Assembly (NCBI RefSeq): GCF_900167415.1
Contig: NZ_FUWU01000025.1
Location: 1 to 45,235, forward strand
Direction of reading: 5' to 3'
Source of the DNA: Fibrobacter intestinalis
GTDB lineage: Bacteria; Fibrobacterota; Fibrobacteria; Fibrobacterales; Fibrobacteraceae
DNA: 45,235 bases
Shown: positions 1-45,235 of the stretch, in pieces
Position numbering within the stretch: position 1 is the first letter of the stretch
Layout of the letters: every line of letters begins with the position of its first letter
Made by a program: the position numbers and the translations under genes
The notes under the pieces: generated by a model
What the model was told of the DNA's origin: nothing
Databases searched by the model: none
The model's input: the letters and a program-made list of their open reading frames with translations, nothing else

Positions 1-306
1 ATACCGGACGTCCCGAAGAAAAACGCGACCTACTACCAGAAGAAAAAGGCTCACAAGCTTTTTTGCAAGAGGGCTGGCATCGAACCAATCAATGGTCACT
101 TGAAGAGCGACCACCGCATGGGTCGCAACTTCTACAAGGGAATCTTTGGCGACATGCTCAACGCAAAGCTTGCAGCAGCAGCGTTCAACTTCAAGAGGGC
201 CATGAGGCGCTTTTTTGCCCTGTTGGAATGGCTATACTGTTTTTGCCTTCTGTGGAACGGAATGAACAAAAAATGCGAACGTCCTTATCTTGCGTTCGCA
301 AAGTGA
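1..306 (+). mobile_element. IS5-family transposase, 3' part (cut by window start)
   Basis: Reading frame 1 is open from base 1 to the TGA at 304-306, giving about 101 residues of a DDE transposase C-terminus. The order GHLKSDHRMGRN, then FYKGIFGDMLNAKLAAAAFN, then FKRAMRRFFALL is the typical ending of IS5-group transposases, where the E of the DDE triad lies close upstream of the HLKSDHRMGR segment. The 5' part of the gene and the left IS end are outside the window. A near-identical copy sits in inverted orientation at the far end, and the shared DNA extends past the stop codon to about 325. The inner IS boundary is therefore near 320-325. The family call is by motif only. Confidence 0.85.
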
Positions 307-324
307 CTTTTTAAGGGCTGACTA

Positions 325-788
325 TTTACGCATAAGGAAAAACTCTACGCCATTTCACATAATGTGATTTACCAATGGGATGAAACAGATTCCTGGATTT
401 CGATTGACAGCGTACACTTTAAAAAAATCGAGGACGATGTGTAACAAGAGCTCCGGGAATAGTCACCTCTTTAGCTTCTGACGAGAAACATCTATTCGCT
501 TCAGGAGAACGCCCATTTATTCCTATGGTCTATATGGGCGATTATGGAGAGCCTTACGAGAGTGAACCCAAAGGCTGGCGAATGCTCAACCGCAATTGGT
601 GCACCGCCAAGGGCAAATGCCAGACCGGTAGCACAGTCCAAAGTTTGGATGTCGTCGGCGACACGCTCTACGCTGCCGCCGCAGATGGCCTTTTCAGGTT
701 TCCCCTTTCAGAACTGGACAGCGCCATCGCCAACGAATCTTCTTACTATTTAATTTCACAGGACTCGCAGGTTGTTATGCCCAAGTAA
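325..788 (+). pseudogene. Truncated, frameshifted remnant of an unknown protein
   Basis: Directly after the IS end, frame 1 continues as HKEKLYAISHNVIYQWDE and similar until a TAA at 442-444. Frame 3 takes over at about 438 (TRAPGIVTSLASDEKHL) and runs to the TAA at 786-788, ending in VVMPK. Joined across the shift, the two pieces read as one plausible protein C-terminus, with repeated 'LYA' strands such as DTLYAAAADGLFRFPL that suggest beta-propeller-like repeats. The 5' end is missing where the IS lies. I read this as a gene cut by the IS insertion and then frameshifted. A single-base assembly error at about 438 is the alternative. The function is unknown. Confidence 0.55.
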
Positions 789-1018
789 ATCCTGTCTTGG
801 ATAGAAGCATCTTCAATGTTCCGGAGCAGATTTTTGGGATGTAGCCGTGTCAAAACCGCGCTCATTCCGTAGCGTTTTTGCATTCCCTGATCGAGTTGCG
901 ATGAAGCGGACAGGGCAAGGGTTTCTCCTTGTAAAATTTTTAAGAACGCACGTGGTTTCGCTCGAAATTCCGACGACTTTGAGTTGCGACTTCCCTACTT
1001 TTCGCAAAGCCTTCCGGA
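789..1018. other. Intergenic, nothing recognised
   Basis: These 230 bases lie between the pseudogene and the 3' end of the acyl-CoA synthetase gene on the minus strand. I see no convincing gene, hairpin terminator or repeat. Short open frames exist on both strands but show no protein-like composition. Confidence 0.5.
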
Positions 1019-2797
1019 CTACCCGCCAGAAGGCAGATACATCCGTTCGATTTCTTGGGCGAAGCGAGCTTCCACCGCTTTGCGGCGTAGTTTAAAAGTC
1101 GGCGTCAGCAATCCGGATTCCACCGAAAGCGGTTCGGCGACCAGCGTCCATTTTTTGATGCGCTCCCAGTGGTTCAGCTTTCGGTTTACCGCATCGATAT
1201 AATCCTGCACACGGCAAAGAATGCGCTCGTCTTGCAAAGCTTCTTCGGCATGAAAATTCCGGCGGTTCGTTCCCAAAATGCGCATAGCGTCGTCGCATTC
1301 CAAAAAGAGTATCGCCGAAACGAATTTCCGATTGTTCGCAATTACCAAGGCGGCATCAATCAACGGATGGCGTCCCAGTTCTAGTTCAATGGGAACCGGC
1401 GAAACATATTTGCCCGTGCTCGTTTTAAAAATTTCTTTGATACGCCCTGTCAAAAAAAGATATCCGTCTTCGTCGAGTAGCCCCTGATCCCCGGTGCGAA
1501 AATACCCGTCCGAAGTCCACGCTTCCCGATTCATTTCGGGCATGTTGCGATAGCCGTGAAACACGCTCGGCCCCTTGACCAGGATTTCGTTTTGCGGACC
1601 GATTTTGACGCGCAATCCGGCGATGGGCTTTCCTACCGATCCGATTTTGTACGCCCCCGTGATATTCGTGCTGACCACAGGACAGCATTCCGTAAGGCCG
1701 TAGCCTTCAAAAACCGGAAAGCCGACATTGACCAGAAAGCGGAAAACTGTCTTGTTCAACGCGCTGCTTCCCGAAATAATCCATTTGAAATTTCCGCCAA
1801 ACGCTTCGCGAATTTTCCGATAGACCAATCTGTCGTAAAAATTTCTGCGCCATTTTCCTCGACCGGGAATATTCTTCTTCGCAAAAAGCATCGCCCGGTG
1901 CATTATCCTGCGCTTCAGCCCCCGCAGTTTGTATTCCCGCGCCGAAACCGCGTCGGCGAGTTTTTCCAAAATCCGCGGAACAAAGGTGCATATCGCCGGA
2001 TGCACTTCGTAAGCGATAACCCCCAGATTTTTGGGGGAGTCCGCAAAATAGATCTTTACATGGCGGGAAATGTAAAAGCAAATCGCCATCCGCTCAAAAA
2101 CATGGGCAACGGGCAAAACACTCAAAGCGGAGTCCGTTTTCACGTCCAAATGGATCATCGGCGAAAGCGCGCCAATCATCGAAAGCATATTCCGGTGCGA
2201 AAGCTCCGCCCCTTTGGGAAGCCCGGTCGAACCGCTCGTATAAATGACCGAAAACAAATCCTGCGGGCGGATTCCCTCCAGACGATATTGAAAATAGGCG
2301 CGGGCGCCTTCCTCTTTCGCGAGGATTTCGCCTTCGTAAAGCAGATTTTTCCAATAGACGCCATTCAAGGGAAGCGGCGAATTTTCGTCAAAGCAAAAAA
2401 TGTAGCGAAAATGCGCCAGATGCTTGCGAACGCCGGCATCCAGGTTGTCAATGCGATCGACGGCCAAAAAAGCGATTTCCGAATCCTTGCACTGGAATTC
2501 AAAATGCTCTTCACTGATATTGGGAAAAAGCGGAACGGTCGGCGCATGGCAAATTTCGCACGCCAGATCCGCAATAAACCAGTTTGGAGAAGAGTCGGCA
2601 ATGATACCCAGACTTTTTCCTTCGCCCACGCCATATTTAGCGAGAGCCAAAGTCGCATAGAGCAGCATTTTTTCCAGTTTGTCGCCCGAATACGCATCCC
2701 AAAAACCATCCCGCCGTTTGAACCAGCCGGGGAAATCGGGATCGCGGCACATATCGAGAAACTGCGCCGGAAGGGATTGAAAGTCTTCGCTTTTCAT
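1019..2797 (-). CDS. Long-chain acyl-CoA synthetase (AMP-forming)
   Basis: A 592-residue protein of the ANL adenylating superfamily, which activates a fatty acid with ATP to an acyl-adenylate and then forms the acyl-CoA thioester. The P-loop signature YTSGSTGLPKGAELSHRN is at residues 186-203. The adenine-binding block FEGYGLTECCPVV, the hinge region YFRTGDQGLLDEDGYLFLTG and RIKEIFKTSTGKYVSP follow in the normal order. Length fits bacterial FadD-type enzymes (about 560-640). There is no signal peptide. It is monocistronic and divergent from gdhA. It could also serve as an acyl-ACP synthetase-like salvage enzyme; the chain-length preference cannot be read from the sequence. Confidence 0.92.
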   Translation of the reverse strand: MKSEDFQSLPAQFLDMCRDPDFPGWFKRRDGFWDAYSGDKLEKMLLYATLALAKYGVGEGKSLGIIADSSPNWFIADLACEICHAPTVPLFPNISEEHFEFQCKDSEIAFLAVDRIDNLDAGVRKHLAHFRYIFCFDENSPLPLNGVYWKNLLYEGEILAKEEGARAYFQYRLEGIRPQDLFSVIYTSGSTGLPKGAELSHRNMLSMIGALSPMIHLDVKTDSALSVLPVAHVFERMAICFYISRHVKIYFADSPKNLGVIAYEVHPAICTFVPRILEKLADAVSAREYKLRGLKRRIMHRAMLFAKKNIPGRGKWRRNFYDRLVYRKIREAFGGNFKWIISGSSALNKTVFRFLVNVGFPVFEGYGLTECCPVVSTNITGAYKIGSVGKPIAGLRVKIGPQNEILVKGPSVFHGYRNMPEMNREAWTSDGYFRTGDQGLLDEDGYLFLTGRIKEIFKTSTGKYVSPVPIELELGRHPLIDAALVIANNRKFVSAILFLECDDAMRILGTNRRNFHAEEALQDERILCRVQDYIDAVNRKLNHWERIKKWTLVAEPLSVESGLLTPTFKLRRKAVEARFAQEIERMYLPSGG

Positions 2798-2872
2798 ACG
2801 ATTCTTGCCATCAAAATACCTTTTTCCACAAAAAATGCGATAAAAAAGCAGATTTTGAAAAAAAAATTTTGA

Positions 2873-4414
<1,542 letters not shown>

Positions 4415-4440
4415 TTCGCGCTTCCTTATTTACAAGAAAA

Positions 4441-4467
4441 ATCCCGGGCATTCGCTCGGGATTTTTT
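4441..4467 (+). terminator. Rho-independent terminator of gdhA
   Basis: ATCCCGgGCATTCGCtCGGGAT forms a stable GC-rich stem followed directly by six T. It lies 26 bases after the gdhA stop codon. Confidence 0.9.
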
Positions 4468-4599
4468 GCTTGGTAGGGAAAGCGGCTTCTTGCCGTTTTC
4501 TATTTCCATTCAGGCTGCAAATCCCATAAGCTTTGTAGAATTGCGCGTTTGGGCTTTCGTCACTCTGCGGAGCATAGCGACGCGGCAAATCATTTAGGC

Positions 4600-5370
4600 T
4601 CAATTCGGCGTAAAATTGAATTTAAGGGAAAGCGCCGGCTCCCGGTAATTCGCAGGCAATTCCGGCAATGTGGAAATTTGCACAGCTCGCATGGAAAGAT
4701 GGTCCCAAGTGCGATTTCCCGACGAGCGTTTCAGCGAGATATTCGTAATTTTCCCAAAACGATCCACGGTGAATTGCACCGATGTTTTGGTACTCTTGCT
4801 CACTTTCAATCCCGATGGCGGCCTGAAATTTTGCATGATGATTTGCTTTAGGCGTTCCAGATAGACCTGCATCAACGGATCCATATCCACGTAGCCGACC
4901 GGGTTTAATCCCGACTCTTCGGCGATTTCTTCGGGCAAATCCATATCGTCCGGCAGATTCATCGTTTCCTCTTCGTGAACTTCTTCCGGCTCTGGTGCGG
5001 GTTCAGGAGGCGGCTCGACGGGCTTCGGTTTTTCTTCGGCGATTTTCGGTTCCGGAGGAAGTTCCTTCTTGATTTCCGGCTTGGGTTTCGGCAGTTCCTT
5101 TTTCGGTTCTGTTTTGGGTGGTTCCGGTTTTGGAGGCTGCGGTTTGGGACGCGGCGCGGCGGGTTTTACGGGCTTGGGCGACTGCACTTGAACCAGCTGA
5201 AAAACCTTAACGGCTTCCGGCGGACGTTCAAAATGGATTTGATTCAATCCGATAACGGCGGCTACAATCAGCAGATGAAAAACGACAGAGACCGCAATAA
5301 TCTGGAGGAGTTTTCCGCTCCAAGCGGTTCTGAAAAAGGGCGAATTTTTCTGCGGATTTTTATGGGACAT
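4600..5370 (-). CDS. tonB: TonB energy transducer
   Basis: A 256-residue protein. One N-terminal membrane helix (about residues 20-42, LLQIIAVSVVFHLLIVAAVI) carries the SxxxH-type Ser/His pattern of TonB. A long Pro/Lys/Glu-rich periplasmic linker covers about residues 60-135, and a TonB C-terminal domain (about 165-256) ends in SLKFNFTPN. It passes proton-motive force from ExbB/ExbD to outer-membrane receptors. It is the last gene of an exbB-exbD-tonB operon and starts 2 bases after the exbD stop codon. No dedicated receptor gene is nearby, so the substrate is unknown. A weak hairpin, AGCGGC-TTCTT-GCCGTT, lies at about 4480-4497, beyond its 3' end. Confidence 0.9.
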   Translation of the reverse strand: MSHKNPQKNSPFFRTAWSGKLLQIIAVSVVFHLLIVAAVIGLNQIHFERPPEAVKVFQLVQVQSPKPVKPAAPRPKPQPPKPEPPKTEPKKELPKPKPEIKKELPPEPKIAEEKPKPVEPPPEPAPEPEEVHEEETMNLPDDMDLPEEIAEESGLNPVGYVDMDPLMQVYLERLKQIIMQNFRPPSGLKVSKSTKTSVQFTVDRFGKITNISLKRSSGNRTWDHLSMRAVQISTLPELPANYREPALSLKFNFTPN

Positions 5371-5372
5371 CG

Positions 5373-5768
5373 CTATCTTTCATCCGGCAGAGTCAAAAAA
5401 CCGAGCTTGGTCACGCCCGCATTCTGCACGAGCGAAACGACTTTCATCACTTTGCCATAATCTACGGATTCGTCCGCATTGATGACCACCGCCATATTGC
5501 CGTCCCAAAGGGATTTGAAAACGCTATTGAAATCCTTGGGGTTTACTTTCATGTCGGCGATATAGACTTCGTTCTGCTTGTTGATGGAGACTTTCAGCAG
5601 TTTTTCCTGCTCCATCGTGGGCGCTTCCGCCTTGGGCAGTTCCACTTTGATTCCTTGACTCATCAGCGGTGCGGAAATCATAAACACAATAAGAATCGAG
5701 AACACCACGTCAATCATATTCGTGAGGTTCATTTCCTGATTGATAGGCTTGCCACGACTGCGTTTCAC
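5373..5768 (-). CDS. exbD: ExbD/TolR biopolymer transport protein
   Basis: A 131-residue ExbD/TolR family protein: a short cytoplasmic N-terminus (RGKPINQEMN), one membrane helix at about residues 17-36 containing the family's functional Asp (NMIDVVFSILIVFMI), and a small periplasmic domain ending in GVTKLGFLTLPDER. It starts with GTG at 5768, supported by AAGGAG six bases upstream. It sits between exbB (9-base gap) and tonB (2-base gap). With ExbB it forms the proton channel that energises TonB. TolR is the alternative family name, but the adjacent tonB favours ExbD. Confidence 0.93.
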   Translation of the reverse strand: MKRSRGKPINQEMNLTNMIDVVFSILIVFMISAPLMSQGIKVELPKAEAPTMEQEKLLKVSINKQNEVYIADMKVNPKDFNSVFKSLWDGNMAVVINADESVDYGKVMKVVSLVQNAGVTKLGFLTLPDER

Positions 5769-5777
5769 AAGAACTCC

Positions 5778-6467
5778 TTAACCAGCCACTTCTTCCAACG
5801 CCAGCAAGTCGCCACGTTTGAACAGGCTGAGCATCCGGCTGCCAAAATTATAGTAAGCGATTTCGTTTTCTCCGGTACGCGAAACGAAGATGTTGTAAGC
5901 GCCCGATGCGGGAATGGCGACAACGAGACCGGCGACCGTCGTAATCAAAGCCATCGCGATGCCCGGGGCGACGACGGTCAAATCGGCGGAGCCGTGCTTG
6001 CCGATTTCAAAGAAAGCGCTCATAATGCCCCACACGGTGCCGAGAAGTCCAAAAAACGGAGCCAGGTTGGCGCACATCCCCAAAAAATTCACATGGCGAT
6101 TTTCGCTCAGGCGGATGCCTTCTATCGAACGCTGGATCGTATCTTCCAAAAGCGAAGCACGGTGCTGTATTGAATCGTAACTCACAAAGCTGCTGAATTT
6201 GGACGCTTCGATTAGGACTTCTTCCGTCAGGCTTTTGAGGGCGCTCATTCCGCTGGAATCGCAAAGGTCCTTCAAGTCCACAAACCGTTCCACTTTTTCA
6301 AATTGGCGATAAAAGCGGGCGTTGGCATTTTGATTTTTACGGAAAAAAATCCACTTCAGAATAATAATGCCCCAACTGAAAAGCGACATCAGAGCCAGAA
6401 CGCAAAGGATGATGATTGTGGCGACGTCGGAATCGCGAACCATCTGGATGACCGGCAAGTCGAGCAT
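5778..6467 (-). CDS. exbB: ExbB/TolQ/MotA proton-channel protein
   Basis: A 229-residue MotA/TolQ/ExbB family membrane protein. Helix 1 is at about residues 14-36 (ATIIILCVLALMSLFSW). The conserved pair of helices is near the C-terminal half, with MCANLAPFFGLLGTVWGIM and APGIAMALITTVAGLVVAIP as the family signatures. I place the start at the ATG at 6467, because GGGAGG lies four bases before it. An in-frame TTG at 6479 would add four residues but has no ribosome site. It is the first gene of the exbB-exbD-tonB operon and divergent from the deaminase gene. Confidence 0.92.
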   Translation of the reverse strand: MLDLPVIQMVRDSDVATIIILCVLALMSLFSWGIIILKWIFFRKNQNANARFYRQFEKVERFVDLKDLCDSSGMSALKSLTEEVLIEASKFSSFVSYDSIQHRASLLEDTIQRSIEGIRLSENRHVNFLGMCANLAPFFGLLGTVWGIMSAFFEIGKHGSADLTVVAPGIAMALITTVAGLVVAIPASGAYNIFVSRTGENEIAYYNFGSRMLSLFKRGDLLALEEVAG

Positions 6468-6551
6468 AAAGCCTCCCAAAAAAAGTCCGATACAATATAA
6501 TAAAAAGCGTTCGGCAAGATGGGCGGAAAAATCTTCGTCAACAAAAAATGC

Positions 6552-6580
6552 TTGACTTATCGCGAAAACAAAATTAAGTT
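6552..6580 (+). promoter_or_regulatory. Putative sigma70 promoter for the deaminase gene
   Basis: TTGACT (6552-6557), a 17-base spacer and TAAGTT (6575-6580) lie in the AT-rich divergent region, about 110 bases before the ATG at 6689. The -35 box is good and the -10 box is weak. Confidence 0.4.
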
Positions 6581-6688
6581 CCCCTTATACGGGACGTTCC
6601 GATTTCCACCCATGCCAATTCACCCCAACGCCTTTCGTTCCCGTTGTATATGGAACCGGACAACTTGAAAAAAATCAGAGGTTACGAA

Positions 6689-7153
6689 ATGAATGATGAA
6701 ATCTGGATGCAAGAAGCCATTCGAGAAGCAAGAACCGGCATCGAACGCAATGAAGGCGGGCCCTTTGGAACCGTCATTGTCAAGGACGGAAAAATTGTGG
6801 GACGCGGACACAACGGCGTTCTTTTAAAGCACGACCCGACCTGCCACGGAGAAATCGAAGCGATTCGCGATGCCTGCAAAAATCTGGGGACGCATATTTT
6901 AAAAGGCTGCACGCTTTACACGACTTCGGAACCTTGCCCCATGTGCCTTGGCGGTATTCTATGGGCGAAGATCGATTCCATCGTCTGCGGGTGCAATGTC
7001 CGGGATGCCGAAAAAATCGGTTTCGGCGACAATTCCTTTTACGAAATTCTCACTGGGAAAGAACGCGGAAAACTCCAGCGGCGCACAGCCTGTCGGGAAG
7101 ATTGCCTGCAACTTTTCCAGGACTATTCCCGCAAAACGGATACGCGCTACTAA
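6689..7153 (+). CDS. Guanine deaminase-like cytidine/deoxycytidylate deaminase family enzyme
   Basis: A 154-residue zinc-dependent deaminase. The zinc and catalytic residues are His53 and Glu55 (CHGEIEAI) and Cys83/Cys86 (EPCPMC). The GGPFGTVIVKDGKIVGRG N-terminus, the DPTCHGEIEAIR spacing and the 154-residue length resemble the small Bacillus-type guanine deaminase (GuaD), which converts guanine to xanthine. The tRNA adenosine deaminase TadA is the main alternative. The ATG at 6689 follows AGAGG and gives the family start; the frame is open from 6644. It begins a plus-strand gene run but is probably transcribed alone. Confidence 0.8.
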   Translation: MNDEIWMQEAIREARTGIERNEGGPFGTVIVKDGKIVGRGHNGVLLKHDPTCHGEIEAIRDACKNLGTHILKGCTLYTTSEPCPMCLGGILWAKIDSIVCGCNVRDAEKIGFGDNSFYEILTGKERGKLQRRTACREDCLQLFQDYSRKTDTRY

Positions 7154-7193
7154 ACCCACAGCGCAGACACCAAAATGTTGTTAAATTGAAACT

Positions 7194-7745
7194 ATGCTTT
7201 TAAAACAAAATCCCCTTTGGGAATCCAAAAAAGAAAAGAACTCCCCCGTTGTCGTCGCCCATCTTTTCAAAGACAATTCCTTTTTGCATGTCCGCTTTCA
7301 AGTTTCCGAGCCGGAAAATTGTTACGCCTCCTTTATTCGTCAAGACGGCGACCACGCTTGGGAAGACAGCTGCGTCGAAATTTTCGTCCGGGCTCTCGAC
7401 AATCCGAACGAGTATATCAATTTTGAATTCACCAGCAAAGCCTTCTGTTATGCGGCCCGTGGCAGAGATCGCTTTCATCGCAAAGAATTTTTGCGCAACC
7501 GGTATTCCCGCATTCTGCGTTCGACGACAGCTCCCGTTTTTCAAAACGGCACGGTTTCCTGGGAAATCCACGTTTCCATTCCCGCGCAACTCCTGGGAGC
7601 CGAAAATCTGGCGGGGGAAGAAATTTTCGGGAATCTTTACAAATGCGCGGACAGGGCTCGCACTCCCCACTACCTGACCCTATTTCCCATTTCGACAGAA
7701 CGTCCCGATTTTCACCAGCCCCGATTTTTCCAGAAACTTTTATAA
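7194..7745 (+). CDS. CBM9-like carbohydrate-binding domain protein, no signal peptide
   Basis: A 183-residue single-domain protein. The blocks HAWEDSCVEIFVRA (about residues 61-74), YINFEFTSKAFCYAARG and the closing GNLYKCADRARTPHYLTLFP resemble the family 9-like carbohydrate-binding/DOMON-type beta-sandwich found in many uncharacterised bacterial proteins. No signal peptide or lipobox is visible, so it appears cytosolic, which is odd for a sugar-binding fold. It sits 14 bases before the M23 peptidase gene and is probably cotranscribed with it. I cannot name a ligand. Confidence 0.65.
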   Translation: MLLKQNPLWESKKEKNSPVVVAHLFKDNSFLHVRFQVSEPENCYASFIRQDGDHAWEDSCVEIFVRALDNPNEYINFEFTSKAFCYAARGRDRFHRKEFLRNRYSRILRSTTAPVFQNGTVSWEIHVSIPAQLLGAENLAGEEIFGNLYKCADRARTPHYLTLFPISTERPDFHQPRFFQKLL

Positions 7746-7759
7746 AAGGACGGCTTTGA

Positions 7760-9607
7760 ATGCCCATTTTCCGACTTAGCCTTTTCCTTTGCGCCGCCAT
7801 GCTTTGGGGACAGGACTTGCTGTACATGCCATTTGGAAAGCCGGGATTTCTCACCTCTTCCTTCGGAGAAAATCGGGGAACGCGTTACCATGCGGGCATC
7901 GACTATTCCACGGAAATGCAGGAAGGCTTCCCGGTCCTGGCTCCGGAAGAGGGAAAAATCGTCCGGGTCAAGGTCTCGCCCTATTTTTACGGCAAGGTCA
8001 TCTACTTTCAGGGAAAAAGCGGGCGCACTTGGGTCTTTGCGCACCTCAGCGGTTTTTCAGGGCAGCTTCACGCCTTGATTCAAAAGACCCAGAATCAAAA
8101 ACGCCGGAACGATGTCGCTCTGGAAAATCCGAAAATTCCCGCATTCCGCTATGGAGACACGCTGGCATTTACCGGCAGCTCCGGCATCGGAAATCCGCAT
8201 TTGCATCTGGAATTGCGAGACGGTGAAAACGTCCTGAATCCCTGTCGGAACGGCGTCTTTTGCGGAGACACGCTGGAACCGCTCATTCTCGGAGCCGCGG
8301 TTTTTCAGGGAGAAAGCGTTTCCCTTTCCGGCGAAAGCGATTTGAAAGCGGGCTGTCTGGCCGAGCCGAACCCGAAAAACCGGCAGGATCCGTTGCGATT
8401 CGCATTCAAAATCGCCGATTACAGCCGTGAACCGCTGGAAAATCCGATGTCCATTCGGCGACTCACCTTAAAAAATGGCGGCAAAATCATCGGCGAGACC
8501 GTTCACGACACGCTGTCCTATTCCGGCATGATTCAAATTCGCGAAGAACTTTTGTGGGCGGAAGAAGCGGACACGGCTGGCGACTGGCACTGGATTTCCG
8601 AGCCGTACATCCCGGACGCCAACGACTCTCTTACTCTGGAAGCCGAAGACATGGTCGGGCACGTCGCCTCCCGAAAATTGACGCTTTCAAAAGAATGCCC
8701 TGGGGAAAAGCCGATACGGCAAGGAAAAAATCAACGCCCCGAACTCTTCACGTTTTTAAGCCGCCCATGGGTGGGGTTGCATCTTTGCCAGAGCGAGGAT
8801 TCCAAAACCGCATTTTTCTTCTTCAGCCGCGGAGAACTGCTGGCCGACGCCTGCAAAGAAGTCGAACCCGTCGCGACGCCTCTGGGGAAACTTCTGGAAA
8901 TATACCCCGGCATCGACGAAATCCGTCTTGTGCAGAACGGAAAAACGGACACCATCCGAATCGGGGAAATTCCCGCAGACGCTCAAAACTTTCAACTGGA
9001 GACCCGATGGGACGGGCATTCCATTCGGCAACAGGTCACCGAACTTGCCGACGTTCCGTGGACAAGAATCCTCGCCGTACGAAAATTCCAGAACGACAGC
9101 GTTCCCGCTTTTGAATTTCATCCCAAGGGACTTCATTTTTTGGGAAGCTGGACCGTCGCTTTTGACGCGGAACTCGCCCAAGCGCCCCTCTACTATCTTG
9201 GGGAAACCAGCCGGAAATGGTTCCTCTTCAGCAAGCAGAAAGCCGCCATCCGGGAACGGAGCGCCAGCATGAACGAACTTCGGGATATCGGTTTCATCTT
9301 GGACAAAACGCCGCCCGAATTGGGAACGCCTCGTCTGGATTCCGCCATGATTGCGGGCAAAAGGCAAAAAGTCCTTCGGATTCCCGTCATCGAAACGGAG
9401 TCCGGAATCGAAAACGGCAACTCTATCCAGGCAAGCGCCAAAGGCAAGCCTTTCATCTATGCCGAATACGATTCGGAGCCGAAAGAACTCGTCTTTGTTT
9501 ACAGCGATCTTCCCTCCGGAAAAAATTTCACCATCCGAATCCAGGATGAAGTGGGCAACGCCAAATCATTCCTCGTGGACATTCCCCGCAAAACAGATTC
9601 GGAATAA
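7760..9607 (+). CDS. Secreted M23 (LytM-type) metallopeptidase with long C-terminal region
   Basis: A 615-residue protein. A short hydrophobic N-terminus (MPIFRLSLFLCAAMLWG) looks like a signal peptide. The M23 domain covers about residues 25-155, with His44 and Asp48 (HAGIDYS), His147 and His149 (NPHLHLELRDG) as the zinc/catalytic set, all present. It should cut peptidoglycan cross-links or act on an envelope protein. The remaining ~450 residues are beta-rich, with Ig-like fragments (ESGIENGNSIQASAKGK, LPSGKNFTIRIQDEVGNAKS), and have no family that I recognise. The intact zinc ligands argue for an active enzyme rather than an EnvC-type activator. Confidence 0.85.
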   Translation: MPIFRLSLFLCAAMLWGQDLLYMPFGKPGFLTSSFGENRGTRYHAGIDYSTEMQEGFPVLAPEEGKIVRVKVSPYFYGKVIYFQGKSGRTWVFAHLSGFSGQLHALIQKTQNQKRRNDVALENPKIPAFRYGDTLAFTGSSGIGNPHLHLELRDGENVLNPCRNGVFCGDTLEPLILGAAVFQGESVSLSGESDLKAGCLAEPNPKNRQDPLRFAFKIADYSREPLENPMSIRRLTLKNGGKIIGETVHDTLSYSGMIQIREELLWAEEADTAGDWHWISEPYIPDANDSLTLEAEDMVGHVASRKLTLSKECPGEKPIRQGKNQRPELFTFLSRPWVGLHLCQSEDSKTAFFFFSRGELLADACKEVEPVATPLGKLLEIYPGIDEIRLVQNGKTDTIRIGEIPADAQNFQLETRWDGHSIRQQVTELADVPWTRILAVRKFQNDSVPAFEFHPKGLHFLGSWTVAFDAELAQAPLYYLGETSRKWFLFSKQKAAIRERSASMNELRDIGFILDKTPPELGTPRLDSAMIAGKRQKVLRIPVIETESGIENGNSIQASAKGKPFIYAEYDSEPKELVFVYSDLPSGKNFTIRIQDEVGNAKSFLVDIPRKTDSE

Positions 9608-9628
9608 GATATTATAATTGCACATCAA

Positions 9629-10765
9629 ATGGCTAACGACCCCTATATACTTGTAGAAAACCAGGAAACTCTCGACAAACTGCTCGACGATCTTTCCCTC
9701 TACGATATGGCTGCTGTCGATACCGAAGCGGATTCCATGTATCACTACAACGTCCGCCTATGCCTTGTGCAAATCACTATCGGAGAGCACCATTACATAG
9801 TCGATCCCTTGGCTCCCATCGACATCCGTCCGATTTTTAAAACACGGGCGATGAACACCTTGATTTTGCACGGGGCCGATTACGATTTGCGGATGCTCTG
9901 GCATACTTTCCGCTTTTCTCCAAAACACGTTTTTGACACGATGATCGCCGCTAAATTTTTGGGCGAAGAAGGACTCGGCTACGCCAGCCTGGTTAAAAAG
10001 TATTTTGGAATCGACTTGCCCAAGGACAACCAGAAATCCGACTGGACAACCCGCCCGCTGCCCTCGGATATGTGCGAATACGCCATTCACGACACTTTCT
10101 ATCTGCACGAACTTTGCGCCCTTTTGGGCGAGCAACTCAAAGCTCAAGGAAAATTCAGCTGGATGATCGAAACCTGCAACAACCTCATAGATAAGGTGAT
10201 GCAGACGAAAGAGGAAAACGGGGAAAGATGGCGCATTGCCGGTGCTTTCCGTTTGCCGCCCAAATCCCTGAATATTCTTAAACATATCTGGCTATGGCGT
10301 GAAAAGGAAGCGCAAAAAATGGATCGCCCGCCCTACAAGGTTTTTGGCAATGAACTGATGCTCGCCATTGTCCGCTCCGTATCCTACTCTTTCCCGGCAA
10401 TCCAAGAAAACATCCTTCCTAAACTGCCCCGCAATTTTACGGGAGAACGCCGCGCGGAATTTCTTTCCATGTTGCAAAGCGCCGTGTCCATTCCCCAGAA
10501 ACAGTGGCCCCCCATGCAGCCCAAAGTGCCTCCTCCGCAAATCATTCCCGACGGCGAACTCATCGACTCGCTGAAAGAATGGAGGGACGAAAGGGCGCAC
10601 GAATTGGATTTGAACGAGTCCATGCTGGCCAATCGTGCCCAACTGATCGCCCTCGCCACTCCGGTAGGAGCGTCCTGGGACGACCGTTACGACGCCGCGC
10701 ATTTTTTGAACTGGCAGCGTTCCGTATGGAACGGAATTCTTTCCCATAAACTGGCAGGTAACTGA
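9629..10765 (+). CDS. rnd: Ribonuclease D family 3'-5' exoribonuclease
   Basis: A 378-residue DEDDy exonuclease. Exo I is Asp31/Glu33 (AAVDTEADS), Exo II is the Asp in LILHGADYDLRML, and Exo III is YAIHD (Tyr-x3-Asp). A C-terminal helical HRDC-like part (about residues 205-375) includes LKHIWLWREKEAQKMDRPPY, typical of RNase D. It trims 3' ends of tRNA precursors and other structured RNAs. Length matches E. coli RNase D (375). Its stop codon overlaps the tatA start by one base, so the two are translationally coupled. Confidence 0.92.
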   Translation: MANDPYILVENQETLDKLLDDLSLYDMAAVDTEADSMYHYNVRLCLVQITIGEHHYIVDPLAPIDIRPIFKTRAMNTLILHGADYDLRMLWHTFRFSPKHVFDTMIAAKFLGEEGLGYASLVKKYFGIDLPKDNQKSDWTTRPLPSDMCEYAIHDTFYLHELCALLGEQLKAQGKFSWMIETCNNLIDKVMQTKEENGERWRIAGAFRLPPKSLNILKHIWLWREKEAQKMDRPPYKVFGNELMLAIVRSVSYSFPAIQENILPKLPRNFTGERRAEFLSMLQSAVSIPQKQWPPMQPKVPPPQIIPDGELIDSLKEWRDERAHELDLNESMLANRAQLIALATPVGASWDDRYDAAHFLNWQRSVWNGILSHKLAGN

Positions 10766-10965
10766 TGAGAATTGGTGTTCCCGAACTTCTCCTTTTGCTT
10801 TTTTTGGCGATTCTTTTGCTGGGCGCTCGGCGCATTCCGGAACTCGGAGCGGCACTCGGCAAAGCCCTGCGAGAATTTCGAAAAGCGGAAAAGGACGAAG
10901 ATAAAGAAATCCTCCCCCATGAAAAAAACGACAATCCCGACAACGCGACTCATGACAAGAAATAA
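10765..10965 (+). CDS. tatA: Twin-arginine translocase subunit TatA/TatE
   Basis: A 66-residue protein with a very short N-terminus (MRIGVPEL), one membrane helix (about residues 7-21), the F/LGxxxxPELG hinge (LLGARRIPELGAALGKAL), an amphipathic helix and a charged tail (EKDEDKE...DKK). This is the standard TatA layout. It forms the membrane-weakening assembly for export of folded proteins. It overlaps rnd by one base, and tatC follows 12 bases later. Confidence 0.92.
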   Translation: MRIGVPELLLLLFLAILLLGARRIPELGAALGKALREFRKAEKDEDKEILPHEKNDNPDNATHDKK

Positions 10966-10977
10966 GGAATTCTAGTG

Positions 10978-11670
10978 ATGGAGATTTCCGAACATTTTCA
11001 GGAACTCCGCCGTCGCCTCTTGATTTGCATCGTCTGTTTTGCCGCAATCGCCGCAACCGCTTTTGCCTGTTTCCCTCGACTCTGGCATTTTGTACAAATT
11101 CCCATTCTTCAAGTCGATACGGTAACAATTGTAAACCTTTCGCCCGCGGAAGGCGTTTCTGTCAGCATTCTGGTTTCCTGTATGGCAGCGGCATTCGCGA
11201 CTTCCCCGCTGTTCCTCTACCACGCCTACGCTTTTTGCGCCCCTGCCGTTCAAAAAGAGAACCGCCGTTTTTTTTTCGCATCGTATCTTTCCGCCTGCGC
11301 CCTATTTTTTTTCGGCGCTTTTTTCGCGTATTTCTGCGCCATCCCCTTGTTATTCCAATTTTTGCTAAACTACTCGGATGTCAAGCAGCTCTGGTCGCAG
11401 ACCGCCTACGTCTCTTTCCTATTTCGTTTTGAAATTCTCTTTGCCGTTCTTTTTCAAATGCCTGTCGCCTGCGCCCTGTGGGGACGTTCCGGCATTTCCG
11501 ACAGAAATTTCCTGTGGAAACATTTCCGGATTATCCTCTTTCTCATCGTCCTGATTTCCGCCCTGGTCACGCCGCCCGATTTGCCTTCCCTTTTCTGGAT
11601 GGCCATCCCCATGTTCCTCCTGTTCTTGCTGAGCGCATTCACCTATCGCCTCGCCTGGAGAAAAAAATGA
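10978..11670 (+). CDS. tatC: Twin-arginine translocase subunit TatC
   Basis: About 230 residues with roughly six membrane helices. The N-terminus MEISEHFQELRRRLL matches the TatC 'HLxELRxR' signature, and the periplasmic loop block LSPAEGVSVSILVSCMAAAF followed by SPLFLYHAYAFCAPAV corresponds to the conserved P-x-E...P-x-x-x-Y-Q region in divergent form. It is the receptor for twin-arginine signal peptides. The start may be GTG 10975 or ATG 10978; AAGGA at 10964-10968 fits both. It is flanked by tatA and a TatB-like fusion gene that it overlaps by four bases (ATGA). Confidence 0.88.
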   Translation: MEISEHFQELRRRLLICIVCFAAIAATAFACFPRLWHFVQIPILQVDTVTIVNLSPAEGVSVSILVSCMAAAFATSPLFLYHAYAFCAPAVQKENRRFFFASYLSACALFFFGAFFAYFCAIPLLFQFLLNYSDVKQLWSQTAYVSFLFRFEILFAVLFQMPVACALWGRSGISDRNFLWKHFRIILFLIVLISALVTPPDLPSLFWMAIPMFLLFLLSAFTYRLAWRKK

Positions 11671-12356
11671 ACGCCGATCTGGGATTTTCGGAATTCACCC
11701 TGCTCTTGCTGCTTGCGCTGCTGCTTTTTTCTCCCCGGGACTTGGGAAAGGCACTCGCCAAGTTCAAATACTACAAAGGAAAATTCTACCGGATGAAATT
11801 CGATTTGGAAGATGCGATGCTCTACAATTTTGACAAAGACGCCGAAAGCGCATGGATTGTCGAAGCCGTTCGCCGATTCGACCTGTACCGTTCCGCTCCC
11901 AAAGTCGCCGCTTTTTACCCGCTGGCTGGCGAACCCGACATTTGTCCGCTGCTGAAAGAATTGGCCAAGGAAGGCCGCTTGCTGCTTCCCCGAACCCTGG
12001 AAAATTTTCAGATGGAATTTGTGGAAATCCACCGGATGGAAGATCTTGTCGAAGGCCGATTCCACGTGCACGAGCCTCCGCGATACTTGCCCGCCTACCA
12101 AGGGGAAATTCCACTGGCCCTCGTTCCCGGAGTCGAATTTTCCAGAAACGGCAACCGGCACGGGCACGGCAAAGGCTATTACGACCGTTTCTTGGCGCAA
12201 CATCCTGAAACCGTCAAATGCGGTGTGGCCTTTAGCGTCCAAGTGTCCGCAAAACCTCTGGAATGCAAGTCGCACGATATTCCAATGAACTATATTGTAG
12301 CTTCAAAAAACGATCCGTCAAAGGAGATTCCCCATGTGGAAAAAGCAACCGTTTAA
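11667..12356 (+). CDS. TatB-like membrane segment fused to 5-formyltetrahydrofolate cyclo-ligase
   Basis: A 229-residue protein. Residues 1-55 look like a TatA/TatB N-terminus: MNADLGFSEFTLLLL, a helix to about residue 21, the SPRDLGKAL hinge and a basic amphipathic stretch. Residues about 62-215 are the 5-formyl-THF cyclo-ligase fold, which makes 5,10-methenyl-THF from 5-formyl-THF: PLAGEPDICPLL, LVPGVEF (152-158), the ATP/substrate loop NRHGHGKGYYDRFL (163-176) and SHDIPMNYIV near the end. The usual first helix of the ligase, with its Lys/Arg ATP contacts, seems replaced by the Tat-like part. The start ATG overlaps the tatC stop, and the frame reads through without a break. The fusion is seen directly; a dual role is inference. 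Confidence 0.8.
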   Translation: MNADLGFSEFTLLLLLALLLFSPRDLGKALAKFKYYKGKFYRMKFDLEDAMLYNFDKDAESAWIVEAVRRFDLYRSAPKVAAFYPLAGEPDICPLLKELAKEGRLLLPRTLENFQMEFVEIHRMEDLVEGRFHVHEPPRYLPAYQGEIPLALVPGVEFSRNGNRHGHGKGYYDRFLAQHPETVKCGVAFSVQVSAKPLECKSHDIPMNYIVASKNDPSKEIPHVEKATV

Positions 12357-13266
12357 CGCCCGCCGAGAACCGCGCAACGAAAACGACGCCACCCCGGAAA
12401 GGCCTCGCTTCACTAGCTACGGTCGCGCTCCCCGGTTCAGCGAAGAAAGCCTCCGTTCCAGCAAAAATTTCGATGCTCGTTCAAAGCCTTCCCAAGTAAG
12501 CGTGGCCATCGGCGACGAAGAAAGTGCTCCGCAGACCGCTGTCGGCGGCATTCGCGAAGTGACCGAGCTGCTGACCAATTCCCCGATGAAAGTTCACCGG
12601 GTTCTCTTTCGCCACAATTCGGGAAACCCCAAACTTTACACCCTGCAAAAAATCGCCAAGAAAAATCGCATTCACGTTCAGCAGGTCGAAGCCCGCATTC
12701 TGGATTCCTATGCGGTTCCCAACCAAGGAGTTGTCGCCCTCTGCAACGAAAAAGAACTCCTCCAGTGGAACTCCGTTAAAGACGAATTTTTCCAGGCCAA
12801 AGAAAAGGACGAACGCAAACTGATTGTCATCGCGACAAATATCGAAGATCCCCGCAATCTCGGGGCCTGCATCCGTTCTTCCCTGGGTCTGGGGGCCGAC
12901 ATCCTTTTGATGCCCTCCAAGGGAATGTGCGGTTTAACGCCCACGGTCGCCCGCGCATCGACTGGCGCCATCGACAAGCTCCGCATTTGCCGTCCTGACA
13001 ATTTGGAAGCGACTATCGGCGAGCTGAAACTGGCCGGCTACCAGATTCTGGGGCTTGACGCCGACACGGACGTTTCTCTGGTAGATTACTCTTTTGGCAA
13101 GCAGATTGTTCTCGCGGTGGGCGGCGAAGACGCCGGACTTCCGCCTTTTATCCGCAAGCAGTGCACCGACGTTCTCCGTATTCCGATGAAAGCCGAAGCG
13201 CAATCCTACAACGCATCCGTCGCCCTTTCTCTCGGCTTGTACGAAATCGCCCGGAAAGTTCTCTAG
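12334..13266 (+). CDS. SpoU/TrmH family RNA 2'-O-methyltransferase (RlmB-like)
   Basis: A 310-residue SPOUT methyltransferase. A basic, disordered N-terminal ~60 residues (KKQPFNARREPRNEN...) is followed by a substrate-binding domain (VGGIREVTELL...) and the knotted catalytic domain, with motif 1 NIEDPRNLGACIRSSLGLG, motif 2 LAVGGEDAGLPP and motif 3 YNASVALSLGLYE. The family methylates ribose 2'-OH in rRNA or tRNA; RlmB (23S G2251) is the closest type. The ATG follows AAAGGAGA and lies inside the end of the preceding gene (23-base overlap). The long basic leader is unusual. Confidence 0.87.
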   Translation: MWKKQPFNARREPRNENDATPERPRFTSYGRAPRFSEESLRSSKNFDARSKPSQVSVAIGDEESAPQTAVGGIREVTELLTNSPMKVHRVLFRHNSGNPKLYTLQKIAKKNRIHVQQVEARILDSYAVPNQGVVALCNEKELLQWNSVKDEFFQAKEKDERKLIVIATNIEDPRNLGACIRSSLGLGADILLMPSKGMCGLTPTVARASTGAIDKLRICRPDNLEATIGELKLAGYQILGLDADTDVSLVDYSFGKQIVLAVGGEDAGLPPFIRKQCTDVLRIPMKAEAQSYNASVALSLGLYEIARKVL

Positions 13267-13269
13267 CAG

Positions 13270-14436
13270 ATGGAGCTTCCTTTTGCAGACATCGCCTTTG
13301 CGCAATTCGTGAACGATGCGGTAAGCCAAAAAACGGACGAGCTCAAGCTTGCTGAAAAACTCGTGAGAAGTCCGTGGGCAAATTGTCGGGCGGAGATTCT
13401 TGACTACATTGCGCTGGTTCCCAAATACCGGAAAAAATTTGAAACGGATAAAATCCTCGCCTGCGATAAACTGGCTTTGGAACAATCCACGGCGGCGGAC
13501 ATCGGGCGTTACAAAGCGGAACTTTTCAAAGGAGCCGATTCCATTGACGATCTGTGCTGCGGCATGGGTGGAGACAGTTTCTTTTTGCCTTCGCCTATTC
13601 GCGTCAAAGGCGTGGATCTTTCCGAAAAGCGCGTCGAAATGTACCGGTTCAACACCCGAACTCTTGGCACTCCCCGAGAAGCCGTTATCGCCGACGTTCG
13701 CACACTGGATTCCCGCAGCGATTTTTTCACCATCGATCCGGCCAGAAGGCAAACAGACGGAGACAACCAGCGGGACTTTTCCGCATTGACGCCGAGCCTT
13801 TCCGAAATCGTCGAAATGGCCAAAAAATACAAAGGCGGCATGGCAAAGTTGCCTCCCGGATACCCGGCTGACGAATTTCCCGACGGCACGGAAATCCTCT
13901 ATCTCGGAGCCAAAAACGATTGTCGGGAATGCCTACTGCTTTTCGGAGAACTAGCGACCTCGCCGGATTCTGTCCGAGCCGTTTCCGTTGATTTTTCGGG
14001 CTGCCACGAATGGCGCGCCCGCCGCGCTTCCCTTTCTGAACTTCCCGTCGCCCCCCTTTCCACCTTTCTCGCAGAACCCATTCCCGTTCTGGTTCGCAGC
14101 CATCTTTTTTCCGAAGTGGCCCGCCAAAGCGATCCTACGGCGCATCTGATTTCTACCGGCATCGCTTACGTTTCCAGTGAAAGCCCTCTTCCCCAAGCCG
14201 CATTTCGCAACTACCGCGTCCTGGGCAGCACTCCCCTTTCAACGGGCAAAGTCAAAAAGCTCCTCAAAGAATTTGACATCGGAAAAATCACCTTGAAAAA
14301 ACGCGGAGTCGAGATCCATCCCGACGCGGAAATCAAGCGACTTGCCGCCAAAGGCTCCCGAAAGGGCATTCTCTTCTATACGCGGATTTTCGGCGAAAAA
14401 ACGGCCATCCTTGCTGAAGAAGACGAACAGAATTAA
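13270..14436 (+). CDS. Class I SAM-dependent methyltransferase with THUMP-like domain
   Basis: A 388-residue protein. The Rossmann motif I is SIDDLCCGMGGDSFFL (about residues 93-108), followed by VKGVDLSEKRVEMYRFN (motif II) and FFTIDPARRQ, where the DPxR block is typical of this group. The C-terminal ~80 residues (YRVLGSTPLSTGKVKKLLKE...KGILFYTRI) match the THUMP-like domain found in uncharacterised class I methyltransferases, which suggests an RNA substrate. It starts three bases after the preceding RNA methyltransferase gene and is probably cotranscribed. The substrate is unknown. Confidence 0.78.
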   Translation: MELPFADIAFAQFVNDAVSQKTDELKLAEKLVRSPWANCRAEILDYIALVPKYRKKFETDKILACDKLALEQSTAADIGRYKAELFKGADSIDDLCCGMGGDSFFLPSPIRVKGVDLSEKRVEMYRFNTRTLGTPREAVIADVRTLDSRSDFFTIDPARRQTDGDNQRDFSALTPSLSEIVEMAKKYKGGMAKLPPGYPADEFPDGTEILYLGAKNDCRECLLLFGELATSPDSVRAVSVDFSGCHEWRARRASLSELPVAPLSTFLAEPIPVLVRSHLFSEVARQSDPTAHLISTGIAYVSSESPLPQAAFRNYRVLGSTPLSTGKVKKLLKEFDIGKITLKKRGVEIHPDAEIKRLAAKGSRKGILFYTRIFGEKTAILAEEDEQN

Positions 14437-14761
14437 TAGCCCCAGTCTCGAAAATCAACAATTCTTTTTTTGACTTATTATAAGCAATTTTTATAAATGA
14501 TTTCAATGATGTCAAGAGAATAGAGAATGGAAGTTTAAAAACGCAGCTTGGGATTCTAATATGTAGATTATCCTTGAGCATAAGGAAAAGTGGTCAGCAA
14601 ACAGGAAGTAATAATCAGAAAGAAAAAATGAGAAATGGGGATTAAAAAATTTTTCAAATAGTAATTTCTCCCCCTTTGGATGTTTGTAATAATGGGAGAA
14701 ATTATCTACTAACCTCTAATCACTAATAACGAACCTCTTTTTTGAAAATGTATTTTTAAAG
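14437..14761. other. AT-rich gap before the restriction-modification genes
   Basis: These 325 bases mark the abrupt change from GC-balanced coding DNA to AT-rich DNA. I see no gene. They probably hold the promoter of the methyltransferase gene; no clear -35/-10 pair can be chosen. The composition step is the left edge of an acquired island. Confidence 0.5.
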
Positions 14762-15877
14762 ATGGCCATGAATGAAATACAACAAAGATTAAAACAAAAC
14801 ACTCTGAACACAGTATCCCTCTTTTCTGGTGCTGGCGGTCTTGATATTGGAGCCATAATGTCAGGAGCAAACATCATATGGGCTAACGACAAAATGCGAG
14901 AAGCTTGCGATTCATATACAAAAAATATCGGACCTCATATTCATAAAGGCAATATCGACGACCTTAAACCAGAACTTGCCAACTTAAGGGGTAATGTTCG
15001 CCTTATTATTGGCGGTCCTCCATGTCAAGGTTTTTCTGTTGCAGGGAAGATGGATGCTGAAGACGAACGCAGCAAACTCATCTGGAGTTATACAGATATC
15101 GTGGAAACCATATTGCCCGATGCGTTCATTATGGAAAATGTCAAAGCCCTTGGTCTGTTGGAAAGATGGGCAAATATACGTACCTCTCTATTGAACCGAT
15201 TACGTTCTTTAGGCTATAGCGTCAGTCTTTGCATCCTGAATGCCACAGATTATAACGTTCCCCAAGCAAGGGAGCGAATGTTTATAGTTGGATTCAAGGG
15301 TAACGCAAACGCCCAACTTGATTTAGATGCAATGCTAATGCCATACAAGAAAAAAGCCCAAACAGTACGAGAAGCTTTAAGCGTTCTCGACAGAGCTGGA
15401 ACCGGTAATAACACAAGCGTGTGTAACGCTAAAATCACTCTTACACCGAATCCTGTGTTACGTAAATCAGCTTATGCAGGAATGCTTTTTAATGGACTAG
15501 GAAGACCTTTGAAACTAGACGGTTACAGTGCAACATTGCCAGCTTCAATGGGTGGAAATAAAACCCCCATCATTGATGAAAAAGCACTGTATGAAGGCAA
15601 ACGTCCTTGGGTGGAAACTTATCATGAAGAACTGATGAAAGATGCATCGGTAGCACGACATACGAATGTTCCAACTTATCTGCGCCGCCTCACTGTTGAT
15701 GAAGCTCGTGTACTTCAGACTTTTCCACTCGATTATGAATTTTGTGGCAGCCAATCTTCCCAATATACACAAATTGGCAATGCGGTTCCCTGTAATCTCG
15801 CCGAAGCCATTTGTTCTATGGTGATTGATGTCTTACAAGGAAAATCCAAAATCATTCATTCAGGACTTTTCGACTAA
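14762..15877 (+). CDS. Type II DNA (cytosine-5) methyltransferase
   Basis: A 371-residue m5C methyltransferase. Motif I is SLFSGAGGLDIGA, motif IV holds the catalytic Cys88 (GGPPCQGFS), motif VI is AFIMENVKAL, motif VIII is YNVPQARERMF, and motifs IX-X are RRLTVDEARVLQTFP and TQIGNAVPCNLAEAI. All are intact. It protects host DNA from the endonuclease encoded directly downstream. The DNA is clearly more AT-rich than both flanks, with AAA/ATA/TTA codons favoured, which suggests lateral acquisition. The start may be 14762 or the ATG at 14768. If the partner is truly SacI-like, GAGCTC is the expected target (inference). Confidence 0.93.
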   Translation: MAMNEIQQRLKQNTLNTVSLFSGAGGLDIGAIMSGANIIWANDKMREACDSYTKNIGPHIHKGNIDDLKPELANLRGNVRLIIGGPPCQGFSVAGKMDAEDERSKLIWSYTDIVETILPDAFIMENVKALGLLERWANIRTSLLNRLRSLGYSVSLCILNATDYNVPQARERMFIVGFKGNANAQLDLDAMLMPYKKKAQTVREALSVLDRAGTGNNTSVCNAKITLTPNPVLRKSAYAGMLFNGLGRPLKLDGYSATLPASMGGNKTPIIDEKALYEGKRPWVETYHEELMKDASVARHTNVPTYLRRLTVDEARVLQTFPLDYEFCGSQSSQYTQIGNAVPCNLAEAICSMVIDVLQGKSKIIHSGLFD

Positions 15878-15887
15878 TTATATAGCT

Positions 15888-16976
15888 ATGGCATCAATCG
15901 ACTTGAAAACAGCCGCACTTATTCTGGACCGAGCATTCATTAAGCCCAAACAGCCAATTGGCAGTAAAGGTTTGTTGATAGAGAAAATATTGCACGGTTC
16001 GCACAAAACATATCGTTACATTCTTGTGAATGCTTTATTGGCAAAAGCGGCAAATGAAAACATAAACATCCTTAGTTTGCAGAAAGGAGATGGAACCGAT
16101 GGCAAATACGACGCAAGAACTCTTTGCCATAAAGTCATCGTCCCATTCGAGACATTAAAATTGCCTGGATGCCTAGGAGGTTCAAACGAACCATTCCTTA
16201 ACAAACCAGCAAGATTTGTAAAACTTTCGACCGATAATGCTGTAAGGAAGGGAAAAGACCGACAAACATTAGAAGATGTGATAAAAGCTTTGTCCTCCAT
16301 CAACAGTAGTAAGGAAGCGTATTCTTATCTACGTCAGGCTCTTTATGTGATGGCAGAAATAAGCAAGGAATATGTCAAAAAGTTTTCTATTGCCGACGCA
16401 CTTATAGACATCAGCGATTTCTCGCAGCTTGTACTTGACTATATATATGAGATTACAGAATATTGCCTCGATGGAGAAACGTGTCCTCTTGTCGTAGCGC
16501 AATTAGAGCAAATGTATCTTGGTAAAAACTATAAAGTACGTCCTCATAAAATCAATGAAAGTGGAGCCTCGTCAAAAGAAGTCGGCAACATTGATGTTTT
16601 CACCAATGAAGGCGAACTTGTATATTCCATTGAGGTAAAAGATAAAGATTTTTCAGAACAGGATGTTTCCCATGCCATCACCAAATTCAGATTGGCTGGC
16701 CTAACAAATAGCATGTTCATCTACGGACACAACGTCTCATTTGAAGAGGACAAGATATTTCAGCTATTAAAGAAGATTGGACGCGAAGGACATTATTGCT
16801 GCCTAATTTCAATTTTGCATTACGCAAAGCTACGAATTGCAGATCTAAAGACCCTGACCATTAGGGATTTTGTAGGTGGTTTACTGCAATTTGCAAAAGT
16901 CATCAATGCCAACGAAAATACAATTGAAACTATCAAAGAGATTGCAGGGAAAATTTTCGACAATGATAAAGAGTAA
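15888..16976 (+). CDS. Type II restriction endonuclease, SacI-like family
   Basis: About 362 residues, starting ten bases after the methyltransferase stop. The block GKYDARTLCHKVIVPFE followed by GGSNEPFLNKPARF resembles the SacI endonuclease family by memory. The candidate PD-(D/E)xK site is NIDVF...YSIEVKDKDF (Asp, then Glu-x-Lys). Its position beside an m5C methyltransferase supports the role. The frame is open from 15825 inside the methyltransferase gene, with a TTG at 15825 and an ATG at 15828, and no start has a strong ribosome site, so the N-terminus is uncertain. Codon use is as AT-rich as its partner's. No controller gene is seen. Confidence 0.7.
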   Translation: MASIDLKTAALILDRAFIKPKQPIGSKGLLIEKILHGSHKTYRYILVNALLAKAANENINILSLQKGDGTDGKYDARTLCHKVIVPFETLKLPGCLGGSNEPFLNKPARFVKLSTDNAVRKGKDRQTLEDVIKALSSINSSKEAYSYLRQALYVMAEISKEYVKKFSIADALIDISDFSQLVLDYIYEITEYCLDGETCPLVVAQLEQMYLGKNYKVRPHKINESGASSKEVGNIDVFTNEGELVYSIEVKDKDFSEQDVSHAITKFRLAGLTNSMFIYGHNVSFEEDKIFQLLKKIGREGHYCCLISILHYAKLRIADLKTLTIRDFVGGLLQFAKVINANENTIETIKEIAGKIFDNDKE

Positions 16977-17036
16977 CGCCTAATAGCCATTTTGTAAAAA
17001 AAATCAACATCATTCATCAATTCAAAATCCATTCCA

Positions 17037-17067
17037 CAAAAAAAGACCGCAGCATCAAGCCGCGGCC
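17037..17067 (-). terminator. Terminator of the GH94 gene
   Basis: On the minus strand, GGCCGCGGC-TTGAT-GCTGCGGTC forms a nine-pair stem (two G-T pairs) followed by seven or more T. It is placed 46 bases after the phosphorylase stop codon. Confidence 0.85.
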
Positions 17068-17112
17068 TAAAATTTCAAAGAATTTCCCGCTTTCACAGGA
17101 AAATTTCAGTTG

Positions 17113-19614
17113 TTATCCGAGAGTCACCTCAACCTTGTGCACGCCCTTCGTAAAGATCGGCGCCACGTTGGAATCGACTTCCTGACCGTCCACGACCATC
17201 TTGGCAACGCCCTTGCAGACGTGCTTCGGATTCTTCACGGAGATTTCGTAAGTCGCCCCACGGAACTTGCGGACAGCGTCGAAACCGTTCCACTTGGACG
17301 GAATGCAGGGTTCCACGACAAGTCCGTTATAGCTAGCGCGAATGCCGAGAATATACTGCGTTGCCGCCTGGTATGTCCAAGTCGATGTGCCGGAAAGCCA
17401 AGCGTTGCGTCCCATGCCGAACTGCTTGTGTTCATCGCCCAGAATATTCTGCGGATAGCAATACGGTTCGGATTCAAATTCGTCCAGCTTGTCGTTTTTG
17501 GCCGCCGGATTGATCTGGCAGTAGTAATTGTAGGCATTGTCGCCGCGACCGAGAATCGTTTCGGCAATCATCACCCACGGGTTCGTGTGGAGGAAGATGC
17601 CGCCGTTTTCCTTGGCTCCGGGAGGATAGGTGGAAATGCCGCCGACGGCACCGTCAAACCCGCGGTAACCGGGAGTCGAACTCTTGACGCCGCAACGCGT
17701 ATTCAGCATTTTATTCAGGCTGTCCATGCCCTGAACGGCTTTATCGCCCGTCGCAATGCCGCCGATAATCGGCCAGCTCTGTCCGTTGCAATAAATCTTG
17801 CCGTATTTCGCCTTGTTCGTGCCATAAGCGTTGCCGTCCTTGTCGAACCAGCGAACCCACCACTTGCCGTCCCAAGCGCTCTTGTTGAAAGCGGCCTTGA
17901 CTTCTTCGTACCACTTTTTGTACATGGCAACCGCGTCGGTATCGCCGAGATGTTCTTCGATATCCATCATCTCGAGCAGAGCCTTGGCGTAAAGAGCCGT
18001 GTTAAATGTGGATTCCGCTCCGAGCGGCAAATTCATGCAGTCGTTCCAGTCGGCAAAGCCGAGCAGCGGAAGGCCATGCTTGCCAAGGTGGGAATGCGTG
18101 AAAGCCAAAGAACGTTTAAGGTGTTCCAGAATCGTACCCTTTTCACGTTCAGCGCGCTTCTTGCCTTTCTCGTAGAACGGAATTTCTTCTTTCAGAAGTT
18201 CCATCTTTCCGGTTTCTTTCAAGTAGCTAGCCACCGTGAGAACAATCCAGAGATGGTCGTCACCATACCAGTCGGCATAAAGGTGATTGCCGTTTGCATC
18301 GACGGCGTTTGCCTTTTCACGGGAATCGCCTTCGTTCGCTTCGCTACCCGTATCTTCGGCAAGGGCCAGCGGCGCATACTGGTGCATGGCATTGCCTTCC
18401 GGACGCTGCACGGAAATCAGGTTCTTCGTGAGTTCGAGCGCTTCTTCGGGCATGTGGCTCATCACGCCCATCAGATCCTGCGTGGAGTCGCGATAACCGA
18501 TGCCGCGGCTCGTACCATAGCCCAACTGGTAAAGGGAAAGGTAACGGCTCCAGTTCTTTGTCGTGTGGCACTGGCGCGGATTGTGAACGTTCACCATCGT
18601 GTTGAACGACGCTTCCGGAGTCTTGACCTGAATCGTGGAAAGGTAGTTTTCCCAGAATTTGGCCAGTTCGTCAAAAGCCTTGTCCACGTTCTTCAAGTCG
18701 GAATACTTTTTGATGGCCTTGGCGGCGACTTTCAAGGACTGTTCCTGACCGAGCTGCGTGCAAGTACGGAAGGTTTTCTTGGCTCCGATTTTTCCCGCAT
18801 GAATCATGAGGGCGGCAATGTTATCGCCACGGTCGCATTCGCTGTTCGACAGTTCCTTGTTGTCCAAGGAAAGCGGATGCTGCCAGGAACCCATTTCGTT
18901 TTGTCCCAAAAATACGCGGCGATCTCCGTCAAAGCTCGAAACCTTGGCGTCGGCAGTGACATAATTGACGGCGGTATCGCGCTTCATGTAGGCGTACTGT
19001 TCCAAAATCATGCGACCGTCTTTCTGCGGATGCGCCTTGAGGGTCATCGTCTGCGGAACCCAGTCGGCATTCGTCAGCTGCTTTTCCGCTTCGAAATGGC
19101 TGAATTCATAAACCGGGACAATGTCCACTTCCTTGGCGCCACCAGCGATGTTCGTAACCTGGATGTCCTGCAACAGGGTGTTTGAACCCGTCGGGACGAA
19201 AATCGTCACCTGGACGCGAAGACCGAAAGCTTCGGCGATGAAACGGCTGTAAGAAAGCCCCACGTGGCATTCCCACTTGTCGAGCTTGACGAGAGTCGGG
19301 ACATAGAACGGGGAAAAAATCTTGTAGCCTTTTCCATCCTTCACCCGAATATAGACCGTGCTCGCCTTGAAATCGGAGCAAGGCATTTGCGCAATGTATT
19401 TGGTGATGCGGTTGAGTGCCGGGTCTCCTTTGCAGACGAGAGTGCCGCCTGTGGAATCCACGATGCCGCCGAATTTCAAAGTGCCTACATAGTTACACCA
19501 TTTGATAGGTGTCGCCGGTGTAGTAAGGACGTATTCTTTAGCAGCATCATCAAAGTAACCGTAGCGAGCGCTCTTTGCCTTTGCAGCCGGTTTCTTCTTT
19601 GTCGTAGCTTTCAT
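17113..19614 (-). CDS. GH94 disaccharide phosphorylase (cellobiose/chitobiose phosphorylase type)
   Basis: An 833-residue cytosolic phosphorylase that splits a beta-linked disaccharide with phosphate into glucose-1-phosphate (or GlcNAc-1-phosphate) and a free sugar. The N-terminus RYGYFDDAAKEYVLTTP, GIGYRDSTQDLMG and ISTYPPGAKENGGIFLH are GH94 hallmarks, and the general-acid Asp525 lies in FADWNDCMNL. The C-terminus GVAKMVVDGQEV...HKVEVTLG is close to clostridial cellobiose phosphorylase. A Lys/Ala-rich leader (about 16 residues) and an insertion near residues 420-450 are unusual. The ATG at 19614 follows GGAG; the frame is open to 19659. It lies 28 bases after padR. Cellobiose is the likely substrate in a cellulolytic host; chitobiose or cellodextrin remain possible. 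Confidence 0.9.
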   Translation of the reverse strand: MKATTKKKPAAKAKSARYGYFDDAAKEYVLTTPATPIKWCNYVGTLKFGGIVDSTGGTLVCKGDPALNRITKYIAQMPCSDFKASTVYIRVKDGKGYKIFSPFYVPTLVKLDKWECHVGLSYSRFIAEAFGLRVQVTIFVPTGSNTLLQDIQVTNIAGGAKEVDIVPVYEFSHFEAEKQLTNADWVPQTMTLKAHPQKDGRMILEQYAYMKRDTAVNYVTADAKVSSFDGDRRVFLGQNEMGSWQHPLSLDNKELSNSECDRGDNIAALMIHAGKIGAKKTFRTCTQLGQEQSLKVAAKAIKKYSDLKNVDKAFDELAKFWENYLSTIQVKTPEASFNTMVNVHNPRQCHTTKNWSRYLSLYQLGYGTSRGIGYRDSTQDLMGVMSHMPEEALELTKNLISVQRPEGNAMHQYAPLALAEDTGSEANEGDSREKANAVDANGNHLYADWYGDDHLWIVLTVASYLKETGKMELLKEEIPFYEKGKKRAEREKGTILEHLKRSLAFTHSHLGKHGLPLLGFADWNDCMNLPLGAESTFNTALYAKALLEMMDIEEHLGDTDAVAMYKKWYEEVKAAFNKSAWDGKWWVRWFDKDGNAYGTNKAKYGKIYCNGQSWPIIGGIATGDKAVQGMDSLNKMLNTRCGVKSSTPGYRGFDGAVGGISTYPPGAKENGGIFLHTNPWVMIAETILGRGDNAYNYYCQINPAAKNDKLDEFESEPYCYPQNILGDEHKQFGMGRNAWLSGTSTWTYQAATQYILGIRASYNGLVVEPCIPSKWNGFDAVRKFRGATYEISVKNPKHVCKGVAKMVVDGQEVDSNVAPIFTKGVHKVEVTLG

Positions 19615-19642
19615 GTTGTCTCCGTGAGTGGTTAATGAAAAT

Positions 19643-20236
19643 TCAAATTTTCGTGTCAAAGTGGCGAGAACCGAAATTTATATAAAAATAGCCGCCGAGT
19701 TTTTTCTGCTTTTGCGGATCCCGTAGAATCGCAATCGCCGCACGCGTGTATTTCAGTTCAACGAGAATATGGTCCCGGCTCATGCAGTTCAAAAAAGGGC
19801 CTTCAGGATAAAGAGTCGGACGGGGTTCCTCGTCGATCATTTTTTGCAAGCGGGAAATCTCTTCCAGAAGTTTCTTCTCGTGCACTTCCAAAACGCGCAC
19901 GGAATCGATCGGATCGACCGCATAGAGAAACGCGTAGCCCAAAGTCCGCGGGTCGTCGTTAAAGCCCGTCAGGTGGCGCAGCACTTCCTTTTTCAACAAT
20001 TCCGAACCCTTGTCCAGAATGCGATAGACGGTTCTTTCCGGACGGTTGCCGTCCCTTTCCGAATGCCCTTCGATGGAACCGTTCTTTTCCAAACGCGTCA
20101 GACGATTATAAATCGTGGATGTGCTGATTTTTGCCCAGCGATCCAGCTCGCGGTTCTTGATTTCCGTCATGATGTCGTAGCCGCTGCGTTCTTTTTCTTT
20201 GATCAGCCCAAGCAAGACAAGGTCGTAACGATTCAT
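19643..20236 (-). CDS. PadR-family transcriptional regulator
   Basis: A 197-residue regulator. The N-terminal winged helix (about residues 1-90; DLVLLGLIKEKERSGYDIM, STIYNRLTRLEKNGSIEG) is the PadR type, and the C-terminal helical part (about 100-175) is the Vir-type dimerisation domain. It is cotranscribed with the GH94 phosphorylase gene directly downstream and has a palindrome at its own promoter, so I infer self-regulation and control of the phosphorylase. The effector is unknown; a disaccharide or sugar phosphate would fit. Confidence 0.88.
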   Translation of the reverse strand: MNRYDLVLLGLIKEKERSGYDIMTEIKNRELDRWAKISTSTIYNRLTRLEKNGSIEGHSERDGNRPERTVYRILDKGSELLKKEVLRHLTGFNDDPRTLGYAFLYAVDPIDSVRVLEVHEKKLLEEISRLQKMIDEEPRPTLYPEGPFLNCMSRDHILVELKYTRAAIAILRDPQKQKKLGGYFYINFGSRHFDTKI

Positions 20237-20248
20237 TCAAATTCTCCG

Positions 20249-20267
20249 ATATTCCAAGTTAGAATAT
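20249..20267. promoter_or_regulatory. Candidate PadR operator overlapping the -10 region
   Basis: Perfect inverted repeat ATATTC-N7-GAATAT, 13 bases before the padR ATG. On the minus strand it overlaps a TATATT -10-like box. Position and symmetry fit autorepression. Confidence 0.6.
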
Positions 20268-20316
20268 ACTAAATAAAAGCGGAAACCGGAACAAAAAAGA
20301 GGATTTTCTCGTTTGC

Positions 20317-20991
20317 TCACAAATCCATCGTCCTCTGCGCGGCCCGCATCTTTCCCATCGGCGCAAAAGTGAACATCGGAAATTCCGCAAACAAAAAGAG
20401 CAGAAGCGAAATCAGCGGGAAAAGAATCCATACGGGAAGCGGTTCGTGGCGGAAAAAGTAGCCGCAGACGCCTCCGATAATCAGATGCAGAGCAAGCACT
20501 GGAAAAAACATCCGGCAAAACGCCCCCATCCGGGCACCCGAAACGGGAGTTCCTTTTTTCAAAAGGTTTCCCGAAAAAATCGCGGCGAGCAAAATGCCTA
20601 GGGCATCGACCAAAAGAAACGCGGCATATTCCGCTGGCGGCAACTGGATTTGCGCAGAAATGGCAGTCCAGAAAAACGCGACCAGAAGAGCGGGAAGCAG
20701 GGCTTTGAAAAAAGCGATCGGTACGAACAAAAAAGCCAGAAGGAAAAGAAAAACCAGCCCGGCAGCCAAGAAAGCTCCCCATTCCCGAAGAAAATCCGGC
20801 ATCCCGGCAAAAGCCAAGCCAAAATACGCGAGGAGCGAATCCCCCGCCGAATGCGCATAGGCAAAAATAGCGGAAAAGTCCCTAGCAAAAATCACATAAA
20901 GAACCGCAAAAGCCAGAACGAATATCAGCCGAAGCCGAAGAATCCATTCGCCCAACAGCTGAATTGCCGAAGCCTTTTTTCTCAAATCCAT
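20317..20991 (-). CDS. Integral membrane protein of unknown function
   Basis: A 224-residue hydrophobic protein with about six or seven membrane helices, for example LIFVLAFAVLYVIFA (near residue 22), FLAAGLVFLFLLAFLFV and ILFPLISLLLFLF. The N-terminus is basic (MDLRKKASA) and the C-terminus polar. I recognise no family. It starts three bases after the stop of the large C25 peptidase gene and is the last member of the hisH-hisF-tldD-peptidase cluster, so a role linked to the peptidase or envelope is possible but unproven. Confidence 0.75.
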   Translation of the reverse strand: MDLRKKASAIQLLGEWILRLRLIFVLAFAVLYVIFARDFSAIFAYAHSAGDSLLAYFGLAFAGMPDFLREWGAFLAAGLVFLFLLAFLFVPIAFFKALLPALLVAFFWTAISAQIQLPPAEYAAFLLVDALGILLAAIFSGNLLKKGTPVSGARMGAFCRMFFPVLALHLIIGGVCGYFFRHEPLPVWILFPLISLLLFLFAEFPMFTFAPMGKMRAAQRTMDL

Positions 20992-20994
20992 AAA

Positions 20995-23900
20995 TCACCT
21001 CGATATGACCAGTTTTTGTTTTTTCCGGAAAGTCTTCGCTTTTTGTCCGGATTCCGCCGACACCTTGGATACGACGATGTAATGATAAAGCCCGTTGGCC
21101 AGTCTGCGCCCATAAAAATCCCTGCCGTCCCAGCGGGTTACACCGGAAACCGCATGAGGAATGCGCTGGACAAGCCTTCCATTCTGGTTGTATATAAAAA
21201 TCGTCACGTCCGAATTTCTGCCGACCGCCAGATCTTTAAAGTAAAACGTCGTCCCCTTTTTCTTCATGGGATTCGGGGCGGTGAACACGTCGGAAAGCCC
21301 TTCCGAAAGCCCGTCGGTGATATTCAGCCGAATCGTCCGACTCGAAGCGTTGCCGATGATGTCGGTCGCAGAAACCTTGAAGAGATAACTTCCCGCCGGA
21401 TATTTGCTTTCGGTAAAATTCATCCGAGCGACGGCCTTTTTGCTGGACTGCTCCACAAAGGGCCAAGGGTGGAAAGGCGATGCGGAAACGGGACCCGATA
21501 CTTCAAATTCCACGCCCTCGTCGGCATCTTCCCGAAAGTTTATCGCCGTAGAGTCTTCGACAGTCACCTGCAAACAGGCGGGAGACGCCAGCGTCACGAC
21601 TTCCCCTTCGGAAAAAGAAGTGCCCGAAGAAGGCGAAAGGCAGCTTTGCACTTGGATTGTCGGCGGCACAGTGTCATTCGCAATAATCGAATCCGCATAA
21701 GGGGAGGTTCCGGAAATCGCAATTCCCGGGATTAAAAGCCGCCCGATTCGCGGCGAAGCATTTTCATTTGCCCAAAGGCGAATCTCCGCAGCCGTATCGC
21801 CAAACGCCATTTTGCGCGGAGTGATGAATTGGACGGAAAAACGGCCATCCTTGACTTCCGCGTCTTCGCTAAAAATCAGAGAACCGTCATAGAGAACGGC
21901 GACCGAATCCCTGTCCGCAGGAGCCTGGCTCAATTTTTTTTCGTAGCTCTGTTCCAAAACGGCAACGTGTATTTTTCCATTCTGCATGCCGTCCACCGAT
22001 CCGCTCAGCGAAACGCTATCCAAGGCCCGAAGCGTGTCCAGTTTTTTGTCCAGCCGAAGGGAAAATTCCGACGACGGCATGGGAACCACGGGTTCCCCCA
22101 AAAGCGCATAGCGCTCGTTGTTGTAACGCTGCGTGGAGTTGGCTTCCGAAGTCAATCCTTTCGCTTTCGCATAGGCCTTTCCCAAAGTCATCCCCTTTGG
22201 TTCCAGCGCATTCAGCAGCAAGGACTTCGCAAAGACCCGGTTCAACGATCCGTAGGTTTCCCGAGTGGCCCCGATCGAAGCAATCGCCCCGCGCTTGGAA
22301 GCCTGAATGAAAGTTTCGGAAAGGGAGGTCTCGTTCCCCTTTTCAAACCGACCGACCGTACAGGAAAAAGAGCCGAGAATCGTGTAGCGGGACTCGTTGG
22401 AAAGCCCGGAAACATAAGAGGGTTTCATCAGGCCTTCAAACGCCCAGTCCGTAATGGAGCCGTGCCCGAAATAAACCGTGAACAGTGCCCCTTGATTGAT
22501 GCGATTGATCAAATCCGAAGTCGCCGCCGGCTTTTGCCCCGAAGCGTCCGCGGAATAATTCAACAGATAGATTTTGTGAATGTCCAGATGGTTTCCATGG
22601 AGAGTCGCCAGATCCTGCATGGCCCGGGCGACATCCTCCGCAGGGGTAGTATGATCCAAGGCATCCGCCGCGGTTCCCGTCCAGGCATCGTCCGCAGAAA
22701 TGACGAACGAATTGCGCCAGACCGAATTGTCCGCCGAACCGATTTTTTCATGTTCCTCGATTTTTGCATTGTAGGCGTTGAAATCCGCAACGCTTCCAAG
22801 CGGCAACCTTCCCACGAACAGATCCAAATCGTATGGTCCGACAAGCACCTGTTCGCCCGAATCCAGCGCAGCGAAAAAGTCTTCGGGAGCGGCGTCTTCC
22901 TTTTCAAAAGGCGGAATCCAGTTGGTTTTAAAACCGGAATGGAATCCCCGATAATCAAAATGGCCGTTTCCCGCCAGAACCGCATAAGTCAAATTCGGCG
23001 AAACGCTTCGCGCATAGGACAGATAGTTGCGAATGGCAACGGGATCCATTGATCCGCCCGAATACGCGCGATAGATATCTTCCGCAAGCACGACCGCCAT
23101 CCGATACGACCGAAAAGATTTATTCCCGGAACGAAAACTGGCCAAGTTCACCGCAGGAACCTGAAACGCTTCGGGTGCGATAATCAGGTATTCCGTTTGA
23201 GACGAAATGCGGGAAAGATCGGAAAGCGTGCCCTCGACATGAAATGGAATTCCTTCGATGCTCGCCGGCTTTCTGAAATTCTTGGCATGATATAAAAGGT
23301 AGCGGGTGTCGTTTTTTTCCGAAACGCTGTCCAGAAGATAACCGTTTTGAAGAGAAATCAGACCGACCGGCGCGAAATCCAAAAATTTCATCACCCGCAT
23401 ATCCGCAGAAGAGTTCACCGGAATGCGAATTTTTCCATTCTTTGCTCCGGGAAGCACCCATTCCGACGTATCGTTTTCCAAAGCGGGCGTCCACGAATAC
23501 GCAATCGAAAAGCCGTCAAAGCGATCGGGATAACTTCCATTCGGAAGCAGCTTCAGCGAATACGTATTTCCCGAGGCCTTCAGTTCCGGGGCGATTTCAA
23601 AATTTCCCATCGGCAATTTTTTATCATAGCCGTCATAATTTTTCCCGTTCACCGTCATCGCAAAACGTATTGGTGCCGCCGATGTATGAGAATGCGGCAC
23701 ATAGGAAACCGAAAGGAAATTTCTGCCTCCGTTTTTGAAATGCGGGAGAGTGGCGTTTTTTGACGAGAACAGGGTCGAAGAAGAAACCGTCAAAGAATCA
23801 TTTTTGCCGTTCCAAATCCAGAACCATTCCTTGCCAGTCGATTCATCGTTTTCTCCAAAAAAATTGTCGCGCAAAGCGGCGTCCCTTTCTGTTCGGACAT

Positions 23901-24981
23901 AGCGCAAAACATCGATAACGGATCCGGTCGCCGGAGACGCCAAGGTCGATAGCCGCATCCCCTTTCCCGTCGAAGCGAATCCCAGCTGGAAATACTGAAA
24001 AAAGCTGTAAGGCGAAGACGAATAATAATATTCCATGCCGTCGTTCTTGAAACCATTTTCCAAGTCGAAACGCTTCCAGAGCGACGTTCCGTAACCGACA
24101 AAAAAGAGGGTGTCCCCGTCATCGAATGTGCCGTCCGCCTGCGAAGAATTCGGGCTGTGGTCCCGCACGTCCAAGGGAATTTCAAAAAGGTGATGCGGAA
24201 GAATATCCGAAGAAGCGCGAATCACCGAAGGAAGCGTGTCCGGCGAAGCACCGTAAAGCCGGATTTTTTCAATCGGAATTCCTTCGCAGTCCGAAGCCCG
24301 GGAGACCTCCCGACAAGCCGCATAAACCTGCCGATATGTCACGGCGTAAAGCCCGTCTTCCGAGAGGCCGCCATTATCCCTGTCGCCAATCGAAATGCGG
24401 GCAAGCCACGTCATATTCGAAGTTTCCGAAAGGGCCGCCTTGCGCAAAACGCCAGCCCGCGTCCCCATTCCAAAAGAAGCCGCCCCCTTGGCATTCAGCA
24501 CAAATTCCAGAGCGCGATTTCCCGGACGCTTGTTCTGCGGCTTTCCCGCAAACGAAATATCGACTTTAAAATTCTTGCGGACAAAGACATCCCCGCCCGA
24601 AATTTCGAGCAGCGGAACATAAACGTCCACAACCCAAAGCCCGTCATGCAAGCGAGGCGCAGAAACTTCCACCGCGCTATTTTGCAAGGAATCTTCAGCG
24701 CACCATTTTTCGGGAAACCGAAAACGAATCGAATCCCTAATGGAAACCGAAGGCTTTTCATTGGCAGGAACCGCTATGCGGTAGGCGCGATATGGCATGG
24801 ACGATGAAGATTTATAAACTCCATTTTCCGGCAACAGGCGATAAGAACCGTCTTCACAGGCCGCAAGTTCCGAATCCAAAACTTTGTCTTTAAAAACAAA
24901 ACGCGTTTTAGAATCTTCCAGCGTTTCAAAGGACCACAGAAAAGTCGTCCAGAAAAAAATGAAGACGGCAAAGAATTTCAC
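20995..24981 (-). CDS. PorU-like C25 (gingipain-type) peptidase, type IX secretion sortase candidate
   Basis: A 1328-residue secreted protein. A signal peptide (MKFFAVFIFFWTTFLWSF) is followed by a beta-rich N-terminal propeptide-like region. The C25 domain lies around residues 600-960, with catalytic His840 (VYFGHGSITDWAFE) and Cys874 (GSFSCTVGRFE). Ig-like modules follow, and the C-terminus is FlgD-like (FIYNQNGRLVQRI...GVTRWDGRDFYGRRLANGLYHY). This architecture is that of PorU, which removes C-terminal signals from type IX cargo and attaches cargo to the surface. It begins three bases after tldD. A cargo protease of the gingipain group is the alternative; the tail ending in KKQKLVISR could itself be a sorting tail. 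Confidence 0.85.
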   Translation of the reverse strand: MKFFAVFIFFWTTFLWSFETLEDSKTRFVFKDKVLDSELAACEDGSYRLLPENGVYKSSSSMPYRAYRIAVPANEKPSVSIRDSIRFRFPEKWCAEDSLQNSAVEVSAPRLHDGLWVVDVYVPLLEISGGDVFVRKNFKVDISFAGKPQNKRPGNRALEFVLNAKGAASFGMGTRAGVLRKAALSETSNMTWLARISIGDRDNGGLSEDGLYAVTYRQVYAACREVSRASDCEGIPIEKIRLYGASPDTLPSVIRASSDILPHHLFEIPLDVRDHSPNSSQADGTFDDGDTLFFVGYGTSLWKRFDLENGFKNDGMEYYYSSSPYSFFQYFQLGFASTGKGMRLSTLASPATGSVIDVLRYVRTERDAALRDNFFGENDESTGKEWFWIWNGKNDSLTVSSSTLFSSKNATLPHFKNGGRNFLSVSYVPHSHTSAAPIRFAMTVNGKNYDGYDKKLPMGNFEIAPELKASGNTYSLKLLPNGSYPDRFDGFSIAYSWTPALENDTSEWVLPGAKNGKIRIPVNSSADMRVMKFLDFAPVGLISLQNGYLLDSVSEKNDTRYLLYHAKNFRKPASIEGIPFHVEGTLSDLSRISSQTEYLIIAPEAFQVPAVNLASFRSGNKSFRSYRMAVVLAEDIYRAYSGGSMDPVAIRNYLSYARSVSPNLTYAVLAGNGHFDYRGFHSGFKTNWIPPFEKEDAAPEDFFAALDSGEQVLVGPYDLDLFVGRLPLGSVADFNAYNAKIEEHEKIGSADNSVWRNSFVISADDAWTGTAADALDHTTPAEDVARAMQDLATLHGNHLDIHKIYLLNYSADASGQKPAATSDLINRINQGALFTVYFGHGSITDWAFEGLMKPSYVSGLSNESRYTILGSFSCTVGRFEKGNETSLSETFIQASKRGAIASIGATRETYGSLNRVFAKSLLLNALEPKGMTLGKAYAKAKGLTSEANSTQRYNNERYALLGEPVVPMPSSEFSLRLDKKLDTLRALDSVSLSGSVDGMQNGKIHVAVLEQSYEKKLSQAPADRDSVAVLYDGSLIFSEDAEVKDGRFSVQFITPRKMAFGDTAAEIRLWANENASPRIGRLLIPGIAISGTSPYADSIIANDTVPPTIQVQSCLSPSSGTSFSEGEVVTLASPACLQVTVEDSTAINFREDADEGVEFEVSGPVSASPFHPWPFVEQSSKKAVARMNFTESKYPAGSYLFKVSATDIIGNASSRTIRLNITDGLSEGLSDVFTAPNPMKKKGTTFYFKDLAVGRNSDVTIFIYNQNGRLVQRIPHAVSGVTRWDGRDFYGRRLANGLYHYIVVSKVSAESGQKAKTFRKKQKLVISR

Positions 24982-24984
24982 AGG

Positions 24985-26367
24985 CTATCTTCCTCCGACT
25001 AGAATGGAATCCACTTTGATCGTCGGCTGCCCGACAGTCACGGGAACATATCCCGACGAAGCTCCGCAGACTCCCGCCGAAAGCGATAGATCGCTGCCGA
25101 CCATGGAAATTCCCTGCAACACCTGGTCGCCCTTGCCGATAAGAGTCGCCCCGCGAACCGGGCGTCCGATTTTTCCATGATGGATTTCGTAGCCCTCTTC
25201 AACGGCAAAATTGAATTCCCCCGTCGCCGGATTCACCGATCCGCCCGCCATTTTGGCCGCATACAGCCCCTGATCCACACAGGCAATCATCGCATCGAAA
25301 GAATCTTTTCCCGGAGCGATAAACGTATTCCGCATCCGACTCACCGGCGCGTATTTGTACGATTCCCGACGTCCGCTTCCCGTACGTGCGCACCCGACTT
25401 CCTTGGCACCGACCATGTCCGACATATAATTTTTCAACACGCCGTTTTCAATCAGGACCGTGCGCTCCGATTTCATGCCCTCGTCATCGACTGCGACGCT
25501 TCCCCACGATCCGGCAATGGTTCCGTCGTCGATGGCCGAAAGGCAAGGGTTGGCAATCCGCTGTCCCAACTTTCCGCAAAAAGGGCTTGCTCCGCGACGG
25601 ATGGATTCGGTTTCCAAAGGATGCCCGACCGCTTCGTGAAAAATGACGCCGCCAAAGCCCGGTCCCATCACGACGGGCATTTTCCCGCCTTGGATATACC
25701 CCGCAGCGAGCATTCGCAAAGAACGTTCTGCGGCTGTTCTTGCCAAATCGCCAACGCCGAATTTTTCCAGGGATTCATAACCGGCAAGCGCTCCGGGAGC
25801 TTCGCGGGAAACGATTTTTTCCGAGCCCTCGCCCGCCGTCACATTGATACCCAAACGGGTATGAGAACGAAAATCGCTCACGTTGATTCCGCTGGAACTC
25901 ACAATGTGGATGTGCGAACAGGAATCCGTAATACTGGCGGTCACCTGGCAAATTTTATCAGAAACCTTCCGGGCACTGGAATCCGCCAAATGCAAAAAAT
26001 CCAATTTGTAGGAATTGCCCAGCGCTCTCGGGTCCATAAATCCGGGATATTCAAAACCAAACGGAGAAACCCGCGGTTCAAAATGCGGCGCCCCCGCAGA
26101 CTTTGCCTGTCCACGTCCAAAGGCGAGGTTCTTTACCATTTGCAGCAGAGAGTCCTTGCTTTCGTCGCTCGTGTAGGCGTAAAGCACTTCCGTCCCAAAA
26201 ATCAGGCGGATGCCGATGCCGAACTCCGTCCCTGCGGACGCCGTTTCAATCTTGCCGTCTTTCAACGCCAGCGAGGACTGTCTGGTCTCTTCTTCAAAGA
26301 TTTCCACGTAGTCCGCTCCGGATTGCGTACCCATTTCCAAAATCGATTCTGCTACATCACGATTCAT
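24985..26367 (-). CDS. tldD: TldD-family metalloprotease
   Basis: A 460-residue PmbA/TldD family protein. The zinc motif HEAVGH is at residues 244-249 (FGGVIFHEAVGHPLE), and the distal conserved region includes SDMVGAKEVGC, a shortened form of the usual segment, and GATLIGKGDQVLQGISMVG. TldD works with PmbA/TldE to degrade short unfolded peptides and mature ribosomal peptides. No tldE partner is in the window. The start ATG overlaps the hisF stop by four bases (ATGA), so the two are coupled. Confidence 0.92.
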   Translation of the reverse strand: MNRDVAESILEMGTQSGADYVEIFEEETRQSSLALKDGKIETASAGTEFGIGIRLIFGTEVLYAYTSDESKDSLLQMVKNLAFGRGQAKSAGAPHFEPRVSPFGFEYPGFMDPRALGNSYKLDFLHLADSSARKVSDKICQVTASITDSCSHIHIVSSSGINVSDFRSHTRLGINVTAGEGSEKIVSREAPGALAGYESLEKFGVGDLARTAAERSLRMLAAGYIQGGKMPVVMGPGFGGVIFHEAVGHPLETESIRRGASPFCGKLGQRIANPCLSAIDDGTIAGSWGSVAVDDEGMKSERTVLIENGVLKNYMSDMVGAKEVGCARTGSGRRESYKYAPVSRMRNTFIAPGKDSFDAMIACVDQGLYAAKMAGGSVNPATGEFNFAVEEGYEIHHGKIGRPVRGATLIGKGDQVLQGISMVGSDLSLSAGVCGASSGYVPVTVGQPTIKVDSILVGGR

Positions 26368-27149
26368 CGTTTTCCCATCATCCTTACGGGAACGCCCGCT
26401 TTCCGCATATCGTCCTTGATCTGCGCAACCGAATAAGTGCCAAAGTGTACCATGCTCGCGACCAGAGCGGCATCCGCCGCTGTTTTTTGAAAAAGAGTCG
26501 CGATATGTTCCGGTTTTCCCGCACCGCCAGACGCAATAACGGGAATGCCGACAGCTTTGGCGACCTTGTCCGTAATCGAGAGTTCGTAACCATTACAAAC
26601 GCCGTCGGTATCCATCGCATTCAGGCAGATTTCCCCCGCGCCGAGCGATTCCGCCTTTTTCGCCCACTCGACGGCATCCAAGCCCGTAGCCGCTCTGCCG
26701 CCCTTGATATAAATCTCGTAGCCGGAAGGAATTTTTTCCGAAACGCCGACGCGCTTTGCGTCCATGCCAAGAACCACGCACTGGTTGCCAAAAGCCTTTG
26801 CGCCTTCCGAAATGATTTCCGGATGCAAAACGGCAAGGCTATTGACGCTCACCTTTTCGGCTCCCGCCAAAAGAACACGGTGCATATCGTCCAAATGGCG
26901 AATCCCGCCGCCGACGGAAAAAGGAATGAACACGTTTTTGGCAATGTCTTTCACCATGTCAAAGTCGCACGGACGATTTTCCGCACTAGCCGTAATGTCG
27001 TAAAAGACGAGTTCATCTACGCCGTCCGCGCTGTATTTGGCTCCGAGTTCTACCGGATCGCCGATATCCACATTGCCTTTAAATTGGACGCCTTTTGTCA
27101 CTTTGCGATTTCGGACATCCAAGCAGATGATCAAACGCTTCGTTAGCAT
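26364..27149 (-). CDS. hisF: Imidazole glycerol phosphate synthase, cyclase subunit
   Basis: A 261-residue TIM barrel that closes the imidazole ring in histidine synthesis, using ammonia delivered by HisH. Catalytic Asp11 (IICLDVRNRKVTKG) and the second Asp (VLGMDAKRVG) are present, with phosphate loops ASGGAGKPEH and FSVGGGIRHLDD. I choose ATG 27149, which gives the standard MLTKRLIICLD start, places Asp11 at its usual number and follows GGAG; the frame is open to 27161. It overlaps the hisH 3' end by seven bases and tldD by four. Confidence 0.95.
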   Translation of the reverse strand: MLTKRLIICLDVRNRKVTKGVQFKGNVDIGDPVELGAKYSADGVDELVFYDITASAENRPCDFDMVKDIAKNVFIPFSVGGGIRHLDDMHRVLLAGAEKVSVNSLAVLHPEIISEGAKAFGNQCVVLGMDAKRVGVSEKIPSGYEIYIKGGRAATGLDAVEWAKKAESLGAGEICLNAMDTDGVCNGYELSITDKVAKAVGIPVIASGGAGKPEHIATLFQKTAADAALVASMVHFGTYSVAQIKDDMRKAGVPVRMMGKR

Positions 27150-27769
27150 ACTCCGCTCCATGCGCTAAAATTTTTCAGGACCTGCAAGCCGACATCCCCG
27201 CTTTTTTCCAAATGGAACTGCGTCGCCACCAGGTTTTCGCAGCCCAGCGCCGAAACGAATTTCTGCGAACCGTAGGTCGTTTCCGCAAGCGCGTTTTCCG
27301 CACGGATTTCATCCGGATGGAAGGAATGCACAAAGTAAAAATCGCTGTCGTCGGGAATGCCGTCGAAAATCGGATGCCTCTGTAAAAAATGCACCTGATT
27401 CCAGCCCATGTGCGGGATCTTGATCCCCGCCTCTTCCCGAAAACGGACAGCCTTTCCGCCGATCAGTCCCAGCGTGTTCACGCCGCCGTCCTCTTCGCTG
27501 GATTCCAAAATAATCTGGCAGCCGATGCAAATACCAAGAACCGGGCATTTTCGCGCGACAACTTGAGAAATCGCTCTGCCGATTCCGCTTTTTTCCAAAG
27601 TCTCCATCGAGCTTTTCGCGGCTCCCACCCCAGGAAAGACCAGCTTGTCCGCTTCGGCGATTTCTTTCGGGTCTCGGGAAGCCTTCACCGCGACGCCCAA
27701 ATGCGCAAAGGCATTTAGAACCGAAGTCAAGTTGCCGGCATCGTAATCCACAACAATAAAACGTTCCAT
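27143..27769 (-). CDS. hisH: Imidazole glycerol phosphate synthase, glutamine amidotransferase subunit
   Basis: A 208-residue class I glutamine amidotransferase. The nucleophile is Cys81 (GICIGCQIILES), with His186 and Glu188 (TQFHLEKSG) completing the triad. The oxyanion strand region PGVGA is also present. It supplies ammonia to HisF. It is the first gene of a compact minus-strand cluster in which every junction downstream is overlapping or separated by a few bases. No other histidine genes are in the window. Confidence 0.95.
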   Translation of the reverse strand: MERFIVVDYDAGNLTSVLNAFAHLGVAVKASRDPKEIAEADKLVFPGVGAAKSSMETLEKSGIGRAISQVVARKCPVLGICIGCQIILESSEEDGGVNTLGLIGGKAVRFREEAGIKIPHMGWNQVHFLQRHPIFDGIPDDSDFYFVHSFHPDEIRAENALAETTYGSQKFVSALGCENLVATQFHLEKSGDVGLQVLKNFSAWSGVC

Positions 27770-27810
27770 ATCAATTCCAGAATGAATTCAGGAAAATCAC
27801 CGCCTTCAAA

Positions 27811-27848
27811 ATGCAGGGGCGAGCGAAAATTTCGCGCCCGCGCTGCAT
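27811..27848 (-). terminator. Long hairpin between fumarase and hisH
   Basis: ATGCAG...CTGCAT arms enclose GGGC/GCCC and the perfect inner palindrome GCGAAA-A-TTTCGC. On the minus strand the hairpin is followed by TTTT, so it fits a terminator for the fumarase gene, 23 bases past its stop codon. Confidence 0.65.
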
Positions 27849-27871
27849 TCAAAAGGAACGGCAATCCTACA

Positions 27872-29509
27872 TCAGATCAAGCCTTCAAAGAAATTATTTC
27901 CCTTGTCATCGACGAGGATGAACGCCGGGAAATCCTTGATGGTAATTTTGCGAATGGCTTCCATGCCGAGTTCGGGGAATGCCACCACGTCGTTCGAGAG
28001 GATGTTCTGTTCGGCGAGAATCGCTGCCGGTCCGCCAATAGAACCCAAGAAGAATCCGCCGTATTTTTTGCAGGCGTCGGTCACTTCCTGGCTGCGGTTT
28101 CCCTTTGCCACCATGATCATCGACGCGCCCTTGCTCTGGAAGCGCATCACATACGGATCCATGCGATTCGCCGTCGTCGGGCCGAAACTTCCGGTCGGCA
28201 TTCCCGCTGGCGTTTTGGCAGGGCCCGCGTAATAAATCGGATGGTCGGAAACCACTTGAAGAACCGTCTTTTCCATATCCGACAAGGCTTCGCCCCGTTC
28301 CTGCTTGTCAAAGATTTCCGCAATCTTTGCATGCGCCATGTCTCGGGCGACAATCATCGTGCCTTTCAAATTCAAGCGGGTCTTGACCGGATACTTGGAA
28401 AGATCCGCAAGCACGTCCTTCATCGGACGGTCCAGGTCGATTTCCACCGCAGGAGCCAGATTCACGGCATTCCCCGCCGGAATGTAATTTTCCGGATGGT
28501 GTTCCATCTTTTCGAGCCAGAGCCCGTTTTCGTCAATCTTCGCCTTGATGTTGCGGTCCGCAGAACAGCTTACCCCGATAGAAACCGGACAGCTCGCCGC
28601 ATGGCGCGGGCAGCGGATAACGCGGACATCGTGCACCAGATACTTGCCGCCGAACTGCGCGCCGATTCCGGTCTTCTGGCAAATGTGCAAAACCTTTTCT
28701 TCCATTTCGAGATCGCGGAAAATGCGCCCGCCTTCGGAACCCGTCGTCGGAATGTCGTCCAGGTAACCGCAGCTGGCGAGCTTCACCGTATGCGTGTTCA
28801 TCTCGGCGCTGGTTCCGCCAATAACAATCGCCAAGTGGTACGGAGGGCAAGCCGCCGTGCCGAGAGTCTTCACTTTTTCCGCCAAAAATTTTTCCAAGGA
28901 CTTCGGGTTGAGGAGCGCTTTCGTCATCGGCCAGTAATACGTCTTGTTCGCCGAGCCGCCGCCTTTGGCCACAAAGAGAAATTTCATTTCCGCACCTTCT
29001 TCTGCGTGAATATCGATCTGGGCGGGCAAATTGCAGGCGGTATTCTTTTCTTCGTACATCGAAAGCGGAGCGATCTGGCTGTAGCGCAAATTTTTTGTCG
29101 TGTAGGCGTTGTAAATGCCTTCGGAAATCGCTGCGGCGTCGTCGAATCCGGTCCAAACCTGCTGGCCCTTGTGCGCCACGCAAATCGCCGTTCCCGTATC
29201 CTGGCAGAACGGAAGAATCCCCTTGGCAGCGACCACCGCATTTTTCAACATGGTCAAGGCGACGAACTTGTCGTTGTCGCTGGCTTCCGGATCCTGGAGA
29301 ATGCTCGCGACCTTAGCCGTATGAGCGGGACGCAGGCAAAATTCGACTTCTTCAAAAGCGGCCTGAGCGATTTTCGTCAAAGCCTCTTTGGAAACTTTCA
29401 GGATTTTCTTGCCTTCAAATTCGGCAACGGAAACGCCCTCCTTTCCAAGACAGACGTATTCTGTGGTATCTTTACCGTGCTGAACGGTCGCTTCATATTG
29501 AAATGCCAT
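27872..29509 (-). CDS. Fumarate hydratase, class I (iron-sulfur, oxygen-labile)
   Basis: A 545-residue homodimeric class I fumarase that interconverts fumarate and malate in the reductive branch to succinate, the main fermentation product of Fibrobacter. The 4Fe-4S ligands are Cys102 ([10 protein letters not shown]), Cys221 ([10 protein letters not shown]) and Cys315 (GVSCSADRN), each offset by three from E. coli FumA. The C-terminal domain ([16 protein letters not shown]...) is intact, so it is the fused alpha-beta form. AGAGG precedes the ATG. It is monocistronic, divergent from the Ala-rich protein gene, and has its own hairpin downstream. Confidence 0.95.
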
Positions 29510-29662
29510 AAGAACCTCTATAAGAAGAATGGAACGGCTAGAAAATAGAATTTTCGCTATTTTGAGAAAAAAAAATTACCGCATTTCCCCAAGAAGAGTT
29601 ATCTTTTTGGATGAAATGGGCAGCTTGGCTGCCAAGCACTTTATTTATAGTGAGGCAAAACA

Positions 29663-30316
29663 ATGACAATCAAGAAAACTCTCGCCGCAGCTCTTGTGCT
29701 CTCTGCCTTTGCGTTCGCAGCAGAAACTGCAGCACCCGCAGCCGCAGCAGCCGTCGCCGACACCACGAAAAAGGTTGAAGCCGCAGCTCCCGCTGCCGCA
29801 ACCGACTCGACACCTCAGGTCGAAGCCAAGGCGGACTCCGCAAAAACCGCAGCTGCGGAAGCCGCTCCTGTAGCGGCAGCCGACACTACAGCCAAAGCCG
29901 TAGCCGATTCTGCGCAGGCAAATGCTCCGGTCGCAACCGACTCCGCCAAGACTGCCGCAGTGGACACCGCCAAGGCCGATACAACTCAGGCAGAAGTCGT
30001 TGCCGCAGCACCGGTCGATTCCGTTAAAGCGGATTCCGCAAAAACCGATACGACGGAAGTTCTTGAAGCCAAAGCCGCTGTTGCCGACACCGCCAAGCAA
30101 GCTGTCGCGGATTCCGCCAAGGTAGAATCCGTTGTAGCCGCAGCCGACTCCACCGCAGCCGCTCCTGCTGACTCCGCAAAAACCGAACAGGCCCCAGCCA
30201 GCAGCGAACCGCGCACCGCCGGCCAGACCATCATGGAAAACCCGCTGGAATTCCTGATTGTGAGCGCCGCTTTCATCGCCAGCGTGCTGGTCATCATCTT
30301 TACCGGCAAAGACTAA
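29663..30316 (+). CDS. Secreted Ala/Asp/Lys-rich low-complexity protein with C-terminal membrane anchor
   Basis: A 217-residue protein. A signal peptide (MTIKKTLAAALVLSAFAFA) is followed by about 165 residues of degenerate repeats built from ADSAK, VADTT and AAAPA blocks, acidic and proline-poor. A single C-terminal helix (FLIVSAAFIASVLVIIFTG) precedes the final KD. No enzyme fold is visible. It may be an extended periplasmic spacer or structural protein bound to the inner membrane. It is monocistronic, with a clear terminator 22 bases after the stop. The low-complexity core is prone to slippage and length variation. Confidence 0.75.
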   Translation: MTIKKTLAAALVLSAFAFAAETAAPAAAAAVADTTKKVEAAAPAAATDSTPQVEAKADSAKTAAAEAAPVAAADTTAKAVADSAQANAPVATDSAKTAAVDTAKADTTQAEVVAAAPVDSVKADSAKTDTTEVLEAKAAVADTAKQAVADSAKVESVVAAADSTAAAPADSAKTEQAPASSEPRTAGQTIMENPLEFLIVSAAFIASVLVIIFTGKD

Positions 30317-30338
30317 TCCCTATTTCATTTTGCATGAT

Positions 30339-30370
30339 AGCCGCCGACATTTTATGTTGACGGCTTTTTT
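30339..30370 (+). terminator. Rho-independent terminator after the Ala-rich protein gene
   Basis: AGCCGCCGACA-TTTTA-TGTTGACGGCT forms an 11-position stem with one mismatch, followed by six T. Confidence 0.85.
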
Positions 30371-30404
30371 GTATCTAGCCGCCCAAAATAAGTTTCACAA
30401 TGTC

Positions 30405-30423
30405 GCTTATTTTTAAAATAAGC
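30405..30423. promoter_or_regulatory. Perfect palindrome upstream of the flavodoxin operon promoter
   Basis: GCTTATTTT-T-AAAATAAGC (9+1+9) ends one base before the -35 box. It is the best candidate operator for the TetR regulator encoded as the last gene of this operon. Confidence 0.6.
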
Positions 30424-30424
30424 A

Positions 30425-30453
30425 TTGACGCGTTGCTAAAAAAGGAATATATT
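30425..30453 (+). promoter_or_regulatory. Sigma70-type promoter of the flavodoxin operon
   Basis: TTGACG (30425-30430), a 17-base spacer and TATATT (30448-30453), 39 bases before the first ATG. Confidence 0.75.
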
Positions 30454-30492
30454 TAAGGAACACTTCGTCACTTAACCTAAACGAGGCTCGAA

Positions 30493-31020
30493 ATGAACAA
30501 ACTATTAGGAGCATTTCTCATGGCGACAATCCTTTCCACTTCCCTTTCAGCAAAAACCATCGTATGCTATTTCAGCGCGACCGGCACCACAAAAGCCCTG
30601 GCCGAAAAAACAGCCAAAGCCATCGGCGCAGACCTGCACGAAATCCAGCCGGCGCAAACCTATTCTTCCGACGACCTCAACTGGCACAATTCCAAATCCC
30701 GCAGCTCCATCGAAAGCAACGACCCGAAAAGCCGCCCGGCGATTGCCAACAAAGTGGACTTGACCCCATACGACGCCGTCATTCTCGCCTATCCCATCTG
30801 GTGGGGACTTGCGCCCAAAATCCTCTACACCTTTGTAGAACAGAACAACCTGAACGGAAAAAAAGTCGTCGCCCTTGTCACGAGCGGCGGAAGCGAACTC
30901 GGCAGAAGCGGCACGGACCTTTGCAAATACGCCAAAGGCAGCATTTATAAAGGCGGCAAGGACTTTACCAGCGGAAGTGCCGAAGAAATCAAAAAATTCG
31001 TCGAAAAGCTGCTGAAATAA
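30493..31020 (+). CDS. Exported flavodoxin-like protein
   Basis: A 175-residue protein. Residues 1-20 (MNKLLGAFLMATILSTSLSA) look like a cleavable signal peptide, and the flavodoxin fold follows. The FMN phosphate loop is SATGTTKALA (about 28-37), and the ring-stacking region contains YPIWWGLAP. Flavodoxins are normally cytosolic electron carriers, so a secretion signal places this one in the periplasm and implies an envelope redox partner. It is first in an operon with a second flavodoxin domain protein, a DUF4405-like membrane protein and a TetR regulator. The ribosome site (GAGGC) is weak. The partner is unknown. Confidence 0.85.
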   Translation: MNKLLGAFLMATILSTSLSAKTIVCYFSATGTTKALAEKTAKAIGADLHEIQPAQTYSSDDLNWHNSKSRSSIESNDPKSRPAIANKVDLTPYDAVILAYPIWWGLAPKILYTFVEQNNLNGKKVVALVTSGGSELGRSGTDLCKYAKGSIYKGGKDFTSGSAEEIKKFVEKLLK

Positions 31021-31060
31021 TTCGGGTTCCCCATCTCGAAATGCGAACGGAGAACGCTTC

Positions 31061-32440
31061 ATGAAACTTTTCTGCATCCTCGCCCTGTTGGGAATTTATT
31101 CCGCCGTTTTTGCCGAAAGTAAAATGGTTCTGGTCAAAGGCGGCTCTTTTGTAATGGGCAGCCCCACGACCGAGCGCCAGCGCAACGCGGACGAAAAACA
31201 GCACACCGTCACCGTGAACGATTTCTACTGCGACGCCTACGAAGTCCAGCAAAAAGATTACGAACGCATCACGGGGAAAAATCCCAGCACGTACAAGGGC
31301 GAATCGCTCCCCGTCCAGAACGTTTCCTATTTCGATGCGCTGGAATACTGCAACCTGAAAAGCAAAGCCGAAGGCCTGCAAGAAGTCTATACGCTCCAGG
31401 GAAAGGACGTTTTCTTTAACCGCAACGCCAACGGTTACAGGCTTTTGACGGAAGCCGAATGGGAATACGCGTGCCGGGCGGGAACGACGACCATTTTCAA
31501 CACCGGGAACTGGAACCATGTAGAAGACGCGAACTACCAAGGAAGCTATCCTTACCTGATTGAAGAAAACTACATGCACCACACGGAGAAAAACGTCGTC
31601 ACGGGAAAAGTCCGCAATAAGCCGATAGCCGTCAATTCCCTGAAGCCGAACGCTTTCGGGCTTTACAATATGCACGGCAACGTCAGCGAATGGGTGTTCG
31701 ATTTCTACGGAGAATACGACGCTTCGGATTCTGCGAACCCCGCTGGAGCGAAAACGGGAATTTATCGGGTGAATCGAGGCGGCGCCTTCAACGATTTTGG
31801 AAAGCATCTGCGTTCCGCTTACCGTTCGGCGACCAACCCGCAGGACAGCGACGAAAATCTGGGATTCCGCATCGCCCGTTCAGCAATCTTCGATTCGGAA
31901 AATATCCAAACGCGATACGACTCGGAAATCGCCAAAATCCAGATTCCGAAAAATCCCAAAATCCTCATCGCCTATTTTTCCTATTCCGGAAACACGGAAA
32001 GCGCAGCGGAACACCTGAACAAAATTCTCCGAAAAAAACACGGCAACGCCAATGTGGATCTGGTGGAAATCGAAATGCAAAAGCCCTATCGAGGCGGCAT
32101 TTACGAAGCGAGTCAAAAAGACCTGAACGCCGGTGCCCGCCCGCCGCTGAAAACCAAAATCGCCGACATGAAAAAATACGACGTGATCCTCTTGGGTTAC
32201 CCGACCTGGTGGGCGACCCTGCCCATGCCCGTCATGACATTCCTCGAAAGCTACGATTTTCGCGGGAAAACGGTCATCAGTTTTTCGAGCCACGGTGGAA
32301 CGCGCTACGGTGATAGCGTCAGCGACTTGAACAAAGCCCTTCCGCAAAGCTATGTGGGACTTCCTTTTGAATTTTTCTACGGCGGCGGAAGCGATCTGGA
32401 ATCCCGGCTGGAAAGCTGGGTCAAAAAAAGCGGGCTGTAA
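31061..32440 (+). CDS. Secreted SUMF1-like domain fused to a flavodoxin domain
   Basis: A 459-residue fusion. Residues 1-18 are a signal peptide (FCILALLGIYSAVFA). Residues 20-285 are a formylglycine-generating-enzyme (SUMF1) type fold: MVLVKGGSFVMGS, YRLLTEAEWEYACRAGT, NMHGNVSEWVFDFYG and NLGFRIARS. Residues 300-459 are a flavodoxin with phosphate loop SYSGNTES (308-315) and YPTWWATLP. The segment GGAFNDFGKHLRSAYRS lacks the two catalytic Cys of true FGE, so the SUMF1 part is probably a binding or scaffold module. The reading frame is continuous. It starts 40 bases after the first flavodoxin gene. Both domains carry family signatures; their joint role is unknown. Confidence 0.88.
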   Translation: MKLFCILALLGIYSAVFAESKMVLVKGGSFVMGSPTTERQRNADEKQHTVTVNDFYCDAYEVQQKDYERITGKNPSTYKGESLPVQNVSYFDALEYCNLKSKAEGLQEVYTLQGKDVFFNRNANGYRLLTEAEWEYACRAGTTTIFNTGNWNHVEDANYQGSYPYLIEENYMHHTEKNVVTGKVRNKPIAVNSLKPNAFGLYNMHGNVSEWVFDFYGEYDASDSANPAGAKTGIYRVNRGGAFNDFGKHLRSAYRSATNPQDSDENLGFRIARSAIFDSENIQTRYDSEIAKIQIPKNPKILIAYFSYSGNTESAAEHLNKILRKKHGNANVDLVEIEMQKPYRGGIYEASQKDLNAGARPPLKTKIADMKKYDVILLGYPTWWATLPMPVMTFLESYDFRGKTVISFSSHGGTRYGDSVSDLNKALPQSYVGLPFEFFYGGGSDLESRLESWVKKSGL

Positions 32441-32441
32441 A

Positions 32442-33068
32442 ATGGGCATCAAAAAGAAAATCAAAATTTTCATAGACGTCCTGATGTTTGCGGACTTTCT
32501 GTTTTTGATGTCCCACGAGTTCACGAGAGATTTGTATGCCCACGGTTGCTTGGGTATCGCGCTCTTCTTTCTGTTTCTCGTCCACCATTTTTTGAATCCG
32601 GGATTTTTCCGTTCCCTTCCCAAAGGGCATTTCAACCGCCAGCGCATCTTGCTCTGCACGACCGATTTGCTGCTGCTCCTTCTGATGCTTTTGATGGCGT
32701 TTTCCAGCGTGATGATGAGCGGTTCCATTTTTGAATTTTCCTCCATTCAAATGACTTCTTGGAGTCGCCCGCTGCACACGTTTTCTTGCAGCTGGGGATT
32801 TCTGGTAATGGGCTTCCATTTGGGAATTCATCTGAAGCGGACCCTCGGCAAATTGCCCGCAATCCCATACATTTCCCTCGTCATTTTTTCCATGGGACTA
32901 GGACTCTCCTGCGCGATTCACAGCGAATTTTACGTTTACCTTTTCCAGATGAATATGTGGAAAAGGTCGGCGACAAACCTGTTCCAGTGCGTTGGCGAAT
33001 TGCTGGGAATGACTGCGGGAATGATCGGCGTTGCCTCTCTTTTTGGAAAAAGGAAGAAAGCTCCATGA
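32442..33068 (+). CDS. DUF4405-like four-helix membrane protein, probable heme binder
   Basis: A 208-residue inner-membrane protein with about four to six helices. Histidines occur in or at helix ends: SHEFTRDLYAHG, FLVHHFLN, SRPLHTFSCSWG and FHLGIHL. Paired membrane histidines of this kind, with this layout, suggest a DUF4405-type cytochrome b-like protein. It starts one base after the fusion gene stop and overlaps the TetR gene by four bases, so it is coupled to both. I infer that it passes electrons between the quinone pool or cytosol and the exported flavodoxins. The heme assignment is inference from His placement. Confidence 0.72.
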   Translation: MGIKKKIKIFIDVLMFADFLFLMSHEFTRDLYAHGCLGIALFFLFLVHHFLNPGFFRSLPKGHFNRQRILLCTTDLLLLLLMLLMAFSSVMMSGSIFEFSSIQMTSWSRPLHTFSCSWGFLVMGFHLGIHLKRTLGKLPAIPYISLVIFSMGLGLSCAIHSEFYVYLFQMNMWKRSATNLFQCVGELLGMTAGMIGVASLFGKRKKAP

Positions 33069-33709
33069 ACGATTTTATCCGGGCACGCAGCGAGAATCAA
33101 AAGGACTCTCGCCGGAACGAAATCAAGACCGTTACCGCGGAACTTTTTGAAAACGTACCCTACCACGAAATCACCCTGACGCTGATAGCCCAAAAACTGG
33201 GCTGGTCGCGAGCGAATCTCTATAAATACGCGACGACCAAGGAAGAAATCATTCTGGACATCGCCAACGATAAAATGCAGTCCTATTTCGATACCCTGCT
33301 TGCGGCCTTTCCCGAAGGCAACCATTTTTCGCCGGAAATCATTGCCGAAATCTGGGCGGGAATTTTGAACGCCCACAAGGATTACCTTCGCTACGTCGCC
33401 TATCTCAATCCCGTCATCGAAACCAATGTCACCGTAGAAAGGCTCGCCGCTTTCAAAAAGAAATACTACGACAAAGCTTACGCATTTCGGAATCGCCTTG
33501 CCGAAATGCTCGGCATCCGCGCAGATATTGCATACAAACTTCTGCTGGATATTCTTTTATACGCCAGTTCTATCGCCTGTTGCTGCTATGCAAATCCCCT
33601 GATTCTTCAAGCATTGCAAAAAATCGGCATCGAAGCACCCGAAACGGATTTCAACGCCGACATGAAAGAACTGGTTCTGATGAAAGTGGAATGGGTGCTG
33701 GGCCGGTAA
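33065..33709 (+). CDS. TetR-family transcriptional regulator
   Basis: A 214-residue regulator. The N-terminal helix-turn-helix (about residues 20-65) reads TAELFENVPYHEITLTLIAQ, then KLGWSRANLYKYATTKEEII, the standard TetR pattern. The C-terminal ligand domain contains a CCCYANPL segment with three adjacent Cys, which might sense thiol redox state or a metal (speculation). The ATG at 33065 overlaps the preceding stop. It is the last gene of the flavodoxin operon and probably represses it through the palindrome at 30405-30423. Confidence 0.85.
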   Translation: MNDFIRARSENQKDSRRNEIKTVTAELFENVPYHEITLTLIAQKLGWSRANLYKYATTKEEIILDIANDKMQSYFDTLLAAFPEGNHFSPEIIAEIWAGILNAHKDYLRYVAYLNPVIETNVTVERLAAFKKKYYDKAYAFRNRLAEMLGIRADIAYKLLLDILLYASSIACCCYANPLILQALQKIGIEAPETDFNADMKELVLMKVEWVLGR

Positions 33710-33804
33710 CGCTTCGTGCTCAGAGGATAGTAAAAGCCTGATCAGAAAATAAAGGTTTGCAAAGCCGCACCGCCAAACGCTGGCAGGGATTAGTGGTTGG
33801 TGTG

Positions 33805-33844
33805 CTTCGACTAGTTCGACAACCGGTCCCTGAGCCTGTCGAAG
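33805..33844. repeat. Interspersed hairpin repeat (CTTCGAC...GTCGAAG)
   Basis: The ends CTTCGAC and GTCGAAG are complementary, with GTTCGACAACCGGTCCCTGA between. This resembles the short interspersed repeat with core TTCGACAGGCTCAGGGACC that is common in many bacterial genomes. One copy is seen in this window. Confidence 0.6.
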
Positions 33845-33909
33845 GGCAGGGATTGATTTTCAGTTGTTAGAGTTTATTGGGGAGCGGCATCTCTGCCGCT
33901 TTGAAATGC

Positions 33910-33945
33910 AAAAAAGCCTCCGGGTTGAATGTGAATCCCGGAGGC
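33910..33945 (-). terminator. Terminator for the minus-strand gene set
   Basis: GCCTCCGGG (33916-33924) and CCCGGAGGC (33937-33945) pair perfectly across a 12-base loop. On the minus strand six T follow. It probably ends transcripts coming from the 185-residue protein and the tail remnant. Confidence 0.85.
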
Positions 33946-33968
33946 TTGAAAGGTTGTTTAGCCGAAAA

Positions 33969-34076
33969 TTACTTCACGCGGATTTTCTGAATTTCCTTGC
34001 CTATGCGGACGATATATGCGCCGGCGTTCTGCAATTCCATCGAGAATTCCGGGGAAATTTCGGAATTACACGCCCG
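33969..34076 (-). pseudogene. C-terminal remnant of a secreted protein (type IX-like tail)
   Basis: Minus-strand frame running from a stop at 34077-34079 to TAA at 33969. It reads ISPEFSMELQNAGAYIVRIG and closes with KEIQKIRVK. A short beta-hairpin ending in 'GxYIVRIGxxxxKIxVK' is what C-terminal sorting or FlgD-like tails of Fibrobacter and Bacteroidota secreted proteins look like. There is no start codon context and no body upstream: the upstream DNA is the 3' end of another gene in a different frame. I read it as the left-over tail of a replaced gene. Confidence 0.5.
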
Positions 34077-34623
34077 CTATTTGATTTTTCCGTGTGCATA
34101 GAAAAATTTCTATTTCCTTCGCACCAAGTTTTTGTAGCGGTTTAGGGAAAGCGTTGACGGGTAGCGTCCGTGCCAAGGGAGCATTCAGCAATCCCTTTGA
34201 CTTCAATAATTTTGCGCCTTCGTATGCACCAGCATGAAGATAAACCTGCTTCGGTTTCAACCTGTAATACTTGGCAAAGCGAAGAGCTGTATCATAAAGC
34301 ATAAGCGAACCGACTCCTTCCAGGTTACCTATCCTTTTTTCGAGTTCCTTGTAAAGTTCGTCAAAATCGGCAAATTCCTTTGGAGCGTCCCACGCTTTCA
34401 GGCATTTGTAAACCTGCTTCAGGACATCGTTTGGAATGCGATATTGATGCTCATGTTTTTTCCAACCGTTTTCCTTTTTGCATTTGGCGAAAGCGGCTTT
34501 CTCTTTCACACCATCCAGATCTAGGGAGCCATATCCACTGTCAACTTGAACGCATATCGGCTCCTTCTGAAAATCAGCAACAAGATTTTCCAAGTTTTCT
34601 AAGGCTTGTTCACCATTGTGCAT
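34066..34623 (-). CDS. Conserved protein of unknown function (paralogue of 35703-36281)
   Basis: A 185-residue soluble protein. The frame is open far upstream inside the neighbouring gene, but ATG 34623 follows a perfect AAGGAG and gives a natural N-terminus (MHNGEQALENLENL). Recognisable blocks are HQYRIPNDVL, then LEGVGSLMLYDTALR (a G-x-G turn like a helix-hairpin-helix motif), then KQVYLHAGAYEGAKLL and GAKEIEIFLC. The same blocks appear in the 192-residue protein two genes upstream, so the two are paralogues. I recall similar uncharacterised bacterial proteins but no function. It is the last gene of a three-gene minus-strand set. Confidence 0.75.
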   Translation of the reverse strand: MHNGEQALENLENLVADFQKEPICVQVDSGYGSLDLDGVKEKAAFAKCKKENGWKKHEHQYRIPNDVLKQVYKCLKAWDAPKEFADFDELYKELEKRIGNLEGVGSLMLYDTALRFAKYYRLKPKQVYLHAGAYEGAKLLKSKGLLNAPLARTLPVNAFPKPLQKLGAKEIEIFLCTRKNQIAGV

Positions 34624-34675
34624 ATTGTTCTCCTTTTTTTGAGTTTTTATTTGCCATGATTTAGCTCCCAGTGTT

Positions 34676-35650
34676 TTAATCTTTGAGGCAACGGACGGAA
34701 CACCCGAGGTCCTTGTAGTTGTAATACGAGTGCACGTGCTCGTCCTCGTAGAAGAAGTACCAGCTGTACGCACCGTCGCCGCTGCGGCCCTCCGTAGACC
34801 TCCAGAAGTGCGCGATCTTGCCGGCGTTGCGGTAATAGTCATCGCCAAGGCGGAAGCCCGCTGGCAACACGGAAAAGCCGTATTCGTCCGTACCGTTGCC
34901 ACTTTCTCCTTCATAATCGACCCAGCCGCCAGTGGACTTGAGCTTTTTTCCAGCGACATCCTCACCGCCAACAGTTTCGATCAGAACCTTCCATTCTGCA
35001 TCGCTGGGCAAGTGCCAACCTTCGGGGCAGACTCCGCGAACCGGTTCCGTCGCAGAGCACTTTATGCCGTAGCCGCAGCCCTTGCCGCCATCGCTAAAGA
35101 CTCCGGCACTGTCCATGGCAGCAGCCCAGGTGTAGAGTCTTCCATATTTGGCGCAGGAATCCGGCTCGTTTCTGTAGCAGAAGCTGGAGGAATCTTCTGT
35201 ACTTGTTGGCTGCAAATAAGCGTAGTTCAAATTCTCCGCCATCCATGTCTGGGTTCCAATGGTCACGGTCTTGTAAACCTGCCCGTCGCGGGAATCCGTG
35301 AACGTGCCATAAGCAATATTCGGATTCAAATACTGCCAGTTTACTTTTTCTAACGACGAACTGGAAGACGATTCAAAAACCGAATTACCGTCCATTGTCA
35401 CGACTCTTCCATCGCTCAACGTGATGTAGCCTGTGTTCGGGTCGAATACGCCCACCACATTGCCGTTTGCATCGCGGACGGTCAGATCCGAGTAAACGTC
35501 CCCCACAGGAACCTGAGAGACTAGGGTTGCATTGGGGTCCGCTTCAGGAATGGCGTTCCCGCTGGCTGAAGAACCGCTATCGTCGCCACAGGCGGCTAGG
35601 AAAAGAGCCGACAAAATAGTGAATGCAAAAATGGATTTTCTGATGTTCAT
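34676..35650 (-). CDS. FISUMP-domain lipoprotein
   Basis: A 324-residue lipoprotein. The signal and lipobox are MNIRKSIFAFTILSALFLAAC (Cys21), followed by a Gly/Asp/Ser linker. Residues about 30-95 form a small beta domain (DLTVRDANGNVVGVFDPNTG). From about residue 110 the Fibrobacter succinogenes major paralogous domain runs to the end: TVTIGTQTWMAENLNY, YGRLYTWAAAMDS, GVCPEGWHLPSDAEW and GFSVLPAGFR. These surface lipoproteins are expanded in Fibrobacter, and their role is not established. It lies between two paralogous small-protein genes and would be transcribed with them. Confidence 0.92.
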   Translation of the reverse strand: MNIRKSIFAFTILSALFLAACGDDSGSSASGNAIPEADPNATLVSQVPVGDVYSDLTVRDANGNVVGVFDPNTGYITLSDGRVVTMDGNSVFESSSSSSLEKVNWQYLNPNIAYGTFTDSRDGQVYKTVTIGTQTWMAENLNYAYLQPTSTEDSSSFCYRNEPDSCAKYGRLYTWAAAMDSAGVFSDGGKGCGYGIKCSATEPVRGVCPEGWHLPSDAEWKVLIETVGGEDVAGKKLKSTGGWVDYEGESGNGTDEYGFSVLPAGFRLGDDYYRNAGKIAHFWRSTEGRSGDGAYSWYFFYEDEHVHSYYNYKDLGCSVRCLKD

Positions 35651-35702
35651 TTGTTGTCCTTTTTGAAATAAATGTCCTGTCTCGGAGGGAGCAATTTGCC
35701 TG

Positions 35703-36281
35703 CTATCTAAAAAGCGATTTTTTTACGCAAAGAAAATTTTCCACCAGAAGAGCAAATTTTGAATCGTTTGCCCTTTGGGGACAAAGCCACGAGAAATCGG
35801 AAACGGGACGAATCTTCGCTTTAGAAAAACTCAAGACTCTCAGTTTCATCAACTTCTTTGCGCCCTCCTCTGTCCCACGATGCAAATAGACCTCCTGCGG
35901 TTCAAAATTGCAATTTGGATTTTGTTTCTGTAAAAAAATTCCAAGGCGAAGGGCGGCATCATAAATAGCCAGAGGACCGAGATATTTCGGCTTGCACTTT
36001 TCCAAAAGGTCATGAAGGCCCTTAAAATCCTGACACTTTAAAATCGCCTTTTTTATTTTACTGACATTCTCAAAAAACGCCTGCTTGGCGATTTTTCGAA
36101 TTCTGTACTGGTGAGGTTCGAGTTTGTCCTTCTTGTTATGGAAAAAGCAGGCTTCCCGAATGGCGGTGTCGATATTTGGCAAAGACTGATAATAATCTTG
36201 AAGTTCTTTATAGGTGTCCACACCTTCTTGCCAAAAGTCCTGAAAGAACTGGGCTATTGGAATTCGATTTACTTGTGCCAT
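35703..36281 (-). CDS. Conserved protein of unknown function (paralogue of 34066-34623)
   Basis: A 192-residue soluble protein. I start at ATG 36281 (MAQVNRIPIAQFF), after GGGA; the frame is open to 36377. Shared with its paralogue are the HQYRIRKIA block, then LGPLAIYDAALRLGIFL, then QEVYLHRGTEEGAKKLM and a closing NFLCV. It is the first gene of the small protein-FISUMP-small protein set. The DNA directly upstream is the candidate invertible promoter segment, whose left inverted repeat ends 13 bases before the start codon. Function is unknown; a DNA-binding role is possible from the G-x-G turn but unproven. Confidence 0.75.
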   Translation of the reverse strand: MAQVNRIPIAQFFQDFWQEGVDTYKELQDYYQSLPNIDTAIREACFFHNKKDKLEPHQYRIRKIAKQAFFENVSKIKKAILKCQDFKGLHDLLEKCKPKYLGPLAIYDAALRLGIFLQKQNPNCNFEPQEVYLHRGTEEGAKKLMKLRVLSFSKAKIRPVSDFSWLCPQRANDSKFALLVENFLCVKKSLFR

Positions 36282-36293
36282 GATGGATTTCCC

Positions 36294-36583
36294 TTTTTCG
36301 CAGAAGTGCGCTTCTGCGAAAAAAACATCTTGGGAAGAGGCTTTGCACACGGCTTTTTCCCGACTCGGAGCCGCCACCGAGCAAAAAGGGGACGGGTTGG
36401 AACACTTCCGGCAGGGAAATCCGCTCGCCGGGGTTAGAATTCAAGTCCTCGGAGTTGATTTCCGTCAAATTTGCAAAGAACCGGTAGGAATTTTTATCCT
36501 TTGCGTATTGACAAGTTCACAAATCCGACTTATATTTTGCTTATTGTTAATGAAAGCTTTCGCAGAAGCGCACTTCTGCGAAA
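36294..36583. repeat. Candidate invertible segment with 26-bp inverted repeats
   Basis: The left repeat (36296-36321) and right repeat (36558-36583) are exact reverse complements over 26 bases. Each is also nearly palindromic: TTTCGCAGAAG, then a four-base centre (TGCG on the left, CGCA on the right), then CTTCTGCGAAA. The left stem extends to 13 pairs. The 236-bp segment between contains a strong promoter facing right. The right repeat abuts the stop codon of a tyrosine recombinase gene; the left repeat is 13 bases from the start codon of the 192-residue protein gene. Neither hairpin has the T-run of a terminator. Inversion is inference. Confidence 0.6.
36508..36536 (+). promoter_or_regulatory. 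Strong sigma70-type promoter inside the inverted-repeat segment
   Basis: TTGACA (36508-36513), a 17-base spacer and TATATT (36531-36536). In the present orientation it points into the 3' end of the recombinase gene on the opposite strand. No plus-strand gene follows for more than 3.6 kb. Confidence 0.7.
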
Positions 36584-36584
36584 T

Positions 36585-37718
36585 TCACTGCCGGACCGGC
36601 TTGCGCCCGGAACCTCCCGATTTTCCAAAACTTTCGTTCCAATATCCGCCATTCATTTGCCCGCTTTGATTTTGCGCCCGCTTCGGGTTCTTCACGAACT
36701 CCCAGAACGCTTCCTGCACGCGCCGCTTGCTCTCGAAAGTCGGGTGCACATAAAAATCCAGCGTGGTGTGCGTGCTGGCGTGGCCGAGAAGTACCGAGAG
36801 CGTTTTCAGGTCCTTGTTAGAAGTCAGCGCGTGGGTGGCGAAGCTGTGCCGCAGGGTGTGGATGTGGGCGTCCACCGCAATTCCTGCCGCCTTCAGGAAC
36901 TTCTTGAAATGGTTCTGCAATGTCCGCTGGTCGTACTTCACCAGGAAGGATTCCGAGGGATTTTCCCCCGCCATTTTTTCCAGCCATTGGAGCAGATTTT
37001 CCGGGATGGGGATTTCCCGGTGGCCGCTTTCGCTTTTCGGCGGGCAGAGCTTGCGGATGGTCTTCGGGGGCTTTATATTTTCGCGGGTTTCCGTTTCCGC
37101 AGGCTGGTTAAAAGTTCTGCCTTTCCCGAATTTTCCCGGCGCATTCCAATTTGAGGCATTCACAATTTCTCGCCTTTCCTTCGTTATATCGGCGACATTT
37201 TCATTGGGCAAGCGTTCCAGCGTACCATAAATCCGAATGGTATTCCGTACAAAGTCGAAATCCGAAAATTTCAGGGCACAGGCTTCCCCCAGACGCATCC
37301 CGGTGAAAGCGATCAGCAAGAGGCTCCGGGCCGAATTTTCCAGTTTCGGATTTTCGTTCTTTTCCAACACATCAATCAGCGCGGCCAGTTCCTCTGGCGA
37401 GAGGGGAACCGCTTCCCCTTTCCGAGTCGCCCCAGTGTGGGGAAAATCCAGCGCACTAAAATCCTCCGGCGAAAGTGCCGATTTCAAAATCTGCTGCAAG
37501 GTCGCCAGCACGAAACGCCGCGTCGAAACCGCAAGATCTCCGAGAGCGCGCTCCGCAAAATTTCGCACGAGATCCGAATCAAAACCGACCAGCTCCACTT
37601 CGCCAAAATACGGCAGCAAATACTTTTGCAGAATATTCCCGTATTTCGCCCGGGAACTCTCGCTCCAACTCGCACACTTCTTTTCAAACCACTTTTTTGC
37701 CGCTTCCTTGAACCGCAT
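36585..37718 (-). CDS. Tyrosine recombinase/integrase
   Basis: A 377-residue site-specific recombinase. The N-terminal SAM-like core-binding domain covers about residues 1-95. The catalytic domain has Arg142 (TGMRLGEACAL), Lys229 (PKSESGHREIPI), His287 and Arg290 (HTLRHSFATHAL), His313 (LLGHASTHTTL) and the nucleophile Tyr323 (LDFY): a complete set. An unusual insert (about residues 172-225, ending near KPPKTIRKLCPP) and a Gly/Ser-rich tail are extra. The gene stands alone, with no phage or conjugation genes around it, and its stop codon adjoins one arm of an inverted-repeat pair. An invertase role therefore fits better than prophage integration. Confidence 0.92.
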   Translation of the reverse strand: MRFKEAAKKWFEKKCASWSESSRAKYGNILQKYLLPYFGEVELVGFDSDLVRNFAERALGDLAVSTRRFVLATLQQILKSALSPEDFSALDFPHTGATRKGEAVPLSPEELAALIDVLEKNENPKLENSARSLLLIAFTGMRLGEACALKFSDFDFVRNTIRIYGTLERLPNENVADITKERREIVNASNWNAPGKFGKGRTFNQPAETETRENIKPPKTIRKLCPPKSESGHREIPIPENLLQWLEKMAGENPSESFLVKYDQRTLQNHFKKFLKAAGIAVDAHIHTLRHSFATHALTSNKDLKTLSVLLGHASTHTTLDFYVHPTFESKRRVQEAFWEFVKNPKRAQNQSGQMNGGYWNESFGKSGGSGRKPVRQ

Positions 37719-37950
37719 GGCGTCTCCTTTGTTGTATGACGGTGCAAAGTTTGCAAAAAATTCTCGAAAAAGAAACAGATTGCCACGGTGCTACGCTCCT
37801 CGCAATGACGTGCCGCTGGCTTGGATTGCCACGTCGCTACGCTCCTCGCAATGACGGAATGCTGGTTCGGGTTGCTCCGTCATTGTGCGCCCGCCAAGGA
37901 GAAAATCAGCCACGTTTGAAAGCGACCGTCACCCCGAACCCCGGAGGGGT

Positions 37951-38041
37951 TATACGACACTTGTCAATTTATTGACTTAGTGGAGTTATCCTCTATGTGG
38001 ATATACGACACTTGGTAACTTTGTTACCTTAGTGGAGTTAT
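37951..38041. repeat. Tandem pair of hairpins with compensatory stem changes
   Basis: Two units start with TATACGACACTT and end with TTAGTGGAGTTAT (37951-37989 and 38002-38041; period 51). The outer CACT/AGTG pairing is conserved. The inner stem is GTCAA/TTGAC with loop TTTA in the first copy and GGTAAC/GTTACC with loop TTT in the second. Confidence 0.8.
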
Positions 38042-38194
38042 ACTCGAAGTGTAGAAGCAATCCTTTCACGCAGCCAAGATTGCTTCGCTTTGCTCGCAAT
38101 GACGGGAAGCCAGCCAAGGATTGCCACGTCGCTCTGCTCCTCGCAATGACGGGATGCCCGCGCAGATTGCCACGGCTTTGCATCCCTGAAACTT

Positions 38195-38262
38195 GGAATC
38201 TCCGATTCCATAGTTGAAGTATCCCTGAAAGGGACAATTCGCCTAAGGGAAGCAGAGCTTCC
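38195..38262. repeat. Cluster of three perfect triloop hairpins
   Basis: GGAATC-TCC-GATTCC (38195-38209), TCCCT-GAA-AGGGA (38222-38234) and GGAAGC-AGA-GCTTCC (38248-38262). All have three-base loops and are spaced 12-13 bases apart. Confidence 0.75.
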
Positions 38263-38361
38263 AAGGCTCATGGGCCGCTATCGCTGCTCGCAATGACGTA
38301 CCGCTGGCGATAACTTGTGTTCCATTTGACAAAGGCCGACTTTGCATCGAAACAGGTATTT

Positions 38362-38608
38362 TTCATTTAGTCAAAGCCAGAAAAAACAAAAAAAATGCCT
38401 TTTTCATTTAATCGAAGTTCCAAAATGCGAAAAGATACCTTCGTTCATTTAGTCGAAGCTCCAAAATGCGAAAAGATGCCTTCGTTCATTTAGTCGAAGC
38501 TCCAAAAAGCAGAAAAAACGGCTTCGTTCATTTAGTCGAAACCCCAAAAGGCGAAAAGACGGCTTTGTTCGTTTAGTCGAAGCTCCAAAATGCGAAAAAC
38601 GGCAGACA
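38362..38608. repeat. 41-base tandem repeat, six copies
   Basis: Units start at 38362, 38403, 38444, 38485, 38527 and 38568. The consensus start is TTCATTTAGTCGAAGCTCCA, followed by a more variable A-rich part and usually CCTTCG or GGCTTCG at the end. CTTCG at one unit's end pairs with CGAAG of the next across a ten-base loop. The period is not a multiple of three, so it is not a coding repeat. Confidence 0.85.
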
Positions 38609-38674
38609 GCCGTTTCTCCCAACTTCCCTCTTGGAAAAAGACATCCCCTCAAGAAAATTATTACCCGAAAAACA

Positions 38675-40093
38675 TCATCCTAGCTTCAAAACTTCGGCGA
38701 TTTTTTGAACCGCCAGAGGGATTTTATTTTGCGGCACCGAAGAATAATTGACCACAAATTCATGGCTGGAAGGCTCGGAAATGGCATAATAATCGGAAAG
38801 TGCCCGCAAAAAAACGCCCTTTTCCCGCAATAGCGCACAAAAATCTTCGTCCTTCAAATCGGTCTTCACTTTTAAAATGAAGTGCAGTCCCGCATCCTGC
38901 CCGGCGATTTCCACAAAATCCTTCAAGCGGCTTTGCCGAATGGCCTCTATCAAAAAATCCCGACGCCCGCGGTAAAAATTTCGCATTCGGTTGATGTGCT
39001 TTTCATAAAAACCGCCCGCGATGTATGTCGCCAACACATACTGCTCCAAATTGGAAACCGTGCAAGTGTAAAACGAAAATTCATTTCGGAATCTTTGGGC
39101 CAGCGATTTTGGAAGAACCATATAGCCGACGCGCACCGTCGAAGCCAGCGTTTTGGTGAACGAGTTGATGTAAATGGTCTTTTCTTGAACGTCGATACTC
39201 TGCAGCGAAGGAATCGGATGCCCTACCATGCGAAACTCGCTGTCGTATTCGTCTTCCACGATATAGCGGTTGCTGGATCTGGACGCCCATCCCAAAAGTT
39301 CATAACGGCGACTGATCGGCATGACCCTGCCTGTCGGAAAATGGTGCGACGGCGAGATATGCACAACATCCGTACAAGTTTCTTCCAGCTGGTCAATGCG
39401 AATGCCGTTTTCATCCATCGGAATAAAATGGCAGACGACGTTCAGCTTGCGATAAATTTTGGAAATTTTGCTGTAGCCCGGATCTTCGACGCCATATTTT
39501 TTATCGAATCCCAAAAGCTGAACGAGCCAGCTGTAAAGGCAGTCCGTGCCCGCGCCGACTACAATGCACTCCGGATCCACCGAAAGCCCCCGAAAATCGA
39601 AGAGCATTTTCGCAATCGCCACCCGCAATTCCCGAATGCCACAGTGCGGAGAACGCTTGAGCAAATCCCTTTGCCGTTCGCCCAGCACCCGCCGGGCAAT
39701 GGTCGCCCAGGTCGAAAAAGGAAAACTGGATTCTTCCAGCTGGTTGTCGGCAAAATTCGCCACGAGCTCTGTCGGCGCTTCGCTTTTTTCTTCCCGGGAT
39801 TCACGCGATTCGGGCAAGGCGGGCTGTTTTTGCACGGATTCTTTGGGCGTGCGTATTGCCGACACGAAAAATCCCTTTCTGGGCTGCGTCCATATAAAGC
39901 CTTCGGCGAGCAACTGGGCGTAGGCATTTTCCACGGTCACCACGCTCACCCCGAGTTGCCTTGCAAAAGGGCGTTTGGACGGCAATTTCTGATCGGCTTC
40001 GAGGCGCCCCGCCAGAATATCGTTCCGGATGGAGCGGTAAAGAAAATGGTAGAGGCTTTCGTCGCCCGAATTTTTCATTTCGTAGGATAGCAT
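38675..40093 (-). CDS. pdxR: MocR/PdxR-type regulator (GntR helix-turn-helix plus aminotransferase domain)
   Basis: A 472-residue MocR-family regulator. The N-terminal GntR winged helix (about residues 10-80) reads LYRSIRNDILAGRLEADQKL, then SVVTVENAYAQLLAEGF. The class I aminotransferase-like domain (about 120-472) contains the PLP-binding Lys region INSFTKTLASTVRVGYM and IVEDEYDSEFR. Such proteins sense PLP and activate pdxST when it is low. It is divergent from pdxS across 138 bases with a paired operator. The ATG at 40093 has GAGGTG just before it; an in-frame ATG at 40078 has none. Confidence 0.92.
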   Translation of the reverse strand: MLSYEMKNSGDESLYHFLYRSIRNDILAGRLEADQKLPSKRPFARQLGVSVVTVENAYAQLLAEGFIWTQPRKGFFVSAIRTPKESVQKQPALPESRESREEKSEAPTELVANFADNQLEESSFPFSTWATIARRVLGERQRDLLKRSPHCGIRELRVAIAKMLFDFRGLSVDPECIVVGAGTDCLYSWLVQLLGFDKKYGVEDPGYSKISKIYRKLNVVCHFIPMDENGIRIDQLEETCTDVVHISPSHHFPTGRVMPISRRYELLGWASRSSNRYIVEDEYDSEFRMVGHPIPSLQSIDVQEKTIYINSFTKTLASTVRVGYMVLPKSLAQRFRNEFSFYTCTVSNLEQYVLATYIAGGFYEKHINRMRNFYRGRRDFLIEAIRQSRLKDFVEIAGQDAGLHFILKVKTDLKDEDFCALLREKGVFLRALSDYYAISEPSSHEFVVNYSSVPQNKIPLAVQKIAEVLKLG

Positions 40094-40113
40094 TTCACCT
40101 CGGTGACTTCAAT

Positions 40114-40133
40114 CTGGCCATAAACTGGCCGTA
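40114..40133. promoter_or_regulatory. Candidate PdxR operator, paired CTGGCC boxes
   Basis: CTGGCCAT at 40114-40121 and CTGGCCGT at 40125-40132 form a direct repeat with an 11-base period, about one helical turn, in the pdxR-pdxS divergent region. MocR regulators typically bind direct repeats in such gaps. A weak pdxS promoter candidate (TTGAAC-N16-TAGAAA, 40150-40177) follows. Confidence 0.55.
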
Positions 40134-40231
40134 TCGAAATAATAGAAATTTGAACATTTCAAAAGGTCAAGTAGAAAACTAATTTACGGGATGAAAACGG
40201 AATTTTCCGCAGATTTCAAGGAGAAAACACA

Positions 40232-41110
40232 ATGGCTACCGAAAACCGCTACGAATTGAACAAGAATCTCGCCCAGATGCTCAAGGGGGGCGTCATCATG
40301 GACGTGACCACGCCGGAACAGGCAAAAATCGCCGAAGAAGCCGGTGCCGCCGCCGTGATGGCACTCGAGCGCATTCCCGCCGACATCCGCGCCGCAGGAG
40401 GCGTTTCCCGCATGAGCGACCCGAAAATGATTCAGGGCATCCAGAACGCCGTTTCCATCCCCGTCATGGCAAAGTGCCGCATCGGACACTTTGTGGAAGC
40501 GCAACTTCTCGAAGCCATTGAAATCGACTACATCGACGAAAGCGAAGTACTCTCCCCCGCCGACGACGTTTTCCACATCAACAAGCACGAGTTTAAAGTG
40601 CCGTTTGTCTGCGGAGCCAAAGACCTCGGCGAAGCGCTCCGTCGCATTGAAGAGGGCGCATCGATGATCCGCACCAAAGGCGAGCCGGGAACGGGCGACA
40701 TCGTGCAGGCCGTCCGCCACATGCGCTTGATGAATCAGGAAATCGCCCGCATTTCGTCCATGCGCGAAGACGAGCTTTTCAACCGAGCAAAGGAATTGCA
40801 GGTTTCCTACGAACTGGTGAAATATGTGCACGACAACAAGCGTCTTCCGGTGGTGAACTTTGCCGCGGGCGGTGTGGCGACTCCGGCCGATGCGGCTCTT
40901 ATGATGCAGCTCGGAGCCGAAGGCGTTTTCGTCGGTTCGGGCATTTTCAAATCGGGAAATCCGGCAAAGCGCGCCGCCGCCATCGTTCAAGCGGTGACAA
41001 ACTTCAAGGACGCCAAGCTTATCGCCAAACTTTCGGAAGATTTGGGCGAAGCAATGGTCGGCATCAACGAACAGGAAATTTCCCTGCTTATGGCGGAAAG
41101 AGGCAAGTAA
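40232..41110 (+). CDS. pdxS: Pyridoxal 5'-phosphate synthase subunit PdxS
   Basis: A 292-residue TIM-barrel subunit that builds PLP from ribose 5-phosphate, glyceraldehyde 3-phosphate and PdxT-derived ammonia. The family blocks are [35 protein letters not shown] (catalytic Lys) and [16 protein letters not shown]. The phosphate loops [15 protein letters not shown] and [10 protein letters not shown] complete the site. Length and order are typical. A strong AAGGAG precedes the ATG. The pdxT start follows its stop codon with no gap. Confidence 0.97.
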
Positions 41111-41701
41111 ATGGGTTCCGGGAAAATCCCCCGAATAGGCGTTCTGGCGGTGCAGGGCGCATTCATCGAACACGTTCAGATGCTTTCCCAAATCGGCGCA
41201 GACGCTTTTGAAATCCGCCAGTTGAAAGACTTGGACGGACCTTTTAACGGGCTTGTTCTTCCCGGCGGAGAAAGCACCGTGCAAGGAAAGCTACTGAAAG
41301 ACCTCGGGCTTTTCCTTCCCCTGCAAAAGCGGATTCAAGAAGGGATGCCCGTACTCGGAACCTGTGCGGGACTTATCCTTTTGGCGGAAACGCTGAGCAA
41401 CGACAGCGCAACTTACTTCGGGACTCTTCCCGTCACCGTGCAGCGCAACGCCTACGGTCGCCAACTGGGCAGTTTCTTTGTAGAAGAGGAAATGGATGGC
41501 GTCGGAAAAATCCCGATGACATTCATCCGCGCACCCTTTGTGGAAAACGTCCGCGAAGGGGTGCAAATCCTCGCCCGGGTGGAAAACCGCATCGTCGCCG
41601 TCCGTTACAAAAATCAGTTGGCCATTTCGTTTCATCCGGAATTGAACGCGGACGAACGTCTGCACAGGCACTTCCTGGCGATGGTTTCTGAAAACGCCTA
41701 G
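41111..41701 (+). CDS. pdxT: Pyridoxal 5'-phosphate synthase glutaminase subunit PdxT
   Basis: A 196-residue class I-type glutaminase. The nucleophile is Cys85 (VLGTCAGLILLAE), with His175 and Glu177 (SFHPELN) as the rest of the triad; VQGAFIEHVQML and LPGGEST are PdxT signatures. It makes ammonia and channels it to PdxS. It is directly joined to pdxS and under the same control. The ATG begins immediately after the pdxS TAA. Confidence 0.96.
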   Translation: MGSGKIPRIGVLAVQGAFIEHVQMLSQIGADAFEIRQLKDLDGPFNGLVLPGGESTVQGKLLKDLGLFLPLQKRIQEGMPVLGTCAGLILLAETLSNDSATYFGTLPVTVQRNAYGRQLGSFFVEEEMDGVGKIPMTFIRAPFVENVREGVQILARVENRIVAVRYKNQLAISFHPELNADERLHRHFLAMVSENA

Positions 41702-41721
41702 ATTTTTGTATCTTGTTTGCG

Positions 41722-44022
41722 ATGCGTTTTTTACTTTCCTTTCTGGCTATTTTTGCATTCGCCTTCCTGACGGTCGCCTGTTCTGCCGATTCCTCTTCCG
41801 ACGACTACGGTTTTGAACGCGCCGTCCAAGACCTCTCCATTTTGCGCCGCTGCCCCGGCAACAATGACACGTCTAAATTTTGCTACCAGTTGCGTTGGCG
41901 CATCCCCATCGAGACGGAAAACCTAAAGCAATTCCATATCTGGGTCGATACCCTTTATGTGGGCGATTCCACGACGAGCGTCCCGAGCGGAGCCACGGAG
42001 CATTCCATCAAGGTCTCCTTTAAAGGCGAAGAAAAACTTTACGACACGCTGAATTTGACACCGCACGTCCAAGATTACCTGAAGCAGGACAGCCTCTCCA
42101 TTTCTATCTGGTGCGATTACGGTGACGGGCAGCGTTCCGGCGACATCCAGCATATTTTCATCCATTTTGGCGACGACCTGCCCCCCTCACTCATTACGAT
42201 TACCGATTCCGTCTGGACGACCGGAGCCGCCATCGACTGGTCTCGCCCCACAGACCAGCGCGACTACTACGTTCCCGAAAGCCTCTCGGGGCCTATCGCG
42301 GGCTACAACATTCTGCTCTGGTCCGAAAACGAAAACCAGGACATCCGGAATATCAAGGTGAAAATTTCGCACGACGGCAAAGTCGATTCGCTGGGCAACA
42401 CCCTGTGGAAACGCCACCACCGATTCCGCTTTACCCATGATTCCCTGTGGATAGACACCACGAGCCGCGCAGAATCTTCCAAAAATTATTTGCGCCTCGC
42501 CGTCTTGGACGGAAAAGGCTTTGATTTTTTATCGGACAGCGCAAACCGCTTCCGCATGGTGCTCGAAGGACTCAAGCCGGAAAGCAATTACACTATCGGC
42601 ATTATCGCCTGGGATTCCGCGGGCAATCCGTCCGGCACGGGTTCCGTGGAGACGAATCAGCTCTTCATGACGACGGACAACGTTCCGCCCCTCATGCCGA
42701 ACAGGCTCTGGTTTCGCTCCGATTCCACGGATCCATCCGCCGCCCGGCTTGACTCCAACCGGATTTTCATTTATTGGGCGCGCAGTGCCGACCCGCTTTC
42801 CGACACCAGCGGCATCGTCGCCGATTCGATTCTCCACTACCCGGCATCCTGCTATGAAGGGGTTTGCTTCAGGCATGTCAAAAGTTACGAAATCCACCTT
42901 TGGAACGGAAGCGATTGGGAAGTGGCCACTGGAGCGGGCGGACTTTCCGAAGAAAAATACACACGCTCCTACGCACTGGACGGCGACTCGATGAAGGTTT
43001 CCACAACCGGGGATTATGTCGGCGACACGATCCGTTGGATAGTCCCCGGCGACACTCTGATTTTGCGCATCCGCTCGATGGATTCTTCCGGCTACTACTC
43101 CAAGGCCCTGACCGACACGATCGTCGTATCGCAAGGCCCCGAAGCCGACCTGAATTGCCCGGAAGGCTTTGTCCCCGTACGCACCGACGACTCCACGCGA
43201 TTCTGCATGGAAAAATTCGAGCACATGGATTCCGACTCCACCTTCGCCCACGGCGTTCTCTTTAACGAAGCGGTTGCCGGCTGCGAAAGCATGACCGCCG
43301 AAGGATTCACCGTTTCCCTCTGCAAAACCGCCGACTGGAAAGCCGCTTGCATGGCGCAAGGAAGAAGCTCCTACGGACTCATCGAAGAGGGCGACTTTTC
43401 GGCTGGCGAATTTCTGTATAAAAGCTGCGGCGTGGGTTCAGGCGATTCGACGACCGCAACCGACCCGAAAAAAAGAAACAAGCTCTGCACAAGCCCCGAC
43501 GGCATCCGCAACCTTTCCGGCGCATTCCAGGAATGGACGCTCGGCCCTTCGGACACGCTGCTCTACGTTCTCCGAGGATCCAGCTACGTTTACTACACGG
43601 GAGCTTCACGGGAATCCCTGTCCAAGTGCACCACCTATTCCCTGCCGAACCGATACCGCGCCGGTTACACGCAGGACTCCGTCTATCTTTACCGCGAAGG
43701 CTCCAAAGTCGATACCAGCTATACCGCAGACACGAGCCGGACGCTGTATAAGATCCTGACATTGAAAGACTTCACCGACTCCATCCAGATATTCAAAGTA
43801 TCGACCGCGGACGGCGATTCCCTCGGCGAAGACTACGCCCCTCTCTCGGAATATCAAAAAGGCGGCGACAAATGGTTGCAGGAATTGGCGGGAAACCTTT
43901 CCTACGAACCCATCCGAACCGAAGCGGTCTTCTTCACCGGCGAATCCGTCAAATACAAAGGGTCTGCGGCATTCTACACGGACGCGTCCATCTCCTATCG
44001 CTGCTGCGCCTATCCGAACTGA
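41722..44022 (+). CDS. Large lipoprotein with fibronectin-like modules and a C-terminal SUMF1-like domain
   Basis: A 766-residue lipoprotein. The lipobox LTVAC follows the helix FLLSFLAIFAFAF. I choose ATG 41722 over an in-frame TTG at 41713. The middle (about residues 150-470) contains beta modules with fibronectin-III-like phrases (GLKPESNYTIGIIAWDSAGN, DTLILRIRSMDSSGYYS). The C-terminal ~290 residues are SUMF1-like: CPEGFVPVRTDD, RFCMEKFEHM, SLCKTADWKAACMAQG, LSGAFQEWTLG, LRGSSYVYY and the final SYRCCAYPN. This combination is common in Fibrobacter surface lipoproteins. It starts 20 bases after pdxT but is functionally unrelated to it. The function is unknown. Confidence 0.82.
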   Translation: MRFLLSFLAIFAFAFLTVACSADSSSDDYGFERAVQDLSILRRCPGNNDTSKFCYQLRWRIPIETENLKQFHIWVDTLYVGDSTTSVPSGATEHSIKVSFKGEEKLYDTLNLTPHVQDYLKQDSLSISIWCDYGDGQRSGDIQHIFIHFGDDLPPSLITITDSVWTTGAAIDWSRPTDQRDYYVPESLSGPIAGYNILLWSENENQDIRNIKVKISHDGKVDSLGNTLWKRHHRFRFTHDSLWIDTTSRAESSKNYLRLAVLDGKGFDFLSDSANRFRMVLEGLKPESNYTIGIIAWDSAGNPSGTGSVETNQLFMTTDNVPPLMPNRLWFRSDSTDPSAARLDSNRIFIYWARSADPLSDTSGIVADSILHYPASCYEGVCFRHVKSYEIHLWNGSDWEVATGAGGLSEEKYTRSYALDGDSMKVSTTGDYVGDTIRWIVPGDTLILRIRSMDSSGYYSKALTDTIVVSQGPEADLNCPEGFVPVRTDDSTRFCMEKFEHMDSDSTFAHGVLFNEAVAGCESMTAEGFTVSLCKTADWKAACMAQGRSSYGLIEEGDFSAGEFLYKSCGVGSGDSTTATDPKKRNKLCTSPDGIRNLSGAFQEWTLGPSDTLLYVLRGSSYVYYTGASRESLSKCTTYSLPNRYRAGYTQDSVYLYREGSKVDTSYTADTSRTLYKILTLKDFTDSIQIFKVSTADGDSLGEDYAPLSEYQKGGDKWLQELAGNLSYEPIRTEAVFFTGESVKYKGSAAFYTDASISYRCCAYPN

Positions 44023-44953
44023 TTCTGGGCGTGCCCCGCTTTGGCGGGTCGGCGAGCTACGGGCTACAGCTTCGCAAGGCTCAAAGGATCGCCTTGCTTT
44101 TGCTTTCAATCGGCGCTTCGCACTGGCTCGGTATTTCCCGGCAGCAAATTTCCCACCCTCCGCATGCCTCACGCCGTTAGTGGTTAGCGATCAGTGGTTA
44201 GTTGAAAATTGGAAAAGTACCCATGCGCACTGTCACAGGCTGCGAGGGAAATTCACTTTGTGAAAGAAAGTTCCCCACTTTAAAAAGAGTTCATCTTGCG
44301 ATAAGAAGTTCACACGTGGGAAAATCAAAATGTGGGTATTTCGTGGAGGATTCTCCATAATTTTCAAAATTTTTTAAACATGGAGCTTTTTTCAATTCAA
44401 ACAAAGAATCGCTATGCAAAAGCGAGCGTTTTCACAAAGAATGAATCCCTATTCGGAACAAAAATTCCTTTTGATGTTGAACGGTCTTTGCAAACCGAAA
44501 CTCCGGCGGGCATTCCTTTCCCGAACAAGAAATCCATTCCTGAACAAGCTTTTCCTTCCCGAATCAGAGACCCCGTTTCAAAACAAGCTTTCACTTTAAA
44601 ACAGGAAATTTTTCACCGTCTTCTTCACGCATCCTCGCCGGTAGCGCAAATTTTTAAGCGATTTTTACAGCGAATCGTCGCGACTAAAAAATAGTGGGTA
44701 GCGGGTAGGAGTCAGAAAGAAAGGTCTAAAAATTTTGACCGTGAATATTTTTGCGAAAAGCAAGGAAGGGAAGTTTCCAAAGCACTCAAAGGAGAATCTT
44801 GTCACAATCTTATCTGCTTCGGTTCCTCCGGGCTTTTTATATCCATCTTATTTTCCCTCTATTGATTTTACATACTGAACAAACTGGGCTAATGTCCATA
44901 TTCTGTCTCTGCGATCCTTTGGATATGTCACTATATAGTCAGCCCTTAAAAAG
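44023..44953. other. Long non-coding stretch before the right IS copy
   Basis: I see no supportable gene. 44023-44180 is GC-balanced. Around 44175-44202 AGTGGTTAG occurs twice (GTTAGTGGTTAGCGATCAGTG...). From about 44245 to 44610 the sequence becomes AT-rich and made of degenerate ~20-base units (see the repeat entry). A 120-codon open frame at 44332-44694 only follows these units and has no clear ribosome site, so I do not call it. The IS boundary is near 44930-44935. Confidence 0.6.
44245..44610. repeat. Degenerate ~20-base repeat array
   Basis: Units such as CCTTTCCCGAACAAGAAAT, CCATTCCTGAACAAGCTTTT, CCCTATTCGGAACAAAAATT and CCCGTTTCAAAACAAGCTTT share a loose pattern CCnTTnCnGAACAAGnnTT. 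An earlier block (44248-44330) has units ending in AAGTTC/GAGTTC/AAGTTCA. The array is imperfect and was identified by eye only. Confidence 0.4.
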
Positions 44954-45235
44954 TCACTTTGCGAACGCAAGATAAGGACGTTCGCATTTTTTGTTCATTC
45001 CGTTCCACAGAAGGCAAAAACAGTATAGCCATTCCAACAGGGCAAAAAAGCGCCTCATGGCCCTCTTGAAGTTGAACGCTGCCGCAGCAAGCTTTGCATT
45101 GAGCATGTCGCCAAAGATTCCCTTGTAGAAATTGCGACCCATGCGGTGGTCGCTTTTCAGGTGGCCGTTGATAGGCTCGATGCCAGCCCTCTTGCAAAAA
45201 AGCTTGTGAGCCTTTTTCTTCTGGTAGTAAGTCGC
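44954..45235 (-). mobile_element. IS5-family transposase, 3' part (inverted copy, cut by window end)
   Basis: The minus-strand frame is open from the window end to the stop at 44954-44956, giving about 93 residues. These are the same protein as the left-end copy, including HLKSDHRMGRN and FGDMLNAKLAAAAFN. The homology continues beyond the stop to about 44936. The two copies face each other, so their transposase genes both read into the window. Over the first ~150 bases of the shared coding part they differ by about ten synonymous bases; the remaining ~170 bases appear identical. Confidence 0.85.

What the first reader, a model, noticed from the sequence alone, without database searches (positions are those of the whole stretch)
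36294..37718. Candidate phase-variable invertible promoter beside a tyrosine recombinase, controlling a FISUMP lipoprotein set
Seen: two 26-bp exact inverted repeats 236 bp apart; a near-consensus promoter (TTGACA-N17-TATATT) between them; one repeat touching the stop codon of a complete tyrosine recombinase gene; the other 13 bases from the first of three minus-strand genes (small protein, FISUMP lipoprotein, small protein). Known: in Bacteroidota such recombinases flip promoters between inverted repeats to switch surface genes. Inference: the promoter now points away from the lipoprotein set (OFF); inversion would point it toward the set (ON). The caveat is that each repeat is itself almost palindromic, so its orientation rests on the four-base centre, and two copies of a REP-like palindrome could look the same.
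Basis: partly seen in the sequence, partly recalled or inferred. Interest (0 to 1): 0.8.

Follow-up and report, generated by a model that had tools for sequence, protein, structure and literature searches.

The report
Family of flippable promoter switches
This Fibrobacter-family bacterium carries at least six copies of a small DNA switch, nearly all with their own recombinase, that probably flips a promoter to turn on different sets of surface and defence-like genes; one of those sets contains a built-in hypermutation machine (a diversity-generating retroelement).

Summary
In detail: two exact 26-nt inverted repeats, 236 bp apart, a TTGACA-N17-TATATT promoter between them, and an intact tyrosine recombinase ending 1 bp from one repeat. 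The REP objection fails: the repeat occurs 12 times in the 3.29-Mb genome, always at such modules. There are six modules (five with the promoter segment); a second species has a seventh. The repeat arms are invariant, while the 4-bp centres differ between modules yet match exactly within every pair (TGCG/CGCA, TACT/AGTA, GGCT/AGCC), as strand exchange requires. The promoter keeps its position and direction everywhere; recombinases are under purifying selection with all catalytic residues. Cargo starts right after the second repeat and differs by module. Inversion itself was not seen: all six readable modules face OFF. New here: the window FISUMP lipoprotein carries the variable region of a diversity-generating retroelement (26/58 template adenines changed versus 7/135 other bases), whose only reverse transcriptase lies in the cargo of another module (contig C92). 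The window copy lacks the post-VR hairpin, so it may be a retired target. Best reading: a lineage-specific Tsr19-like family of invertible promoters controlling surface, defence-like and DGR operons. New variant of a known kind.

The parts
36585..37718 (-). Tyrosine recombinase, 377 aa; catalytic R142, K228, H287, R290, H313, Y323 conserved in all six aligned relatives
36558..36583 (-). IR1, recombinase-proximal site, centre TGCG read in the recombinase direction
36296..36321 (-). IR2, cargo-proximal site, centre CGCA; followed at once by the ribosome-binding site of the first cargo gene
36322..36557 (.). 236-bp segment predicted to invert
   Evidence: no other orientation found
36508..36536 (+). 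Promoter TTGACA-N17-TATATT, now pointing at the recombinase 3' end (OFF for the cargo)
36353..36392 (.). Well-conserved non-promoter block of the segment (CTTTTTGCTCGG..GGCGG..CCGAG.CGGGAAAA), function unknown
35703..36281 (-). First cargo gene, 192 aa, no known domain; relatives in two other family genomes also lie directly before FISUMP genes
34676..35650 (-). FISUMP (Fib_succ_major) lipoprotein
34684..34879 (-). DGR-type variable region: 26/58 template adenines changed versus 7/135 other bases, p=2e-10; lacks the downstream hairpin seen at four other variable regions of the genome
34066..34623 (-). Third cargo gene, 185 aa, paralogue of the first (32% identity)
33969..34052 (-). Remnant of a C-terminal sorting-type domain (..ELQNAGAYIVRIGKEIQKIRVK-stop), like the ends of the surface proteins in modules C63, C64, C76
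33908..33947 (-). Intrinsic terminator at the end of the cargo unit (11-bp stem, T6, -21 kcal/mol); a similar stem follows modules C63 and C76

Best explanation
The locus is one of at least six phase-variation modules in this genome. The tyrosine recombinase binds the 11-bp arms of the two 26-bp sites, exchanges strands across the 4-bp (or slightly larger) centre and inverts the 236-bp segment. In the orientation assembled here the single promoter fires toward the recombinase 3' end (cargo OFF; inferred antisense transcription into the recombinase). After inversion the promoter would lie just upstream of the cargo-side site and drive the operon 36281-33908: small gene, FISUMP lipoprotein, small gene, terminator. 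Sister modules put other cargo (SIR2-like, FRG-domain, DUF2971-like, 8xMP-type genes, GLUG-repeat surface proteins, FISUMP variable proteins, and in C92 a whole DGR with Avd-like gene, template and reverse transcriptase) behind the same switch. Shown: sites, promoter, family of modules, centre matching, selection on the recombinase, DGR signature. Inferred: inversion, ON/OFF expression, cross-acting recombinases, co-control of the DGR.
For: Site found 12 times, all in modules; 2 further sites form a module in genome G005, no site at full identity in the other 109 family genomes. Centres match as reverse complements in all five complete pairs although three centre types exist. Promoter with 17-nt spacing at the same place and direction in all modules including G005, no comparable match toward the cargo; -10 columns 100% and arms 100% identical to G005 against 66% for the whole segment. 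Recombinase dN/dS 0.21-0.34, catalytic residues invariant. Homology between modules stops at IR2/RBS, after which cargo differs. Precedent: B. fragilis Tsr19 (BF2766), adjacent to and inverting a surface-operon promoter and a distant one near a lipoprotein gene (PMC4747536).
Against: No inverted copy was seen: C53, C64, C92, C76, the module made of C54 or C31 plus C63, and G005 all carry the OFF orientation, which has a 1/64 chance if both states were equally common. No read data could be examined. One module (C22) has a single site and no promoter segment, and the C64 recombinase is frameshifted.
Confidence: 0.82

Rival explanations
1. Fixed switch remnant: the modules once inverted but are now locked, and the promoter serves as an antisense element or does nothing.
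For: All six readable orientations are the same; the C64 recombinase is broken and C22 lacks the segment.
Against: The other recombinases, including the G005 one, are intact and under purifying selection; centres still match in every pair; a promoter with no target would not be expected to stay conserved across species.
Confidence: 0.1
2. The repeats are RNA hairpins (terminator of the recombinase, 5'-UTR element of the cargo) or a REP-like element, not recombination sites.
For: Each repeat folds into a hairpin of -14.7 kcal/mol, and IR1 scores as terminator-like.
Against: A hairpin does not require the loop of one copy to be the reverse complement of the loop of the other, yet this holds in five of five pairs with three centre types; sites occur nowhere outside modules; no clear T-run follows either repeat.
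Confidence: 0.04
3. Integron-like or mobile cassette system: the recombinase captures or exchanges cargo at the sites, with the promoter as an expression platform.
For: Same recombinase/promoter platform with different cargo in each module; in C22 the cargo joins directly to a single site.
Against: No third site lies at the far end of any cargo; cargo exchange looks like homologous recombination, because C53, C63, C64 and C76 also share a 3' sorting-domain end.
Confidence: 0.04

Closest known systems
[quoted passage not shown]
   Same: Tyrosine recombinase next to a promoter segment flanked by inverted repeats that drives a surface operon; a lipoprotein cluster is a second target; OFF form prevalent in the wild type.
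   Different: Different phylum-level lineage; a recombinase copy at nearly every switch; highly palindromic 11+4+11 site; defence-like and DGR cargo; inversion not yet shown.
Global B. fragilis invertases (Mpi, serine type; Tsr0667), as summarised in PMC4747536
   Same: Many dispersed promoters in one genome with a shared site.
   Different: Those use one master invertase acting at a distance; here modules carry their own copies, with centre types that could separate them.
Diversity-generating retroelements with Fib_succ_major/DUF1566 variable proteins (PMC4159848)
   Same: Adenine-specific changes in the C-terminal FISUMP domain, Avd-like gene, template, RT with IGNLTSQ and YVDD, post-VR hairpins.
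   Different: The retroelement lies in the cargo of an invertible-promoter module, and three switch modules carry its variable regions; no paper found in the searched library describes this pairing.

Membership tests
Tyrosine-recombinase invertible promoter (inverton) | Inverted repeats flanking a promoter, next to a transcription unit | tested here: met
Tyrosine-recombinase invertible promoter (inverton) | Tyrosine recombinase with complete catalytic set (R, K, H/R, H, Y) | tested here: met
Tyrosine-recombinase invertible promoter (inverton) | Identical crossover centre in the two sites of a pair | tested here: met
   five of five complete pairs, three centre types
Tyrosine-recombinase invertible promoter (inverton) | Both orientations exist in a population or among relatives | tested here: inconclusive
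   only one orientation in two genomes; reads not available
Tyrosine-recombinase invertible promoter (inverton) | Expression of cargo depends on orientation | not testable with these tools
   needs RNA data
Diversity-generating retroelement (C92) and its window target | RT with DGR motifs beside a template repeat | tested here: met
   PF00078 E=3.5e-14, IGNLTSQ and YVDD; template directly upstream of the RT frame
Diversity-generating retroelement (C92) and its window target | Template-to-variable-region changes concentrated on adenines | tested here: met
   p from 1e-8 to 3e-17 in eight variable regions, window 2e-10
Diversity-generating retroelement (C92) and its window target | Accessory Avd protein | tested here: inconclusive
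   NF033474 E=0.028, below the curated cut-off, but the gene lies between targets and template
Diversity-generating retroelement (C92) and its window target | Complete initiation site and hairpin after the variable region in the window gene | tested here: not met
   hairpin present at C92 x2, C64, C116; absent in window and C29, so the window copy is called a former or impaired target

The most novel reading that the evidence does not exclude
Two diversification systems are stacked: a lineage-specific family of invertible promoters decides which surface/defence operons are on, and one of the switches turns on and off the genome's only DGR of this kind, which rewrites FISUMP lipoproteins that themselves sit behind other switches. 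Hypermutation would then be a phase-variable trait.
Probability: 0.5. Interest if true: 0.8.

Novelty: new variant of a known kind. Interest (0 to 1): 0.62.

Why it matters
Phase variation by promoter inversion is well documented in Bacteroidales, but the searched library holds no paper that mentions Fibrobacter together with invertible DNA. If the switches work, fibre degraders of this family bet-hedge on surface and defence-like genes, and in at least one module the mutagenic retroelement itself would be under ON/OFF control. How DGR activity is restrained is an open question, and this locus makes it testable with simple PCR and RNA assays.

Tried and rejected
REP element: rejected, site restricted to modules. 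Searches for flipped copies or more modules: own genome, genus, family, phylum, genome contigs and IMG/VR gave none beyond G000 and G005. Contig breaks inside the segment as proof of mixed orientation: rejected, they are explained by stretches identical over 688 nt between modules. Intrinsic terminator inside the segment: not found. Structure predictions of the FISUMP protein (pLDDT 34.5) and of the first cargo gene (pLDDT 55, no PDB match below E=0.4) were too poor to use. Defence function of the window's own cargo: no match in PADLOC, Pfam or NCBIfam, so not claimed.

Full report
Observation. The two 26-nt repeats at 36296-36321 and 36558-36583 are exact reverse complements. Each consists of 11-bp arms and a 4-bp centre.

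A family of modules. The site occurs 12 times in the 3.29-Mb genome (24 hits counting both strands of a near-palindrome) and never outside modules of the form recombinase - IR1 - 236 to 238 bp - IR2 - cargo. Complete: C53 (window), C64, C92. C76 has both sites and the last 450 nt of a recombinase. C31 and C54 end inside the segment and C63 begins inside it. The left ends of C76, C31 and C54 are identical over 688 nt, so C31 and C54 most simply continue into C76 and C63 in one order or the other, giving two modules. C22 has a recombinase, one site and cargo but no segment. So there are six modules, five with the promoter segment. A second species of the genus, complete genome G005, has one module with a recombinase of 60% identity. 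No other of 111 family or 168 phylum genomes has the recombinase family at the threshold used, nor IMG/VR; genome contigs gave only distant matches.

Why recombination sites. In all five complete pairs the centre of IR1 is the reverse complement of that of IR2, although three centre types exist: TGCG (C53, C76), TACT (C64, C92), GGCT (G005). Matching of the centre within a pair is what strand exchange needs and what a pair of RNA hairpins would not need. The arms are identical in all copies, including G005, while the segment as a whole is 66% identical to G005.

Why a promoter switch. In every module a sigma70-type promoter with 17-nt spacing and TATATT sits at nearly the same distance from IR1 and points through IR1 into the recombinase end; the cargo-directed strand has at best 7 of 12 matches in own-genome modules and 8 in G005. 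In this orientation it has no gene to drive. IR2 is followed within a few bases by a purine-rich ribosome-binding site of the first cargo gene in every module. Inversion would place the promoter directly upstream of the cargo.

Why the enzyme looks alive. R142, K228, H287, R290, H291, H313 and Y323 are invariant, and dN/dS between copies is 0.21-0.34; the C64 copy alone is frameshifted. C64 shares centre TACT with C92, whose recombinase might act in trans (inference).

Orientation. All readable modules are OFF (six of six). This points to a strong OFF bias, as reported for B. fragilis IVp-I in wild type (PMC4747536), or to a locked switch. It is the main weakness.

Cargo. Window: 192-aa gene, FISUMP lipoprotein, 185-aa paralogue of the first (32%), remnant of a C-terminal sorting-type domain and a strong terminator. 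Relatives of the first gene in G029 and G030 also lie directly before FISUMP genes, so the pairing also exists without this switch. C63: FRG-domain protein, PADLOC PDC-S15 E=1.6e-84. C76: weak PDC-S31/DUF2971. C64: 8xMP membrane protein. C92: a 578-aa protein that looks SIR2-like by eye (no family match), two small genes, two FISUMP genes, Avd-like gene, template, RT. C53, C63, C64 and C76 share the same 3' sorting-domain end, which suggests that cargo was exchanged between a conserved switch and a conserved tail by homologous recombination (inference).

Retroelement. The C92 template (L045:9157-9354) matches variable regions in C92 (2), C116, C64 (3), the window, C29, C41 and C108. Changes fall on template adenines: window 26/58 versus 7/135 other bases, p=2e-10; eight regions tested, p 1e-8 to 3e-17. 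The RT has IGNLTSQ and YVDD and is the only one of its kind found in the genome. From IR2 of C92 to the terminator at L045:10589-10611 no terminator-like site lies between genes, so the retroelement is probably within the switched unit (inference). A strong hairpin typical of DGR targets follows the variable regions in C92, C64 and C116 but not in the window or C29: the window protein bears the record of diversification but may no longer be a target.

Known and new. Fib_succ_major variable proteins of DGRs are known (PMC4159848), and invertible promoters with adjacent tyrosine recombinases are known (PMC4747536). The library searched has no paper with Fibrobacter and invertible DNA and none was found that ties a DGR to an invertible promoter; that library lacks most subscription papers.

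Noticed in passing
L039 (G000:C22), 3876-4100: Module with recombinase, a single site (centre CGCA) and cargo but no promoter segment; looks like a deletion of the segment, which inverted sites should not normally produce (or an assembly error).
   Followed up: partly
L043 (G000:C64), 3284-4346: Recombinase frameshifted although its two sites still match each other.
   Followed up: partly
36353-36392: Block of the segment more conserved than the average in both species, not a terminator; possible accessory binding site.
   Followed up: no
L045 (G000:C92), 2715-3962: Recombinase carries an extra stretch of about 60 residues near its N-terminus.
   Followed up: no
L095 (G000:C29): A FISUMP variable-region gene without a switch lies next to an apparent relative of the first cargo gene of module C22.
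   Followed up: no
37777-38639: Dispersed GATTGCCACG..CGCAATGACG repeats and a 41-bp tandem array upstream of the recombinase; similar repeats precede other recombinases.
   Followed up: no
L046 (G005), 6884-10297: Transposase-like gene followed by several tandem FISUMP genes behind the G005 switch, in a genome without a matching DGR reverse transcriptase.
   Followed up: partly
38675-41701: PdxR-type MocR regulator beside what read like pdxS and pdxT genes; ordinary vitamin B6 locus.
   Followed up: no
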